A program made the position numbers and the translations under genes. The notes below the pieces were generated by a model. That model saw only the letters and a list, made by a program, of their open reading frames with translations, had not been told where the DNA came from and did no database searches. DNA of 64,000 nt from Chloroflexota bacterium (GTDB taxonomy: Bacteria > Chloroflexota > Limnocylindria > Limnocylindrales > CSP1-4): assembly GCA_030447745.1 (NCBI GenBank), contig JAUJOH010000008.1, forward strand, positions 66,876 to 130,875, written 5' to 3'. Numbering within the stretch: position 1 is the stretch's first letter; every line of letters starts with the position of its first letter. Below are positions 1 to 64,000 of this stretch, piece by piece.

Positions 1-11
1 GAGTTCAGGAC

Positions 12-362
12 ATGGCTGACATCAAAAACATCACGGAAGCGACCTTCGAGGACGATGTCCTTCGCAGCGACCGGCCGGTGATCGTCGACTTCTGGGCAGC
101 GTGGTGCGTTGACTGCCACCGTGTGGCGCCGGAGCTCGAACGGCTCGCCGATAAGTACGCAGGTGTGGTTGACGTGGCCAAGCTCGACGTGGATGCGAAC
201 CCGGCGCTGGCCGCCGCCTTCGGGATCATGCGTCTCCCGACCATCGCTCTCTTCCGGCCCGGTCAGGGGCCCGTCGGCGTCACGGGGTTCCGACGGGCCG
301 AGCAGCTCGAGCAAGGCCTCGGACTCGTCGCGCTCGCTCCCATGAGCGCCGGAGCAGGCTAG
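12..362 (+). CDS. Thioredoxin-family protein with WCVDC active site
   Basis: A 116-residue thioredoxin-fold protein, the length of a classical cytoplasmic thioredoxin, expected to exchange or reduce protein disulfides. Visible family features are the buried Asp26, Trp28, the redox pair Cys32 and Cys35, and a cis-proline segment RLPTIALF near residue 75. The active site reads WCVDC instead of the usual WCGPC. Replacing Gly-Pro with Val-Asp should shift redox potential or partner choice (inference). AGGAC sits just upstream of the ATG. A copper-type ATPase follows on the same strand, so a link to metal or oxidative stress is possible but not shown. No signal peptide is visible, so it acts in the cytoplasm. 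Confidence 0.9.
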
Positions 363-381
363 CGCGAGCCGGCGGCACACG

Positions 382-417
382 GGTGCGATGCTCGCTCGCG
401 GCGGCGAGCATCGCGCC
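382..417. other. GC-rich hairpin between thioredoxin and CopB genes
   Basis: Inverted repeat with a 14-bp stem (arms 382-395 and 404-417, one G-U pair) and an 8-nt loop. It lies just after the thioredoxin stop. No T-run follows, so it is a weak terminator candidate or an mRNA-stabilising stem rather than a clear intrinsic terminator. Confidence 0.5.
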
Positions 418-424
418 TGGCTCC

Positions 425-435
425 TACAGTACTGT
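425..435 (+). promoter_or_regulatory. Candidate -10 box overlapping a 10-bp palindrome (copB promoter/operator)
   Basis: TACAGT at 425-430 is spaced like a -10 box about 30 bp before the CopB start codon. It overlaps the perfect palindrome ACAGTACTGT (426-435). A dyad over the -10 of a metal-efflux gene is where a metal-sensing repressor or MerR-type activator would bind. No convincing -35 is seen, because the preceding hairpin occupies that position. The regulator is not in the window. Confidence 0.35.
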
Positions 436-459
436 CGAACGCCGCGAGAGGGACGACCG

Positions 460-2832
460 ATGCATCGGCATGATTTCGCCGACGAGCGAGCCGAACACCT
501 TGAAGAAGCTGCCGGGCAGTCGAGCCCGGTCGATCGTCGCGAGCACGGGCCCGGCGAAGCCAGCCTGGGTCACGCCCGGCCGCCGGAGCACGCGGCCGGC
601 GTCTCGTCCCGGGCCGCGGCGCGCGGCTCCTCCCACTCAGACGGCGAGGCGAGCGGCCTCGATGCCTCGCACGCCGGGCGCTCCGCCACGCCAAGGCACG
701 CCGCGGGCGCCACCGGGCACGTCGGTCACGGCGCCGACGCGAACGTGCCATCTGCCGCCAGCGAGGCAGCGCCCGCGCACGCCGCCGGTCACGGCGGCCA
801 CCAAACCGGGCCTTCCGGCGGCCACGACAAGCACGCCGGCCACTCGGTCGCGATGTTCCGCGACAAGTTCTGGCTCAGCCTGCTCCTGACCGTCCCGGTC
901 GTGCTGCTGAGCCACGACATCCAGACCTGGCTGGGCTACGAGATCCCGATGGTCGCCGGCATCGACTACCTGCCGGCCATCCTCGGCACGATCGTGTTCG
1001 CCTACGGTGGCCTCGTCTTCCTCCGCGGCGCGGCCGGCGAGCTGCGCGATCGGCAGCCCGGGATGATGACGCTGATCTCGCTGGCGATCGTCGTCGCCTT
1101 CGTCACCAGCTGGGCCGGCACGCTGGGGCTGTTCGAGGTCGAGATCTGGTGGGAGCTCGCGACCCTCATCACGATCATGCTCCTCGGCCACTGGCTCGAG
1201 ATGCGCTCCATCGCGCAGGCGCGCGGCGCGCTCACCGCGCTGGCCGAACTCCTCCCGGACACCGCCGAACGGGTGACGGTCACTGGGACCGAGACCGTGT
1301 CGCTGGCCGCCCTTGCGGTTGGCGACGTCGTACTCGTGCGGCCCGGAGCCCGCGTCCCTGTCGACGGCACGGTTGCCCAGGGTCAGGCGGACGTCGACGA
1401 ATCGATGATCACCGGCGAGTCGCGACCGGTCGCCAAGGAGCCCGGCGATCGGGTCGTGGCCGGCACCGTTGCTGCCGGTGGGAGCCTCCGCGTGCGCGTC
1501 GAGGCGGTCGGCGAGCAGACCGCTCTGTCGGGAATCATGCGCCTGGTCGAAGCGGCGCAGGCGTCGGCTTCGCGCGCGCAGGCCCTGGCCGACCGCGCGG
1601 CCGCCCTCCTCTTCTACGTCGCCCTCGGGGCGGGCGCGATCACCCTCGTCGCCTGGTGGCTGCTGGGCGACCAGGACGGAGCGCTCATCCGGACGGCAAC
1701 GGTGCTCGTGATCGCCTGCCCCCACGCACTCGGCCTGGCGATCCCGCTCGTGATCGCCATCTCGACCTCGCTCGGCGCGCGCAACGGCCTGCTCGTCAAG
1801 AACCGCCTCGCGCTCGAGCGGGCGCGCGAGCTCGACGTGGTCATCTTCGACAAGACCGGCACCCTCACGAAGGGCAAGCCCGTGCTCGCCAACGTCGCCG
1901 CCGCGCCGGCGGTTGACGAAGCCGAGCTTCTGGCAACGGCCGCCGGGGTCGAGGAGGACTCCGAGCACCCGCTGGCAGAGGCCATCGTCCGCGGCACGCG
2001 CGAGCGCGGCATCGAGCCAGCCGCCACGACGGCGTTCGAGTCCCTTGCCGGTCGTGGAGCGCGAGCGACCGTCCACGGGCGCGACGTCTACGTCGGCGGA
2101 CCGCGCCTGCTGGCCGAGCTCGACGCGGCAATGCAGCCGGAGCTCGCCGGCCAGACGGAGCGCTGGGCGCGCGAGGGTCGGACCGTGCTCCACGTGATCC
2201 GCGACGCCCGCGTCGTCGGCGCCGTCGCCGTCGAGGACGAGATCCGACCGGAGTCGAAGGAGGCGATCGATCGCCTCCACGAGATGGGCGTCAAGGTCGC
2301 CATGATCACGGGTGACAGTCAGGCGGTGGCGGACTCCGTCGCTCGGCGGCTCGGGATCGACGAGGTCGCGGCGCAGGTGCTGCCGGGCGACAAGGCGGCC
2401 GCTGTCGAGGCGTTCCAGCGCGGGCGGCGGCGCGTCGCCATGGTGGGCGACGGGGTGAACGATGCGCCGGCACTGGCAACGGCAGACGTCGGGATCGCGA
2501 TCGGCGCGGGGACCGACGTGGCGGTCGAGTCCGCCGGCATCGTGCTCGTGCGGAGCGACCCCCGCGACGTGGTTGGGGCGATCGAGCTGTCACGGGCGAC
2601 ATACCGGAAGATGGTCCAGAATCTGTTCTGGGCGACCGGCTACAACCTGGTCGCCATCCCGGTGGCGGCCGGGATCTTCGTCCCGTGGGGCATCGACCTG
2701 CCGATGGCTGTCGGCGCGATCGCCATGAGCGTGTCCACGATCGTCGTGGCCGCCAACGCGCAGCTCTTGCGCGGTCTGCGTCTCAGACGCGACGGGTCAG
2801 CTCCGTCCAACCCAGTCCCCCAACCAGCCTGA
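460..2832 (+). CDS. copB: CopB-type heavy-metal (copper/silver) translocating P1B-ATPase
   Basis: A 790-residue P1B-ATPase that exports copper or silver across the inner membrane using ATP. The first ~125 residues are a histidine-rich, low-complexity tail in place of CxxC metal-binding domains. Then come membrane helices, the actuator TGES near residue 318, the transmembrane metal site Cys420-Pro421-His422, the phosphorylated Asp464 in DKTGTLT, and the hinge [13 protein letters not shown] rather than CPC, plus the His-rich N-terminus, defines the CopB (P1B-3) subgroup. I chose ATG 460, preceded by GAGAGGGAC, over an upstream ATG at 388 that lies inside a hairpin. The YHS protein directly downstream is its usual companion. 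Confidence 0.92.
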
Positions 2833-2845
2833 AGGAGGCAAACCA

Positions 2846-3034
2846 ATGACGCAGCAGACCACCGCCACCGATCCGGTCTGTGGCATGACCGTCGACGTCG
2901 AGCAGGCAACCACGAGCGGGCTGACCGCTGAGCACAACGGCCAGACGTACTACTTCTGCGGCAAGGGCTGCAAGCTCGAGTTCGGCGACGATCCGGAGAA
3001 GTACTTCGACCCGAGCTATACGCCTTCGATGTAA
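2846..3034 (+). CDS. YHS-domain metal-binding protein
   Basis: A 62-residue stand-alone YHS domain. The signature is complete: DPVCGM near the N-terminus (Cys12), then YYFCGKGC (Cys38, Cys42) followed by a short helix. YHS domains bind copper or other soft metals and are typically found fused to, or beside, copper P-type ATPases and copper reductases. It starts 13 nt after the CopB stop with a strong GAAGGAGG ribosome-binding site, so the two are co-transcribed. It probably delivers or buffers metal for the pump (inference). Confidence 0.88.
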   Translation: MTQQTTATDPVCGMTVDVEQATTSGLTAEHNGQTYYFCGKGCKLEFGDDPEKYFDPSYTPSM

Positions 3035-3288
3035 CCAGCCCGGCGTCAGCGGCCGGGCGCCGCCCGCACCGCCGGCACCTCCGGCGCGAAGCGGTCCACG
3101 AACTCCCGGCGGCCGGACGACCGGGAAACGCCCAGGGATCGGCGCTGCAATGCGACTGCGATGCCGGTGCAACGTCTGATGACTCATCCCGATCGACACG
3201 GATTGCGAACTACGGCCGAGAGCGCCGAACCGAGTGGTCGACGACGACCCCCGGGCCGAGAGGCTGGCGCAACGCTACGGAGGCCTAG

Positions 3289-4062
3289 ATGCGCCGATCC
3301 CTTTCGCTCTTGGCAGCTGCCGGCCTGTTGGTCGTCACCGCCGCCCCGACCTTCGCCGACGAAGGCGACGCGGGCAAGCTCATGATCATGAAGCACGCCT
3401 GCACGGAAGAGCCCGTCAAGAACCAGGCTGACTTCGACGCGATCGTTGCCCAGGCCGAGGGTGACGAGATCACGGCCCTGGCCCTGACCGTCCTTGCCTG
3501 TCCGACCATCGTCCTGACGGATGACGGCGGTGACATCACCGACGGCATCGCCGGCGCCCCGGTCGACTTCGAGTTCGAGGTCACCGACTCCAACGGCGAC
3601 ACGCAGACCCTGGCCGACGCCGAGTTCGTCGCCGCCAAGCTGTGCGAGACCGACATCGAGCGCGATGCCAACGGCGACGGCGAGTTCTCCGCCGAAGTCT
3701 GCCTCGACATCTCGCACTACATGTTCTCGAACCTGGCCGTCGGTGAGCTGACCGTCGAAGAGACGACGCCCCCCAACGGCTGGATGTTCGGCACGCTGCT
3801 GCTGACCCCCCAGGCCCTCCAGGCCGAGGGCAGCGACGACGCGGCGACCGGCGCCGAGTTCGACGCTGACTCCGCGACCGTGACGCTCGACCTGTCGGGT
3901 GACTCGGACAACGAGGCGATGCTCCACATCTACAACTTCGAGAAGTCCCCGTCGACCGACACCGTGTCGACCGAGAGCTCCTCGACGGTCCTGCCGTTCG
4001 CGGCCGTGGCCGCCCTGAGCCTGATCGGTGGCGCCTTCGTGCTCCGCCGTCGGACCGCCTGA
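3289..4062 (+). CDS. Secreted surface protein with C-terminal membrane anchor
   Basis: A 257-residue acidic, exported protein. An N-terminal signal peptide (MRRSLSLLAAAG, cleavage near residue 23) leads to an extracellular region with four cysteines and the phrase VEETTPPNGW followed by beta-rich sequence. This resembles SpaA/prealbumin-like domains of surface adhesins. The C-terminus has a Ser/Thr-rich linker, a hydrophobic helix starting at LPFAAVAAL, and RRR, the layout of a sortase-sorted or membrane-anchored protein, but no true LPxTG is present. A sortase homologue follows immediately, so the two probably function together. The exact role is unknown. Confidence 0.75.
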   Translation: MRRSLSLLAAAGLLVVTAAPTFADEGDAGKLMIMKHACTEEPVKNQADFDAIVAQAEGDEITALALTVLACPTIVLTDDGGDITDGIAGAPVDFEFEVTDSNGDTQTLADAEFVAAKLCETDIERDANGDGEFSAEVCLDISHYMFSNLAVGELTVEETTPPNGWMFGTLLLTPQALQAEGSDDAATGAEFDADSATVTLDLSGDSDNEAMLHIYNFEKSPSTDTVSTESSSTVLPFAAVAALSLIGGAFVLRRRTA

Positions 4063-4081
4063 CCCCACTCGTCCCTCCCGT

Positions 4082-4112
4082 GACCGGCGTCCCTCCTCGA
4101 GGGGCGTCGGTC
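4082..4112 (+). terminator. Intrinsic terminator after the surface-protein gene
   Basis: A 14-bp stem (4082-4095 with 4099-4112, two G-U pairs) closes a 3-nt loop and is followed by ATTTCGTTT. It lies between the surface-protein stop and the ATG chosen for the sortase homologue. Read-through or a second promoter must therefore drive the latter. Confidence 0.7.
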
Positions 4113-4133
4113 ATTTCGTTTCCGGGACCCGGG

Positions 4134-4841
4134 ATGCGTCACCTCCACGGCCGCCGCCTGGCGGCGGTCCTCGTCACCGGAGCGGTGACCCTCGCCGGCT
4201 GTGCCGGAGAGGGTGCGGATCCGACGACCGCCGGCGCCAGCGCCTCGCCGGCGCCTGCCAGCCGTCCCGCGTCCCCCGGGCCGAAAGCGGCCAGCGCTTC
4301 CCCCACCGCAACGCCGGCGAGGTCCGTCGGCACCGGGTTGAACGCCCTGCCGTCGCGGATCGTGGTGCCGGATCTCGGGATCGACCTCCCCGTCGTGTCC
4401 GGCGACCTGACCCTGCCCGACAACCCGCCGGACTACCCGCTCTGCGACGTGGCGCAGTACCTGACGACGTACCGCTACCCGGCACGGCCGGGGACCACGA
4501 CCTGGATCTACGGGCATGCCCGTGAAGGGATGTTCCTGCCGCTCCTCGAGGCATCCGAACAGGACGACGGCAGGGAGCTCATCGGGATGACCGTGGAGCT
4601 GTACTCGGACGCGGCTCGCCGGTACACGTACCGGGTCACCGAGGTGACGCGCCACGCGACCGACCGGGGCATCGCTCGCGGCGTGCCGGCGGAGGGGCGC
4701 CGTCTCGTGCTCCAGACGAGCGAGGGACCGAAGGGCACGGTGCCAAAGCTGCAGATCGCCGCCGAGTTCGTCGACGAGGCGCCGGCAGAGCCCGCCGAGG
4801 CCATGCCGTCAGCCGCCCCGAAGAGCTGCTACATCCCCTGA
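4134..4841 (+). CDS. Sortase-fold lipoprotein lacking the catalytic cysteine
   Basis: A 235-residue protein with a lipoprotein signal (VTLAGC, Cys about 21), a Ser/Ala/Pro-rich linker, and a sortase beta-barrel. The catalytic His is recognisable in IYGHAREG (His128). The strand that should read TLxTC reads LVLQTSEGP, putting Ser196 where the nucleophilic Cys belongs. The later Arg position is Lys205. Class E/F sortases need His-Cys-Arg, so this protein is either an inactive scaffold or a serine-based variant. ATG 4134 is chosen because the upstream ATG lies inside the preceding terminator and would put residues ahead of the signal peptide. It is paired with the surface protein upstream and overlaps the convergent GH15 gene by 13 nt. 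Confidence 0.75.
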   Translation: MRHLHGRRLAAVLVTGAVTLAGCAGEGADPTTAGASASPAPASRPASPGPKAASASPTATPARSVGTGLNALPSRIVVPDLGIDLPVVSGDLTLPDNPPDYPLCDVAQYLTTYRYPARPGTTTWIYGHAREGMFLPLLEASEQDDGRELIGMTVELYSDAARRYTYRVTEVTRHATDRGIARGVPAEGRRLVLQTSEGPKGTVPKLQIAAEFVDEAPAEPAEAMPSAAPKSCYIP

Positions 4842-6613
4842 CGCCGGTCGTGGGGCGTCAGCCGCCACGCCGCGTTGACCAGCCCGATGTGCGAGAACGC
4901 CTGCGGCACGTTTCCGATCGGCTCGCCGGCCCTGGGCTCGACCATCTCGGTCAGGAGCCCGAGGTCGTTCGCGAACCCGTTCAGCTGCGCGAACCGGTCG
5001 GCGGCCCGACCTCGTTCGCCGGCCAGCCATTCGCACTCGGCCAACCAGTAGCTGCACAGCAGGAACCCGTTGGCGTCGCCGTCCCAGCGGTGGACGAGCG
5101 GCCCGCTCGTGAGCCGCTCGCGCACGGTCTGGATCGTGGCCGCCATGCGCGGGTCGTCCGCGGGCAAGAAGTCGACCATCGGCAGGAGCAGCACAGACGC
5201 GTCGAGGTCATCCGAGCCGAGGGCGCCGGCATAGGCGCCCGTGCGCTCGCTCCACGCCTCGCGAAGCACCGTCTCGCGGATCGTGTCGCGCTCGCGCGAC
5301 CAGCGATCGACCGGGACGTCGTCGCCCAGCCGATCGGCCAGCCGGACCGCGCGGTCGAGCGCGACCCAGCACATCACCTTGGACGACGTGTACTGGCGAT
5401 CCCGGTCGCGAGCCTCCCACATGCCGGCATCCGGCTCGCGCCAGTGACGGACGGCCCGGTCGGCGAAGGCCACGAGGAGCTCTCGGACGTCATCGGGGAA
5501 CTGGCCGATCTGGTCGCGCATCAGGTGCGCGCTGTCGATCACCTCCCCGAGCACGTCGTGCTGCTGCTGGAGCCAGGCATCGTTGCCGACACGCACCGGG
5601 CGGCTGCCGCGATACCCACGCAGGTGCTCGAGCCGGTGCTCCGTCAGGTCGCGACGGCCGTCGGCGCCGAGCACGATCGGCACGCGCCGGTCGCCGAGCC
5701 GGCCGAGCGCACCGGCGAGGAACCGGAGGAACGCGTCCGCCTCGTCCGGGCAGGCCGCGATCCACAGCGCCCGCATGACGAACGACAGGTCGCGCAGCCA
5801 TGCGTAGCGGTAGTCCCAGTTGGCGTCGCCGCCCAAGAGCTCCGGGAGAGAGGTGGTCGCCGCCGCCATGACCGCGCCCGTCGTCGCGTCCGTCAGGCCC
5901 TGGAGGACGACGGCCGATCGACGGACCAGCTCGGCCGCCTCGCCCTCGTACCGCGTGTGCTGCCCGTTCCACGACGACCACCCCCGGATCGTGGCGTCGA
6001 GGAGGCCGGCGACGTCGGGTGGCGCCGGGTCGGGTGGCGGGTCCCGGGCCTCCCAGCCCGCCAGCGCGAAGGCGGCGACCTTCCCTTCCGAGACCTCGAA
6101 CCGGGCAGTGACGCCGTCGCCGTCGATGCTCAGCTCCACGTCCGAGTGGAGCCGGAGGTGCGCCGACCCGCCGCGGGCCTCGACGCAGCGGCCCTCGCCG
6201 ACGAGGCGAGGCAGGACGAGGCCGTACTCCGGACGGGGAGCGAAGACGACCTCGACGGGCGACCGCCCGCGCAGCTCCTCCACGCGGCGGACGAGGAGGT
6301 GCGGGACGCGCCGTCCGATCTCGTGACCGGCCGTGCCCGGCTCGAACACGAGCGCGTCGGTGACGGCGAACGCCCACGACGGCCCGTGCCACTCGGTCCG
6401 CAGCACGAGGCCGTCGCCGACGTACGACCGGCGCGACTCGGCCGGTCCGGCCGGCCCGATCCGCCAGTGGCCGGCGTCGGGGTCGAGCAGCGACGCGAAG
6501 ACCGCCGGGCCGTCGAAGCGACGCGGGCAGTACCAGCGGACGGAGCCGGTCCGGTCAACGAGCGCCGCGCTGCGCGAGTCGGACAGGAAGGCAAGGTCCG
6601 CCAACGACTCCAT
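4829..6613 (-). CDS. GH15 glucoamylase/trehalase-like glycoside hydrolase
   Basis: A 594-residue cytoplasmic GH15 enzyme, expected to release glucose from alpha-glucosides such as trehalose or maltodextrins by inversion. It begins with the typical bacterial GH15 start MESLADLAFLSDSRSAALVD, carries an N-terminal beta-sandwich, and then the (alpha/alpha)6 barrel with NWDYRYAWLRD. It ends with QAFSHIGLVNAAWRL, also typical. ATG 6613 is chosen because homology begins there; longer upstream starts run into the next gene. It lies 11 nt after the YihY stop and is likely its operon partner. Substrate cannot be fixed from sequence. Confidence 0.88.
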   Translation of the reverse strand: MESLADLAFLSDSRSAALVDRTGSVRWYCPRRFDGPAVFASLLDPDAGHWRIGPAGPAESRRSYVGDGLVLRTEWHGPSWAFAVTDALVFEPGTAGHEIGRRVPHLLVRRVEELRGRSPVEVVFAPRPEYGLVLPRLVGEGRCVEARGGSAHLRLHSDVELSIDGDGVTARFEVSEGKVAAFALAGWEARDPPPDPAPPDVAGLLDATIRGWSSWNGQHTRYEGEAAELVRRSAVVLQGLTDATTGAVMAAATTSLPELLGGDANWDYRYAWLRDLSFVMRALWIAACPDEADAFLRFLAGALGRLGDRRVPIVLGADGRRDLTEHRLEHLRGYRGSRPVRVGNDAWLQQQHDVLGEVIDSAHLMRDQIGQFPDDVRELLVAFADRAVRHWREPDAGMWEARDRDRQYTSSKVMCWVALDRAVRLADRLGDDVPVDRWSRERDTIRETVLREAWSERTGAYAGALGSDDLDASVLLLPMVDFLPADDPRMAATIQTVRERLTSGPLVHRWDGDANGFLLCSYWLAECEWLAGERGRAADRFAQLNGFANDLGLLTEMVEPRAGEPIGNVPQAFSHIGLVNAAWRLTPHDRRQGM

Positions 6614-6624
6614 GGGCGCGGCCG

Positions 6625-7500
6625 TCAACGCTCGAGGAACGGCGGCGCGGGCGCTCCGATGCGTTCGCGGATCCACGCCGCACCCAGGAGGAGCAGCTGG
6701 AACCCGGTCGCGAGCCAGATCATCGCCACGAAGATGGCCACGAACGTTCCGTACACCGCGGCAGCCCCGATCACCCGCGGCGCGATGTAGCTGAACAGCT
6801 GGGTGAGCAGGGTCAACCCGACGCCGACCACGGCAGACGGCAGGAACACCGGTCGCCACGGGACCGGCCGGGCCGGGACGAACCGGTAGATGGCGGCCAT
6901 GCCGCCGATGAACACGACCAGCGTCAGGAGCGGTGTGAGCACCGCCCAGAACACCCGGGTGCTCCCGAACAGCCGGCCGGTCGTCTGCTCCGCGAGGAAC
7001 GACGCCAGACCGGTCAGGACGAGCCCGATGACGAAGACGGCAAGGAGGAGGATCACGGACAGGATCCCCCGGATCACCCGCTCGACGAAGCCGCGCGGCG
7101 TCGTCTGGGTGAAGATCCGCGAGAAGGCGTCGTCGAGCGAGCCGTAGAACCGGCTGGCGCCCCAGGCGAGACCGATCAGGCCGAGACCGCGCGCGCTGGC
7201 GGCACCCTCCTGGATCGACTCGAGGCTGGCGGCGAGGAACCCCTGGAGGGGCGGCAGGCTCTGCCCTATGCCCTCCACGATCGCCGCCCGGCGGGCCGGA
7301 TCCTCGACGAGCAGACCGAGCAGGCTGGTGAGGAGCAGCAGCGTCGGGAGGAGGGCGAAGAGGGCGCTGTAGGTGAGCCCACCGGCGAGCAGCGCCCCTC
7401 CCGCCCGGTCGAAACGCTCGAACACGCGCCGCGCCATCGCGATCGGCGGCCAGCCGAGCACGCGATCGATCGCGGCCTGCAGGAACCCCGGGAGCTTCAC
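6625..7500 (-). CDS. YihY/BrkB family inner-membrane protein
   Basis: A 291-residue polytopic membrane protein of the YihY/virulence factor BrkB family, with about six hydrophobic segments. Family landmarks are GGLTYSALFALLPTLL early, WGASRFYGSLDDAFSRIF in the middle, and YGTFVAIFVAMIWLATGFQLLLLGA near the end. Members are often called ribonuclease BN by old mis-annotation; the true activity is unsettled. I place the start at GTG 7500 (VKLPGF), because longer upstream sequence is low-complexity Arg/Pro/Ala. It is preceded by the small HTH and FmdB genes on the same strand and followed by GH15. Confidence 0.85.
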   Translation of the reverse strand: MKLPGFLQAAIDRVLGWPPIAMARRVFERFDRAGGALLAGGLTYSALFALLPTLLLLTSLLGLLVEDPARRAAIVEGIGQSLPPLQGFLAASLESIQEGAASARGLGLIGLAWGASRFYGSLDDAFSRIFTQTTPRGFVERVIRGILSVILLLAVFVIGLVLTGLASFLAEQTTGRLFGSTRVFWAVLTPLLTLVVFIGGMAAIYRFVPARPVPWRPVFLPSAVVGVGLTLLTQLFSYIAPRVIGAAAVYGTFVAIFVAMIWLATGFQLLLLGAAWIRERIGAPAPPFLER

Positions 7501-7516
7501 GGCCGCCGTCGGCCGC

Positions 7517-7756
7517 TCAGCGGGCCAGGTCCTCGAACAGCGCCGGCTGCAGGTCGGACGCGCGCACCCGGCGCGGCGCCGCCACCAGTGCCCGGATCTC
7601 GCCGCGGCGCACGAAGCGCCTCCCGCCGAGCTTGATGCTCTGGAGCTTGCCGGTGCGCGCCCACGCGCCGATCGTGGCCGGCTGGAAATGGATGTTGGCG
7701 GCGCGCAGGATCGCCGCCGCCTCGGCCAGGGTGATCCAGTCGGATGCGGCCGGCAT
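7517..7756 (-). CDS. Excisionase/MerR-like helix-turn-helix protein
   Basis: A 79-residue protein with one winged helix-turn-helix of the excisionase/MerR type: WITLAEAAAILR followed by IGAWARTGKLQSIKLGGRRFV, where the wing strand is visible. The C-terminal tail (DLQPALFEDLAR) is acidic. Such stand-alone domains bind DNA as small regulators. No integrase is nearby, so it is probably a chromosomal regulator. It sits 9 nt after the FmdB-like gene and 16 nt before the YihY gene, consistent with one transcript. Confidence 0.75.
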   Translation of the reverse strand: MPAASDWITLAEAAAILRAANIHFQPATIGAWARTGKLQSIKLGGRRFVRRGEIRALVAAPRRVRASDLQPALFEDLAR

Positions 7757-7765
7757 CGGCGGCCG

Positions 7766-8167
7766 TCAGCCCTCGCCGCTCGAGCCCGGCCTCGAGCCGC
7801 TCGGCGGCGCCTTGGACGTGCCGGTCTCGCCGCCCGTGGCTCCGGGGCTCGAGCGCTTCGAGCCGTGCTTGGCGGTCGTGGGACCGGACGGCGGCGTCGC
7901 GGCCGCGTCCGGCGTCGGCGCCTTCCCGTCGGCAGCACCCGCGTCCGAGCCGTCGGTTGCCGACGCCCTGGCGCCGTTCGAGGCCGTGCTGCGGTCCTTC
8001 TTCGCCCACCCGGAGCCCTTGAACAGGATGGTCGGTGGCGCAAACGCCTTGCGCAACACCCCCTCCGCGCCGCACACCGGGCAGAACGCCGGCGTGGGGT
8101 CGTTCCGGCCGTGCAGCATGTCCGTGCGCTCGCCGCACGCCGAGCAGGTGTACTCGTAGATCGGCAT
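7766..8167 (-). CDS. FmdB-family zinc-ribbon protein
   Basis: A 133-residue protein opening with the diagnostic FmdB zinc ribbon: MPIYEYTCSACG, then FCPVCG about 20 residues later, so four cysteines hold one zinc. The rest is a Gly/Ser/Ala/Pro-rich disordered tail. FmdB was first noted as a putative regulator of amide utilisation genes, but most members are small zinc-ribbon proteins of unknown function. It lies in a minus-strand series of small genes upstream of yihY. Confidence 0.85.
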   Translation of the reverse strand: MPIYEYTCSACGERTDMLHGRNDPTPAFCPVCGAEGVLRKAFAPPTILFKGSGWAKKDRSTASNGARASATDGSDAGAADGKAPTPDAAATPPSGPTTAKHGSKRSSPGATGGETGTSKAPPSGSRPGSSGEG

Positions 8168-8179
8168 CGCAGCGCGTCG

Positions 8180-8335
8180 TCAGCCGCGCAGGAGGCGCAT
8201 GCCGCATTTCGGCCAGGAAAGGGTGCGCTCGTGGGCCCGGGCCAAGCCGCAGACCTGCTCGGGCAGGCGGGCCGGCGGAGCGACGGGAGCGGCTGCGTTG
8301 CCGGGCCCGCGGCGCTTCAGGAAATCGACCGGCAC
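8180..8335 (-). CDS. Possible 51-residue protein (hypothetical)
   Basis: A short reading frame starting at GTG 8335 with AAGGGG five bases upstream, ending 13 nt before the FmdB-like start. The protein begins MPVDFLKRRGPG, then has an Ala/Pro linker and a C-terminal part with two cysteines (QVCGLARAHERTLSWPKCGM) and a basic end. The spacing, ribosome site and an upstream TACGAT box favour a real first gene of this operon. No family is recognised, and the call rests on signals rather than homology. Confidence 0.4.
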   Translation of the reverse strand: MPVDFLKRRGPGNAAAPVAPPARLPEQVCGLARAHERTLSWPKCGMRLLRG

Positions 8336-8373
8336 GGACGCCCCTTGGTGCTGTCGCGACGTGGACGGCGGCT

Positions 8374-8437
8374 ATCGTAGCAGCGGAGCCCGGCCGCCCG
8401 GCGCGCGGCGGGGCCGGCGGCGGGCGCTGGCTATACT
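8374..8437. promoter_or_regulatory. Divergent promoter region between the fmdB-like operon and GH38 gene
   Basis: On the minus strand TACGAT (8379-8374) is a plausible -10 for the small-gene operon. On the plus strand TATACT (8432-8437) ends 7 nt before the ATG of the GH38 gene. That spacing would put +1 at or next to the start codon, predicting a leaderless GH38 mRNA. No ribosome-binding site precedes that ATG. -35 elements are not convincing. Confidence 0.4.
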
Positions 8438-11238
8438 CCCGTGGATGCCCAGCCAGGCCCCCGCCGCGGGAATGTCGGCGCCCGCGGTGCCGCCGCGCGC
8501 CGTCGTCCACCTTGTCCCCCACACCCACTGGGACCGCGAGTGGTACGAGCCGTTCCAGACGTTCCGGCTGCGCCTTGTCGACCTGGTCGACGAGCTGCTC
8601 GCCCGGATGGCAGCAGATCGCCGCATGCGGTTCACGCTCGACGGCCAGTGCGCCACGGTCGACGACTACCTCGAGGTCCGGCCGGAGGCGGAGTCCCAGA
8701 TCCGCCGACTGGTCGGCGAGGGCCGGCTGGCGATCGGCCCGTGGCAGATCCTCATGGACGAATTCCTGGTCTCCGGCGAGACGATCGTCCGGAACCTCGA
8801 GCTCGGCTGGCGGCGCGCGACGGAGCTCGGCGCCGCGATGCCGGTCGGCTACCTGCCGGACATGTTCGGGCACATCGCGCAGATGCCCCAGATCCTCCGC
8901 CGGGCCGGCATCGACCGGGCCGTCGTGTGGCGGGGCGTTCCGAAGGCCATCGACCGGAACACCTTCCTCTGGCGAGCGCCCGACGGCTCGTCCGTCGAGA
9001 CGGAATACCTCGTCGGCGGCTACGGGCAGGGCGCCCACCTCTTCGATGTCCCCGACCGGCTGGCGAGCAAGCTGGCCGGCTACGTGCGCGCCAACGCGCC
9101 GTTCTACGGCGAGCAGTCGCTGCTGGCCATGTACGGGACGGACCACGCGGTCCCCTCCCCTCGCCTCGTGGACCTCGTCGAGGCCGTCAACCGGACTCGC
9201 GACGACATCGAGGTCCGGCTCGCGACCCTGGCGGAGTACGCCAGCGGCGCGGCCGACCGCGACGACGACCGGCCGCGACGGGAGTGGACCGGCGAGCTGC
9301 GGTCCGGCGCCCGGGCAAACATGCTCATGAGCGTGACGTCGGCCCGGATCGACGTGAAGGCGGCCGCGGCGCGGGCAGAGCGGCTCCTCGAGCGGTACGC
9401 GGAGCCGCTGACGGCGCTCCACGGGGCGGCCTGGCCGGAGCGACCGCTCGAGCTAGCGTGGCGGCGCGTCGTCGACAACTCGGCGCACGACTCGATCTGC
9501 GGCTGCTCGCACGACGCCGTCCATGCCCAGGTCCTGACCCGGTACGCGGAAGCGGAGCAGCTCGCCCGCGGCGTCCTGAAGCGGACGCTCGACCGGATCG
9601 GGCGGCGGGCCGGAGCCGGCCGCTGGGTCGCGGTCAACCCCTCGCCACGGGCGCGCGAGGACCTGGTCGAGATCGACGTCGCCGTGCCACGCGACGTGGC
9701 TGCGGTCCACCTTCGGAGCGGGGCCCGGATCGTCCCGACGCAGGAGCTCGGCCGCCAGGAGCCGCTCGTCGACGAGCTGCGGCTTCGGGGTGCGGAGATC
9801 GCCCAGTGGTTCGCGCGACGCCTGCACGGCCGGGAGCTGCTGGGACGCCAGGTCAACGGGGCTTCGATCGAGAGGGACGGCGTCGAGCACCCGCGCCTCG
9901 TCGTCGCCGTCGACGCCGTCGCCGACCCGCCGGAGCTGGACGTCGAGGAGCTGGTCGACGGGATCACCGCGGCGGCCGCGGCCCGGCCCGACGAACCGTG
10001 GGACGTGTTCGTCGTAGCGTCGGACCGTCGGCGCGTCCTCGTCCGCGTCGAGGCACCCGCGCTCGGGTGGAGCACGGTCGAACTCGCGACCGAGGGGCAG
10101 CCGGCGGTCGTCGAGCACGCGGTCGCGGCGGACGACCACGGTCTCGACAACGGACTCGTCCGGGTCGCGCTTGAGCCGGACGGGACGTTCACCCTGGCCG
10201 GCGGTGGAGTGACCCTGGACGGGGTCGGCCGGCTCGTTGACGGCGGCGATTTCGGCGACAGCTACAACTACGGGCCGCCCAGGAGCGACCGCCTGGTGGA
10301 GACGCCGCGCGAGGTCAGGAGCGAGATCCTCGAGCGTGGCCCGCTCCGCGGTCGGCTCGCCGTGAACCGGCGCTATGACCTGCCGCGCGGCGTCGAAGCC
10401 GACGGCTCGGCAAGGACACGCGACGAGGTCGAGACGTGGGTCCGCACAGAGGTCGAACTCCGTGCCGGCGAGCCGTTCATCCGCGTGGCGCTGGGCTGGG
10501 ACAATCGCTCGCGCGACCATCGCCTGCGCTGGCACGTTCCCCTGCCGGCGGCCGTCGGTCGCTCGAGCGCGGAGGGCCAGTTCGCGGTCGTGGAACGCGG
10601 GCTCGAGCCGGAGGGCGGCCACGGCGAGGTGCCGCTTCCGACGTTCCCGGCGGTCGCGCTCGCAAGCGTGGCGGGCGTCACGGCGCTCCTCGACCAGGTA
10701 ACGGAGTACGAGGTGGTCGACGGCCGCGAGCTGGCGCTCACCGTGCTCCGCTCGTTCGGGCTCATCAGCCGGAACGACAACCCGTACCGGGAGGACCCGG
10801 CGGGGCCGCAGGTGCCGGTCGAGGACGGGCAGCGTGTCGGCCCCTGCCGATTCCGGTTCGCGCTCCTTCCGCATGGGGGCGAATGGAGCGCCGCTGACGT
10901 CCTCCCGGCGGCTGAGCGCTATCGACACCCGTTCCTCGTCGCGCGCGGCGCGCACGGCGAGCCCGCGGCGGCCGATGACGGAGCGCTCTACGGGCTCTCC
11001 ATCGACGGTCACGGCGTGGTGATGGCTCGCTCCGCCGGCGCGGTGACTGGCTCGAGCTCCGTCTCGTGGCCGAGCACCCCTCGCCCGGTCCCGTGACGAT
11101 CCGCGGCCGGTTCGACGAAGCGCGCGGGGCGGACCTCCTCGGTCGACCGCTCGAGCCGCCGGCCGACGCCCCTGGCGTTCTCCGGCTCACACTGGAGGCC
11201 TGGGAGATCAGGACGCTGCAGCTCCGGATGCCCGGCGA

Positions 11239-12855
<1,617 letters not shown>

Positions 12856-12919
12856 CGAGGTCCTCCGCGCCGCCGCTGGGCACGCGCGCGCATGCCCGCC
12901 TGGCGCATGTGCTGACGGG

Positions 12920-13408
12920 TCAGTGGGTGCTGCTGGCGGGCGGTCGCCGGGCGCGGTCGACCGGTCGCATCGGCGGCCATCGGTTCGCCGGCTGCTCTTC
13001 GGTGTCCCGGCCGGCAGACCACGACCAGCGGAAGTCGTCGTCCTCCTGCACGCCCCGCGGCCACCCGGCCTCGGACCTGAAGCCGAGGAACCCGTCACCG
13101 AACCCGAACCGAACGCCGGCCGCCATCGCCCGGAGCGCGCGAGCAGTGAACAGCGCACCGCCGCCGACGAGCGCGAGCGGCGCGTCGCGCGTGGCGAGGA
13201 ACAGCGTCAGGAGGGCGCCCGCGGGCACGGCTCCGTGCGCCAGGGCCTCCGCGACCGCGCGCGGCGAGATGGCGTGGCGGCCCTCGCCGGCGAGCGCCGG
13301 ATCCGGATCATGAAGTTCGCCGGCGTCCGGCGTCACGGACGCGACGATCGAGCCCAGCACGATCCGCGCCCGGACGCGCTCGAGATCGACGGGCGGGATG
13401 GGGTCCAT
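12920..13408 (-). CDS. Hypothetical protein with hydrophobic central segment
   Basis: A 162-residue protein of no recognised family. It opens MDPIPPVDLERVRARIVLGS, has a central hydrophobic stretch (GALLTLFLATRDAPLALVGGG) that could be one or two membrane segments, and ends in a charged, Arg/Pro-rich tail. Its ATG overlaps the stop of the upstream sugar-isomerase gene by one base (TGATG on the minus strand). It is therefore translationally coupled to a carbohydrate-pathway gene. Confidence 0.55.
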   Translation of the reverse strand: MDPIPPVDLERVRARIVLGSIVASVTPDAGELHDPDPALAGEGRHAISPRAVAEALAHGAVPAGALLTLFLATRDAPLALVGGGALFTARALRAMAAGVRFGFGDGFLGFRSEAGWPRGVQEDDDFRWSWSAGRDTEEQPANRWPPMRPVDRARRPPASSTH

Positions 13409-14236
13409 CACGCCTTCGCATCCGTGCGCGACCCATCCGCCACGGCAAGCTGCTCGAGGTAGCGAAGGCCCCGCGTCGCGTCGGGAATCGGGTCCCGCGG
13501 CTCGTCCTGCTCGACGATGTACCACTCGACGCCCGCCTCACGGGCGGCCTTGACGATCTCCGGGAACGGGAGGGTTCCCTCGCCGGGCGGCGCATCGCCA
13601 CGGCCATCGGCCAGGTCCTTCATGTGCAGCAGCCGGACGCGATCGCCCAGGCCGCGGATCCGGGCAACCGGGTCCTCGCCCGCGAACGCCGCCCAGTAGA
13701 CGTCGAGCTCGATCTCCACCTCAGCCGGCAGCGACTCGATCAGGATGTCCCAGACGCAGGTCCCGTCCAGACGGGCGAACTCGAACGCATGGTTGTGGTA
13801 CCCGAAGCGGATCCCCTGCTCCGCCGCCTTGCTGGCGAGGGACGCGAGCTCCTCCGCGGTCCGGCGGACCTGGTCCGGCGTCGCCCGGTCCGCCTCCGGC
13901 AGCGACGGCACGACGATGCGGTCACCGCCCACGGTGGCGACCCGGTCGACGACGGCCGCGGCATCGGCCCTGAGCGACTCGAGCGACTCGTGCGAGCCCG
14001 CTACCCGGAGCCCCGCGTCGCGGAGCATCCTGGCCAGCGTGGTCGGGTCCGTGTCCGGCAGGCCGGCGAGCTCGACGGCCGTGTACCCCCAGCGTGGTCG
14101 GGTCCGTGTCCGGCAGGCCGGCGAGCTCGACGGCCGTGTACCCGGCATCGGCGACGCCGCGGATGGTGCCGGGCAGGTCGACCGCCGCGGCGCGTCTCAC
14201 GGTATAGAGCTGGAGCGCGATCTGGTCGTGCCGCAC
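13408..14236 (-). pseudogene. Sugar phosphate isomerase/epimerase (TIM barrel), broken by a 55-bp tandem duplication
   Basis: A xylose-isomerase-like TIM-barrel protein of ~258 residues in its ancestral form. Such enzymes isomerise or epimerise sugars or inositol derivatives and often sit beside Gfo/Idh/MocA dehydrogenases, as here. GTG 14236, with GAGGGC upstream, gives RHDQIALQLYTVRRAAAVD and then GVADAGYTAVELAGLPD. A perfect 53-base repeat with period 55 (14036-14090 and 14091-14145) then shifts the frame. Downstream, RMLRDAGLRVAGSHESL to RFGYHNHAFEF, EIELDVYW and RLLHMKDL are intact. Removing one repeat copy restores a single frame. It is either a natural knockout or an assembly artefact. 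Confidence 0.82.
14036..14145. repeat. 55-bp tandem duplication inside the sugar-isomerase gene
   Basis: Copy 1 spans 14036-14090 and copy 2 spans 14091-14145. The first 53 bases are identical; only the last two differ. Because 55 is not a multiple of three, the duplication changes reading frame in the gene that contains it. Confidence 0.95.
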
Positions 14237-14343
14237 GTGCCCTCGCCTCGATTGCTTCGGCCGCCACCGTAGCCGATCCGGCCACGCTGCGCCGTTCCTC
14301 ATGCCGGGCGGACGACGTGCGGCGATCTCGTACGCTCTCCGCC

Positions 14344-15429
14344 ATGACACCGCTCGGCATCGGCATCGTCGGCTGCGGGAACGTCGCCGGCAAGTACGCG
14401 TCGGACAGCAAGACCTACGCGGAGCTCCGCCTTGCCGCGGCCACGGATCTCGACCTTGCCCGGGCGACCGCGTTCGCCCGCGAGCACGGCTGCCGCGTGC
14501 ACCCGTCGCTCGAGGACCTCCTGGCGGACCAGGCCGTGGACATCGTCGTCAACCTCACCGTCCACCAGGCGCATTACGAGGTGACCAGGAGAGCGCTCGA
14601 GGCCGGAAAGCACGTCTACAGCGAGAAGCCGCTCGCGCTGACCGCAGCGGAGGCGCGCGAGCTCGTGGAGCTGGCCCACGCGCGGGGGCTGCGGCTCGGC
14701 GGCTCGCCGGCGACGTTCATGGGCGAGGCCCAGCAGACGGCTGCGGCGGTGATCCGCAGCGGACGTCTCGGGACGATCCGGGCCGTCTATGCGGAGGTCA
14801 ACTGGGGCCGGATCGAGACCTGGCACCCCGCACCGGCGCCGTTCTTCCGGGTCGGCGTGATGGTCGACGTGGGCGTCTACCCGCTGACGCTGGTGACGGC
14901 GATGCTCGGCCCCGCGCGGGCGGTTCGCGCCTGGGGGTTCGAGCTCAAGCCGGACCGCGTCACGACGTCCGGCGCGCCGTTCCGGATCGGCAGTCCGGAC
15001 CTCATCGTGGCCGTCGTCGAGCTGGCGGACGGCACCGTGATGCGGCTCACGACGAGCTTCTACGTCGGGCGACCGGCCAAGCTCACCGGAATGGTGGAGT
15101 TCCACGGCGACCTGGGATCGTTGGCGATCGACAGCTTCCAAAACTTCGACGCCACGGTGGAGGCCGGTGCGTACGGCGAGCGATACGAGACGGTGCCGCC
15201 CGTGCGGCCGCCGTACGCGGGCGCGGCGTGGGCACGCGGCGTAGCGGAGATGGCGGCCGCGATCCACGAGCGCCGACCACACCGAGCGACCGGTGACCGC
15301 GCCGCGCACGTGACGGAGATCCTCGACGGAGTAGCGGCGTCGATCCGCGACGCCGGGCGGCGCGTCGAGATCCGCTCGACGGTGGCTGTCCCAGCGCCGA
15401 TGCCGTGGGCGACCGGGGCCGTGAGCTGA
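14344..15429 (+). CDS. Gfo/Idh/MocA family NAD(P)-dependent oxidoreductase
   Basis: A 361-residue dehydrogenase with an N-terminal Rossmann fold (GIGIVGCGNVAGKYASD) and the family hallmark HVYSEKPLALT, in which the Lys is catalytic. A C-terminal alpha/beta domain follows. Members oxidise or reduce sugars, inositols and related polyols. MDVGVYPLTLVTAMLG-like sequence around residue 175 is typical of the GFO_IDH_MocA C-terminal domain. It is divergent from the sugar isomerase/epimerase, a standard pairing for catabolism of unusual sugars or cyclitols. The exact substrate is unknown. Confidence 0.9.
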   Translation: MTPLGIGIVGCGNVAGKYASDSKTYAELRLAAATDLDLARATAFAREHGCRVHPSLEDLLADQAVDIVVNLTVHQAHYEVTRRALEAGKHVYSEKPLALTAAEARELVELAHARGLRLGGSPATFMGEAQQTAAAVIRSGRLGTIRAVYAEVNWGRIETWHPAPAPFFRVGVMVDVGVYPLTLVTAMLGPARAVRAWGFELKPDRVTTSGAPFRIGSPDLIVAVVELADGTVMRLTTSFYVGRPAKLTGMVEFHGDLGSLAIDSFQNFDATVEAGAYGERYETVPPVRPPYAGAAWARGVAEMAAAIHERRPHRATGDRAAHVTEILDGVAASIRDAGRRVEIRSTVAVPAPMPWATGAVS

Positions 15430-15818
15430 CGCGGCCGGGGTCCTGACGCGGCGCCCTCCGCGTCCCGCCGCGCGGCCTGCCGCCGCGAGACCTGCCACGC
15501 GCGGAAGCGAGCCGCGGCGAGACTTGGCACGGGCTCGAAGCGAGCCGCGTTCGGGAGTGAGCGGTTTCGGTCCAGCCGAGCGTGGACCGGGACCGGATCG
15601 GCATTCTGGGCGTGCGTCCACGCTCGTTCGTGGGCGAATCGTTCAATGTGAGTGAGCGGGCAGCGGCGCGGACGGCACCCGGCGAACATACAGACGCTGC
15701 TGTGCTCGGCGGTCCAACGCGATCGCGTCCCTCGTCTCCATGGCAACGAGAGTGACAAGTCGCTGTCCCCTTCGCTCGGACAGAATCGCTGTCCCTCGAC
15801 ACCGCCACTCCACGTTGC
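15430..15818. other. Intergenic region with tandem and inverted repeats
   Basis: No gene is convincing here. It holds two imperfect 33-bp tandem units (15478-15510, 15511-15543) plus a partial third. It also has a perfect 11-bp inverted repeat (15577-15587 with 15616-15626) and two copies of TCGCTGTCCC near 15771-15795. It lies between a dehydrogenase and the promoter of the sugar-transport operon. Confidence 0.6.
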
Positions 15819-15848
15819 TTGACATCGCGCCGGAGCCGCCCCTAGTCT
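15819..15848 (+). promoter_or_regulatory. Sigma-70-type promoter of the sugar ABC operon
   Basis: TTGACA (15819-15824) and TAGTCT (15843-15848) are separated by 18 bp, close to the housekeeping consensus. Transcription would start near 15855, leaving about 230 nt of untranslated leader before the binding-protein gene. That is enough room for operators or RNA control, though no known riboswitch is recognised. Confidence 0.7.
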
Positions 15849-16085
15849 GCCCTGCAGTGCCGGGGTCGGCACCGCTCGCGCGCCTAATTTGGTTGCGAAC
15901 GTCGCATCGGCCGCGAGCAACCGAGCCCGGGACGCAACCTTCGGCGGACGTCGGCTGGTGCCGGCCTCCGTCGCAGCCGTGCCAGGGTTGGAGAAGAGCC
16001 GCCGGTTAGGTGCGGTCGTGACGACCACTCGCGGGTGGCAGCCAACGGGCAATCGCGGGGCGGCGTCAGTTTTGGAGGAGGCCCC

Positions 16086-17426
16086 ATGGCGCAACCCAAG
16101 CGTTTTCTGGCTCTCGCGGTGGCGGGCGTGCTGCTCGTGTCCGCATGCGGTGGCGGTGGCGGTGGTGGCGGCGGCACTGCCGCTCCCAGCGGGAGCGCCG
16201 GCGGGGACGCCGGCGCGAGCGGCGGCGGCGCGGCGGGCTCGACCATCACGGTGCAGTCCCTGTGGGGTGGCACGGAGGAGGAGGCGTTCAGGACGGTCCT
16301 CGACGCGTTCGAGGAGAAGACCGGGATCACCGCCACGTACCAGGCCCAGCGAACCGACTACGCGACCGTCCTGCGGACGAGCATCCAGGGCGGGAACCCC
16401 CCGGACGTCGCGATCATCCCGGGCATCGGCTTCCTGCGCAGCTTCGCGCGCGACGGCTCGATCAAGTCGTTCGAGGAGCTGGGGATCGACACGTCCGGTC
16501 TCGCCGAAAACTACCCGCCGGGCCTGCTCGAGGTCGGTCAGGTCGACGGCACCCAGTACGCGGTACCCGTGAAGTTCAACAGCAAGAGCACCATGTTCTT
16601 CCGGCCGGATGTCTTCGAGGAGGCCGGCGTCGAGCCGCCCGCGACGTGGGACGAGTTCACGACGGTGATCGAGGACCTCAAGGCCGCGGACGTCGTGCCG
16701 CTCGGACTCGGCGCCAAAGACTCCTGGACGCTGACCGACTGGTTCGAGAACATCTACATCCGCCAGGCCGGGGTGGAGGCCTACGACAAGCTGTTCAGCG
16801 CCGAAGGCGACTGGAACGACCAGACGGTCAAGGACGCGATCTCGGCGATGCAGGAGGTCCTGACCGACGATAACGTCGTGGGCGGGATCAACGGCGCGCT
16901 GGGCGCCGGCTTCGTCGACGGTATCGGCCAGGTCTTCAAGCCGGACCCGGACGCCGCGATGTACTACGAGGGTGGCTTCACCTACGGCATCGCGACCGGC
17001 GACACGAATCCGGAGTTGGAATGGGGCGAGACGATCGAGTGGTTCGACTTCCCGTCCTTCGGCGACGACAACGGGGCAGTGACGATCGGTGGTGACGTCA
17101 TCGCCGCGCTGACCGACAAGCCGGGCGTCCGGGAGTTCATGGAGTACATGACGACGGCCGAGGCCGGCACGACGTGGGCCGAGACCGGGCTCATCATCTC
17201 GCCGGTGAAGGGCGTCGCGGCCGACGTCTACCCGAACGAGTCCGCGCAGAAGGAGGCGGAGCAGGTCGCCAACGCAGAGGCCGTCCGCTACGACGGCTCG
17301 GACCTTCTGCCGGCCGGCGGCCCGGACCTGGGAGCACTCCTCCAGAGCGCGATCCAGGGCGAGGAGGTCGACGGCCTCCTGAGCGAGTTCCAGAACGCGG
17401 TCACGACCGCCTGGGAGAGCGAGTAA
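16086..17426 (+). CDS. Sugar ABC transporter substrate-binding lipoprotein
   Basis: A 446-residue extracellular solute-binding protein (family 1, carbohydrate type) captured on the outer face by a lipid anchor. The signal MAQPKRFLALAVAGVLLVSAC ends in a lipobox, followed by nine glycines and a flexible Gly/Ala/Ser linker. The two-lobed fold begins at TITVQSLWGGTEEEAF. ATG 16086 has a strong GGAGGAGG site. It is the first gene of a transport operon with two permeases. The neighbours point to an oligosaccharide or modified sugar as ligand. Confidence 0.92.
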   Translation: MAQPKRFLALAVAGVLLVSACGGGGGGGGGTAAPSGSAGGDAGASGGGAAGSTITVQSLWGGTEEEAFRTVLDAFEEKTGITATYQAQRTDYATVLRTSIQGGNPPDVAIIPGIGFLRSFARDGSIKSFEELGIDTSGLAENYPPGLLEVGQVDGTQYAVPVKFNSKSTMFFRPDVFEEAGVEPPATWDEFTTVIEDLKAADVVPLGLGAKDSWTLTDWFENIYIRQAGVEAYDKLFSAEGDWNDQTVKDAISAMQEVLTDDNVVGGINGALGAGFVDGIGQVFKPDPDAAMYYEGGFTYGIATGDTNPELEWGETIEWFDFPSFGDDNGAVTIGGDVIAALTDKPGVREFMEYMTTAEAGTTWAETGLIISPVKGVAADVYPNESAQKEAEQVANAEAVRYDGSDLLPAGGPDLGALLQSAIQGEEVDGLLSEFQNAVTTAWESE

Positions 17427-17438
17427 CGCGCAACCGGT

Positions 17439-17469
17439 GATGAGGGCGGGCCTCGGGCCCGCCCTCATC
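17439..17469 (+). terminator. Hairpin between binding-protein and permease genes
   Basis: A perfect 13-bp stem (17439-17451 with 17457-17469) closes a 5-nt loop, with GTTCTCGTCC after it. It sits 12 nt past the binding-protein stop. Such stems often cause partial termination or protect the upstream message, so that binding protein exceeds permease. Confidence 0.7.
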
Positions 17470-17496
17470 GTTCTCGTCCAGATCGGAGGAGAGATC

Positions 17497-18459
17497 ATGG
17501 CTGTCGCTCCGCAGGCCGGACCCGCGGCCTCCGCGGTGCCGCCGAAGCCGGCGGGCGGCCGGGGCGCGAAGGAGAGCGATCCGGTCGCGTGGCTGTTCCT
17601 TGCACCGGCGCTCGTGTTGCTGGCGATCTTCCTCGTCTTCCCCACCCTGTACACGCTGGCGCTCAGCTTCAACCGCGGCCGCGCCGGCGTCTTCACGGAG
17701 TGGGTCGGTCTCCGCAACTACGTCAACCTGCTGACGAACGACCCGAACTTCATCGACCTGCGGACGTTTCCGCCGAGCGGAGCGATCTGGAACAACGTCC
17801 TGTGGGTGATCTTCTACACCGGCCTGGTGCTCGCCCTCGGCCTGCTCATCGCCGTCATGGCGACCAGGGTCAGGTACGAGCGGCTGATCAAGGCGATCGT
17901 CTTCGTCCCGCAGGCGATCGCCGCGACGGCGCTCGGCGTTATCTGGACCTTCGTCTACTCCCCGAATCAGGAGCAGGGGCTGCTCAACGCACTCCTCGGC
18001 GTGTTCGGCATCGGGCCGATCTCGTGGCTCGGTAACCCGAGCTGGGTCAACGCGGCCCTCATCGCGACGGCGGTCTGGGCGGGCGTCGGCTTTGCCACCG
18101 TCATCCTGTCTGCCGCCATCAAGTCGATCTCGACGGAGATCCTCGAGGCGGCCAGGACCGACGGCGCAAACGAGATCCAGATCTTCTTCCGGATCATCCT
18201 GCCGATGGTCAGCCTGCCGATGTCGGTCCTGGCCGTGACGCTGATCGTGGGCGTGGTCAAGCTGTTCGACCTGATCTACGTCATGACCGGTGGCGGCCCG
18301 GGAGCGGCGAGCCGGGTGATCGCCTTCACGATGTACCAGGAGGCGTTCCCCGGCGGCCAGTACGGCAAGGGCGCCGCGGTGGCCGTCATCATGCTGATCA
18401 TCCTGATCCCGATCATGATCTTCAACATCCGCCGGTTCCGGTCGGAGGCAGTCACATGA
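17497..18459 (+). CDS. Sugar ABC transporter permease (MalF-type)
   Basis: A 320-residue inner-membrane permease with six hydrophobic segments. The EAA loop that docks the ATPase reads EAARTDGANEIQIFFRIILP. The MalF-like phrase VIYVMTGGGP-type appears as LIYVMTGGGPGAASRV. ATG 17497 with CGGAGGAG upstream is chosen; an earlier ATG lies inside the preceding hairpin. The stop overlaps the start of the second permease by four bases, so the two are translationally coupled and form a heterodimeric channel. Confidence 0.92.
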   Translation: MAVAPQAGPAASAVPPKPAGGRGAKESDPVAWLFLAPALVLLAIFLVFPTLYTLALSFNRGRAGVFTEWVGLRNYVNLLTNDPNFIDLRTFPPSGAIWNNVLWVIFYTGLVLALGLLIAVMATRVRYERLIKAIVFVPQAIAATALGVIWTFVYSPNQEQGLLNALLGVFGIGPISWLGNPSWVNAALIATAVWAGVGFATVILSAAIKSISTEILEAARTDGANEIQIFFRIILPMVSLPMSVLAVTLIVGVVKLFDLIYVMTGGGPGAASRVIAFTMYQEAFPGGQYGKGAAVAVIMLIILIPIMIFNIRRFRSEAVT

Positions 18460-19352
18460 CGCAGGACGCTCTCACGGGCGTGGGCATGGCGGGGACCAAG
18501 CCACGCACCACGAGCGAGCGAATCGTCCGGGCCCTGAACCGGACGCCGGTCCACATCGTCCTCGGACTCGTGGCTGTGGTATGGCTGGCGCCGACGATCG
18601 GTCTGCTCATCACCTCGTTCCGCCCACGCTCGGACATCCAGACGTCGGGCTGGTGGGAGGTGCTCGGCACGCTCCGCTTCACGCTCGACAACTACCGGGA
18701 GGTGCTCGCGGGGCAGGGCATCTTCGGCTCGTTCATCAACAGCCTGATCATCACGATCCCGTCGACGATCCTGCCGATCTTCCTGGCGTCGCTCGCGGCG
18801 TACGCGTTCTCGTGGCTGCGCTTCCCGTTCCGGGACACGCTGTTCCTGCTGACCGTGGCGCTCCTCATGATTCCCGTCCAGGTGGCGTTCATCCCGGTCC
18901 TTCAGCTGATGCGGCCGTTCGGGCTGACCCAGGGCTTCGCCGGCCTGTGGCTGGCGCACACAGCCTTCGCGCTGCCGTTCGGGATCTTCCTGCTGCGCAA
19001 CTTCTTCATCACCCTGCCGAAGGACCTGATCGAGGCAGCCCGGATCGACGGAGCATCGACGTGGGGTGTCTTCCGCACGATCGTCGTTCCACTGTCCGTG
19101 CCGGCCATCGCGGCGTACGGGATCTTCCAGTTCCTGTGGACCTGGAACGACCTGCTGATCGCCTTGATCTTCGCCCAGGGTCAGGGCACGAGGCCGATCA
19201 CCATCCAGGTGCTGACGCTGCTCGGGACGTACGGGTCGCAGTGGCACATCCTGGCAGCGAGCGCATTCCTGCTGATGTTCCTGCCGCTGCTCGTGTTCTT
19301 CAGCCTGCAGCGCTACTTCGTGCAGGGCCTGCTGGCCGGCTCCGTGAAGTAA
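18456..19352 (+). CDS. Sugar ABC transporter permease (MalG-type)
   Basis: A 298-residue permease of the carbohydrate uptake CUT1 type with six predicted helices. The EAA motif is EAARIDGASTWGVFRTIVVP, and the MalG-like C-terminus YFVQGLLAGSVK is complete. It completes the membrane part of the importer. No ATP-binding subunit follows. CUT1 importers can share one MsmX-like ATPase encoded elsewhere, which is the simplest explanation. Confidence 0.92.
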   Translation: MTQDALTGVGMAGTKPRTTSERIVRALNRTPVHIVLGLVAVVWLAPTIGLLITSFRPRSDIQTSGWWEVLGTLRFTLDNYREVLAGQGIFGSFINSLIITIPSTILPIFLASLAAYAFSWLRFPFRDTLFLLTVALLMIPVQVAFIPVLQLMRPFGLTQGFAGLWLAHTAFALPFGIFLLRNFFITLPKDLIEAARIDGASTWGVFRTIVVPLSVPAIAAYGIFQFLWTWNDLLIALIFAQGQGTRPITIQVLTLLGTYGSQWHILAASAFLLMFLPLLVFFSLQRYFVQGLLAGSVK

Positions 19353-19377
19353 GGCGTTCCTGACCCGCGCCCGCACA

Positions 19378-19413
19378 CCGCGGCCGGTCGACGACCGCCG
19401 CGGGCCCGTTTTC
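19378..19413 (+). terminator. Terminator of the sugar ABC operon
   Basis: An 11-bp GC stem with one bulged C (about 19378-19403) is followed by GGGCCCGTTTT, 25 nt after the second permease stop. Confidence 0.7.
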
Positions 19414-19442
19414 AGCCGACGACGAGCCGCCCTTGGAGATTT

Positions 19443-20351
19443 GTGGTGCCCCGCACGCGACCGGACCCGCACCGGGCGGTGACTGACCGCTCGGGGCTGG
19501 TGGTCGCGACCTACAACATCCGGGCGGCGATCGGGCCCGGCGAGCCGTTTCCGCCGGCCTGGTGGCGGCACGTCTCGCTCGACCGCCTCGAGCGGCTCGC
19601 GTCCGTGATCCGCTCGCTTGGCGCGGATGTCGTGACGCTTCAGGAGGTCACGGTCGTCAACGTCGACGGCAACCTGGTGGACCAGCCCGGCGAGCTCGCG
19701 CGGCTCACCGGAATGGACGTCCGCTACGCGGCCGCCGGCCATTTCCCCATCGTCGAGCCCGAAACCGGTCGCATCTCCGGGACGAGCCTCTGGGGCAACG
19801 CGGTGCTCAGTCGCCTCCCGATCGAGGCGTCGTGGGCCGCCGGGCTGCCGCGCGCCGCGCAGGACGACCTCGTCGAGCCGGTCGGTGAGTGCGACCCGCT
19901 CGACGGCGCCCCGCACCCGCTGGCCGGTGTCCGCTACGCCGACGCGCCGACCGGCGCGAGCGAGCCGCGCGTCGTCCTGCGATGCACCGTGTCGGCACCG
20001 CGCGGGCCGGTGCACGTCGTGGCGACCCACTTCACGCACGTCGGCGTCGAGCAGCGGCGCGCACAGGCGGCCTTCGTGGCCGAGGCGCTGGCGGCCCTCG
20101 AGGGCGCCGTCGTCGTGGCCGGCGACCTGAACGCGGCCATCGAGTCGCCGGCCCTCGAGCCGCTCCGGTCGACGCTGGCGGACTCGTTCACCGTGACCGA
20201 CACTCCGGAGGGAGACCCGGCCCGTCGCTCGTGCGGACCGTGGGCGATCGACCACGTCCTCGTCCATGGCCTGCGGCCCACGAGCTGCCGCGTCCACCGG
20301 GAGGCCGGCGACGCGTCCGATCACTGGCCGGTGGTGGCCGAGCTCCACTGA
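19443..20351 (+). CDS. Endonuclease/exonuclease/phosphatase family hydrolase
   Basis: A 302-residue metal-dependent phosphodiesterase-fold enzyme. The family blocks are in order: VATYNIR, TLQEV with the metal-binding Glu, VHVVATHFTH, VVVAGDLNA, and the terminal AGDASDHWPVVAEL carrying the catalytic Asp-His. Substrates in this family range from DNA to phosphoinositides, so a specific one cannot be given. Start is GTG 19443 or GTG 19446, both following TTGGAGAT. It lies just after the ABC operon terminator and overlaps the convergent valS end by 31 nt. Confidence 0.85.
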   Translation: MVPRTRPDPHRAVTDRSGLVVATYNIRAAIGPGEPFPPAWWRHVSLDRLERLASVIRSLGADVVTLQEVTVVNVDGNLVDQPGELARLTGMDVRYAAAGHFPIVEPETGRISGTSLWGNAVLSRLPIEASWAAGLPRAAQDDLVEPVGECDPLDGAPHPLAGVRYADAPTGASEPRVVLRCTVSAPRGPVHVVATHFTHVGVEQRRAQAAFVAEALAALEGAVVVAGDLNAAIESPALEPLRSTLADSFTVTDTPEGDPARRSCGPWAIDHVLVHGLRPTSCRVHREAGDASDHWPVVAELH

Positions 20352-23068
20352 GCCGCGGCCGCGCGACCGGCGCAGACGCGCAATCCGCTATCGGGCGAGT
20401 CGTCGACCACCGCGGCGGGCGCGCGCGACGTGAACCCCTCGTTCGCGAGGCGGGTGCGCGCCGAGGCGAGGTGGCCCTCGGCCTCCGCCAGCTCCTTCTC
20501 GAGCCGTGCGCGGTCGTCCGCCGCCGGCTGACCGTCGGGACGCTGGTCTGTCCGCACGACGGCCTCGACATCGCCGCTGATCACCGCCAGCCCACCCGGC
20601 GGACCGGCCGGAAACGCGCGGCGGTCCGGATGCCGCACCAGCGGACGCGCCCGGGCGAGCCGCTCGAGCGCCGGCCGGAGCACCTCGAAGGCGGGCGCGA
20701 GCCGCTCCGGCACGACGACCTCGAGCGGCAGCCAAGTGGCCGGCTCGATGCGCGCCTCCGCGCGGGCGTTGCGTACCCCGCGGACGAGCTCGACGAGGGC
20801 ACCGACCTCGGCCTCCGCGGTGATGTGCCGCTCCTCCACGCCAGGCCACCGGGCGACGATCAGGAGCTCCGGGTCATCGGCGCGGTGCGGCAGCGCGGCC
20901 CACAGTGCCTCGGTCACGAACGGCATGACCGGGTGGAGCAGACGCAGGTAGGTGTCGAGGGCACCGACCAGCGTCCACCACGTTGCCTCGCGCTCCTCTG
21001 GCGCGATCGAGTCGTCCGTCAGCCGGACCTTCGCGAGCTCCAGCCCCCAGTCGCAGAACTCGCTCCAGATGGCGTCGTACAGCACCCGGGTCACCTCGCC
21101 GAAGGCGAAGTCGGCCATCGCCCGGTCGACCGTCTCCGTGGCAGCGGCGGCGCGCGACAGGATCCAGCGCTCGGCCGGTCCCAGCCTCGGCGGGTGCGGT
21201 TCCCGGAGTGGCACGTCGCGGCCGATCGACGCCGGGCGCGCGCCGACCACGAACCGCCCGGCGTTCCACAGCTTGTTCGCGAAGTTGCGCGCGCTCTCGA
21301 CCTTGCCCGTGCCGAAGCGGATGTCGTTGCCCGGCGTCGTCCCGTGGATCAGCGCGAACCGCAGGGCGTCCGCGCCGAGCTCATCGATCGTCCCGAGCGG
21401 GTCCAGGACGTTGCCCTTCGTCTTGGACATCTTCTTCCCGTAGGGGTCGCGGATCAGCCCCGACAGGTAGACGACACGGAACGGCGCCTGGCCGGTGAGG
21501 TGGATCCCGAGCATCATCATCCGGGCGACCCAGAAGAAGATGATGTCGTAGCCCGTCTCCATGACCTGCGTCGGGTAGTAGCGCTCGAGATCCGGAGCGT
21601 CGTCGCGCGGCCAGCCGAGTGTCGAGAACGGCCACAGGCCGGAGCTGAACCAGGTGTCGAAGATGTCCGGGTCCTGCGTGAGCTCCGAGACCGGCCGCGG
21701 GCAGCCGTCGCATGTGGGGGGCCCATCCGGGCGATCCCAGACGGTGACGTGGCCGTCCGGGCAGTACCAGGCCGGGATCCGGTGTCCCCACCAGAGCTGT
21801 CGCGAGACGTTCCAGTCGCGGATCCCGGTCAGCCAGTGCTCCCAGACCTTCACGAACCGCTCCGGCAGGATGCGGGTCCGGCCCGAGCGTGTCGCGGCCA
21901 GCGCCTGATCCGCCAGCGGGCGCGTGCGGATGAACCACTGCGTCTTGAGGCGCGGTTCGACGATGTCGTCCGAGCGCTCGCAGCGCCCGATCGCCATCTC
22001 GTGGTCCCGCTCGCCCTCGAGGTCGCCTGACTCGTCGAGTGCCTCGATCATGCGCCGCCGCGCCTCGAACCGGTCGAGCCCGTCCCAGGGCGTCCCGGTA
22101 CCCGCGACGCGGCCGGCATCGTCGAGTACGGTCGGCATCGGCAGCCCATGACGGCGCCCCGTGGCGTTGTCGTCGTGATCGTGGGCCGGCGTGATCTTCA
22201 CGGCGCCCGTCCCGAACTGGGGCTGGACGACCTCGTCCGCGATGACCGCCACGTCGCGCTGGACGAACGGGATCCGGACCACCCGGCCGACCAGGGCGCG
22301 GTACCGCTCGTCGTCCGGATGCACCGCGACCGCGGTGTCTCCTAGGATCGTCTCCGGCAGGGTTGTCGCCACCGCGATACAGCGGTCGGGGTCCGGCGCC
22401 TCCGTCGCCGCGTCGACCAGGTGGTAGCGGATCGTCCAGAGCCGGCCCGTCTCCGGCGTCGCGACGACCTCGAGGTCGCTCACGCTCGTCCGGCAGCCCG
22501 GGCACCAGTTGACGAGCGCCTCCGTACGGTAGGCGAGCCCGTCGCGATAGAGCCTCGCGAAGGCGACCCGGACGGCCTCCGCCGAGCCCTCGTCCATCGT
22601 GTAGCGCAGGCGTCCCCAGTCGAACGAGCCGCCCACCCGCCGTTGCTGGCCGAGCATGACGGGCCGCGTCTCCTCGACGAACGCCCGCATCCGGTCGAGA
22701 TACCGGTCGCGTCCGAGCGACTGCCGGCTCTCGCCTTCGCGCGCCAGGATCCCGTCCAGCACGAACTGGGCCGCGATCGAGGCGTGATCGAGCCCGGGCA
22801 GGAAGAGCGCCGGTCGCCCGAGCATCCGGGCGTGACGGACCATCAGATCCTCGACCGCCGTCCGCTGGGCGTGGCCGAGGTGCAGCGACCCAGTGATGTT
22901 GGGTGGCGGCTGGATGATCGTGAACGGGTCCGCGTCCGGGTCCGCCCGCGACCCGGTGCCGTCCGGCGCGAAGACGTCCGCGGCGAGCCAGCGGTCGTAG
23001 ATCGCGGCCTCGAAGTCCGCCGGCCGGTACGCCTTGGGGAGCGTCCGGTCCGTCGTCGTGTCCGTCAT
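20321..23068 (-). CDS. valS: Valyl-tRNA synthetase
   Basis: A class I aminoacyl-tRNA synthetase of 915 residues, charging tRNA-Val. PPPNITGSLHLGHA carries the HIGH box, WCPGC and related segments mark the editing region, and GKKMSKTKGNVLDP is the KMSKS box with Thr in the fifth place. The anticodon-binding helical domain follows. The C-terminal coiled coil (LEKELAEAEGHLASARTRL) is present but the expected final ~25 residues are replaced by unrelated sequence that overlaps the neighbouring gene. ATG 23068 follows a GGGGAGG site. Expression is controlled by the T-box leader upstream. Confidence 0.95.
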   Translation of the reverse strand: MTDTTTDRTLPKAYRPADFEAAIYDRWLAADVFAPDGTGSRADPDADPFTIIQPPPNITGSLHLGHAQRTAVEDLMVRHARMLGRPALFLPGLDHASIAAQFVLDGILAREGESRQSLGRDRYLDRMRAFVEETRPVMLGQQRRVGGSFDWGRLRYTMDEGSAEAVRVAFARLYRDGLAYRTEALVNWCPGCRTSVSDLEVVATPETGRLWTIRYHLVDAATEAPDPDRCIAVATTLPETILGDTAVAVHPDDERYRALVGRVVRIPFVQRDVAVIADEVVQPQFGTGAVKITPAHDHDDNATGRRHGLPMPTVLDDAGRVAGTGTPWDGLDRFEARRRMIEALDESGDLEGERDHEMAIGRCERSDDIVEPRLKTQWFIRTRPLADQALAATRSGRTRILPERFVKVWEHWLTGIRDWNVSRQLWWGHRIPAWYCPDGHVTVWDRPDGPPTCDGCPRPVSELTQDPDIFDTWFSSGLWPFSTLGWPRDDAPDLERYYPTQVMETGYDIIFFWVARMMMLGIHLTGQAPFRVVYLSGLIRDPYGKKMSKTKGNVLDPLGTIDELGADALRFALIHGTTPGNDIRFGTGKVESARNFANKLWNAGRFVVGARPASIGRDVPLREPHPPRLGPAERWILSRAAAATETVDRAMADFAFGEVTRVLYDAIWSEFCDWGLELAKVRLTDDSIAPEEREATWWTLVGALDTYLRLLHPVMPFVTEALWAALPHRADDPELLIVARWPGVEERHITAEAEVGALVELVRGVRNARAEARIEPATWLPLEVVVPERLAPAFEVLRPALERLARARPLVRHPDRRAFPAGPPGGLAVISGDVEAVVRTDQRPDGQPAADDRARLEKELAEAEGHLASARTRLANEGFTSRAPAAVVDDSPDSGLRVCAGRAAAAQWSSATTGQ

Positions 23069-23351
23069 GGTCGCCTCCCCTGTCCGGCGTCCCGGTCCGA
23101 AAACAGAACGCCCCGCTCGTCCAGCGGACGAACGGGGTCGTGGTACCACCTGCTGGTTCGGTGACGGGGCGGGTCGCTCATCGCGGCCGCCGGGCTCCGG
23201 CACCCTCTCGGCGCGCTAACGGGCGCCATCCGCACGACTCGCGGGTGACCTTCGCGCGGGCGGTCCTGCGCGGCTCGCACCGTCCCGCGTTCGCTGCGTG
23301 GCCCTTGGCTGCGCTACTCCTCCCGGTCGTCGCCGTGAGGCGGCGAGTGTA
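23069..23351 (-). promoter_or_regulatory. Valine-specific T-box riboswitch leader of valS
   Basis: On the minus strand, TACACT (23351-23346) is a good -10, giving a leader of ~270 nt. The T-box sequence AGGTGGTACCACG (23152-23140) carries the conserved TGGNACC bulge. Its variable base is U, matching the A discriminator of tRNA-Val. It runs into a terminator with a 12-bp stem (23138-23127 with 23123-23112) and CGTTCTGTTTTC. AGTA and GAAGGTCACC upstream resemble the specifier loop, making GUC (23249-23247) the likely valine specifier. Uncharged tRNA-Val would stabilise the antiterminator and turn valS on. Confidence 0.88.
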
Positions 23352-23883
23352 GCACTGCCTCCGAGGGCGATCCGGGCGGCCTCCCGGCGGAGGTCTCGGC
23401 GGCGGCCTCGTCGGCCGGTCCGGCGCTCGTTGCCGGGAACTCCACGACCACGAGCGCGTGTCGGGGTGACCGGTTGTAGGCCGCCGCGAGGATCCCGCCG
23501 AGCAGGGCGCCGACGAGCGCCGCCACCGCTCCCACGGCCAGCGCCACGACGGGGATCACGAGCCACCAGCGGAGCTCGAGCTCCCGCAGCAGTCCCAGCT
23601 GGTCGCCGAACGGCAGGAGCCGTCGGGCGACGCCGAAGGTAAACGCCAGCTCCCGCTGCCAGTCGACCACCGCGCCGGAGAACCAGACGACGCCCGCACC
23701 GATTGCCGCGCCGAAGAAGAGACCGAGGGCGAAGCCGACCCACGCTCCGGCCGCCATGGCGGCACGCACGGAGACCGCAAGGCGGCCGCGGACGGCCCGT
23801 GTCCCGGGCCCGAGGGCGAGCGCCACAGGATCGCCGATCCAGCCCCCGTCCTGCCGCTGACCGTGCCGCCCGCCGGACCTCAC
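23314..23883 (-). CDS. Hypothetical membrane protein
   Basis: A 189-residue protein with two long hydrophobic stretches, AAMAAGAWVGFALGLFFGAAIGAGVVWF and WWLVIPVVALAVGAVAALVGALLGGILAA in part, joined by a soluble loop, and an acidic Pro/Ser-rich tail. No family is recognised with confidence. Its GTG start at 23883 overlaps the stop of the GH2 gene as GTGA, implying translational coupling and membrane partnership with that anchored enzyme. Its 3' end covers the promoter of the valS leader. Confidence 0.6.
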   Translation of the reverse strand: MRSGGRHGQRQDGGWIGDPVALALGPGTRAVRGRLAVSVRAAMAAGAWVGFALGLFFGAAIGAGVVWFSGAVVDWQRELAFTFGVARRLLPFGDQLGLLRELELRWWLVIPVVALAVGAVAALVGALLGGILAAAYNRSPRHALVVVEFPATSAGPADEAAAETSAGRPPGSPSEAVLHSPPHGDDREE

Positions 23884-26183
23884 CGAGCCGGGGTTCCGGC
23901 GCCGGACGCGCGTCCCACACCGCTGTCGTCATCCACCCCAACGTCGGGGCCGCTGCGCCCCCAGCCACGCAGGACGACGAGGAACGCGAGCGCCAGGATG
24001 GCGAGCGACAGGGCAATGCCGTAGACCAGGTAGCCGAGCCCTGGCCGCGACTTCTCGACCGCGACCGCCGCCGTCCTTCCCTGGCCGGCCTCGATCCCCG
24101 CGCCAACCACGTCGAGCCCGTCGGGCAGACGCCGGAAAACATCCCGCGCCACGGCAGCGGCCGGGCGCTCGGAGCCATCGGGCCGGAAGAGGCCGAAGTG
24201 CTCGACCTCCAGGTTCGGTCGGAGCGTCGCATAGTCCTCGAGCGTCCACCAGACGGCGGCGGAGACATATCCGCCCGGCCGGGTTGCTCGCTCCACGAGC
24301 AGCGGGCCGGAAGTCTCGCCGAAGATCCGGCGCTGCGCCTCCTGCCCGCCCGGCCCGTCCGCCCACCGCCCGAACTCCAGGACCACGACCGGCTTGCTCG
24401 GGAAGGTCTCCCCAGCCGCGGCGAGGGCGGTCGCCGTGTCGGCCCGAGCATCCGACCCGTAGAACACCCCGTGGTAGAACGTGAAGCCGTTCACGTCGAG
24501 CGCCTCGCTGGTGCGGTCCGCAGGGTTGAAGCCGTACGCGGCCTGACCCGTGAGCCGCGTCCCGTCGATCGCCCGGTCGACCTGGTGCAGCTCTCTCAGC
24601 GCCGAAGCTCGAGCCTCCTCGCCGGTGGACTCGTTGGCGAGACCGTGGAAGAGCACGGACGGGCGGTTCATGTCGCGGAGGGCCATCTCGCGCAGCATCT
24701 GCTGCGGGATGCCCCGGCGCATTGCGACGTCGACCGTCTGGGGCGTGTAGTGGTAGAGCGGGATCTCCTCCCAGACCGCGAACCCCAGGCGGTCGGCCAG
24801 GTCGAGGAGCGCCGGGTTGGCCGGCGAATGACCCGTCCGGACGAGCCGCGCACCGACGGACCGGGCGCGCTCGAGCTGATCGCGGATCCGAGTGGCGTCC
24901 GGCATCCCGCCGACGAGCGCGCCGTCCGCGTCTCGGCCGAGCCACTGGTCGTGGAGCGCCACGCCAGGCAGCGCGACGGGTCGGCCGTTGAGCCGCACCG
25001 CTGGGCCGTCGCCGTCGACCGCAACCTGCCGCAGGCCGAAGGTGTCGGTCAGCTCATCCACCGGGACGCCTCCCACGCCCACGACGGCCCGCACCACGTG
25101 CAGCGAGGGCGACGTCGGGCTCCAGGTGGCCGCCGCCAGCAGGAACGAAGCGTCGAGGCGCATGACCTCGCCCGGTGCCATGCGCTGCGGTTCGAGGACC
25201 TGTCGGGCGATCGGCGTCGGCCGGTCGATGAGCGCCGCTGGCGCCGGGTCAAGCAGGTTCGCCGGCGTGACGGTGGCGGGGAAGATCTCGACGGCGACGC
25301 GGGCCTTCACCGGATCGACACCGCTGTTGCGCACGACGACCGACACGTCAGCCCCGTCGAGGTGCGGCACTACATCGGCACGGACGACGTGGACCGCGTG
25401 GCTGGCCTCGAGCCAGACCGGGCGCGTCAGCCCGCCGAAATTCCACCAGTCGGCGAGACCCCACGGCACGATGTCGTTGCGGGAGCCCCACGCTGGGTTG
25501 TCGACCCGCACGGCCAGAACGTTCTCCTCGCCCGGGCGGGCGGCTCCCGTGGCGTCGAAGGCGAACGGCGTCGTCCCTCCTTCGTGGTACCCGAGCCAGT
25601 GCCCGTTCAGCCAGACGTCCGCCAGGTAGTTGGCGGCCCCGAACTTCAGGGTCACGGTCCTGCCGGACCAGAGGGCCGGCAACCGGAATCGCGTCCGGTA
25701 CCAGGCAGACTTCTCCGCCCGGTCTGGAATCGGGTTGACGGTACCGGGCACCTCGATCCGCGTCCACGAGCGGTCGCTGTACTCGGGCTGCTCGCGACCA
25801 CCAGCCTCGGCGAGGATGCCCTCGAGGCTCGCCTCCCGCGGGGTCAGCGACAGCGCCGTGTCGAGCCCGACGATCTCGTGGCGCCAGGTACCTGACAGGT
25901 CGACGCGCGGTCTGCCCTGCGGTGCGAAGGTCGGCACCGGGATCCCGTTCTGCATGGCGACCTGACCGCCGCGCACCTCGACGAGGTCGAGGGTCGGCGC
26001 GAGCTCGCCGGCGTCGGCGGCCGGCACGCAGCCGGCGATCGAAGCGGCCACACCGGCCAGCACCAGCCGACCGACCCACCGCTGCCGCAGCAGCGCCGCG
26101 CGCCACGCGTCGCCGGGCCGCGCTGCGAACCGGACCAGCCCCGTGCGCATGGGCACGCGCGCCGCGGCGCCGGCGCCCTTCAT
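23880..26183 (-). CDS. Membrane-anchored GH2-family glycoside hydrolase
   Basis: A 767-residue GH2 enzyme (beta-galactosidase/glucuronidase/mannosidase superfamily). An N-terminal lipoprotein-type signal ends in SIAGC. The sugar-binding jelly roll contains FGAANYLADVWLNGHWLGYHEGG, then comes an immunoglobulin-like domain and the TIM barrel with acid/base Glu in HGLANEST and nucleophile Glu in VVVLEFGRW. Near the C-terminus LVYGIALSLAILALAFLVVL is a transmembrane helix, so the enzyme is held to the membrane at both ends with its catalytic part outside. The start could be ATG 26183 or 26150. It is coupled to the membrane protein downstream. Confidence 0.88.
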   Translation of the reverse strand: MKGAGAAARVPMRTGLVRFAARPGDAWRAALLRQRWVGRLVLAGVAASIAGCVPAADAGELAPTLDLVEVRGGQVAMQNGIPVPTFAPQGRPRVDLSGTWRHEIVGLDTALSLTPREASLEGILAEAGGREQPEYSDRSWTRIEVPGTVNPIPDRAEKSAWYRTRFRLPALWSGRTVTLKFGAANYLADVWLNGHWLGYHEGGTTPFAFDATGAARPGEENVLAVRVDNPAWGSRNDIVPWGLADWWNFGGLTRPVWLEASHAVHVVRADVVPHLDGADVSVVVRNSGVDPVKARVAVEIFPATVTPANLLDPAPAALIDRPTPIARQVLEPQRMAPGEVMRLDASFLLAAATWSPTSPSLHVVRAVVGVGGVPVDELTDTFGLRQVAVDGDGPAVRLNGRPVALPGVALHDQWLGRDADGALVGGMPDATRIRDQLERARSVGARLVRTGHSPANPALLDLADRLGFAVWEEIPLYHYTPQTVDVAMRRGIPQQMLREMALRDMNRPSVLFHGLANESTGEEARASALRELHQVDRAIDGTRLTGQAAYGFNPADRTSEALDVNGFTFYHGVFYGSDARADTATALAAAGETFPSKPVVVLEFGRWADGPGGQEAQRRIFGETSGPLLVERATRPGGYVSAAVWWTLEDYATLRPNLEVEHFGLFRPDGSERPAAAVARDVFRRLPDGLDVVGAGIEAGQGRTAAVAVEKSRPGLGYLVYGIALSLAILALAFLVVLRGWGRSGPDVGVDDDSGVGRASGAGTPAR

Positions 26184-26193
26184 GACGCGGCGA

Positions 26194-27504
26194 TTACGCG
26201 GACTCGCCGCGCTCCGCGAGCCACTCCGCGTAGTTCGTCTCGTCGACGCCCTTGTCGACCTCGGTCTTGGTCAGCAGGAGCGGGACGCGACGCTCTCGGA
26301 TCGTCTCTTCCGTGATGATGCACTTGCGGACCTCGGCCCGCTCCGGGATGTCGTACATCACCTCGAGCAGCGCCTCCTCCACGATCGACCGGAGAGCTCG
26401 GGCGCCCGTCTTGCGGTCGAGAGCGACATCGGCCGCCGCGCGCAGCGCGCCCTCGGTGAAGGCGAGCTCCACCTTGTCGAGCGAGAGGAACTTCTGGAAC
26501 TGGCGGGTGACGGCGTTCTTCGGCTCCGTCAGGACCCGGACGAGATCCGCTGCAGTCAGCGCGGAGAGCGTGACGATGACCGGCAGACGCCCGATGAACT
26601 CCGGGATGAGCCCGAACTTCAGGAGGTCCTCTGGCATGAGCTTCTCGAGGATCCGGCCACGGTCCGCCCTGCTGACCGCGCCGGTCGACCCGAAACCGAT
26701 CGACCGCCGGCCCACGCGCTCCTCGACGATCTTCTCCAGGCCGTCGAAGGCGCCCCCGCAGATGAACAGGATGTTCGTCGTGTCGATCTGGATGAACTCC
26801 TGGTGCGGGTGCTTTCGACCGCCCTGGGGCGGCACGTTTGCGACCGTGCCCTCGAGGATCTTCAGGAGCGCCTGCTGGACGCCCTCACCGGACACGTCCC
26901 GGGTGATCGACGGGTTGTCCGCCTTGCGGGCGATCTTGTCGATCTCGTCGATGTAGATGATCCCGCGCTGCGCTCGCGCCACGTCGAAGTCCGCGGCCTG
27001 GATCAGGCGCAGCAGGATGTTCTCCACGTCCTCGCCGACGTAACCCGCCTCCGTGAGCGAGGTCGCGTCGGCGATGCAGAACGGGACGTCGAGGACCCGC
27101 GCCAGGGTCTGCGCGAGCAGCGTCTTGCCGGAGCCGGTGGGCCCAACGAGCAGGACGTTCGACTTCTGGAGCTCGACCTCGTCGATCTGGTGACCGGCGT
27201 TGACCCGCTTGTAGTGGTTGTACACGGCGACCGAGAGGACCTTCTTGGCCTTCTCCTGGCTGATCACGTACTGGTCGAGCGCGAAGGTGATCTGGCGCGG
27301 GTTCGGGAGCTTGGCAACCGAGGGCTTCGCCTTCGGCTGCTCGAGCATCTCCTCCTCGATGATCTCCTGGCAGAGGTTGATGCACTCGTCGCAGATGTAG
27401 ACGCCCTGTCCCGCGATGAGCTTGCGGACCTGCTCCTGACTCTTGCCGCAGAACGAGCACCGATACGGGACCTTGGGCCCCTTGGTGCCGCTCGTGGTGG
27501 TCAC
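26194..27504 (-). CDS. clpX: ClpX, ATP-dependent unfoldase of the ClpXP protease
   Basis: A 436-residue AAA+ unfoldase that feeds substrates to ClpP. The N-terminal zinc-binding domain is complete ([11 protein letters not shown] and [12 protein letters not shown]). Walker A is GPTGSGKT, Walker B is [11 protein letters not shown], and the ClpP-binding loop IGFGSTG and sensor regions are intact. It starts at GTG 27504 and lies 33 nt after clpP, in the conserved order tig-clpP-clpX. Confidence 0.97.
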
Positions 27505-27537
27505 GCGCGTGGTCCCGTCATGTGCGGCCGGAGCCCC

Positions 27538-28245
27538 TTACTCCTTCGCCTTCTTCGACTCCGGCTCCGGCTCCGGCGTCGGCTCGCCGACCGACTCCGG
27601 ATCCGTCACCGACGAGCCTTCGCCTCCGGTCAGGCCCGCGTCGTGCGCCTGCGCGATGAGCGACTCGCCCGGCAGCGTGTAGACCGCATCGATGATGCCA
27701 TAGTCCTTCGCCTGGTCGGGGGCCATGAAGTAGTCGCGATCGGTGTCCTTCACGATCTTCTCGAGTGGCTGTCCAGTGTGGCGCGAGAGGATCTCGTGAT
27801 TGCGCTGGACGAGGAATTCCCACTCGCGCATCTGGATCACGGCGTCCGGCGCGTTGCCACGGAAGCCGCCGGAACCCTGGTGGATCATGATCCGGCTGTT
27901 CGGGAGCGCGTAGCGCTTGCCGGGAGCACCGGCGGCCAGGAGGACGGCGGCCATCGACGCCGCCATGCCGATGCAGATGGTGCTCACCGGAGCACGCAGG
28001 TACTGCATCGTGTCGTAGATCGCGAGACCGGAGTTGACGACGCCACCCGGCGAGTTGATGTACAGGCTGATGTCCTTCTCGGGATCCTCGGACTCGAGGA
28101 ACAGCAGCTGGGCGATGATCAGGTTCGCGAGGTGGTCCTCGATGGCGTCGCCCAGAAAGATGATCCGCTCGCGAAGGAGCCGCGAGTAGATGTCGTAGGC
28201 GCGCTCACCGCGACTCGTGGACTCGATGACCATCGGGACGAGCAT
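27538..28245 (-). CDS. clpP: ClpP, proteolytic subunit of the Clp protease
   Basis: A 235-residue serine peptidase forming the ClpP barrel. The catalytic Ser lies in [14 protein letters not shown], the His in [10 protein letters not shown], and the Asp further on. MLVPMVIE at the start matches family N-termini, so ATG 28245 is preferred over the longer frame. The C-terminus has an extra ~30-residue acidic, Glu/Pro/Ser-rich tail ending in KKAKE, beyond the normal ~200 residues. It lies between tig and clpX. Confidence 0.97.
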
Positions 28246-28288
28246 GGAATCTCCCTCTGAGGAGTGGGCGTCGAGTGAAGGGAGTCGG

Positions 28289-29796
28289 TCAGCCGGCCCG
28301 GCCGGCCGCCGCGGGGTCATCTGCGCCGACGTCGCCGGCGGCGGGCTCAGCCGGCTCGCCGGGCGTTTGAGCGACGGGGTCGGCGGCGCCTCCCTCGGCG
28401 ACCAACGTGCCGGGATCGGTCGCGCCGATGGCGGCCGACGACGTGGCGGAGTCGGCCTCGAGCGCGGAGCTGGGCCCGTCCTCGGCGTGCGGCAGCGGCG
28501 GGTGCTCCGGGTGGGCGGCCAGCCAGTCGTCGACGAGCTTCTCGACGAGGCGGCTGCGGCGCAGCGTGCTCCGGATGAAGTTGCGGCCCCGCTCGGAGTC
28601 GAAATAGCCGAGCAGCTTGCGGTCGTTGGCATAGCGCGCCCGGCCGCGCGCCACCTCGGCCTCGATCGCCTCGTCGGGGACCTCGACGCCCTCCGTCTCG
28701 GCGACCCTGGACAGGACGAGGAGGACCTTGACCCGATGCTCGGCCCTCGGCCGAAGGTCAGCGTGGAGGTCCGGCTCGGTCTTCTCGACGACCTTGAGGT
28801 ACGCCTCTTCCGAGATGCCCTGGCGCGCGAGCGACGCGCGGAACTCGTCGTGCATCACCTCGACCTCCTGGTCGATCAGCACGTCGGGGAGCTCCAGCGT
28901 CGCGTTGGCGACGGCATACTCGATGATCCGATCGGCGAACTCGTGGCGCGCCTTGTCGAGCGCGCTCCGCTCGAGCCGCTTCCGGATCTCCTCGCGCAGC
29001 TCCGCCAGACCGGCGTAGTCACCCATCGACCGCGCGAACTCGTCGTCGGCCTCGGGCAGGACCTTCTCACGGAGCTCGCGAAGCTCGACGCTGAAGTGGG
29101 CCACCTGACCGGCGAGGTTCCGGTCTGCGTAGTCGTCCGGGAACGTGATGTCGAACTCGGTCGTGTCGCCCACCGTGAGTCCATCGAGATTCGCCTCGAA
29201 GCCCGGGATCAGGCGCTCCTCGCCGAGGATGAGCGGCATCCGCTCCGACGTGCCGCCCTCGAACGGCTCGCCGTCCTTCGTTCCGACGAAGCCGATCACG
29301 GCGTAGTCGCCGTTCCGCGCGCCGCGGTCCTCGACCGGCGAGGGTCGCGTTCTGGTCGCGCAGCTCCTCGACCACCTTGTCGATCCGGGCCTCGTCCGTC
29401 GTCTCGATCTCGGGCCGGAAGTTGAAGTTCCGATAGTCGCCGAGCTGGACGTCGGGACGGACGGGAACCAGCGCCGTGAAGATGACCGGCTTGCCCTCCT
29501 CCGCCTGGACGACGTCGACGTCGGCGTTGGCGAGCGGCAGGATCTCCTTCTCGATCAGCGCCTTGCGGTACGCGTCCTGGACGAGGTGCTCGACCGCCTC
29601 GTCGAGCACGCGCGCCCGGACCGAGCACGCGCTCGAGGACGGGTCGCGGCGCCTTGCCGGGTCGGAATCCGGGAACGCGCGTGCGTCGCGACAGGTGCCG
29701 GACGGCTTCGTCGACGGCCTTGCTGAGTCGTTCGGGGGGAAGCTCGACCTCGAGCTTGATGACGCTCTTCGGCGCCGGGGTGGCGGTGACGTTCAT
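28289..29796 (-). pseudogene. tig: Trigger factor, frame broken twice
   Basis: Ribosome-associated folding chaperone and peptidyl-prolyl isomerase of about 500 residues. The ribosome-binding domain starts at ATG 29796 (SVIKLEVELPPERL, VPGFRPGKAP). One extra base near 29610 moves to VLDEAVEHLVQDAYRKAL. A second extra base near 29340 moves to the frame holding the PPIase domain (GTKDGEPFEGGTSERMPL) and the C-terminal chaperone helices. All three domains are otherwise well preserved, and the gene heads the tig-clpP-clpX block. Two indels in one conserved gene suggest sequence error, though decay is possible. Confidence 0.88.
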
Positions 29797-29910
29797 CGTC
29801 CGGGGAGTATAGGTCCGGGCGGTTCCCGGGCCGGAGGCGTGCGCGCCGGGGTCGCGCGTCCGCCGACTGCCGCGCCGGCACCAGGACGGATCATGGCTCG
29901 ATGGAGAGCC

Positions 29911-29949
29911 CGTTCGCGAGCCCGTTGGAGACGTTCGCGAGCCCGTTGG
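29911..29949. repeat. Two 18-bp direct repeats, 21-bp period, upstream of tRNA-Leu
   Basis: CGTTCGCGAGCCCGTTGG occurs at 29911-29928 and 29932-29949. A shorter related run, GTTCGCGA, follows near 29969. They occupy the space between the divergent tig and tRNA-Leu genes and could be binding sites or simple tandem duplication. Confidence 0.85.
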
Positions 29950-29954
29950 TGCCA

Positions 29955-29986
29955 TTGCCAACCCGGACGTTCGCGACGCGTAACAT
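29955..29986 (+). promoter_or_regulatory. Candidate promoter of tRNA-Leu
   Basis: TTGCCA (29955-29960) and TAACAT (29981-29986) form a weak pair with a 20-bp spacer. The -10 lies 10 bp before the first base of the tRNA, a usual distance for a short 5' leader. Confidence 0.4.
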
Positions 29987-29996
29987 CAGCGCGGAC

Positions 29997-30082
29997 GCGG
30001 AAGTGGTGGAACGACAGACACGCGAGCTTTAGGCGCTCGTGCCGGCAACGGCGTGAGGGTTTGAATCCCTCCTTCCGCACCA
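29997..30082 (+). tRNA. tRNA-Leu (anticodon TAG), CCA encoded
   Basis: An 86-nt class II tRNA. The acceptor stem GCGGAAG pairs with CTTCCGC, followed by discriminator A and an encoded CCA (30080-30082). The anticodon stem CGAGC/GCTCG closes the loop TTTAGGC, giving anticodon TAG for CTN leucine codons. A long variable arm and the T arm GAGGGTTTGAATCCCTC complete the fold. Confidence 0.95.
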
Positions 30083-30640
30083 CGATCAGGCCTTCCGACG
30101 TGGGCTGGCACGGTCGACGGCCCGGGCGATCGCGCAGGGACGTGGCGGACGCTCCGGCGGCATCCGCCGTTCGATGTCGCGCTCGATATCGCTGCCAGTG
30201 CTATTCGGCCGGGTTCGACGACCACAGGCCGTCGCTCAGGCGGGCTGCGACATCGCGGATGAGCTCGCGTCCGCACGAGCACGGACTCGCAACGACCCTG
30301 CTCGGGCGGTTGAGATCCTCGAAGGGCCCGAGATAACGCTGGCAGTAATACGTCCGGTCACATGGGCGTGACGTCCGGTCACATGGGCGTGGTGACGGCG
30401 CCGTACGGTCGATGCCCGCCCGGCTGCGGTCCGCCTGGCCAGCTCCCCACACTCGGTCGCCGGCCGGTCGCCGTGACCGTGTGGTGGTCAAGTGCCGGCG
30501 CTCCGGACCGCGCGGTCGGTCGAGCCTCGCGGATTCCGCTGCCCTCGTCGTGAGGCGGTCGCCGCGACCGGCTGGCGGTGACGTGCCGGGCACCCGGGCC
30601 TGCGCTGGTCGGCGGACGGGGGCTCGTGCCGGGCGCCGAC
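30083..30640. other. 558-bp region without a convincing gene, with a tandem 20-bp repeat
   Basis: No frame shows family-like sequence. At 30351-30370 and 30372-30391 a 20-bp sequence is repeated exactly with a 21-bp period, the same period as the repeat on the other side of the tRNA. Just upstream, 30187-30212 and 30331-30356 are similar to one another (GCTGCCAGT / GCTGGCAGT core), and CTCGGGC (30301) can pair with GCCCGAG at the end of a ~30-nt stretch. It may be a degraded element. Confidence 0.6.
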
Positions 30641-31192
30641 CTAGTGCCCGATGTCGCTCCCCTTGCCGGCCTCCCGGCGGGCTCGGATCCGCTGGATCGC
30701 GTTCTCGAAGGTGTCGTTGTCACCGGCGAACAGCCGGCCGACCATGCGGCGGGACGCCTGTTGCAGGAACGGGCGCGACAGCCCGGACAGGAGCAGGGCC
30801 AGGACGGCGCCGAGGTCACGCTTGTCTCGTTCGCCCTGATGAGCCGCGAGGTACTCCGCGAACTCCCGCTCGATCGTGCCCCGGATCTTGGCGCCGTCCG
30901 AGCCCATCTTGCGGAGCGTCTTGTCGATGTCCGGGGGCAGCATCGACTTCGGAAGCGGTTCCTCCGGTCCCACCACGGCGCGCTTCACGCGTCGCGCGAC
31001 GCGGCCGGGTCCGCCGGCGATCAGGAACGCCGCGCCGGCCGCCATGCCAGCCGTCCTGGCCGGAGCCTTCCGGACCTTCGTCGGAATGTCGACGGCCGTA
31101 CGGCCCGACGCCTCGAGGCGCTCGACCTCGCCGGCGAGCGCCTGGCGCGAGGCTAGGACTTCCGCCCGAGCGGCGTCTGTTCGCGCACCCAC
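30641..31192 (-). CDS. Hypothetical protein, DUF3618-like N-terminus
   Basis: A 183-residue mostly helical protein. The N-terminal helix ARAEVLASRQALAGEVERLEAS resembles the start of DUF3618/holin-associated proteins, and GMAAGAAFLIAGG is a short hydrophobic segment. The remainder is basic and helical, without a recognised domain. The GTG start at 31192 lies 40 nt inside the end of the upstream holin-like gene, a usual arrangement for this gene pair in high-G+C bacteria. The two likely form a membrane-associated unit of unknown role. Confidence 0.65.
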   Translation of the reverse strand: MGARTDAARAEVLASRQALAGEVERLEASGRTAVDIPTKVRKAPARTAGMAAGAAFLIAGGPGRVARRVKRAVVGPEEPLPKSMLPPDIDKTLRKMGSDGAKIRGTIEREFAEYLAAHQGERDKRDLGAVLALLLSGLSRPFLQQASRRMVGRLFAGDNDTFENAIQRIRARREAGKGSDIGH

Positions 31193-32097
31193 TCGATGGT
31201 CTCCTTCGTGGTTTCGATCGTCTGGTTCGGCCAGAACCGACCCTTGACCGCCTCGCCGTCGACGCCCTGCCGCGCCACGGCGGCACCCATCAGGGCAATC
31301 CAGGTGATCAGCGCGACGGTCACGCCGATCGCAGCACCCACCCGCGGCCCGAGCGCGACAGCGGTGAGGGCGCCGATCACGACACCGAGGATCGCGCCGA
31401 CCACGAACCCGGCGACCGCACCCCCGGACCCGCCGTTGCGACCCCCGAGCACGGCGCCAAGGATGGCGCCCAGGATCCCGAGCAGGCCGGCGCCGACGAC
31501 GAGCGGCCGGATGTCGGCCGAGATCGGGCCCGCGACGGCGTCGCCCAGCGCGGTCCAGGCGCGATTCGTGAGGTCCAGCCCGAGCACGACGCCGACGACG
31601 ATGCCGACCAGCGCGCCAATCAGCAGCGCGCGGCGCACGCCGTGCACGTCGAGGGCGCGGAGCAGTGCCGCAACGGCGACGCCGAGGAGGAGGAGCGTGC
31701 CGTGGACCACGCCCCAGCCGAGCGAGCCGAAGAGCGCCTCGCCGACGAACAGCGACAAGCCGATGACGAGCAGCAGTCCCACGACCAGCACCGCGCCGAT
31801 CGCGATCCCGGCCAGCAGGACCACCCGCTTGACCTCGTCGAGGATGTCGGCGAGCTCCGACTTGGCGAGGTCCACGTGCGAGCCGACCAGCCGGCCGGCG
31901 GCGGACTTCGTGTTGCCGAGCTGCGCGCGGAGCCCGGGGGCCGGCGTGCCGTCAGTGGCCGCGGCGCTTGCCGCTGGGTTGCCGTCCCCGCCCGAGGGAC
32001 GACGACTGACCCCGATGCGGCCGGCAGCGTCGCCGGCGGATCGCTCGGGCGAGCCCGGCTCGGAGCCGGATCCCTGGGCCTGGTGCCGGTCGAACAC
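31153..32097 (-). CDS. Phage-holin-family-III-like (PF07332 type) membrane protein
   Basis: A 314-residue polytopic membrane protein. After a disordered N-terminus, LVGSHVDLAKSELADILDEV followed by two hairpin-like helices (LAGIAIGAVLVVGLLLVIGL, WGVVHGTLLLLGVAVAALL) matches the holin-X superfamily, which is common on chromosomes and is not evidence of phage. The C-terminal half adds Gly/Ala-rich helices (GAVLGGRNGGSGGAVAGFV) resembling glycine-zipper membrane proteins. It ends EWVREQTPLGRKS. The start is uncertain: GTG 32097 is used, but the frame stays open upstream. It overlaps the next gene. Confidence 0.65.
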   Translation of the reverse strand: MFDRHQAQGSGSEPGSPERSAGDAAGRIGVSRRPSGGDGNPAASAAATDGTPAPGLRAQLGNTKSAAGRLVGSHVDLAKSELADILDEVKRVVLLAGIAIGAVLVVGLLLVIGLSLFVGEALFGSLGWGVVHGTLLLLGVAVAALLRALDVHGVRRALLIGALVGIVVGVVLGLDLTNRAWTALGDAVAGPISADIRPLVVGAGLLGILGAILGAVLGGRNGGSGGAVAGFVVGAILGVVIGALTAVALGPRVGAAIGVTVALITWIALMGAAVARQGVDGEAVKGRFWPNQTIETTKETIEWVREQTPLGRKS

Positions 32098-32311
32098 GCG
32101 GTTCGGCGCGCCGGAGGGCGTGGAGGGTCGCAGCCGGTCGCTCGGCGACGTCGCGGCGCCATCGGCGCGTTCGAACTTGGGCTCGTCCAGGGTGAGTCTC
32201 CGGAGAGTCAGGGCGCTCGGGACCCGCGGATCATACCAGCGGCCGCATCGGGGGCCGGAGGAGGCACCACGCCGCGGTCGCGGCGGTCCGCGACCGCGCG
32301 GCCCGTTTCGG

Positions 32312-32971
32312 TCAGGCCGCGCCGCGAAACGCTCGGACGCCCAGGCGATCCGCCGCGTCGAAGAAGCCGTACGTCCGACGGAACGCGGGGTCGACCGGCG
32401 CCGATGACCGGCCGGTCACGGCCTTCCAGAGCTCGGCCTCCAGCTCGGCGATCCTGTCGGCGAGCTCCGCGGGCCCGCGCGGTGTCGGGATGTCGACGTA
32501 GGTCCGACGCCCGCTCGGGAACCGGACGTCTCCGTCCGGGATCCGCGGCATGAAGGCCAGGACCACGCGGGCGTGGTGGAGCGCCGCGAGGTGCCATGGC
32601 TCGGCTGCCGACAGCCGGGTCGGTTCGGGGCCGTCGGCAAGGCTCCGGCCGGCGAGCCGTGCTTCCGCGGCAGCCTCGGAGATCTCGGCGGCTCGGTCGG
32701 CATCGCTGCGCGCCGGCGTCACCCGCATCGAGGCGACCTGGAGCAGGAGGTACCGGAGCTCCGCTGCGTCCGCACCTTCCGACCTGAGCCAGCCGTGGAA
32801 GCCGGTCTGGATCCCCTCGACGTGCGGCAGCGTCGTCCGCTCGAGGAACGCGGCGTCCTCGGCGCCGAGCCCGCCCTCGTCGACCACCCGATCGAGCAGC
32901 TCCCTCGTGCGTCGGACAAGCGCGAGCATCCGATCGAGGTGCGTAAACCCGCTTCCGTCGAGATCCGCCAT
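32312..32971 (-). CDS. Hypothetical protein
   Basis: A 219-residue soluble protein, largely helical, without a domain I recognise. MADLDGSGFTHLDRML starts after a GAGGGGAGG ribosome site at ATG 32971. Conserved-looking stretches include TLPHVEGIQTGFHGWLRSEG, WHLAALHHARVVLAFMPRIP and RRTYGFFDAADRLGV. No membrane segments or cysteine clusters are seen. It is divergent from cinA with about 180 bp between them. Confidence 0.65.
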   Translation of the reverse strand: MADLDGSGFTHLDRMLALVRRTRELLDRVVDEGGLGAEDAAFLERTTLPHVEGIQTGFHGWLRSEGADAAELRYLLLQVASMRVTPARSDADRAAEISEAAAEARLAGRSLADGPEPTRLSAAEPWHLAALHHARVVLAFMPRIPDGDVRFPSGRRTYVDIPTPRGPAELADRIAELEAELWKAVTGRSSAPVDPAFRRTYGFFDAADRLGVRAFRGAA

Positions 32972-33150
32972 GCCGGCCTCCCCTCGTGCCCCCGGGCGGG
33001 GGTCGTTGAGCGTGGACCGTTGGCGACGACCGACCGAGCGGCGCAATCGTCGCCCACTCGGATCCCAATGGTACCGACCCCGCGACCGTCCGCGTCGCCC
33101 GGAGCGGCGCAGCGGACCAGCGACGCATCCGCCTGCGCTACGCTCCGACG

Positions 33151-34380
33151 GTGTCAGAAGGGGCGCCGGTCGCCGCGACGGATCCCGGGACGCCGGGGCG
33201 CCGCCTCGTCACGGCGGAGCTGCTGAGCATCGGGACGGAGTTGACCGTCGGCGAAACCCGCGACACCAACGCCGCTGAGGTGGCGCGCGGGCTCACCGAG
33301 GATGGCGTGAGCGTGCAGCGCATTGAGGCGTTGCCAGACGACCTGGCTGTGGTGTGCACCGCCTTCGCCGAGTCGTTCACCCGGGTGGACCTCGTCGTCA
33401 CTACCGGCGGCCTGGGGCCAACGCCGGACGACCTGACCCGCGAAGCGATCGCGGAGCTGTGCGGCGAGGAACCGATCGTCGATCGCGCCCTGGAAGGCTG
33501 GCTCCGGGAGCTGTGGGCCCGGCGCGGGATGGAGTTTCCGGAGTCGAACCTCAAGCAGGCGTGGCTCATCCCGTCGTCCACGCCGATCCCGAACCCGAAC
33601 GGGACGGCGCCCGGCTGGTGGGTGGACCGCCCAGACGGCCGCGTCATCGTCGCGCTCCCAGGACCACCCCGCGAGATGCGGCCGATGTGGGACGGCTGGG
33701 TCCGGCCGCGGCTCCGCGACCGGGAGCTGGGCACGAAGCTCGACATCCGGACGCTGCGGCTGTTCGGAATCGGCGAGTCACAGGCGGCGGAACGTCTCGG
33801 GGAGGCCGTCCTTGGCACGCCGAACCCGGTCGTGGCGACCTACGCGCGCCACGACGCCGTCGACGTCCGGATCGCCGCGGCACCCGATCCCGCCCGCGGC
33901 CTGAGCGCAGCCGATGTCGCGTCAGCCGCCGAGGCCACGGTCCTCGAACGTCTGGGCGAGCACGTCTGGAGCCGTGGCGCGACGACCTGGGCCGAGGCGA
34001 TCGGCAGCGAGCTGGAGGCGCTCGGGTGGTCGCTTGCCACGGTCGAGACCGGCACGGGCGGAAGCCTGGCGACGCTCGCCGCGGGGCGGGCGGAGTTCGG
34101 GCGCGGCGAGAGCCGTCAGGCGCGCGACGGCGACCCGGACGCCGTCGCCGCGGCGGCGCGACGCACCTCCGGTGCCGACGTGGCCGGCGCGGTCCGCGCC
34201 GCGGAGCGCGGTGCCGACACCGCCGTCAGCGTCGCCGTCGCGACCGCGGCCGACGTGCACCGCGAGCGGCGGATGGCGTTCCTCGGCGGTCAGGAGGGGC
34301 GCCGACGCGCGGGGCTCACGGCCGCGGCCGTGCTCCTGCGGCAGCTTCGCCGCCGCACCGGAGGACGTGCCGTTCGGTGA
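33151..34380 (+). CDS. cinA: CinA-family protein with degenerate nicotinamide-deamidase domain
   Basis: A 409-residue CinA homologue. The N-terminal MoaB/MogA-like COG1058 domain is intact (LLSIGTELTVGETRDTNA, VVTTGGLGPTPDD, VIVALPGPPREM), the part linked to ADP-ribose pyrophosphatase activity in other bacteria. The C-terminal PncC (NMN deamidase) domain is damaged. The catalytic ESCTGG reads ETGTGG and the following region is short and Ala/Arg-rich. Deamidase function is therefore probably lost while the fold remains. It starts at GTG 33151. There is no recA next to it, unlike many cinA loci. Confidence 0.85.
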   Translation: MSEGAPVAATDPGTPGRRLVTAELLSIGTELTVGETRDTNAAEVARGLTEDGVSVQRIEALPDDLAVVCTAFAESFTRVDLVVTTGGLGPTPDDLTREAIAELCGEEPIVDRALEGWLRELWARRGMEFPESNLKQAWLIPSSTPIPNPNGTAPGWWVDRPDGRVIVALPGPPREMRPMWDGWVRPRLRDRELGTKLDIRTLRLFGIGESQAAERLGEAVLGTPNPVVATYARHDAVDVRIAAAPDPARGLSAADVASAAEATVLERLGEHVWSRGATTWAEAIGSELEALGWSLATVETGTGGSLATLAAGRAEFGRGESRQARDGDPDAVAAAARRTSGADVAGAVRAAERGADTAVSVAVATAADVHRERRMAFLGGQEGRRRAGLTAAAVLLRQLRRRTGGRAVR

Positions 34381-34435
34381 TCGGCTCGCGCGGCGCCGTC
34401 CAGCGCAGCGGCGGGCGGCGGCGCGGTGAACGGCG

Positions 34436-35515
34436 TCAGGAGATCGTGAGCACCGGCTGTCGGTCACCTGCTGCCGCGCGGACGCTCATGCGAGCGGCGA
34501 CCGTCTGGGCGAGCGCGGTCAGGGCGTGCGCCGCCGGGCCCGGCTCCCGTTGAGCGACGGCCGGCACGCCGACGTCACCGCCCTGCCGGACGGTCACGTC
34601 GAGCGGGATGCCGCCGAGGTACTCCAGCCCGTGCTCCTGGCTGAACCGCTCGCCGCCGCCGCGCCCGAAGATCTCCGTGATCTCGCCGCAGTGATGGCAG
34701 ACGAAGCCGGTCATGTTCTCGACCACGCCGATGATCGGCACGCTCATGCGCTTCAGCATCGCGAGCGCCTTGGCGACGTCCGCGAGGGCGACCTCCTGCG
34801 GCGTCGTGACGAGGACCGTGCCGCTGATCGGGACCGCCTGGGCCAGGGTCAGCTGCGCGTCCGACGTGCCGGGCGGCAGGTCGATGACCAGGTAGTCCAG
34901 CTCCCCCCATTCGACGTCGCGCAGGAACTGCTGGATCGCGCCGCCGATGAGCGGGCCGCGCCAGACGATCGGCTGGCCCTCCGGCACGAAGAACTGGATC
35001 GAGATCACCTTGACGCCGTGGCGCTCGAGCGGCGTGATCTTGTTGTTCGGGCTTGCCTTGGGCTGCCCGTCGACCCCGAGCATGAGCGGGATGTTCGGTC
35101 CGGTGATGTCCGCGTCGAGCAGCCCGACACTGGCACCGGACTGCGCCAGCGCGACCGCCAGGTTCACGCTCACGGTGCTCTTGCCGACGCCCCCCTTGCC
35201 GGACGCGACGGCGATGATGTTCTTGACGCCGGGCACGAGCTGCTGCGGTTGCGACGGCGCCGCACGGCGGACGGTGGCGCCCCAGGTGATGTCGATGCCC
35301 TGCACGCCGAGCGGGCCGAGCTTGGCGCGGACGTCCCCCTCGATCTCGTCCTTGAGCGGGCAGGCGGGTGTCGTCAGCTCGATCGTGAACGCGACGTCGG
35401 CGCCGGCGACTCGCAGGTCCTTGACCATGTTCCGGGTGACGATGTCGCCGCCCAGCTCGGGCTCCTGGACGTTGCGAAGGGCGTCGAGGACGGCGGCCTC
35501 GGTGAGGGCGGTCAT
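34436..35515 (-). CDS. apbC: Mrp/ApbC-type Fe-S cluster carrier P-loop ATPase
   Basis: A 359-residue Mrp/NBP35 protein that binds and transfers Fe-S clusters to target proteins. An N-terminal MIP18/DUF59 domain (VLDALRNVQEPELGGDIV) is followed by the deviant Walker A VASGKGGVGKSTVSVNLA, LLDADITGPNIPLMLG, and LVIDLPPGTSD. The cluster-binding CxxC is FVCHHCGE. ATG 35515 is chosen because the DUF59 domain begins there. It stands alone, flanked by oppositely oriented genes. Confidence 0.92.
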   Translation of the reverse strand: MTALTEAAVLDALRNVQEPELGGDIVTRNMVKDLRVAGADVAFTIELTTPACPLKDEIEGDVRAKLGPLGVQGIDITWGATVRRAAPSQPQQLVPGVKNIIAVASGKGGVGKSTVSVNLAVALAQSGASVGLLDADITGPNIPLMLGVDGQPKASPNNKITPLERHGVKVISIQFFVPEGQPIVWRGPLIGGAIQQFLRDVEWGELDYLVIDLPPGTSDAQLTLAQAVPISGTVLVTTPQEVALADVAKALAMLKRMSVPIIGVVENMTGFVCHHCGEITEIFGRGGGERFSQEHGLEYLGGIPLDVTVRQGGDVGVPAVAQREPGPAAHALTALAQTVAARMSVRAAAGDRQPVLTIS

Positions 35516-35788
35516 CAAGGGAAGACTCTCGGATGCGGGGCGGCGGACTTCTGGCAGGGGAAGCGTCGCAATCGTACCGCGCGGCGCCCGGGCGGGCCGC
35601 CGAACGGTCCGGCGCCAGGACGCCGGGTCGCCGGGGTGGCGGCCGAGCACGGCGCCGCGACGTCGATCGTGGCGCGGAGGTGGCTCTTCGGCGAGCTTCG
35701 CCAAGTAGGCCCGATCATCGAACCGCGCGCGCCACGCAGTACCGTAGCTTGTGCACCAATACCCGGGCCCGGGCCCACCGGAGGATCC

Positions 35789-35866
35789 ATGCTCTGCTGC
35801 GTCCTCAGCCGCGCCACCGCCGATTTCGGCGCGGAAGGCGATCGGCTGCCCGCGATGGAGCCGTGA
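35789..35866 (+). CDS. Possible 25-residue upstream ORF coupled to the next gene
   Basis: ATG 35789 follows a strong GGAGGA site and opens a 25-codon frame (MLCCVLSRATADFGAEGDRL...) that stops one base before the GTG of the next gene. It could be a leader peptide that sets translation of that gene. Alternatively the two are one protein split by a one-base error, since reading through would join MEP to VHGLPRRERD smoothly. Confidence 0.35.
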   Translation: MLCCVLSRATADFGAEGDRLPAMEP

Positions 35867-35867
35867 G

Positions 35868-36275
35868 GTGCACGGCCTGCCGCGGCGAGAACGGGATGCG
35901 GTCGAACGTTTCTGGTCGCGTCTCGAGCGGCTCCGGGTCGAGGACATGATCGCGCTCGCGGCGCGGCCGCTGGACGAGGGCGCGCATCGCGAGGCAGTCG
36001 GCCGGGCAGTCGCGGCGGCGCGGGCCGAGGGACGCGAGTCGGCCGTCTCAGACGCTCGACGGGCAGTCGACGACTGGGTCCTGGCGCTCTTCAATCGCTC
36101 GACCGTCCAGCCCGGTTGGATGGAGGCGAACTGGGGTCGCCCCGGCACCGTCGCCGACCGAGCGAACCTTGCCGCGTCGCTCGGCGAGGCGGTCACCGCC
36201 GTCGCGCTCGGGGACGTGCTCCGCGAGGAAGACCGCGATGAACTGCTCGGTGCCTGGTCCGAGCTCGCACCCTGA
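35868..36275 (+). CDS. Hypothetical helical protein
   Basis: A 135-residue protein of unknown family, almost entirely helical and acidic (VERFWSRLERLRVEDMIALAAR, VLALFNRSTVQPGWMEANWG). GTG 35868 is used as start because homology-like sequence begins there and it directly follows a 25-codon upstream ORF. The 3' end overlaps the start of the GNAT gene by 38 nt in another frame, suggesting co-expression. Confidence 0.5.
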   Translation: MHGLPRRERDAVERFWSRLERLRVEDMIALAARPLDEGAHREAVGRAVAAARAEGRESAVSDARRAVDDWVLALFNRSTVQPGWMEANWGRPGTVADRANLAASLGEAVTAVALGDVLREEDRDELLGAWSELAP

Positions 36276-36888
36276 CGCGGCGGCCGGTACCGTCATCGAG
36301 ACGGCGCCGGCCACGGCGGACCGCTGGCCGGACATCCAGGCGCTCATGGGCGGCCACGGTGACCGCGGCTGCTGGTGCCAGTACTGGCGCCAGCCGTCGG
36401 GCAACTACGGGCGTGGCGACCACCCGAGCGCGCGCGAGTTGCTGCGCGGCCAGCTGGGCGGGGACCCGCCCCCCGGGATCCTCGCCTACGTCGACGGCGA
36501 GGTGGCCGGCTGGGTGGGCTTCGGGCCGCGCCCGGCGCTCAAGCGACTCGTCCGGTCGCGGACGATCCCCGCGATCGACGACCGGCCCGTCTGGGCGATA
36601 GTCTGCTTCTTGATCCGCGCGGGCTATCGCCGACGCGGTGTCGCGAGCGCGCTGCTCGACGCCGTGATCGAGCTGGCTCGGGACTCGGGCGCACCCGGCG
36701 TCGAGGCCTACCCGGTCGATCCGGACGGGAGCCGTGTGGACGTCAACTTCGGCTACGTCGGCTTCACCCAGATGTTCGAGCGACGCGGTTTCCGGCGAGT
36801 CGTCGAGACGGCCGCCCGGAGCGCCAGACGCCCGCGCTGGCTGATGCGGCTGGACTTCACCGAGGCGGCGTCGCGGCGCGGGTCGTGA
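36238..36888 (+). CDS. GNAT-family N-acetyltransferase
   Basis: A 216-residue acetyltransferase of the Gcn5 superfamily. GDRGCWCQYWR near the start is typical of a subgroup of bacterial GNATs. Strand 4 and the acetyl-CoA loop appear as VWAIVCFLIRAGYRRRGVASALLDAVIE, where RRRGVA is the pyrophosphate-binding motif. NFGYVGFTQMFERRGFRRV is the C-terminal part. The acceptor substrate is unknown. It overlaps the preceding small gene and converges with the inositol-phosphatase-family gene by 32 nt. Confidence 0.85.
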   Translation: MNCSVPGPSSHPDAAAGTVIETAPATADRWPDIQALMGGHGDRGCWCQYWRQPSGNYGRGDHPSARELLRGQLGGDPPPGILAYVDGEVAGWVGFGPRPALKRLVRSRTIPAIDDRPVWAIVCFLIRAGYRRRGVASALLDAVIELARDSGAPGVEAYPVDPDGSRVDVNFGYVGFTQMFERRGFRRVVETAARSARRPRWLMRLDFTEAASRRGS

Positions 36889-37708
36889 CGATCGCGTCCC
36901 GATCCGCGAGCCGGAGCCGCGCCAGCACGTCCTCGTGTAGCACGCCGTTCGTCACGACGAACGTGCCGCCGTCGATGCTGCGACTGCCGTCGACGTCGGA
37001 CCACCGACCGCCGGCCTCCTCCACGACCACCGCCGGCGCCGCCGCATCCCAGCTGCGCAGCCCGACCTCCACCATGGCCTCCGCGGCGCCCTCGGCCACC
37101 AGCGCGTAACCCCAGAAGTCGCCGAACCCGCGCTCACGCCAGGCGTCGCGCAGGACGCCGTCGAGGCCGGGCATGCGGCCCGAGGCGGCGATGTCCCGCC
37201 CGGATCCGTAGAGGACCTGCGCGTCGCCGATCGAGGCCACGCCCGACACGGCAAGCCGCCGCGGCTCCGGCGACTCATTGGCGTGGACCGCCCAGGCACC
37301 GCCGCCCCGAGACGCGTACCACCGGCTGCGCATGGCGGGCGCGGAGATGGCACCGACCTCGAGGACGCCGTCCGCCTCGACCGCGAGCAGAGTGCCGAAG
37401 AGCGGAACGCCTCGGACGAAGTTGTGGGTGCCGTCGATCGGGTCGATGTACCAGCGGACGCGCGAGTCACCGGCGTCGGTGCCGTACTCCTCGCCGACGA
37501 GGCCATGCTCCGGGTGGCGCGCGGCGATGCGCTCGCGCGCGAGCCGCTCGATCGCGGTGTCGGCCTCGGTGACGAGCGTCCGATCCGGCTTGGCCGTGAC
37601 GGCGATGGCGCGCCGGAACGAGCGCATGGCCAGGACGTCGGCCTCGTCACAGATGGCCAACGCGAGCTCGAGCCAGCCCTGGCGCTCCCGGTCACTGACC
37701 GCCGTCAT
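36857..37708 (-). CDS. Inositol monophosphatase-family phosphatase (possible HisN)
   Basis: A 283-residue Mg-dependent, Li-sensitive-type sugar phosphatase. Metal and catalytic motifs are present: GLVGEEYG (Glu), WYIDPIDGTHNFVRG with the DPIDGT core, and LRSWDAAAPAVVVEEAGG at the C-terminus. Family members hydrolyse inositol monophosphate, histidinol phosphate or other sugar phosphates; the sequence resembles the histidinol-phosphatase HisN branch. Its start ATG 37708 overlaps the stop of the metallophosphatase as ATGA, so the two are coupled. Confidence 0.85.
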   Translation of the reverse strand: MTAVSDRERQGWLELALAICDEADVLAMRSFRRAIAVTAKPDRTLVTEADTAIERLARERIAARHPEHGLVGEEYGTDAGDSRVRWYIDPIDGTHNFVRGVPLFGTLLAVEADGVLEVGAISAPAMRSRWYASRGGGAWAVHANESPEPRRLAVSGVASIGDAQVLYGSGRDIAASGRMPGLDGVLRDAWRERGFGDFWGYALVAEGAAEAMVEVGLRSWDAAAPAVVVEEAGGRWSDVDGSRSIDGGTFVVTNGVLHEDVLARLRLADRDAIVTTRAATPPR

Positions 37709-38685
37709 CGACACCGGCCCGTGCCCGAATCCGTGAACGTCCCCCCGGCGACTGGTACGAACCGCCAGTCGTAGCCGTCGTCGCGAAGGGTCAGCGCGAG
37801 CACCCCGTGCGTGCTTGCGTCGCGGACCTCGCTGTTGTGCGCCGTCCGCGCGAAATCCCGCAACGCCACACCGCCCGTCCCGACCACGAACTGGCGGAGG
37901 CCCTCGTCCGTCGGGCGCCCCTCCGCGTCCTGCACCGCGAAGCGCTCGTAGTTGTGGTCGTGCCCGGTGAGGACGATCTCGGCGCCGGCGGCGTCGAGCG
38001 CGCGCCAGAACGCCTGCGTGCGGCCGTCGTTGCCGTGGGCGCCGGAGCTGAACAGTGGGTGATGCCAGAGCGCGACGGTGCAGCGTGCGTCGCTCCCCGC
38101 GAGCGTCTCGACCAACCAGCGCTCCTGGGGGGATCCGGCGTCGCAACCGCCCACGGCTTCGCAGTCCGAGTCCAGTGCGATGACCTGCCAGGACCCGACT
38201 TCGTACGCGTACCAGGTGACGCCCTCGGGCGCCGCCGCAACGCCGAAGTACTCGAGGTAGGCGGAGGCATCGCCTGGGTCGTAGTCGTGGTTCCCGGCGA
38301 CCGGCCGGGTGCGGGCGCGGTGGCGGCCCCACGAGGGGCCGTAGCACTCGCGGAAGTGCTCCGCCCGTGCGCCCCCGTAGACGTTGTCGCCGAGCGTGAA
38401 CACGGTGCCCGGGATCTCGTCGAGCAGGGCCGCCGTCGCCTCGTCACGGTCGGAACCACAGACGGCGATGTCCCCGGCGCCGACGAGGGTCGCCACGTCG
38501 TCCGACGCCGCCGGCGTCATGGTGGCGGGCGGCGGAGAGGCCGAGACCGGCGATGCGATCGGCGCGGTCGAGCTGGGCAGGGCCGTCCGGTCGCACGCCG
38601 TCAGCACCACCCCGGCAGCGATGCCGACACAGAGGGCGAGGCCCGGCATCCGCGATGTCGCCCGGGCGCGCGATGACGGTGCCAT
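37705..38685 (-). CDS. Lipoprotein metallophosphatase (purple acid phosphatase-like)
   Basis: A 326-residue exported calcineurin-like phosphoesterase. A lipoprotein signal (GIAAGVVLTAC) and Pro/Ser-rich linker precede the catalytic domain, with metal ligands in order: GAGDIAVCG, TLGDNVYGG, GNHDYD, LWHHPLFS, and GHDHNYERF. This spacing fits the purple-acid-phosphatase-like group. It acts outside the membrane, releasing phosphate from organic esters (inference). ATG 38685 is set by the signal peptide. It is coupled to the downstream phosphatase gene. Confidence 0.88.
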   Translation of the reverse strand: MAPSSRARATSRMPGLALCVGIAAGVVLTACDRTALPSSTAPIASPVSASPPPATMTPAASDDVATLVGAGDIAVCGSDRDEATAALLDEIPGTVFTLGDNVYGGARAEHFRECYGPSWGRHRARTRPVAGNHDYDPGDASAYLEYFGVAAAPEGVTWYAYEVGSWQVIALDSDCEAVGGCDAGSPQERWLVETLAGSDARCTVALWHHPLFSSGAHGNDGRTQAFWRALDAAGAEIVLTGHDHNYERFAVQDAEGRPTDEGLRQFVVGTGGVALRDFARTAHNSEVRDASTHGVLALTLRDDGYDWRFVPVAGGTFTDSGTGRCR

Positions 38686-38768
38686 GCCGGCCAGCGTAGC
38701 GAACGCACGCCTCGCGAGATCGCGTCGACCTCGCCGGGCGCCTCGGGGCGGACCGTGACGGCCACCGC

Positions 38769-40175
38769 TCAGCCGGCGGCGACCGCTCCGCGCAGCGCCT
38801 CGGGCGCCGGACGATGAACCTCCGGAGCCTCGATGTAGCGGTCGACCATCTCCCGGGATCCGTTGACGCCGAGCTCCGCGAGCAAGAAGGCGATCTTGCG
38901 GTGCTGCCCGGCGAGGATCTCGGCCTTGGCCGGCAGGTCCCAGAGCTGGCGCTTGAACGGCCCGATGGCCTTCTTGCGGGTGGTGTACACGAACTGCTGG
39001 TCCGTCTGGTCCGTCTTCCGCTCGTCCTGCGCGTTCGCGTGGCACCACGCCTCGATCTCCGCGGCCAGGTCGGCTGGAAACGCGGGGTGCTCGTAGAGGG
39101 CGTTCTGGAAACCCGTGGCGAGGTGGATCTCGGCCGTCTCGACGGCCGGAAACCGGTGGAACAGCTCGTCCGGCAGCGTCGACGCGCCGTGCTGGACGGC
39201 TCCGGCCAGCCCGTACTCGCGGGCGACCTCGCCGAGCCGCGCGAGGACCTCGAAGTCGAGCTTGACCTCCGCAACGCCGCCGCCCGGCAGCGGCACGCCG
39301 CCGTGCGACGTGCCGGTCTGGACGCTGACCTTCGCCAGCCCGACCGCGCCCGGTGCCCGGTCCTCGAGCTCGCGGCGGAAGCCGTCGAGGTACGCCCGGA
39401 GCTCCGGCTCGTTCGAATTCTGCTTGCCGACCTCGCCGATCTCGCCGCCGACGCTGATCGTCACGCCGTCCGACTCGAGGGAGCGGATCAGGGCGGTGAG
39501 CTCCGCCGCCCGGACGTAGTTCTCGCGCTGCTGCTCGTCGATCGAGGCCCTGGAGAGGTCGACGAGCGTCGAGCTGTCGATGTCGATGTTGCGATAGCCC
39601 GCGTCGATGGCCAGACGACAGGCGCGCCGGATCTCCTCGGTCGTCGCCTCCGGGTCCGCCGCGTACTTCTTCGCGTTGAACTGGTAGTGGTCACCCTGGA
39701 TGAAGACCGGTCCACGCCACCCAGCCGCAATGGCTCCGGCGAGGACCGAGGTCGCGTAGTCGATCGGTCGCTGGTACGTGTACGTCTGCTCGCTCCGCGC
39801 CAGCTCGAGGATGACGGCACCGGCGTCGCTCGCCTCGGCCGCGGCATAGACGGTCCGCGCCATGTCGAAGGTCTGGGCACGGATGTTGATCGCGGGAACC
39901 GTGAATCCGTGCACCTCGCCGCGCGCCCGCGCCATGTAGAGCTCGTGGATGCTGGCTGAGCGGGCCCCGACGGACTGGCTCGCCTCCCAGACGATCCAGC
40001 GCGCCGCCTCGACGGTTGCCTCGTCCTCGCTGAACGCGGCGGTCCAAGCGAGGTCGGCGATCCCGTCGCCGCGCAGCCGCGCCTCATCCTCGACGACCAG
40101 GCGGTCGCCGTCGATCGCGATGACGCCATCGAGGCGAGCCAGCAGTTCGCTGACGGAGCTGGCGACGTTCGGCAT
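38769..40175 (-). CDS. Class II fructose-bisphosphate aldolase-family enzyme
   Basis: A 468-residue class II (zinc) aldolase. An N-terminal extra ~75 residues precede the barrel (IHELYMARARGEVHGFTVPAINI-like start). Zinc and substrate motifs are PVFIQGDHYQFNAKKY, ISVGGEIGEVGK, and GTSHGGVPLPGGGV, with a C-terminal GAVQHGAS. The length and added N- and C-terminal parts set it apart from the ~300-residue glycolytic enzyme, so the true substrate may be another ketose bisphosphate. It stands alone on the minus strand. Confidence 0.85.
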   Translation of the reverse strand: MPNVASSVSELLARLDGVIAIDGDRLVVEDEARLRGDGIADLAWTAAFSEDEATVEAARWIVWEASQSVGARSASIHELYMARARGEVHGFTVPAINIRAQTFDMARTVYAAAEASDAGAVILELARSEQTYTYQRPIDYATSVLAGAIAAGWRGPVFIQGDHYQFNAKKYAADPEATTEEIRRACRLAIDAGYRNIDIDSSTLVDLSRASIDEQQRENYVRAAELTALIRSLESDGVTISVGGEIGEVGKQNSNEPELRAYLDGFRRELEDRAPGAVGLAKVSVQTGTSHGGVPLPGGGVAEVKLDFEVLARLGEVAREYGLAGAVQHGASTLPDELFHRFPAVETAEIHLATGFQNALYEHPAFPADLAAEIEAWCHANAQDERKTDQTDQQFVYTTRKKAIGPFKRQLWDLPAKAEILAGQHRKIAFLLAELGVNGSREMVDRYIEAPEVHRPAPEALRGAVAAG

Positions 40176-40280
40176 GGAGGGGTCCTCGTGGGCGGTGGAG
40201 GTGCCGCCATGGTATCGAGGACGGCCCCCGCGGTCCGCCGGCTGTCCAGCGGACAGGCCGCCGACGGTGGCGCACGAGGC

Positions 40281-40424
40281 CTACGCGCGGGCGGCGGCCG
40301 ACCGGAAGAACTCGCGCAGGACGCGGACGAACCGCTCCGGCTGCTCGAGGTTGAGCATGTGCGCCGCGCCCTCGAACACCTCGAGCCGCGCACCGGGGAC
40401 GTGCGCCGCGCGCTCCGCGCCGTT
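40281..40424 (-). pseudogene. C-terminal remnant of an alpha/beta hydrolase
   Basis: Forty-seven codons read GAERAAHVPGARLEVFEGAA, then HMLNLEQPERFVRVLREFF and a stop at 40281. This is the exact C-terminal end of an alpha/beta-hydrolase, including the catalytic His in GAAHMLNLEQP. The frame is closed directly upstream by the stop codon of the VWA gene, so the nucleophile and the rest of the protein (>200 residues) are absent. It is a truncated leftover that marks a deletion or misjoin at about 40425. Confidence 0.7.
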
Positions 40425-42554
40425 TCAGGCGACGTGCTTCGTGCGCCGCGACACGAAGTCGACCAGCACGTACTCGCCGAGGTGCTCCGGTGAGGCGTAG
40501 AACGCCCGGCCGCGGTTCAGGCGGGTGATCAACGCGACGAACTCGGCCAGCGCCCGCGAGCGTTCGAGCATGAACGTGTTGATCGTGATCCCGGCCTTCG
40601 TGCAGCGCTGCACCTCGCGAAGCGTCTCCTGGATCGTCCGGCGCGTCGGCGGGTAGCTGAACTCGACCTGGCCGCGCTCGAAGTGCGCGGTCGGCTCGCC
40701 GTCGGTGATGACCACGATCTCCCTGTTGGCGGCATGCTGCCGGGCGAGGATCCGGCGCGCGAGCATCAGGCCGTGCTGGAGGTTCGTGCCGTATTCGTAG
40801 CCGTGCCACGTGAGCTCAGCCAGCGATTCCGGCCGGATCTCGCGAGCGTAATACGCGAAGCCGATGACGGCCAGGTGGTCGCGCGGGAACTGCGTCCGGA
40901 TCAGCGTGTTGAGCGCGACGGCGACCTTCTTGGCGGCGAGGAAACAGCCGCGAAGGAGCATCGAGCGGCTCATGTCGACGAGCAGCACCGTCGAGGTCGA
41001 GGTCAGCTGCTCCGTCCTGAAGACCTCGAAGTCGGACGGGTCGAGGCGGAGAGCCGATCGCGCGCCGGCCGCCCGACGGTGCGGCGCGTTCTCCTCCCGC
41101 GTCAGTGCGTTCGCGAGCGTGCGCCGGAGGTCGAGGTGAAACGGGTCGCCGAACTCGTACGGCTTCGTGGTTTCCTCCCGCTCCCCGCCCCGCCCGGCAC
41201 GGTCCACTCGGTGGCCACCGAAGGCATCACGCCGCAACCGCGCGAAGAGGTCATCGAGAACCTTCTGCCCGATCCGCCGGCTTCCGCGCGGGGTCAGGTC
41301 GAGCCGGTCCCCGTCGCGCGTGAGATAGCCGGCCGCCTCCAGCTGGCGAGCCAGATCGTTGAGCGCGTCGAGATCGCGGACGGCATCCTCGCCGACCAGG
41401 TCTGCCAGCCGCTGGCGGTCGAACCGCGCCAGGTCCGCCGGTCCCTCGATGTCACCGAGGCCGTCCTCGAGTGCGTCGAGGCCCTGGAGCCGGGCGATCT
41501 GGTCGAGCGCCCCGTCGAGGCTCATCGGCTCGTCGCCCCCGAAGCGATAGCGGTCCCCCAGGCCGCCGGGCATGAGCTGATCCATCGTTGCCGCCAGCTG
41601 CGCCAGATCCCAGCGCAGCCGGTCGTCGCGCAGCAACGCGTCGGTCAGCCCCTGCAGCTCGGCCCGCTGCTCCTGGGTCATCGACCGGAGCAGCGACTGC
41701 ATGGCCGCCATGCGGTTGGCCAGCTGCTCGACGATGTCGTCGAGGTTGCGGGCTCCGGGAAAGAACTGCCCGTGCTTGCGGAGGAAATCCGCGGCGTCCG
41801 GGTCGCGCCCGGCCAGCCGCTGCTGGAGCAGGTCGTTGAGGTCGCGGACCATCTGGCGGTTCGCCTGGAGCTGCTCCGGGGTGATGCCCTGGATCGCTTC
41901 CGAGAGCCCGGCCACATACTGGTCGAGCACCTGCTTGCGGAGCTCCTCGAGGAGCGCGTCGAACCGTTGCCGCGCACCGGGCTCGAGGAAGTCGTAGTCC
42001 TGCAGGTCCCGGATCCGGTCGCCGACGTCCGACGGCAGCGCATCGAGCTGGTCGAGGCGGCGCGCCGCCTGGTCGCGCAGCATGTTGCGCAGTGCCGCAT
42101 CCGCGACGCGCGAGCCGTCCTTGCCTGGGGCATCGGCGGACGCGCGGTCGAGCCGCTGCTCGATGCCGGCCCGCTCCTCGCCGACGATCTGGTCGAGCTC
42201 CCGGCGTACGTCCGCCAGCACGTCCCCGAGCTTGAAACGAGCCAGGAGCTCCTCGCGGCGGCGCTGGATCCGCTCCATCAGGTCCTGGAGGCCAGCCATG
42301 TCGGGTCGGGAGGCGTCGCCGGACCGCCAGCCGCGCTCGATGAGGCGCCGCAGCGCCGCCCCCAAGTCGCCCTCCGCCATCACGTCGTCGGCGAGGGCGT
42401 CGAGGATCTCGTCCGCGTCCAGCGCGGGAATCGACTGGCTGCCGTCCCATCGCGAATATCGGGCCGCGCGCGGCAGCAGGACGTCGAGCGGCTCGATTGC
42501 GCCGGTCGGGTCGCGCAGGTCGCGACGGTCGGGCGTCCAGAAGGTCACGGGCAA
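40425..42554 (-). CDS. VWA-domain protein (Mg-chelatase/CoxE-like partner of a MoxR ATPase)
   Basis: A 709-residue protein with a long helical, acidic N-terminal region (many Asp/Leu/Arg heptad-like stretches, residues 1-500) and a C-terminal von Willebrand A domain. The MIDAS motif is LLVDMSRSM (DxSxS), with the later Thr/Asp in VVITDGEPTAHF. Such proteins pair with AAA+ ATPases to remodel or insert cofactors. The partner gene is directly upstream but truncated. The start is TTG 42554 or GTG 42548, 6-12 nt after that gene. A hydrolase remnant begins right at its stop codon. Confidence 0.82.
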   Translation of the reverse strand: MPVTFWTPDRRDLRDPTGAIEPLDVLLPRAARYSRWDGSQSIPALDADEILDALADDVMAEGDLGAALRRLIERGWRSGDASRPDMAGLQDLMERIQRRREELLARFKLGDVLADVRRELDQIVGEERAGIEQRLDRASADAPGKDGSRVADAALRNMLRDQAARRLDQLDALPSDVGDRIRDLQDYDFLEPGARQRFDALLEELRKQVLDQYVAGLSEAIQGITPEQLQANRQMVRDLNDLLQQRLAGRDPDAADFLRKHGQFFPGARNLDDIVEQLANRMAAMQSLLRSMTQEQRAELQGLTDALLRDDRLRWDLAQLAATMDQLMPGGLGDRYRFGGDEPMSLDGALDQIARLQGLDALEDGLGDIEGPADLARFDRQRLADLVGEDAVRDLDALNDLARQLEAAGYLTRDGDRLDLTPRGSRRIGQKVLDDLFARLRRDAFGGHRVDRAGRGGEREETTKPYEFGDPFHLDLRRTLANALTREENAPHRRAAGARSALRLDPSDFEVFRTEQLTSTSTVLLVDMSRSMLLRGCFLAAKKVAVALNTLIRTQFPRDHLAVIGFAYYAREIRPESLAELTWHGYEYGTNLQHGLMLARRILARQHAANREIVVITDGEPTAHFERGQVEFSYPPTRRTIQETLREVQRCTKAGITINTFMLERSRALAEFVALITRLNRGRAFYASPEHLGEYVLVDFVSRRTKHVA

Positions 42555-42560
42555 ACGCCG

Positions 42561-43454
42561 CTAGCGCCGGTAGACCGTTCCCGTCGGGGAGCGATCCTTG
42601 TTCACGCGGCGGGCGAGATGGAGCCCCTCGAGCAGAAACTCGACGGCGGAGGCCAGGGCAGCCGGCTCCTCCGCTCCGTCGGTGGCGTCGAAGGCGCCGA
42701 GCCGGCGGGCCGCGTCCTCGAGACCCGGCACCTCCCGGGCCCAGCGGACGTATTCGCGCGACGGGACCCGGTCGCCCGTCTCGACGACGAACCCCTCCTC
42801 GAAGGCGAGCACGACCTCGTCGAGGTCGTCGACGTCGACGCGCCGGCCGAACGTCGCATGCAGCGCCTTCGTGATCAGCCGCTCGACCACTCGGTCCTCC
42901 GGCGCCTCGTCGCCGACCGTCTCGAGCTCGACCTTGCCAACCGTCGAGGCGATGACAGCGCCCAGGTCCGAGATGCGCGGCGCGGCAAACGGCTCGCCCA
43001 GGCGGACCGCCCGCTTGATCGCGGCGGCCTCGAGGACCTCGCTGTTGGCAACGCTCACCCGGACGCTGACGCCGCTCCGCTGCGAGATCTCCGGGGAGCG
43101 GCGCGCGAGGTGGGTCAGCTCCGCGACGAGCTCCTCCATGAACGGGGGAACGACGACGATCGGTGCGTCGCCGGCGGCGAAGCGCTGCTTCTCCTGGCGC
43201 ACGATCGCCATCTCGTGCTCGAGCGTGCGGGGGTAGTGGGTCCGGATCTGAGATCCGAGCCGGTCCTTGAGCGGCGTGATGATCCGGCCGCGGGACGTGT
43301 AATCCTCCGGGTTCGCGCTGGCCACGACGAACAGGTCGAGCGGCAGGCGGACGGTGAACCCCCGGATCTGGACGTCGCGCTCCTCCATGATGTTGAGCAG
43401 GCCGACCTGGATCCGCTCGGCGAGGTCGGGCAGCTCGTTGATCAAGGCCCGCAT
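42561..43454 (-). pseudogene. MoxR/Mg-chelatase-type AAA ATPase, N-terminal half missing
   Basis: The remaining ~298 residues match the C-terminal two thirds of a Mg-chelatase-like AAA ATPase: INELPDLAERIQVGLLNIMEERD, DLFVVASANPEDYTSRGRII, then the lid helices. The Walker A and Walker B segments that must precede it, about 200 residues, are gone. Instead the DNA joins, out of frame, to the start of another gene at about 43455-43465. As sequenced, the product could not bind ATP. It lies 6-12 nt upstream of its VWA partner. Confidence 0.75.
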
Positions 43455-43578
43455 CCGGCCCGGCAACGTGGACCGGAACGCGACCCTCCACGAGCAGCCA
43501 GATCAGCCCCGCGAGCTCGGCGTCTAGCACGCGCTCCCGGAGCAGATCGACGACCGTCACGGTTGAGCCGCTCGTCAC
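43455..43578 (-). pseudogene. N-terminal fragment of a P-loop NTPase-like gene
   Basis: From GTG 43578 the frame reads TSGSTVTVVDLLRERVLDAE, then LAGLIWLLVEGRVPVHVAG, and then loses sense. A hydrophobic strand ending in HVAG is what normally precedes a PxGxGKT phosphate-binding loop, as in secretion-type ATPases. About 41 residues remain. The fragment is fused out of frame to the truncated AAA ATPase, so a segment carrying the 3' part of this gene and the 5' part of the next is missing. Confidence 0.5.
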
Positions 43579-43718
43579 GCTGACCGAGTCTAGCGGCGGC
43601 CAGCGGCGGCGATCCGGGCCGCCGTTCGCGCAGTTCGACGGCCGGCGTCGACTGCGAGGCAGTGACCGTTCGCGGGCACACTGGGACACGCGTCCGTCGG
43701 CCGATTACCGTGTGGCCC

Positions 43719-44267
43719 ATGGAGCTCGACGTCGCCACCCAGCTCGATCTGCTGCTTCGGATCTCGATCGCCGTCGGCCTGGCGGCCATCGTGGGTGTCG
43801 AACGCGAGCTCCAGTCGGAGTACGCCGGCCTGCGGACGCACGCCCTGGTGGGCCTGGGGGCGGCGACGTTCACCGTCATTTCGAGCCACGCCTTCCGGGC
43901 CGGCGACCCCGACCCGACCCGGATCGCCGCACAGATCGTGACCGGGATCGGGTTCATCGGCGCGGGCAGCATCCTCCGGAACGAACGTGGGGTCCGCGGT
44001 CTGAGCACCGCGGCGTCGCTCTGGGCGGTCGCGGCGATTGGGATGGCCTCCGGTGCCGGCCTGTACGTTCTGGCCGTCGGCGCCACCGCCCTCGCGCTGA
44101 TTGTCCTTGAGATCCTCGACCGCCTCGAGCACTCGGTGCTGCGCGGGCGGCTCCATCGTCGCGATGACAACGGCGGTGGCAACGGCACGTCGGACGGCGG
44201 CAACCAGGCGACCGGTGCGACCGTGCCGCGACCAGCAAGCCAGCGCTCGACCGGCTCTGACCGCTGA
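43719..44267 (+). CDS. MgtC/SapB-family membrane protein
   Basis: A 182-residue inner-membrane protein with four hydrophobic segments. The family core is complete: AAIVGVERELQSEYAGLRTHALVGLGAA, then IVTGIGFIGAGSILRN and GVRGLSTAASLWAVAAIGMA. MgtC proteins modulate membrane ATPase or potassium homeostasis under low magnesium in other bacteria. The C-terminal ~40 residues are a charged Asn/Gly/Thr-rich tail. ATG 43719 gives the usual short N-terminus. Confidence 0.9.
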   Translation: MELDVATQLDLLLRISIAVGLAAIVGVERELQSEYAGLRTHALVGLGAATFTVISSHAFRAGDPDPTRIAAQIVTGIGFIGAGSILRNERGVRGLSTAASLWAVAAIGMASGAGLYVLAVGATALALIVLEILDRLEHSVLRGRLHRRDDNGGGNGTSDGGNQATGATVPRPASQRSTGSDR

Positions 44268-44337
44268 CGGCGGCGGCGGGACGCCCGGGCGGCCGCTGGA
44301 CCCCGCGCCGGGCGAACGGGATACGTCATCCGTCGCG

Positions 44338-44366
44338 TTGACGATCGCTTCGGCCCCGCGTAGACT
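44338..44366 (+). promoter_or_regulatory. Sigma-70-type promoter of the ABC-2 transporter operon
   Basis: TTGACG (44338-44343) and TAGACT (44361-44366) with a 17-bp spacer. Transcription would start near 44373, right before a small hairpin (44375-44380 with 44386-44391). Confidence 0.75.
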
Positions 44367-44420
44367 GCGCGCTCGGCTGGTCCTGCCAGCCATGTCCAGC
44401 TCAGAGGAGGTCTGCTCCGA

Positions 44421-44504
44421 ATGAGGAATCCCCTGATGACCCGGCACTCGGCCGCGCCTTTCGGCGTCGCCGATCGCGGGAGATCTGTGCCCACCTCGAG
44501 CTGA
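44421..44504 (+). CDS. Putative 27-residue leader peptide of an attenuator
   Basis: A short frame starting at ATG 44421, ten bases after GAGGAGG, encodes MRNPLMTRHSAAPFGVADRG and a short Ser/Pro/Thr end. Its stop codon lies in the 5' arm of a hairpin (44500-44504/44527-44531 and 44509-44514/44519-44524), and an intrinsic terminator follows. The layout promoter, ribosome site, mini-ORF, hairpin, terminator, transporter genes is that of ribosome-controlled attenuation. Nothing is known of the signal; a ribosome-stalling drug or amino-acid shortage are candidates. Confidence 0.5.
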   Translation: MRNPLMTRHSAAPFGVADRGRSVPTSS

Positions 44505-44540
44505 CACCGCGGCGCTGACGCCGCCTTCAGCAGACCAGGA

Positions 44541-44570
44541 GCCGTGGGCCAGACGGGCCCCGGCTTTTTT
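44541..44570 (+). terminator. Attenuator terminator ahead of the ABC transporter
   Basis: A 10-position stem with one mismatch (44541-44550 with 44555-44564), AGAC loop, then six T. It stands 134 nt upstream of the ABC ATPase start, between the operon promoter and its genes, so it must be bypassed for expression. Confidence 0.75.
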
Positions 44571-44703
44571 GATGCCCCAGCGGCATCGATCCGAGCCGTG
44601 AGCCCCCCGACGAGACCGCCGGGATCCGGGCCCGCGGCTCCTTCCATGTCCGGTCCCCAAGCACGTCGCCCATCGCGCACGCACCCGACCAGGAGTCACC
44701 GCC

Positions 44704-45603
44704 GTGACCGCCACGCTCGACCCACAACTGAAGACGACCCGACGGGCGTCGGACGACCGCCCGGCCGCGGCGCGTCCGGCCCGTCCGGCCGCGACGAAGC
44801 CCGCGCTGCTCATCGAGCACGTCACGAAGCGGTTCACGGTTGGCCGGAAACGGAAGCCGGTCGCCGCGATCACGGACGTCTCGCTGCGCCTCGAGCGCGG
44901 CGAAATCCACGGGGTCCTCGGCGCAAACGGCTCCGGCAAGTCGACGCTCATCCGGCTCGTGTCCGGGCTGCTGACGCTCGACGAGGGCCGGGTCGAGGTG
45001 TTCGGCCACGACATCGAGCGCGACGAGATGGCCGTCAAGCGGCTGATCAACCGGGTCAGCGTCGACGCGGCCTTCTTCAAGAAGCTGAGCCCGATGGAGA
45101 ACCTGGTGTTCGCCGCCCGACTCTACGGGCTCGACGCCCGGGCTGCGAAGCCCCAGGCGATCGCGATCCTCGAGCGGTTGGGCATCGCACAGAAGCGGGT
45201 CGGGCGCCCCGTCGAGCAGATGAGCCGCGGAATGCAGCAGAAGGTCGCCATCGCGCGGGCGCTGCTGACGAGCCCGTCGCTCCTGCTCCTCGACGAGCCG
45301 ACGACCGGTCTCGATCCCCGCTCGAAGCTCGACGTGCAGTCGTTCATCGAGGAGGTCCGAAACAGCCACGACGCGACGATCGTGCTGACGACCCACGACC
45401 TCGCCGAGGCCGAGCGCCTGTGCAGCCGCATCTCGATCCTCAACGACGGGCGAGTCGTCGCCGAGGACACGCCGGAGGGGCTCAAGCAGCTCGTCGCGAC
45501 GCGCTACGGCGAGGCACCGACGCTCGAATCGGCCTTCATGACCTGGACCGGCCGCTCGCTCGACGACGACGTCGAGGAGGACCAGTCCGGTGGCGACGAA
45601 TGA
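44704..45603 (+). CDS. ABC transporter ATP-binding protein (ABC-2 exporter)
   Basis: A 299-residue nucleotide-binding subunit. After a ~35-residue disordered start, it has Walker A GANGSGKST, Q-loop region, signature MSRGMQQKVAIARALL, Walker B LLLLDEPTTGLDP, and the switch His in LTTHDLAEAE. This is the DrrA/NodI-like exporter type. GTG 44704 follows AGGAG. It pairs with the ABC-2 permease two genes downstream. The leader with a terminator suggests induced expression, typical for drug or toxin export (inference). Confidence 0.92.
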   Translation: MTATLDPQLKTTRRASDDRPAAARPARPAATKPALLIEHVTKRFTVGRKRKPVAAITDVSLRLERGEIHGVLGANGSGKSTLIRLVSGLLTLDEGRVEVFGHDIERDEMAVKRLINRVSVDAAFFKKLSPMENLVFAARLYGLDARAAKPQAIAILERLGIAQKRVGRPVEQMSRGMQQKVAIARALLTSPSLLLLDEPTTGLDPRSKLDVQSFIEEVRNSHDATIVLTTHDLAEAERLCSRISILNDGRVVAEDTPEGLKQLVATRYGEAPTLESAFMTWTGRSLDDDVEEDQSGGDE

Positions 45604-45620
45604 AAGGAGGTGAGAAACAC

Positions 45621-45815
45621 ATGAAGAGCTACGGCGAGATCCAGCTGCTGCTGGTCAACGACCGGATCCGGTCCGCGGTCCTGGCCGCCGCGGACGCGCG
45701 ATTGGTCCAGCCGCAGGTCCACCCGTCGCTCCGACGCTCGGTCGGTCACCAGATCATCCGGATCGGTGAGCGCCTGGCGGAGGAGCAGCACGTGCAGCCG
45801 GCCCGGTCCCGATGA
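45621..45815 (+). CDS. Small 64-residue protein between exporter subunits (hypothetical)
   Basis: A 64-residue basic protein, MKSYGEIQLLLVNDRIRSAV onward, with a helical N-terminal half and an Arg/Gln-rich C-terminus. It has a textbook AAAGGAGGTGAG ribosome site seven bases before ATG 45621, the best in the window. It lies between the ATPase and permease genes on the same transcript. No cysteines or membrane segments are seen. Its position suggests an accessory factor of the exporter, but no family is recognised. Confidence 0.65.
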   Translation: MKSYGEIQLLLVNDRIRSAVLAAADARLVQPQVHPSLRRSVGHQIIRIGERLAEEQHVQPARSR

Positions 45816-45856
45816 GGGATTCGGGTCGGCTGATCTGACCACGAGGAGATCCTCCG

Positions 45857-46660
45857 ATGACCACCGTCGCCCATGAGCTGAAGGCGTCGTACGCCTTCAT
45901 CGAGCGCAACTTCTTCCTGACACGCCGCTACTGGGGCTGGGAGCTCGCGTTCCTGGTCTATTCGGTCGCGGGCGCGCTCTCGATCTCGCTCATCGGTGCC
46001 GACCAGGGCAGCCCGCGGCTGCTCCTGACGCTGATGGTCGGGGCGATCTTCTGGAACTACCTGTCGGTCGTGTTCGGATGGATCGCCGAGACGATCGAGA
46101 TCGAGCGCTGGGAGGGCACGCTGGAGTACACGATGATGGCCCCGATCCGGCGTTCCACTCACCTGCTTGGCTCCGTGTTGTACGCGATGGCTTTCGGGCT
46201 CGTCCACACGGCCGCGATCCTCGTCGTGCTGTTCCTGTTCTTCCCGAACATGGACCTGTCACAGGCGAACTTCGCGACGGTCGGCCTGTTCATGCTCCTG
46301 GGATCGTTCAGCATCGTGGGCCTCGGGATCCTGGCCGCCATCCTGCCGCTGCTGTACGTGGAGCGTGGCGCGCAGATGGCGTGGGTCCTGCAGTCGCTGA
46401 TCCTGCTCGTGAGCGGGGTCTACTACTCGGTCGACGTCCTGCCGGGCTGGATGCGGGCCATCTCCGCGCTTTCGCCGGCGACCTACGTGCTCGACGGCGT
46501 CCGGCGCGGCCTGATCGACGGAGCGCCCGTGACGACGCTGCTCGGCGAGGTCTGGCCGCTTGTCGTTATGGGCATCGTCTTGATCCCAGCTGGGCTGTGG
46601 GCGTTCGGCCAGGCCGAGCGATATGCGAAGCGCACCGGCAAGCTGAAGCGGGTGGGGTGA
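45857..46660 (+). CDS. ABC-2 type transporter permease
   Basis: A 267-residue permease with six hydrophobic segments and the ABC-2 layout: an N-terminal amphipathic stretch (FIERNFFLTRRYWGWELAF), the loop ETIEIERWEGTLEYTMMAP and the late segment SGVYYSVDVLPGWMRAISALSPATYVLDG, both strongly typical of ABC-2 exporters. It follows a GAGGAG ribosome site and forms the channel with the ATPase two genes upstream. The stop overlaps the rsgA start as GTGA. Confidence 0.92.
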   Translation: MTTVAHELKASYAFIERNFFLTRRYWGWELAFLVYSVAGALSISLIGADQGSPRLLLTLMVGAIFWNYLSVVFGWIAETIEIERWEGTLEYTMMAPIRRSTHLLGSVLYAMAFGLVHTAAILVVLFLFFPNMDLSQANFATVGLFMLLGSFSIVGLGILAAILPLLYVERGAQMAWVLQSLILLVSGVYYSVDVLPGWMRAISALSPATYVLDGVRRGLIDGAPVTTLLGEVWPLVVMGIVLIPAGLWAFGQAERYAKRTGKLKRVG

Positions 46661-47784
46661 CAGTGGCAATCGATGCGGGACCGCTCGCGGCGCTCGGCTG
46701 GGACGGGACGTGGGCCGACTCGTTTCGGCCGCATGTCGCGCTGGCGCGCACGCCCGCGCGCGTCGTCGCTGTGCACAAGGAGACGTCGATCGTCCGCGAC
46801 GGCTCGGGCGACCGGCCGGCCGTCGTGAGCGGTCGGTTCCGGTTCGATGCCGTCGGGCCGTCCGACTTCCCCGCCGTCGGCGACTGGGTCGCGCTCGAGG
46901 CCGCCGACGCAACGTCCTCGACCGCCGTCATCGCGGCGATCCTGCCGCGCCGCAGCTCGGTCCGGCGGTCCGCGGGCGACGCGTCACGACGAGGCGGTGG
47001 CCGTCTCGCGGACGAGCAGGTCATCGTGGCCAACGTCGACATCGCGCTGCTCGTGGCGGGCCTCGACGGCGACCTCAACCTGCGTCGGCTGGAGCGCTAC
47101 CTCGCGGTCGCCTGGTCGAGCGGGGCGGCGCCCGTCATCGTCCTCAACAAGGTGGACGTGGCGGAGGACGTCGAACGGAGACTGGTGGCGGTCGAGGCGG
47201 TGGCGCCCGGCGTTCCGATCGTCGCCATCAGCGCACGCACGGGTCAGGCGCTCGAAGAGCTGGGCCCGCACCTCGTTCCGGGCGGGACCGCGGTCGTGCT
47301 CGGCTCCTCCGGCGTCGGCAAGTCCACCCTCCTCAACACGCTGCTCGGCGAGGAACGCCAGGCGACCGCTGCCGTCCGCGAGGACGACGCCCGCGGGCGC
47401 CACACCACCCGGCACCGCGAGCTGTTCCGGCTGCCCGGCGGGGCGCTGCTGATCGACACGCCCGGCCTCCGCGCGCTCGAGGTCGTGGGCGCCGAGGAGG
47501 GCGTCGGCCAGGCCTTTGACGACGTCGCCGAGATCGCCGCGCGGTGCCGGTTCAGCGATTGCCGGCACGAGGCAGAGCCCGGCTGTGCCGTCCGTGCGGC
47601 CATCGAGAACGGGACGCTCAACCCGGAACGGTTCGCGGCGTGGCAGAAGCTCGATCGTGAGGCCGCCCACGAGGCCCGGCGGGCCGATCCGCTTGCCGCC
47701 TCCGAGAACCGCCGCAAGTGGAAGGCGATCCACAGGGCCGTCAACCGCCACATGCAGCAGAAGTACGGCGAGGACGCGTGGTGA
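46657..47784 (+). CDS. rsgA: RsgA, small-subunit-dependent ribosome maturation GTPase
   Basis: A 375-residue circularly permuted GTPase that checks late 30S subunit assembly. An OB-fold precedes the G motifs, which occur in the permuted order: NKVDVA (G4), SARTGQ (G5), GSSGVGKST (G1), then DTPGLR (G3). The C-terminal zinc site CRFSDCRHEAEPGC is complete. Start GTG 46657 overlaps the permease stop by three bases (GTG 46663 is an alternative). It is translated from the exporter operon, linking ribosome function with the attenuator-controlled transporter. Confidence 0.95.
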   Translation: MTVAIDAGPLAALGWDGTWADSFRPHVALARTPARVVAVHKETSIVRDGSGDRPAVVSGRFRFDAVGPSDFPAVGDWVALEAADATSSTAVIAAILPRRSSVRRSAGDASRRGGGRLADEQVIVANVDIALLVAGLDGDLNLRRLERYLAVAWSSGAAPVIVLNKVDVAEDVERRLVAVEAVAPGVPIVAISARTGQALEELGPHLVPGGTAVVLGSSGVGKSTLLNTLLGEERQATAAVREDDARGRHTTRHRELFRLPGGALLIDTPGLRALEVVGAEEGVGQAFDDVAEIAARCRFSDCRHEAEPGCAVRAAIENGTLNPERFAAWQKLDREAAHEARRADPLAASENRRKWKAIHRAVNRHMQQKYGEDAW

Positions 47785-48821
47785 GCGACACGGAGGTCGT
47801 CGCGGACACGGTCGACGTCCCGGCCGGGCCCGCGATCTCTGGGCTCGTGTTCCGGCGATTCCGTCGGCCGGGCGACTTCCCCGGCATGGTCGAGGCCAAC
47901 ATGGCCGTTCGCGACGCCCACGGTGTCGAGGACACCATCAGCGTCGAGGGGATGGCCACTCAGTACGCGCACCTCCGCAACTCGGACGTCTCGACCGATC
48001 TCGTGATCATCGAGCTCGACGGGCGCACGGTGGGCTACGTCCGCGTGGCATGGAACGGGCAGCACGACGGCAGCGTTGCGTACGAGTCGATCTGCCTGCT
48101 CCGCCCTGAGCTGCGCGGGCGCGGGATCGGTCGGGCGATGCTGCGGTGGGGCGAGCGGCGCCTCCGGGAGATCGGCGCTACCCAGCCGGCCGACGGCCGG
48201 CCGCGCTGGTTCCAGGCCGAGACGTTCGACGCGGATGCCTACAGCATCCGGCTCCTCGAGCGACACGGGTACACGGCCGTGCGGCGGGGATACGAGATGG
48301 TCCGCCCGGATCTGGCCGACATCGACGACGTCCCGCTCCCGCGGGGCCTCGAGGTGCGACCAGTCGGTCCGGAGAAGAGCCGGCAGGTCTGGGAGGCCGA
48401 CGCCGAGGCGTTTCGCGATCACTGGGGCGAGGACGAGGAGACCGAGGAAGCGTGGCTCGCCTTCCGCGAAGACCCGACGCACGACCCGGCGCTGTGGGTC
48501 GTCGCCTTCGACGGTGATGAGATCGCCGGTCTCGTCCTGAATGTCATCGACCCGGCGGACGTCGCGCGCAAGGGCACGCGCGGAGGAAATCTGAGTTCGG
48601 TCGCCGTGCGCCGACCGTGGCGCCGCCGCGGGCTCGCGCGGGCCCTCATCGCCCGGAGTCTGCGGCTGGTTCGCGACCGAGGTGCGACGAGCGCGGTGCT
48701 CGGCGTCGACGGCGCGAACCCGAACCAGGCGATGACCCTCTACGAGCAATGCGGCTTCCGCGTCGTCAGCTCGTTCACGACGTGGCGAAAGCCGTTCACG
48801 GAGGATGACCCGGAGCCATGA
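47781..48821 (+). CDS. Two-domain GNAT acetyltransferase (copy A)
   Basis: A 346-residue protein with two GNAT domains in tandem, as in mycothiol synthase. Domain 1 holds CLLRPELRGRGIGRAMLRWGE; domain 2 holds SSVAVRRPWRRRGLARALIARS and ends YEQCGFRVVSSFTTWRKPF. Start GTG 47781 overlaps the rsgA stop, so it belongs to the same transcript. It is about two thirds identical to copy C downstream. The substrate is unknown. Confidence 0.88.
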   Translation: MSDTEVVADTVDVPAGPAISGLVFRRFRRPGDFPGMVEANMAVRDAHGVEDTISVEGMATQYAHLRNSDVSTDLVIIELDGRTVGYVRVAWNGQHDGSVAYESICLLRPELRGRGIGRAMLRWGERRLREIGATQPADGRPRWFQAETFDADAYSIRLLERHGYTAVRRGYEMVRPDLADIDDVPLPRGLEVRPVGPEKSRQVWEADAEAFRDHWGEDEETEEAWLAFREDPTHDPALWVVAFDGDEIAGLVLNVIDPADVARKGTRGGNLSSVAVRRPWRRRGLARALIARSLRLVRDRGATSAVLGVDGANPNQAMTLYEQCGFRVVSSFTTWRKPFTEDDPEP

Positions 48822-49120
48822 GCACGACGCACAGCTCCGCGGAGGCCGAAACCCCCGCCGTCGACGGGCTGGTCTTCCGCCGCTTTCGCGACCCTTCCGA
48901 CTACCACGCCATGGCCGCCGTCTCGCAGGCGGCCAACCTCCACGACGGCGAGGACTGGATTCCCGACGCCGCGAACATGCGGGTCGAGTTCGAGAACACC
49001 GCCGACCTCGAGCCGACCGAGGACATCCTGCTCGCCGAGGTCGACGGGCGCGTCGTCGCCTGGGGCAACGTCATGCGCCAGGTCCGCGACGGCCTCGCCG
49101 TCTACGCGCCCAGCCCGAGC
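48818..49120 (+). pseudogene. N-terminal fragment of a GNAT gene (copy B)
   Basis: ATG 48818 overlaps the copy A stop as ATGA. About 95 residues follow (VDGLVFRRFRDPSDYHAM, HDGEDWIPDAANMRVEFENT, VMRQVRDGLAVY) that match the N-terminus of copy D at high identity. Then the sense is lost: the acetyl-CoA loop and whole second domain are absent, and the DNA joins copy C out of frame. It is the damaged remainder of a type-2 gene in a duplicated pair. Confidence 0.7.
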
Positions 49121-49134
49121 GGCGCGGTCGACGT

Positions 49135-50182
49135 CCGCGACGCCCGCGTCGAGGTCGGGGCGTCGTTGACGCCGTCGACGTCCCCGCGCGGCCGGACATC
49201 CCAGGCCTCGTCTTCCGGCACTTCCGCGGCACGGCAGACTTCCCGGGCATGGTCGAGGCCAACATGGCGGCCCGCGAGGCATACGGCGTCGAGGACACGA
49301 TCAGCGTCGACGGGATGGCGAACCAGTACGCCCACCTTCAGAACTCGGACGTCGCGACGGACCTCGTGATCGTCGAACTCGGTGGTCGGACGGTGGGCTA
49401 CGTCCGCGTCGCGTGGAGCGAGCAGCACGACGGCAGCGTCTCGTTCGACACCATCTGCCTGCTCGGGCCGGAGCTGCGAGGCCACGGCATCGGTGGGGCG
49501 ATGCAGGACTGGGCCGAGCGGCGGCTGCGCGAGATCGGTCGCGAGCGGCCGCCGGACGGGCGGCCACGCTGGTTCCAGGCGAAGACGTTCGACGCCGACG
49601 AGTACAGCGTCCGGCTGCTCCGGCGGCACGGCTACGAGCCCGTGCGGCGGGGGTACGAGATGGTCCGCAGGGATCTCGCCGACCTGCCCGAGGCCCCGCT
49701 GCCGCCAGGGCTCGAGGTCCGGCCGGTGGGTCGGGAGGACACGCGGCGGATCTGGGCGGCGGACGCGGAGGCGTTCCGCGACCACTGGGGCGAGGACGAG
49801 GAGACCGAGGAGGCGTGGCTCGCGTTCCGCGACGACCCGACGAACGAACCGGAGCTGTGGGTCGTCGCCTTCGACGGCGACCAGATCGCCGGTCTCGTCC
49901 GCAATGTCATCGACCCTGCCGTCGTCGCCCGCAAGGGTGAGCGCCGCGGCTGGCTCAGCTCCGTCGCGGTGCGGCGGCCGTGGCGGCGACGCGGCCTCGC
50001 GCGCACTGATCGCCCGGAGCCTGCAGCTGCTTCGCGACCGAGGCGCAACGACCGCCGCGCTGGGTGTCGACGGTCAGAACCCGAACCGGGCCATGTCCCT
50101 GTACGAGCGGTGCGGCTTCCGCGTCGTGAGCTCGTTCACGACGTGGCGAAAGCCCTTCACCGAGGAGGACCCGGTGCGATGA
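49135..50182 (+). pseudogene. Two-domain GNAT (copy C), no start codon and frameshifted
   Basis: The sequence from VDAVDVPARPDIPGLVFRHF to RKPFTEEDPVR is a near twin of copy A, both GNAT domains included. Two faults are seen. There is no start codon before the first residues, because the 5' end is joined to copy B. In domain 2 the frame shifts at about 50003, where GCGCGCAC lacks two bases relative to copy A (contraction of a GC repeat). The last part, ALIARSLQLLRDRGATTAAL, is in the other frame. Its end overlaps copy D as ATGA. Confidence 0.72.
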
Positions 50183-51200
50183 GCACCACGCCACGTCTCG
50201 CGCGGCCTGAGACGCCCGCCGTCGACGGGCTCGTCTTCCGGCCATTCCGGGAGCCCGCCGACTACGAGCCGATGGCCGCGGTCGCCACGGCCGCGAACGT
50301 CCACGACGGCGAGGACTGGATCCCGGACGCCGCCACGATGCGCGTGGAGTTCGAGAACACTGCGGACCTGGAGCCGAGTCGCGACATCGTCCTGGCCGAG
50401 GTCGACGGCGAGGTGGTGGCGTGGGGCTACGTCATGCGCCAGGTACGCGACGGACTCGCCGTCTACCAGACCTTCGGCAGGGTCCAGCCGGGCTGGCGGC
50501 GGCGGAGGATCGGGCGGGCGATCCTGCGGCTGAACGAGCAGCGCATCCGCGAGCTGGCCGCCGGGTTCGACGACGCCGACGGCCGCGCCTACGGGTCGTG
50601 GTGTGGTGAGCGGGAGAGCGGCGCGAAGGTGCTGCTCTCGGCGAGGGCTACCGGCCCGTCCGGTTCGGCTTCGCCATGCGCCGGCCGACGCTCGAGGGGC
50701 TCCCGGAGGCGCCCCTCCCGCCGGGGCTCGATATCCGCGAGGTCCGGCCGGAGGACCACCGCGCGATCTGGGAGGCTGACAACGAGGCGTTCCGGGATCA
50801 CTGGGGCCACCGGGAGCAGACCGAGGAGGACTTCCGCGGCCTGTTCGCGACGCCGGACCTGGACACTGGCCTGTGGTCCGTCGCCTGGGAGGGCGACCAG
50901 GTGGTCGGATCCGTCCAGACGGTCATCTGGAGATCGGAGAACGAGGTCCTCGGCGTCCGACGCGGGTGGCTCGAGCACATCTCGGTCCGCCGGCCGTGGC
51001 GCCGGCGCGGCGTCGCCCGGGCGATCATCGTGGACGCGCTCCGGCGGCTCAAGGCGGCCGGGTTCGCCGAGGCAATGCTCGGCGTCGACTCCGAGAACCC
51101 CACCGGCGCCCTGCAGCTCTACCGGGCGCTGCGCTTCGAGGTCAAGGACCGCGGGGCGACGTATCGCAAGGCGTGGGAGCCGGGCGGCCGGCTCGTCTAG
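50179..51200 (+). pseudogene. Two-domain GNAT (copy D), single-base frameshift
   Basis: ATG 50179 overlaps the stop of copy C. Domain 1 (VDGLVFRPFREPADYEPM to ILRLNEQRIRELAAGF) is intact. At about 50640, GCGAGGG lacks one G and the frame moves, so RATGPSGSA replaces the expected EGYRPVRFGFA. Domain 2 (GLDIREVRPEDHRAIWEADN to WRRRGVARAIIVDALRRL) then continues to 51200 in the new frame. With the missing base restored, it is a normal ~340-residue protein. Confidence 0.78.
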
Positions 51201-51331
51201 GGCGCCTGCCGGCTGGCGGGCGGCGGTGGGGCGGCGGTGGGGCACGCGTGTCGACGCAGGGCGGGCGGGCGACGGCGCCGCTGCGGCGGAGGCGGCAGGG
51301 GGGCGCGGCCACTGACGGCGGCGCGACGCGG

Positions 51332-51970
51332 CTACGCCAGCAACCGCCCGTGCTGGCGCACCAGCTCGAGCCACGGCCGCTCGCGTTCGATCGTCGTGGC
51401 CGGGCCGTGACCCGGCAGGACGCGCAGCGGGCCGTCGAGCGAGGCGAGCCGCGCCAGCGAGTCGACCATCGCTCCGGGATCGCCGCCCGGCAGGTCTACC
51501 CGCCCCCAGCCGCCCGCGAACAGCGTGTCGCCGCTGAACAGCACGCCGTCGCCCGGCGCAAGGAGCGACACGGAGCCCTCCGTGTGACCCGGCGTGTGCA
51601 GCACGTCCAGCCGGATCTCGCCGAAGCGGATCCTGCCGCCCTCGGCGAGCTCCACGGCGGGCACGGACGGCGGGATCTCGAACGGGGCCCAGAGGGGCTC
51701 AGGATCGGTCAGCCGGTGTCGATCGAGCGGGTGGACGGCGATCGAGGCGCGGGTGTGCTCGGCCACGGCCGCGTTGTCGCCGGTGTGGTCCCAGTGACCA
51801 TGGGTCGAGACGATGAGCCGCAGCGTCCATTCGCGGGCCGCCAGCTCATTGGCGATCCAGCGCAGCGACGGGATCGCGGTGTCGATCGCGACCGCCTCGC
51901 GCGACGCCGGGTCGGCGAGGACGTAGACGTTCGTCGAAAGCGGCCCCACGACCCGCGTCAGGAGCTCCAC
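51332..51970 (-). CDS. MBL-fold metallo-hydrolase (glyoxalase II-like)
   Basis: A 212-residue metallo-beta-lactamase-fold hydrolase. The zinc motif is THGHWDHTGD (HxHxDH), with further ligands in VLHTPGHTEGS, LFSGDTLFAGGWGR, and VLPGHGPAT. The short length and this layout fit glyoxalase II-like thioester hydrolases. It directly follows the CoxG-like gene on the minus strand, 37 nt apart, and probably shares its transcript. The true substrate is unknown. Confidence 0.9.
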   Translation of the reverse strand: MELLTRVVGPLSTNVYVLADPASREAVAIDTAIPSLRWIANELAAREWTLRLIVSTHGHWDHTGDNAAVAEHTRASIAVHPLDRHRLTDPEPLWAPFEIPPSVPAVELAEGGRIRFGEIRLDVLHTPGHTEGSVSLLAPGDGVLFSGDTLFAGGWGRVDLPGGDPGAMVDSLARLASLDGPLRVLPGHGPATTIERERPWLELVRQHGRLLA

Positions 51971-52007
51971 GCGACGGCCCGGCGCAGGGTGTTCTTCGGC
52001 TCCGCGC

Positions 52008-52448
52008 TCAGGACTCCAGCTGCCGACGGATGCACGTGAACGTCTGGCCGATCATCTTGTTCGCCGTCCCCTCGATCATCCGAGCCCCGACGGACGCAAG
52101 CGTCCCGGAGATCGTCACGTCTGCGGTCCAGTCCATGCGCGTCGGCCCCTCCGGTGGCCCGGACAGGCGCATCTCGGCCGTCGCGTCGACCGCACTGCCC
52201 GGTGCCTGCCCGTGCGCCTTGATCACGGACCGCTCGGGCGCCTCCTGCTCCGCCGTCTCCAGGCTCACGACGAAGCGGGCGCTGATGAACCCGATCCCCA
52301 CCTTGGCGGTCGCCTTGAAGTGCGTCTCGTCGACGACCTCGATCGACTCGACGCCGGGCCCGCACTGACCGACCTGGTTCGGATCGATCACGAACGACCA
52401 GACGCGGTCGCGCGGCGCGGCGATGTCGACGGTGCCGGAAAAGTTCAC
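52008..52448 (-). CDS. coxG: CoxG-like SRPBCC-fold protein
   Basis: A 146-residue START/SRPBCC protein of the CO dehydrogenase subunit G (CoxG) family. NFSGTVDIAAPRDRVWSFVI, DPNQVGQCGPGVESIEVVDE and the late AARMIEGTANKMIGQTF-like helix (read as GARMIEGTANKMI) are diagnostic. CoxG recruits CO dehydrogenase to the membrane in carboxidotrophs. GTG 52448 follows GGAGGCCCCC. The other cox accessory genes are 7-9 kb away; the dehydrogenase itself is not in the window. Confidence 0.88.
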   Translation of the reverse strand: MNFSGTVDIAAPRDRVWSFVIDPNQVGQCGPGVESIEVVDETHFKATAKVGIGFISARFVVSLETAEQEAPERSVIKAHGQAPGSAVDATAEMRLSGPPEGPTRMDWTADVTISGTLASVGARMIEGTANKMIGQTFTCIRRQLES

Positions 52449-52542
52449 GGGGGCCTCCGGGTGCAGCCTCGGCTGGAAGCTCGGGTGGGTCACGAGATGG
52501 TAGGGCGGATGAGGAGCCGCGGCGAGGCGCGCGCCTAGGGGT

Positions 52543-52738
52543 GCGGTTCGTTTCATCGACCAACGGCCGTGGTACCGGAAGCGGCGCCGTTCCGGCCGCG
52601 GCGGTTGGTCCCGGCGACCCGAGCGTCGCGGCTCTGCCCGCGCCGCTCGAATCGTCTCAACGCTGCGGCGTCGCGGGTAGTTGAACCGGGCACCATTCCG
52701 GCGACCACGCGGGTTAGTAGATGAAACAGACGGCAGCG
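52543..52738. repeat. ~196-bp repeat element with inverted ends, copy 1
   Basis: It starts GCGGTTCGTTTCATCGACC and ends ATGAAACAGACGGC. The ends are imperfect inverted repeats of ~38 bp: the left end reversed and the right end share TTCCGG, ACCACG and GATGAAAC in register. A second copy of the same length lies at 53314-53510, in the same orientation, with conserved inner blocks such as CTCTGCCC and CATTCCGGCGACCACG. This is MITE-like. No transposase is nearby. Together with flanking sequence it fills the gap between coxG and the next gene. Confidence 0.7.
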
Positions 52739-52835
52739 GGCTGGGCGGCGCGTCAGTGATCGCGGTGTCGTACGCAGCTCGAAGCCACCGGTTCGATGCC
52801 GCCACACGGTGTGCCTGCCCCGCGTCGTTCGCCTG

Positions 52836-53297
52836 ATGGAACGCCCGTCGCCGATGCTTGCCCGGACCGTGCTTGCGGTGCCCGTGCTCACGCTCGGGCT
52901 CGGCGCGGCGGGGTGGTTCGTCATCGGCGGACCGACGGCGTTCGGTGGCCCGATGCCGGCGCTTCGTGAGGCGTGGCTGCCGATCTACCGCGTCCAGTCC
53001 GTCCTCGCGGCGGCGGTCACGTTCGTGTTCGTTCGGCTGCTCGAGCGTGTCGACCGCCGCCGGCTGATGCTCCTCGTACTCGCCGCCTGGCTGGGCGAAC
53101 TCACCGTGCTGCTCGTCGGTGGGAGGGTAATCGCCAACGAGCTCGTTCCCGAGGTCGCAGGGCTCTTCTGGCTGATCGCGACCGGCGGGCCGATCCAGCC
53201 GATCGCCGCCGTCGATCGGCGGGCTGCTCCGGCGCGAGGCGTCGCGGCGGCCGCCCGCGCGATAGCCCGGCAGCCGCCAACGGTCACGGCGCGGTAG
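52836..53297 (+). CDS. Hypothetical four-helix membrane protein
   Basis: A 153-residue membrane protein with about four hydrophobic segments (VLAVPVLTLGLGAAGWFVIGG, YRVQSVLAAAVTFVFVRLLE, MLLVLAAWLGELTVLLVGG, and VAGLFWLIATGGPI). The layout is like small DUF4345-type proteins but no firm family match is claimed. ATG 52836 is chosen; an upstream ATG adds only a few residues. It is bracketed by two copies of a ~196-bp repeat, so it may have been carried or framed by that element. Confidence 0.6.
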   Translation: MERPSPMLARTVLAVPVLTLGLGAAGWFVIGGPTAFGGPMPALREAWLPIYRVQSVLAAAVTFVFVRLLERVDRRRLMLLVLAAWLGELTVLLVGGRVIANELVPEVAGLFWLIATGGPIQPIAAVDRRAAPARGVAAAARAIARQPPTVTAR

Positions 53298-53313
53298 GCA
53301 GCCAGCTCCGGAG

Positions 53314-53510
53314 GCGGTTCGTTTCGTCGACCAATGACCGTGGTACGGGAAGCGCCGCCGCAGACACCGGCCCCGTAGACCCCGGCGGCACGAGTGTGGC
53401 GACTCTGCCCTCGCCGCGCCAGTCGTTTCTGTCTGGCCGCGTGATGGGTGGTTGAAACGGACGCCATTCCGGCGACCACGGGGGATGGTGGGTGAAACAG
53501 ACGGCGGCGG
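53314..53510. repeat. ~196-bp repeat element with inverted ends, copy 2
   Basis: Same orientation and length as copy 1. Left end GCGGTTCGTTTCGTCGACC, right end GTGAAACAGACGGCGG. Its ends also pair imperfectly with each other. On the minus strand both copies read in the same frame with similar peptides (PRGRRNG followed by RFN, then AARAE), because the inner sequence is conserved. That is unlikely to be a real gene, but it shows the copies share ancestry. Confidence 0.7.
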
Positions 53511-53542
53511 CCGGACGGGCCAGACGGGTCGGACCCGATTGA

Positions 53543-53983
53543 TCAGCCCGCGGCAGCCGTCATGCGCGCCCCGGTCTCGAGATACGTCTTGAGCCGGCAC
53601 ACGATGTGCACCATCCCGGCGCTGAACTGGCGGGCGGTCCGAGCGCCGGCCCCGGCGGTGATCACGGCGAGCTTCGAGGAGCCTGTCCCCGTCGGCTCGA
53701 TCTCCCATGTCGTCCGGACCGGGCAGTCCGCCTCGATCTTCGGGGCCCAGCGGGCGTGAAAGTCATGGCCAGCCGACGCGGCGGATCGATCTCGATCACC
53801 TCGCCGTCGGCCGCTACGGAGCCGTCCGGGTACTCGTAGACGACCCGGGCGCCGGGCGTCCAGTCGGATCCGACGCGCGTCCGGTAGTAGTAGTGCTGCA
53901 CTCCACCCCGTCGATGATGGCGCGCCAGATGTGCTGTGGATGGCCTCGATGCAGACGCTGGAGACATGGTCGGGCGCGGACAT
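53543..53983 (-). pseudogene. SRPBCC-domain protein with three frameshifts
   Basis: An AHSA1/polyketide-cyclase-type SRPBCC protein of ~145 residues in pieces. MSAPDHVSSVCIEA starts at ATG 53983, then HPQHIWRAIIDGVE, then HYYYRTRVGSDWTPGARVVY to RRLAMTF, then HARWAPKIEADCPVRTTWEI to the stop at 53543. Each step needs one restored base, near 53944, 53900 and 53757 (the last is CC reduced to C). Between breaks the sequence is well kept, so either decay is recent or the local consensus is poor. Such proteins often follow an ArsR regulator, which is not seen. Confidence 0.75.
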
Positions 53984-54695
53984 CGACCGTCCCTCCAGGT
54001 GGCCCTTCGATGCGCTCAAGGTGCCGGCGACCGGTGCGGCGTACTTGCCGATCCATCGGTCGTGGGTCAAGCGGATCGGCACGCGCGCGGACGAGGCCGG
54101 ATAGTCATCCGCGGACTGGTATGTGCTGCGCGGCCTCGAATCAGGGCCAGCGATGCACGCGATGACTCGTAGGCCGGCTCGATGCGCTCGGACGAGCCGT
54201 GGCCGAGCGTGCGAACCACCGCTACGACCTCCTTTCGGGCCGTCGACAAGGCCCAAGAGTCTCGCGCCGCATATCTGGCCAGGCCGTGGCGCCGAGGCGT
54301 GAAGTCGTGGCGGGCTCCCCGGCGCTGGCGCCGGGCTCGCGGCGCATATCTGACCCTGCCATGGCGCCGAGTCGCGTTCGAGATGGCGGAGCAGATCGAG
54401 AACCGATCTGCTCCAGGCGATGGCTATCGGAGCACGACATCGCCGCGCGGCGGACCACCGTTGACCCGCCACCGCGCAGTTCCGCATCCATCTCGTCGGC
54501 CCACAGCCGGAGGTTCGGGCCAACACCGGGTCAGTCAAGGCCGCACTACGTCAGCTACCTGCGGTCCATGGCACAGCAAACGATCCGACACGGCGCAGAT
54601 CGAGATCGGTGACACCGGTTCGGGCGGGGACTTCGTCGAGAGCACCGTCGACGGCGAGCCCGAGTGACGGCGACGAGACGCGGCCGTACCGGCGG
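53984..54695. other. 712-bp region without a convincing gene
   Basis: Holds a 31-bp imperfect direct repeat (54266-54296 and 54341-54371, core GCATATCTG and TGGCGCCGAG, 75-bp period). It also has a perfect 11-bp inverted repeat (54388-54398 with 54404-54414, loop AGAAC). No frame shows recognisable sequence. It may be the wreck of an upstream regulator of the SRPBCC gene or a repeat-rich spacer. Confidence 0.6.
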
Positions 54696-54950
54696 ATGGC
54701 GCTCCGGGGTGCGATCATCCGGGTCGTGACGGTCGTCCGCCGGGTCCTGCTGGTGATCGGGTCGCTGACCGCGGCGTGGGTCGTTGCGAACCTCATGCTC
54801 TGGCCACTCCTCGCGTTCGCGACCGACGCCGGAGCGACCGCCAACGACGCCCGGGCCAGCGTCGTGGTGGCCGTCGCCGCGGTCGCACTCGGAGCGTTGA
54901 TCTACCGCGGCATCGTCCGCGGCGAGCGCGCCCGGACCGCCGAGCGATGA
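54696..54950 (+). CDS. Small two-helix membrane protein (hypothetical)
   Basis: An 84-residue protein with two hydrophobic helices: IIRVVTVVRRVLLVIGSLTA then AWVVANLMLWPLLAF, and SVVVAVAAVALGALIYRGIV. The C-terminus is basic. ATG 54696 is chosen because sense begins there; a GTG at 54609 would add a Ser/Thr-rich tail. Its stop overlaps the start of the aminotransferase as ATGA, so it is coupled to that gene. Function is unknown. Confidence 0.55.
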   Translation: MALRGAIIRVVTVVRRVLLVIGSLTAAWVVANLMLWPLLAFATDAGATANDARASVVVAVAAVALGALIYRGIVRGERARTAER

Positions 54951-56211
54951 CGTCGCTCGTCGACCAGTACCTGGCCCGCACGCCGGGCTCCGTCGCGCTG
55001 TTCTCGCGGGCCACCCGTTCGCTGCCGGGCGGCTCGACCCGGACGACGACGTTCAATCCGCCGTACCCGCCGTACATGGTCCGCGGTCACGGGATCCGGA
55101 CCTGGGATGTCGACGGCAACGAGTATCGCGACTTCCTCGGCAACTACACGTCGCTGATCCTCGGCCACGCGCACCCCGAGGTCGTGGCAGCGGTCGAGGG
55201 CAGGTGCGGCTCGGATCCGCGTTCGCCGCGCCGACGGAGGCGGAGGTCGAGCTCGCCGAGGAGATCCGTCGGCGGCTGCCGTCCGTCGAGCGCATCCGGT
55301 TCACGAACTCCGGCACTGAGGCGACGATGTTCGCCATCCGGGCCGCCCGCGCGTTCACGGGTCGCCCGCTCGTCGCGAAGTTCGAGGGCGCGTACCACGG
55401 CACGCACGACACCGCCGTGGCCGGCACCCCGGGCGTGCCGCGGGCCACCTCCGACCTCGTCCTCGGGCTTCCGTGGGACGACGCGGCCGGCATCGAGCGC
55501 GCCATCGCCGGTCGCGAGCGTGACCTTGCCGCGGTCATCGTCGAGCCCGTCCAGGGCGCGGGCGGCGTCCGGGTCGCCGACGCGGCGGTCCTCGCGCGCC
55601 TGCGGGAGCTGACGACGTCGATCGGCGCCCTCCTGATCTTCGACGAGGTGATCGCCTTCCGGGTCGGTCCGAACGGCGCCCAGGGTCTGCTCGGCGTTGC
55701 GCCGGACCTGACCACGCTCGGCAAGATCATCGGCGGCGGGTATCCGTCCGGCGCCTTCGGAGGTCGCGCCGAGATCATGGACCAGTTCGACGCGCGCCGA
55801 CCCGGCGCGCTCAGCCATGGCGGGACGTTCAACGGCAATCCTGTCGCGGCCGCGGCCGGGCTCGCGACCCTGCGCCACCTGACGCCCGAGCGCTACGCGC
55901 GCCTTGCCAACCTCGGCGACCGGCTGCGCGGCCGAGTTGCCTCGGCCATCGACAACGAGGGGCTCGATGCGCGGGTGAGCGGCGTGGCGTCCCTGTTCCA
56001 GGTCTTCGCCGGTCCCTCCCTAGCGGCGGACGATGGGCTGACGCCGAGCGCGGCGCTGTTCCTCGGCCTGCTCCTCGACGGCTTCCACGTCGCTTCGCGC
56101 GGGATGGGAGCGCTGGCGACGCCGGCGACCGAGGTCGATGTCGACGACTTCACCGACGCCGTGCTCGGGCGGATCCGCTCGATGCAGCCGGTCGCGGCCG
56201 GTCCCGCCTGA
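54947..56211 (+). pseudogene. Glutamate-1-semialdehyde aminomutase-like class III aminotransferase, single-base frameshift
   Basis: A PLP enzyme of ~420 residues, related to glutamate-1-semialdehyde 2,1-aminomutase. LFSRATRSLPGGSTRTTTF and GNYTSLILGHAHPEVVAAVEG are in the first frame. Then one G is missing near 55200 (GGGG read as GGG), and the rest continues in another frame: RFTNSGTEATMFAIRAARAF, IFDEVIAFRVGPNG, LGKIIGGGYPSGAFGG with the PLP lysine. All active-site parts survive, so a sequence error in an intact gene is likely. It may not serve haem synthesis, since no other heme gene is near. Confidence 0.85.
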
Positions 56212-56222
56212 CCCGCCGACGG

Positions 56223-56720
56223 ATGACCGATCGTCCGACCGAGCACGCACACGAGTCACCCGGCGCATTCCGGTTGCCGGCCGTCCTGCTCGGGGTCGGG
56301 CTCGGCGGCTTCTTCGACGGGATCGTGCTGCACCAGATCCTCCAGTGGCACCACCTGGTCAGCGACCCATACCCGCCGGACTCCCTTGCCAACCTCGAGC
56401 TGAACACGACGCTCGACGGGCTGTTCCACGCCGTCACGTGGCTCGTCACGGTGGCCGGAACCCTGCTCACGTGGCGGGCCATGGAGCGAACCCGCGCCCG
56501 TCCCGGCTGGCGCATCCTGCTCGGTGGGCTGCTCGCGGGCTGGGGCGGCTTCAACCTCGTGGAGGGCGTGATCGATCATCAGCTGCTCGGCATCCACCAC
56601 GTCCGCCCGGGACCGGACGAGCTCCTCTACGACCTGGGCTTCCTCGCCTGGGGCGCCGTGATGCTCGTCGCGGGTGCCTCGCTCTTGCGCGCTCGATCCG
56701 TCTCCCGGAGTCGCCCGTGA
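56223..56720 (+). CDS. DUF2243 membrane protein
   Basis: A 165-residue membrane protein of the DUF2243 family. The signature LGGFFDGIVLHQILQWHH is exact, followed by DGLFHAVTWLVTVAGTLLTW and GWGGFNLVEGVIDHQLLGIHH. The conserved histidines in helices suggest metal or haem binding, as seen near haem-copper oxidase assembly genes in other bacteria, but function is unknown. It starts 11 nt after the aminotransferase. Confidence 0.88.
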   Translation: MTDRPTEHAHESPGAFRLPAVLLGVGLGGFFDGIVLHQILQWHHLVSDPYPPDSLANLELNTTLDGLFHAVTWLVTVAGTLLTWRAMERTRARPGWRILLGGLLAGWGGFNLVEGVIDHQLLGIHHVRPGPDELLYDLGFLAWGAVMLVAGASLLRARSVSRSRP

Positions 56721-56789
56721 CGCGGCGACGGGCACGCCACTACCCCTCCGCCGCCCCGGGCGACGGGTCAGTGCGTGTTCGGCGCGCGC

Positions 56790-57624
56790 TCAGCCGGGTC
56801 GCCACGTCACGACGCCGATCGACAGCGCGCGCTGATCGCGAAGCCCCCAACCTTCCCGGGTCTCGTCGGCGAGCTCCACGAACGCGTCACGGAACCGGCG
56901 CTCCTTCTCGCTGCCGTCGGCGATCCACAGCTGGCGGCGGAGAAAGGCAACCAGCTCGTCCTGCGACGCGTACCGGTGTGGCTCGGCCTCGACCATCGTG
57001 ACTTCCGGGCTGGCGCCCCGGGCGCGGAGGAGCTCCAGAAACTCGGGCAGCGCAGGAAGCGCCGCGCGCGGCTCCTGGTGGACGCGCAGCCAGACCGGCT
57101 CCGCGCGGCTGGCCGGCGGCCGATCCATCACGACCGCCACGCATGCGCGTCTGGCGGCCGCCTCCACGGCGTCCAGGAACGGCCCGATCGCCTCGACGTC
57201 GTAGCCGACGTGGGCGATCAAGGCCACATCGGCACACGGGTCGGGCCCGAGCTCCACCCTGAGCGGCCCACCCGTGTCCGGCGGCCAGCGGCCCTCGACC
57301 GGGCGCACGTTCGCGATCCCGTGCTCGCGCATCAGCTCGCGGAGCACGTCGACCATGCCCGCAGACGGGTCGACCGCCACCACCTCGCGCACAGCGAGGG
57401 CGAGCGGCAGGGCATACCGGCCCGCGCCCGCGCCGATGTCGAGCCACGTCGTCCGGCCGGGCGAGCGCCCGCAGAACGCCGAGCACGGGGTCGTCGGCAC
57501 GCCGGGGATCGGCCCGGAACATCGAGGTCACGGGCCGGTAGAAGTCGGCGCCGTCTTGCACCTCGCGGACTCGGTCGACCTGTTCCCGGTTGGCCCGGAC
57601 GCGATCGGCCCATCGGAGCGCCAC
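56790..57624 (-). pseudogene. Class I SAM-dependent methyltransferase, single frameshift
   Basis: A methyltransferase of ~278 residues. The N-terminal part (RWADRVRANREQVDRVREVQ, DGADFYRPVTSMFRADPRR) is in the upstream frame. A one-base insertion or two-base loss near 57447 then moves to TWLDIGAGAGRYALPLALAV, where motif I GAGAG binds SAM. It ends VVTWRPG. GTG 57624 is a possible separate start, but there is no stop codon between this and the upstream nucleotidyltransferase, so the two may be one fused protein. The substrate is unknown. Confidence 0.75.
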
Positions 57625-58199
57625 GAGGTCGCCGGGTGTGTCGACGTCCGGGTTCGCGCCCTCGACCGGAAGCTCCAGGACGAGCTCGGGTCGCTCCGCG
57701 AGGAGCGGACCCAGGCCGCGGTCGCCGGAAGCCTCGTCCACGAGGTCGAACGCCGGGCGACGCAGGACGACGGGATTGCCGCCGCCGCCCGCCGCGTAGC
57801 GGGGAACGACGACCGGTCGGTCCGTACGCCACGCGGCCGTGAGCAGCCCCCGGATCGTCTCTGGCCGGGTCCGTGGCTGGTCGCCGAGCGCCACGAGCAC
57901 GGCGTCGACACCGGCGGGTCGAGCGCCTCCACCGCGGCCATGCCGACCTGGAGCGACGACGACAGGTGGCGCGGATCCGGGTTTCGCACGACCAGCTCGT
58001 CGACCCAGTCAATGCCCGCCTCGATCTCGTCCGCCGCGTGTCCCAGGACCACGACCGTCCGATCGATCCCCGCCTCGCGCACGGCATCTAGCAGATGCTC
58101 GAGCAACGGGCGGCCGTCCAGTGGGGCGAGAGCCTTCGGGCTCCCGAACCGGGATGCGGCGCCGGCGGCAAGGATCAGCGCGGCGGCGCGATGCGACAT
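57625..58199 (-). pseudogene. MocA-like molybdenum cofactor cytidylyl/nucleotidyltransferase, single frameshift
   Basis: An NTP-transferase of the MobA/MocA type, which adds CMP or GMP to molybdopterin. ALILAAGAASRFGSPKAL is the NTP-binding loop, then GHAADEIEAGIDWVDEL. A missing base near 57908 moves to VLVALGDQPRTRPETIRGLL. The product ends NPDVDTPGDL, as family members do, but then runs on into the methyltransferase. It lies right after XdhC, the usual partner in loading Mo cofactor onto xanthine or CO dehydrogenases. Confidence 0.8.
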
Positions 58200-58283
58200 G
58201 CCGGCATCTTCCCACCGCCGTCGGCGGCTGCGAAGCCGGTTGGCGGGATCGGCACCCACACGCGGGCTGCGCCGGCCGGGACC

Positions 58284-59418
58284 TCAGCCGGCCGCGACGG
58301 CCTCCGGTGTCCGCGCCGTGCGCGACCCGGCAACCTCGCGCATCGGGCGGGCGCTGGCACGGTGGCGGGTCGCCACGATCTCCGCGATGATCGCGAGAGC
58401 CGTCTCGGCCGGCTCGCGACCGCCCAGGTCGAGCCCGATCGGCCCGCGGAGCCGCTCCAGCTCCGACTCCCCCACCCCGGCGCCGGCCAGCCGTGCCCGC
58501 CGCTCGGCCTGCCGCTTCCGCGACCCGATCGCGCCCACGTAGCGGCAACCGCGGTTCAGTGCCGCGAGGATCGCCGGCTCGTCGAACTTGACGTCGTGGG
58601 TCAGGACCGCGACCGCGTCGTTCGGCCCGAGCCCGATCTCGCCGGCGACCTCGTCCGGCCAGCCCACGATGAGGCGGTCGGCGTGCGGGAAGCGCTCGCG
58701 GGTGGCGAAGGCTGGCCGGGCGTCGACGACGACGGTCGCCCAGCCCAGCTCGCGGGCGAACGCCACGAGCGAGATCGCGACCTGGACCGCACCGACCACC
58801 ACGAGCCGCGGCCGCACCGGGTAGACCTCGATGAACAGCTGCCGGTCGGCCAGCTCGATCGTGTCCGCCGTGCCCCGCTCGAGCGCGTCCCGGGCGGTCT
58901 CGACGAGCGCCGCGGCGAGCGCGGGGTTCCCCAGCGAGCCCTCGAGCTGGCCGTCGTCGCGCACGACGAGCGGCGGCTCGGGGGGCCGCGCCGGCACCGG
59001 GCTCGTGCGCACCGAGCGTGGGCGGCGGTGCGTCGGCCGGCAGCACTGTGACGACGGCCGCGCCGGCGTCCCGCGCCGCGTCGCGGGCGGCCGTCACCGC
59101 GGCGTCCGGCACGAACGGCTGGACGAGCACGTCGATCGTCCCGCCGCACGCGAGCCCGACGTCCCAGGCTTCCTCGTCGCTGATCCCGTACCGGATCACG
59201 CGCTGCCGCCTGGTCCGGCGCGCGGCCTCGATCTCTTCGGCCGCGGCGCCCTCGACGCATCCACCGCTGACTGAGCCCGCGATCCGGCCGTCCGCCGTCA
59301 CCAGCAGGACCGCGCCTTCCGGCCGCGGCGCGGACCCGAACGTCCGGACGACCGTGGCTCGGCCGATCTCGGTGCCTTCGGCGCGCCACGCTTCGATGGT
59401 GGTCAGCAGCTCCTTCAT
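58284..59418 (-). pseudogene. xdhC: XdhC/CoxF-family Mo-cofactor insertion protein, frameshifted
   Basis: A ~378-residue XdhC/CoxF protein that binds molybdenum cofactor and helps sulfurate and insert it. The XdhC domain is complete in frame 1: TVVRTFGSAPRPEGAVLLVT, IAGSVSGGCVEGAAAEE with the conserved Cys, and WDVGLACGGTIDVLVQPF. Near 58979-58985 a G/C run (six bases) is one too long, and the Rossmann domain follows in the next frame: LVVVGAVQVAISLVAFAREL, DAVAVLTHDVKFDEPAI, YVGAIGSRKRQAER. It sits after coxE, as in cox clusters. Confidence 0.85.
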
Positions 59419-59438
59419 GTCGTGGTCCTCGGCCTCGG

Positions 59439-60811
59439 TCAGCGGGTCAGCGGTCGGGCCATCGACGGATCGGACGTCTCCGCCGCGAGCGCGAGCGGCG
59501 GGGCCAGCGCACGAACGGTGCGCGCGGACGTCACGCCGGCCGCGGCCTCGCTGCTGCGGCGATTGTCGCTCGAGCGGACACCGGCCAGGATCTCCCGAGG
59601 CGCTCGAGCGAGGCGACCGTGCCCGCCGCGACGAAGTCGTCGATGTAGGGGTACGCCGCGCGCATCCCGGCCGCGAGCGGCTGATAGCCGGGCGTCCCGG
59701 CGAGCGGGTTGAGCCAGACGAGCCGGTGGCACTGGCGCCGGAGCCGGGCCGTCTCCGTTGCGACGAGCGTCGGGTCGCCGCGGTCCCAGCCGTCCGAGAC
59801 GACGATGACCACGCCGCTCGACCGGAGCGTCCGTCGCGCCCAGCGCAGGTTGAACTCGCGGAAGCTCTCGCCGATCCGGGTCCCACCGGCCCAGTCCGTC
59901 ACCGCATTGGCGACCCGCGCCAGCGCCCGGTCCCGGTCCCGGTCCCGGAGCAGCCGGGTGACCCGGGTCAGCCGGGTGCCGAACACGAACGACTCCGTGC
60001 GCACCTCCGATGCGGCCGACAGCGCCTGCACGAAGCGCAGGAGGAGCCGCGAGTGGCGCTCCATGGAGCCCGAGATGTCGCACAGCACGACGAGCGGCCT
60101 CGGCCGTCGCACATGCCGCCGCCAGACCCACTCGGTCAGCTGCCCGCCGGTCGCGATGTTGCGGCGGAACATTGCCCGCGGCGCGAGGCGGCGGCCGTGG
60201 TGGTGCAGCTCGTGGCGCCGCGTCCGGCGCTGCTCGAGCCGCGGCGTCAGCAGGTCGACGAGCCGCTCCGCGTCGCGCAGCTCGGCGGCCGTCATGCGGT
60301 CGAAGTCGCGGTGCCGGAACAGGTCTGAGGCGCTGTACGCGTCCGGCGCGACGGCGTGCGCCTCGGCGTCCGCGGCGTCGTCGGCCTCCTCCGCATCGCC
60401 CGGGACGGGGACGCCACGCACGACGAGGTCGTTGGCCGCTCGCTCGTCCGTCTCGCCGGTCGGCTCGCCGTCGTCGTCGGTCGGCAGCCCGTCCGCGCGG
60501 ACGATCGGCGGCGGCGGCAGGTCCCACGGCAGCCGCAGGCGCCGCATCCGCCAGAACCGCTCGAACACGCGCCCGTAGACTTCGCGGTCGTCGCGGCGCC
60601 GGACGAAGACCGCCTCGCCGGCCCCGTGCACCTGACCGCGATCGGACAGGTCGACCAGCGTCAGCGCACGCGCGAGTCGACGGCGGCGCCGAGGTCGACG
60701 GCCAGCCCCCTCCCGTCGGAGCTCGCGACCGAAGGCGACCGCCGCGCCCAGCAGCCGGCGCCCGTCGACCGATTGCCCGGTCGGAGTCTCGGCGACGACG
60801 CGATCGTCCAC
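59439..60811 (-). pseudogene. coxE: CoxE-like VWA-domain protein, frameshift near its end
   Basis: A ~457-residue CoxE-family VWA protein that works with the CoxD ATPase in maturing CO dehydrogenase. The MIDAS site is VVLCDISGSMERHSRLLLRF, the later region GGTRIGESFREFN and IVVSDGWDRGDP, and the end VWLNPLAGTPGYQPLAAGM is typical. At about 59593-59596 one G is probably missing (GGG for GGGG). With it, ERLG continues as EILAGVRSSDNRRSSEAAAG to a stop at 59439, instead of RSWPVSARAT ending at 59531. Only the C-terminal tail depends on this. Start is GTG 60811. Confidence 0.82.
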
Positions 60812-60824
60812 GGTGGGCGGCTCG

Positions 60825-61757
60825 CTAGCCGCGCGCTGCCGCCGTCTCGGCGAGGTAGCGGCCGGCCGTCTCGCCGCGGACCTGCCGGATGTCCTCCTCG
60901 TACTTCAGGACGACGCCGAGGGTCTCGTCGACGAGCTCCGGGGCCAGCTGCGTCGCACCCATCGCGAGCAGCGCCGATGCCCAGTCGAGCGTCTCCGCGA
61001 TCCCCGGCACCTTCGTCAGGTCCGCCTCGCGGAGCCGGTGGACGAACGCGACCACCTCGCGGGCGAGCCGCTCCGGGGCGTGCGGCACGCGGGCGAGGAC
61101 GATCTCGTACTCCTTCTGCGGCGTCGGGTAGTCGATCCAGTGGTAGAGGCAGCGGCGTTTGAGCGCGTCGTGGACCTCGCGGGTGCGGTTCGAGGTCAGG
61201 ATCACCCGCGGCGGGCGCTCGGCCTTGATCGTGCCGATCTCGGGCACTGTGACCTGGAAGTCGGACAGGATCTCGAGCAGGTACGCCTCGAACTCCTCGT
61301 CCGCCCGGTCGATCTCGTCGATCAGCAGCACGGGCGCCGTCCCGTCGCGGCTCTCGAGTGCCTGCAGGAGCGGCCGCCGGATCAGGAACGACTCGCCGAA
61401 GATGTCGTGGGTGGTAGCGTGCGACGCCTCGCCGCGCGCCTCGAGCAGGCGGATCTCCAGCATCTGCCGCGGGTAGTTCCACTCGTACACCGCCGCGTTG
61501 ACGTCGAGGCCCTCGTAGCACTGGAGGCGGATGAGCGGCGCCCCGAGGGCGGCGGACAGGACCTTCGCGAGCTCGGTCTTGCCGACGCCGGCCTCGCCCT
61601 CCAGCAGCAGCGGCCGGCCGAGCTCGAGGGCGAGGAAGACCGCCGTGGCGAGGGACCGGTCCGCGATGTAGCTCCGGTCCCGGAAGTCGGCCTGGATGGC
61701 GTCGATCGAGCGGCCGCCGCCGAAGGCGGCGACGGGGCGGTGATCTCGGTCGGACAT
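60825..61757 (-). CDS. coxD: CoxD-like MoxR-family AAA+ ATPase
   Basis: A 310-residue MoxR-type AAA+ chaperone. Walker A is LLLEGEAGVGKTELAKVL, Walker B VLLIDEIDRADEEFEAYLLE, and sensor-1 VILTSNRTREVHDALKRR. In carboxidotrophs CoxD builds the [CuSMoO2] site of CO dehydrogenase with CoxE and CoxF, whose homologues follow here in the same order and strand. The gene is intact, unlike the separate MoxR/VWA pair at 40-43 kb. Confidence 0.9.
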   Translation of the reverse strand: MSDRDHRPVAAFGGGRSIDAIQADFRDRSYIADRSLATAVFLALELGRPLLLEGEAGVGKTELAKVLSAALGAPLIRLQCYEGLDVNAAVYEWNYPRQMLEIRLLEARGEASHATTHDIFGESFLIRRPLLQALESRDGTAPVLLIDEIDRADEEFEAYLLEILSDFQVTVPEIGTIKAERPPRVILTSNRTREVHDALKRRCLYHWIDYPTPQKEYEIVLARVPHAPERLAREVVAFVHRLREADLTKVPGIAETLDWASALLAMGATQLAPELVDETLGVVLKYEEDIRQVRGETAGRYLAETAAARG

Positions 61758-61787
61758 CGCCCGATCCTACATGGGTCGAGGCTTCCG

Positions 61788-62336
61788 TCACTCACGCGCG
61801 GGCGCCGCGGCCCGGTTCTCGCCGACCGGCACGAGCCGGTAGTAGACACCGACCTTCTGGACATGTCGCCGGGCAAGCGTGTAGATGGCGTTCGCCGGGA
61901 ACGGCTGCTGAGACCGGGTCGCCCGGATGACGGCATCCCGCTCCGGCCCGTCGACCAGCCGCACAGCCCGCACGCGGTCGGCCGTTCCGTCCTCGAACAC
62001 GAGCTCCGCCTCGTCCGCGGCGTCGACGTTGCGCGTCCACTCGGCCGGTCCATTCGGATGTCCCACGTACAGCCGCCCGTCGACGGCGAGCAGCGTGACG
62101 AGCGTCGAACGCGGCCGCCCCGTGCGGCGTCCCGGGACGCGGAGATCCACGCTTCGGCCGAGCGTCGGCAGGCGACCGTGCCACACGACGCGAAGGAGCG
62201 GGTCGAGCAGCCGAAGGAGCCGGTAGAGCAGCCGAAAGACGGTGCTCCAGAGCGTCGCGGAACCCGTGCCGGATGGCGCTGACGCCCGTCCAGGCTGGGT
62301 CGCTCGGCGCTCGATCCTAGCGGAGGATTTCCTCAT
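61788..62336 (-). CDS. Deazaflavin (F420)-dependent nitroreductase-family protein (DUF385)
   Basis: A 182-residue split-barrel flavin/F420 protein of the DUF385 type. LRVPGRRTGRPRSTLVTLLA, then DGRLYVGHPNGPAEWTRNVD are the diagnostic stretches for this family, which uses F420H2 to reduce quinones or nitro compounds in actinobacteria and chloroflexi. An N-terminal ~45-residue region carries a possible amphipathic helix (VFRLLYRLLRLLDPLLRVVW). ATG 62336 overlaps the end of the rhomboid gene by 20 nt. It lies just before coxD. Confidence 0.85.
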   Translation of the reverse strand: MRKSSARIERRATQPGRASAPSGTGSATLWSTVFRLLYRLLRLLDPLLRVVWHGRLPTLGRSVDLRVPGRRTGRPRSTLVTLLAVDGRLYVGHPNGPAEWTRNVDAADEAELVFEDGTADRVRAVRLVDGPERDAVIRATRSQQPFPANAIYTLARRHVQKVGVYYRLVPVGENRAAAPARE

Positions 62337-63663
62337 CCGCCGCCGCGATCGCGTCCGTCGTGCCCGACGCCGTCCCCGCCCGCCGCTGCTCCGTCCCCAC
62401 GACCACGCCGGCCGCGATGACCACGATCAGGGCGGCGACCCCCACCGTCGGCAGCACCGTCGATCGCGCGGGTGCGCCTGCCCCACCCTGCCACAGGCTG
62501 CGCAGCGTCGGGACGCGTCCCGGCACGATCAGGAGACCGAGCCACAGCCCGGCGACGAGCCCGCCGATGTGCGCGGCGTTGTCGATCTGCGGGACCGCGA
62601 ACCCGAACGCGAGGTTGATCAGGATCAGCGTCCCGAGCTGCCCGACGAACGAGCGGCTCTGCCGATCGAGCACCGGGTGATGCGCCCGGAATGCGGCGAG
62701 GAGCACGCCGACGAGCCCGAAGATCGCGCCCGACGCGCCGACGGCCAGGTTGCCGGCCCCGAACACGAAGCTCGCGACGGAGCCCCCGGCGGCGCACACG
62801 AGGTAGAAGAGCAGGAACAGCCGCGAACCGTACATGACCTCGACGATCGGTCCGACCAGGTACAGCGCGTACATGTTGAACAGCAGGTGCGGGAGCCCGC
62901 CGTGGAGCAGCGTCACCGTCCACAACCGCCAGTACTCGCCATCAGCCACGGCGGTCTTGTCGAGCGCCAGCAGGTCGAAGAGGAACGACCCACCGGCCGA
63001 GAACGCCATGAACGACACGACGACCGTCAGCCCGATGATGACCCACGGCAGCGGGAAGGCCGGGCCGCTGGTGCGGCTCCGCGCGAAATACCGCCGCGAC
63101 GCGCCGGTGTTGCCCGTTTCCTTGGCGAGCCAACCGAGCCGGTTCGCGATCTCGGGCTTGTCGGGGGCCGGCGCTCGCCGGTCGGCCTGGCGGTACGCCT
63201 CGATCGCCCCGTTGAGGTCGCCGCTCCGGACGCGGGCCGCCGCGACCTCGCGCCACGCCCGATACGTGCTCGGCGTCTCCGGCAGCTCGAAGATCGACTC
63301 CCAGGTCGCGACCGCGGCCTCGTCCTGATCAAGGCGATACAGGGCCTGGCCGAGACCGAGCAGCGCCGCCGCAGTCACCGCCTGGTCGTTGTATCCCACG
63401 ACCCGGCGGTAGTGGATGGCGGCGTCCCGGTAGTCGCCGCTGCCCATCAGCTCGGCGGCCCGGTCGAGAACGGCGGTCGCCGCCTCGCGGCTGAGCGGGC
63501 CCTCGATCGTGAGCTCCGGGGCCGCAGCGGGCCCCTGCCCCGGAGCCGATTCCCGCGCCGGAACCGGGGGCGCATCGGCGATGCTGTCCGAGGGCGGCGT
63601 CAGGTCGTCCGCTGACGGTACGGCCGGGAGCTCCGGTTCGTCCGGCCGGCGGGGGTGGTCCAT
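62317..63663 (-). CDS. Rhomboid intramembrane serine protease with N-terminal TPR region
   Basis: A 448-residue protein. After a disordered start, residues ~60-200 form TPR-like repeats (AAELMGSGDYRDAAIHYRRV, YRLDQDEAAVATWESIFELP, LNGAIEAYRQADRRAP). Six membrane helices follow, with the rhomboid elements LLHGGLPHLLFNMYALYLVG, the catalytic Ser in VGASGAIFGLVG and the His in DNAAHIGGLVAGLWLG. It cleaves transmembrane substrates within the bilayer. The TPR part probably recruits partners. It heads the minus-strand group leading into the cox genes. Confidence 0.9.
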   Translation of the reverse strand: MDHPRRPDEPELPAVPSADDLTPPSDSIADAPPVPARESAPGQGPAAAPELTIEGPLSREAATAVLDRAAELMGSGDYRDAAIHYRRVVGYNDQAVTAAALLGLGQALYRLDQDEAAVATWESIFELPETPSTYRAWREVAAARVRSGDLNGAIEAYRQADRRAPAPDKPEIANRLGWLAKETGNTGASRRYFARSRTSGPAFPLPWVIIGLTVVVSFMAFSAGGSFLFDLLALDKTAVADGEYWRLWTVTLLHGGLPHLLFNMYALYLVGPIVEVMYGSRLFLLFYLVCAAGGSVASFVFGAGNLAVGASGAIFGLVGVLLAAFRAHHPVLDRQSRSFVGQLGTLILINLAFGFAVPQIDNAAHIGGLVAGLWLGLLIVPGRVPTLRSLWQGGAGAPARSTVLPTVGVAALIVVIAAGVVVGTEQRRAGTASGTTDAIAAADEEILR

Positions 63664-63725
63664 CGGCTCGACTCTACAACGTTCGGAACGACGGACCGGA
63701 GCTGGTCGTCGCCACTCGGCTGACG

Positions 63726-64000
63726 TCAGTCCGGTCTGCTCGTTCCCACCCGGCCGGTCGCCGCGCGGAGCCCGTCGGCTGCCGAGGAGCCGCCGTCGAC
63801 GGCCGCGGCGATGGTCCCCAGCAGCTCCGCGAAGCCGTCGGCCGATCCGTCCGGTGGCACCGCGAGCGCGAGCGCGCCGGGCGGGATGTCGGCCGCGACG
63901 TCCGGTGCGTCGGCGGTGACGACGATGAGCTCTGCCGAGGCATACGCGGCGGCATCGGCCGCCACCCGGAGGACCGCGGTCGCGAGCGGCTCCGCGACGA
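63726..64000 (-). CDS. Hypothetical protein, cut by the window edge
   Basis: The C-terminal ~90 residues of a protein whose start lies beyond 64000. It reads EPLATAVLRVAADAAAYASA, then ELIVVTADAPDVAADIPPGA and ends GRVGTSRPD. Alternating Ala/Val strands and helices suggest an alpha/beta fold. No family is recognised from this part. It ends 62 nt before the rhomboid start, so it may be in the same operon. Confidence 0.55.
   Translation of the reverse strand, partial: VAEPLATAVLRVAADAAAYASAELIVVTADAPDVAADIPPGALALAVPPDGSADGFAELLGTIAAAVDGGSSAADGLRAATGRVGTSRPD

Follow-up and report, generated by a model that had tools for sequence, protein, structure and literature searches.

What are the two short, similar stretches of DNA that bracket a small gene in a contig of a Chloroflexota bacterium, and how might they have come to be there? 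The window analysed here (the whole stretch of DNA, 64,000 nucleotides) belongs to a Chloroflexota metagenome-assembled genome (MAG) related to Limnocylindrales (hereafter G000; 2.43 Mb, 26 contigs, 77% complete). A first-pass annotation had described two copies of an element of about 196 bp in the same orientation and with inverted ends, with no transposase in sight. Alignment bears out this description: the two copies, here called A and B, are 76% identical over 197 nt, gap-free and in direct orientation, and in both of them the end motif GTTTCATCGACCAA reappears, inverted, at the right end. Position-by-position pairing of the ends gives imperfect arms of ~31 + 6 bp (~37 bp), and both copies contain a second, internal inverted module (Table 1). 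It also holds that no transposase is found beside the copies examined.

Table 1. Coordinates of elements A and B with their parts, of nuclease gene matches at elements in G000, and of paired solo copies in G013.
Feature	Sequence	Coordinates	Strand	Remarks
Element A, solo copy of dispersed palindromic element	window	52543..52739	+	76% identity to B; boundaries 1..192-197
A left arm (coding-tail arm)	window	52543..52580	+	in frame RFVSSTNGRG; resembles HTH + PD-(D/E)XK C-terminal tail
A terminal module GTTTCATCGACCAACGGCCGTGGT	window	52550..52573	+	
A internal inverted module GTCTCAAC...GTTGAACC	window	52654..52687	+	from sequence and alignment
A right arm (non-coding)	window	52696..52734	+	complement of A left arm
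ORF of 162 aa between A and B	window	52809..53297	+	probably small membrane protein; orphan
Element B, second solo copy	window	53314..53510	+	orientation as A
B left arm	window	53314..53351	+	in frame RFVSSTNDRG
B internal inverted module GTTTCTGT...GGTTGAAAC	window	53425..53458	+	from sequence and alignment
B right arm	window	53467..53505	+	
Nuclease gene match at element	G000 C26	48375-49058		overlaps element at 49035
Nuclease gene match at element	G000 C18	55708-56127		exactly between elements E and J
Nuclease gene remnant, 42 residues	G000 C25	8334-8459		precedes element copy
Paired solo copy	G013 C8	75240-75409		
Paired solo copy	G013 C9	92572-92774		
Paired solo copy	G013 C19	226083-226249		

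The further proposal that A and B frame the intervening gene as a composite unit fares less well. The identity of A to B (76.4%) is matched by that of A to two other copies, C (75.9%) and D (75.4%), which rules out a recent composite transposon and indicates that A and B behave as old, independent members of their family, of the same age as any other pair. The gene itself probably encodes a small membrane protein, which matches no family in Pfam, NCBIfam or PADLOC and is without homologues across 60 related genomes; it lies between A and B, and its membership of the element is unsupported. In G001, the sole genome available from the same genus, the contig syntenic to the A/B region ends in the neighbouring gene, before A is reached.

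The suggestion of a MITE-like or chromosomal repeat family can be examined across the whole genome, where it is supported by numerous dispersed copies with defined ends. G000 contains two further full-length matches plus several partial ones. A pattern built from the element ends (up to three mismatches allowed) has 32 matches, against 2 for a reversed control, which places the family well beyond chance, and most of these matches form convergent pairs 150-190 bp apart. Counted by such patterns rather than by a full profile, the A/B subfamily comprises at least 12 elements and a sister subfamily about 18 copies. The modules of the latter (TTGTCANNTACCANCCCCNGTGGT, partly at 40-50 bp spacing) were recovered 23 and 42 times with two patterns, against 0 for the control in each case, and a module matrix gave few matches in shuffled sequence, 7 in 156,664 bases at the lower of its thresholds. 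Solo copies in both subfamilies are intergenic, and the orientation of neighbouring genes is mixed. A, B, C and D can be aligned over element positions 1 to 192-197, where homology stops sharply; sister copies can be aligned from about 1-4 to 210-213.

Some copies are nearly identical (M and N, 96%; those on C4 and C22, 99%; those at C26:49 kb, C26:83 kb and on C25, 85-95%), indicating that spread has at least sometimes been recent. These near-identical copies also share about 7 to 58 nt of additional left flank, which is unexpected under precise transposition and so counts against the mobilisation that we propose below. Inspection by eye of the flanks of A-D and of the near-identical pairs revealed no consistent target-site duplication. 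M and N lie in inverted orientation ~3.6 kb apart (G000:C23:357972-361948, L107). The copy at G000:C26:83040-83260 (L165) abuts, on the left, sequence resembling the 3' end of a tRNA gene, at which ARAGORN calls no tRNA.

Closer inspection of the sister subfamily reveals a link to a gene. The sister copy at G000:C26:49035 overlaps the 3' end of an open reading frame (ORF) with an XRE-type helix-turn-helix (HTH) domain, and a search with this protein identifies six places in G000, three of them at elements (Table 1). The link extends to A and B: the tail peptides that can be read from their left arms resemble MFVSASNGRG in the nuclease gene on C18 (the reading is RFVSSTNGRGTGSG in A, RFVSSTNDRGTGSA in B and MFVSASNGRGSRSGTG in the C18 gene). 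At nuclease genes the element is found at the 3' end: the variable C-terminal tail is encoded by its left arm, and the right arm follows ~190 bp downstream.

In genome G004, a nuclease gene (C92) is likewise bracketed by two elements. A direct element-gene-element order surrounds the nuclease genes between J and E in G000, at G004:C92 and at loci L272 and L285, and it is seen near other genes as well. One such stretch (G000:C7:1516-2745, L146) consists of a full element, sequence like that of an IS transposase tail, an ORF of cytidine deaminase type and a right-half element, so that direct copies bracket the gene; in another (G000:C21:43009-44425, L147) a left-half element is followed by a P-loop kinase-like ORF on the opposite strand and then by a full element oriented as the first. 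This recurrent order, in the window and elsewhere, is what would be expected if the elements were integron-like cassette sites and A-ORF-B a cassette array formed by site-specific recombination between direct repeats. We regard this as scarcely credible: the best G000 match to the integron integrase IntI (TIGR02249) reaches 84 of the 265 bits of the curated cut-off, the attC core boxes RYYYAAC and GTTRRRY are absent by eye from the arms (which read GTTTCATCGACCAAC...GTTAGTAGATGAAAC and similar), and the solo copies are dispersed rather than arrayed head to tail. For lack of an integrase above cut-off and of arrays we reject an integron, and the mixed orientation of neighbouring genes speaks against a cassette reading of the solo copies.

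What can be said of the linked protein? Sequence libraries recognise only its HTH, and there is no Pfam match to Transposase_31 or PDDEXK_2. An AlphaFold (AF2) model (m722d3ddc6ec9; pLDDT 89; C-terminal tail poorly ordered) has strands and helices in the order alpha-beta-beta-beta-alpha-beta, and a Foldseek search of the PDB with it returned XRE antitoxins together with a weaker match, of the nuclease domain, to R2 retrotransposon proteins that possess a restriction-like endonuclease (E 7e-4). For the N-terminal domain there are matches among XRE antitoxins and restriction-modification (R-M) controller proteins. The residues H84, E105, D118, E133 and K135 occur without exception in 69/69 sequences, and the last four are of catalytic type; this invariance indicates that the active site is intact. 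On the modelled fold and these residues, the protein is an XRE-HTH fused to a predicted PD-(D/E)XK nuclease.

One nuclease gene of G000 has a syntenic ortholog in G001, as expected for a resident chromosomal gene, and no member of the family was matched in 72,556 plasmids and 50,697 phages. On the G000/G001 synteny, together with this absence from plasmids and phages, we reject the HTH-nuclease gene as a travelling transposon; it has apparently been inherited vertically, as seen at one syntenic locus only. The two genomes differ in detail at this locus. Upstream of the nuclease gene, G000:C18:53900-58000 (L055) carries element J and a NUDIX-like ORF, where G001:C45 (L206) has only ~207 nt, and the gene itself reads as a frameshifted pseudogene in G000 and is open in G001.

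Is the palindrome a general feature of such genes? In a first pass over ~50 genes, inverted repeats between the tail codons and sequence about 200 nt downstream were frequent. A second, separate set, which included some of the same genes, comprised 80 loci, all titled Chloroflexota or Chloroflexi (several of them Candidatus Limnocylindrales), and provided 68 testable nuclease genes, from Chloroflexota only, for which inverted repeats were scored as z against dinucleotide shuffles. A 3' inverted repeat was present at z > 3 in 34/68 genes and at z > 5 in 24/68, against 5/204 and 0/204 mid-gene controls (Fisher p about 3e-19), and against 1/93 and 0/93 for the 3' ends of other ORFs. In the strong cases the left arm lies entirely within the ORF (27/27), and the median element length is 189 bp (interquartile range 175-210, n = 27), a length like that of A and B. 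From genus to genus the arms have different sequences. Where related genes are unlike in the left arm, the opposite base has often changed too (both paired in 287 changes, one broken in 306); these counts are biased in favour of pairing, since complementarity was the basis on which the arms had been aligned. At about one fifth of the loci a further copy of the element lies nearby, at several of them directly upstream of the gene and in the same orientation. The remaining half of the nuclease genes (34/68) gave no 3' palindrome signal by the z > 3 test, which counts against the partnership that we propose below, and these sometimes contain recognisable modules, for instance L274 and L282. The palindrome is also spread across the gene tree, without restriction to a single clade (22 changes, against 24.3 when shuffled), so it is either an ancestral feature that has often decayed or one that has been regained often. 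The association between palindrome and nuclease gene is well supported overall.

Solo copies away from the nuclease gene have been found in three genera. In G013, from another genus, the 3' palindrome of the nuclease gene recurs as paired solo copies (Table 1), with additional single matches at C2 and C17, and G001 and G004 also contain paired solo copies of the module type. The G013 palindrome, used as a query in seven other genera, gave background matches only; each genus thus has repeat families of its own, which follow the nuclease gene of the same genome. This pattern bears directly on whether the elements are ordinary MITEs whose conventional DDE transposon is missing from the MAG or was left unassembled, with the 3' ends of nuclease genes as a preferred landing site. 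Like bacterial MITEs, the elements are short (~190-210 bp), non-coding and dispersed outside genes, with terminal inverted repeats, defined ends and a few near-identical copies, and a genome just 77% complete could lack the transposon. On the other side, no cognate DDE transposase was seen beside the copies examined, and no target-site duplication was recognised by eye. In many genera the arm occupies a fixed position within the nuclease ORF and the element has a constant length, with sequences that differ, whereas the parasite of one transposase would retain its own end sequence across genera. We therefore consider a MITE origin improbable.

Does the symmetry of the arms operate in DNA or in RNA? 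A structured RNA derived from the gene's 3' end, either guide-like (cf. the omega-RNA of TnpB) or acting on stability, with solo copies as its trans-encoded versions, would fit the 3' position overlapping the coding end, and copy A does fold better than its shuffles (z -3.0). Copy B does not (z -0.8), and the element matches no Rfam family. A sense RNA stem should favour G.U pairs, yet G.T and A.C mismatches in the arms are about equally frequent (73:88 in genes, 99:90 in solo copies), with no G-U bias. PD-(D/E)XK nucleases, moreover, are not known to be RNA-guided. The absence of a wobble excess, of an Rfam match and of better-than-shuffled folding in B argue against a structured RNA, which we hold to be very improbable. 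On the same three grounds, the arm symmetry looks like a feature of the DNA, such as would serve protein binding.

How, then, might the elements have spread? The explanation we favour, with moderate confidence, is that A and B are non-autonomous members of a palindromic family of ~190 bp that stands in a REPIN/RAYT-like partnership with the XRE-HTH + PD-(D/E)XK nuclease, which would recognise the palindromes and probably mobilises them. Under such a scheme an HTH dimer would bind the palindromic modules as DNA, the predicted nuclease would cut or nick at the element, and repair or replication would copy it elsewhere, so that further solo copies arise at a low rate. We infer that the nuclease mobilises the element, and this is the weakest link in the chain. 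A broader version of the proposal, which we advance more tentatively and would not rate as probable, is that this is a bacterial repeat-and-enzyme system of a new class, in which a chromosomal XRE-HTH + PD-(D/E)XK nuclease mobilises palindromes in trans and the recognition element consists of the last codons of its own gene. If the recognition element does lie within these codons, then the protein tail and the end of the mobile DNA would have to co-evolve, diverging between genera.

The best rival that remains to this account of mobilisation is that the elements are no more than sites to which the HTH-nuclease binds, operator-like or defence-like, that are not actively mobile and have spread only through gene duplication, decay and recombination, with solo copies as remnants of lost genes. 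Several observations are in keeping with it: the likeness of the N-terminal domain to XRE antitoxins and R-M controller proteins, the palindromic, operator-like modules, arm symmetry that carries no RNA wobble signature, the 42-residue gene remnant on one element copy, and the frameshifted pseudogene on C18. Three others are hard to reconcile with it. First, divergent solo copies share their start and stop positions, whereas gene decay should leave ragged left ends. Second, solo copies are far more numerous than genes. Third, operators normally lie upstream of a gene, not in its last codons. On balance we think binding without mobilisation unlikely.

Several bacterial palindromic repeat families have no known mobiliser, and CGTC-type REPs are reported explicitly to be without one (PMC3733652). 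Tying such repeats in a fixed way to an HTH + PD-(D/E)XK nuclease, in many genera of a single bacterial lineage, would bring a second type of enzyme, besides the HUH transposases, to intragenomic repeat populations. It also predicts the protein that should be purified and the DNA with which to challenge it. Where a DNA recognition element overlaps coding sequence, the protein tail offers a case in which constraint at the DNA level can be tested.

How does this compare with known systems? In the open-access literature we found nothing relevant on a nuclease-linked REP system, on Limnocylindria repeats or on PD-(D/E)XK nucleases associated with MITEs, and the points of comparison come from several separate systems. 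The Rpn proteins (YhgA-like, Transposase_31) are chromosomal, multicopy PD-(D/E)XK nucleases with a variable C-terminal end (PMC5350276, PMC10327210). The nuclease described here shares these properties, but it differs in matching neither Transposase_31 nor PDDEXK_2 and in that it has an XRE HTH at its N-terminus and is linked to a DNA palindrome. In TIRtrons, the genes of TIR-associated tyrosine transposases have inverted repeats on their flanks; these also form moderate repeat families, and the gene's 3' end is overlapped by some of them (PMC3733652). Gene-associated inverted repeats that overlap a 3' end and are also dispersed are thus common to both, although the enzyme fold is another one and, in our case, both arms of the palindrome are at the 3' end of the gene.

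CGTC-tagged REPs, for which a dedicated transposase is reported to be lacking (PMC3733652), resemble the elements in their small palindromic modules with a short unpaired foot. With regard to a GTAG or CGTC tag at the foot, the modules give a mixed picture: in the consensus (TTGTCANNTACCA...) the foot is TTGTCA or GTTTCA, and some individual modules have TCGTCA. The modules differ from CGTC REPs in forming long, asymmetric, nuclease-linked units.

The closest parallel in organisation is with REP/REPIN elements and their RAYTs (Y1/HUH). Membership of that system proper is ruled out by the lack of a Y1 gene: since no match to the RAYT family (PF01797) was found in G000 (77% complete) at E <= 0.001, with five control genomes positive, the element is not a member of a REPIN/RAYT system. 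The likeness is nevertheless considerable. Both consist of dispersed, extragenic, inverted pairs of palindromic modules, and REPIN/RAYT repeat families are matched to a chromosomal enzyme gene that is apparently inherited vertically rather than mobile (PMC3116915, PMC8049555, PMC3733652); the families described here likewise match a chromosomal, apparently vertically inherited enzyme gene. They are unlike REPINs in size and number, being ~190-210 bp long with 3-5 modules and a copy number in the tens, and in that the left arm lies inside the ORF of an enzyme that combines an HTH with a predicted PD-(D/E)XK nuclease. The match between the left end and the last codons of the nuclease gene family points to a partnership of the REPIN/RAYT kind, but with an unrelated type of enzyme.
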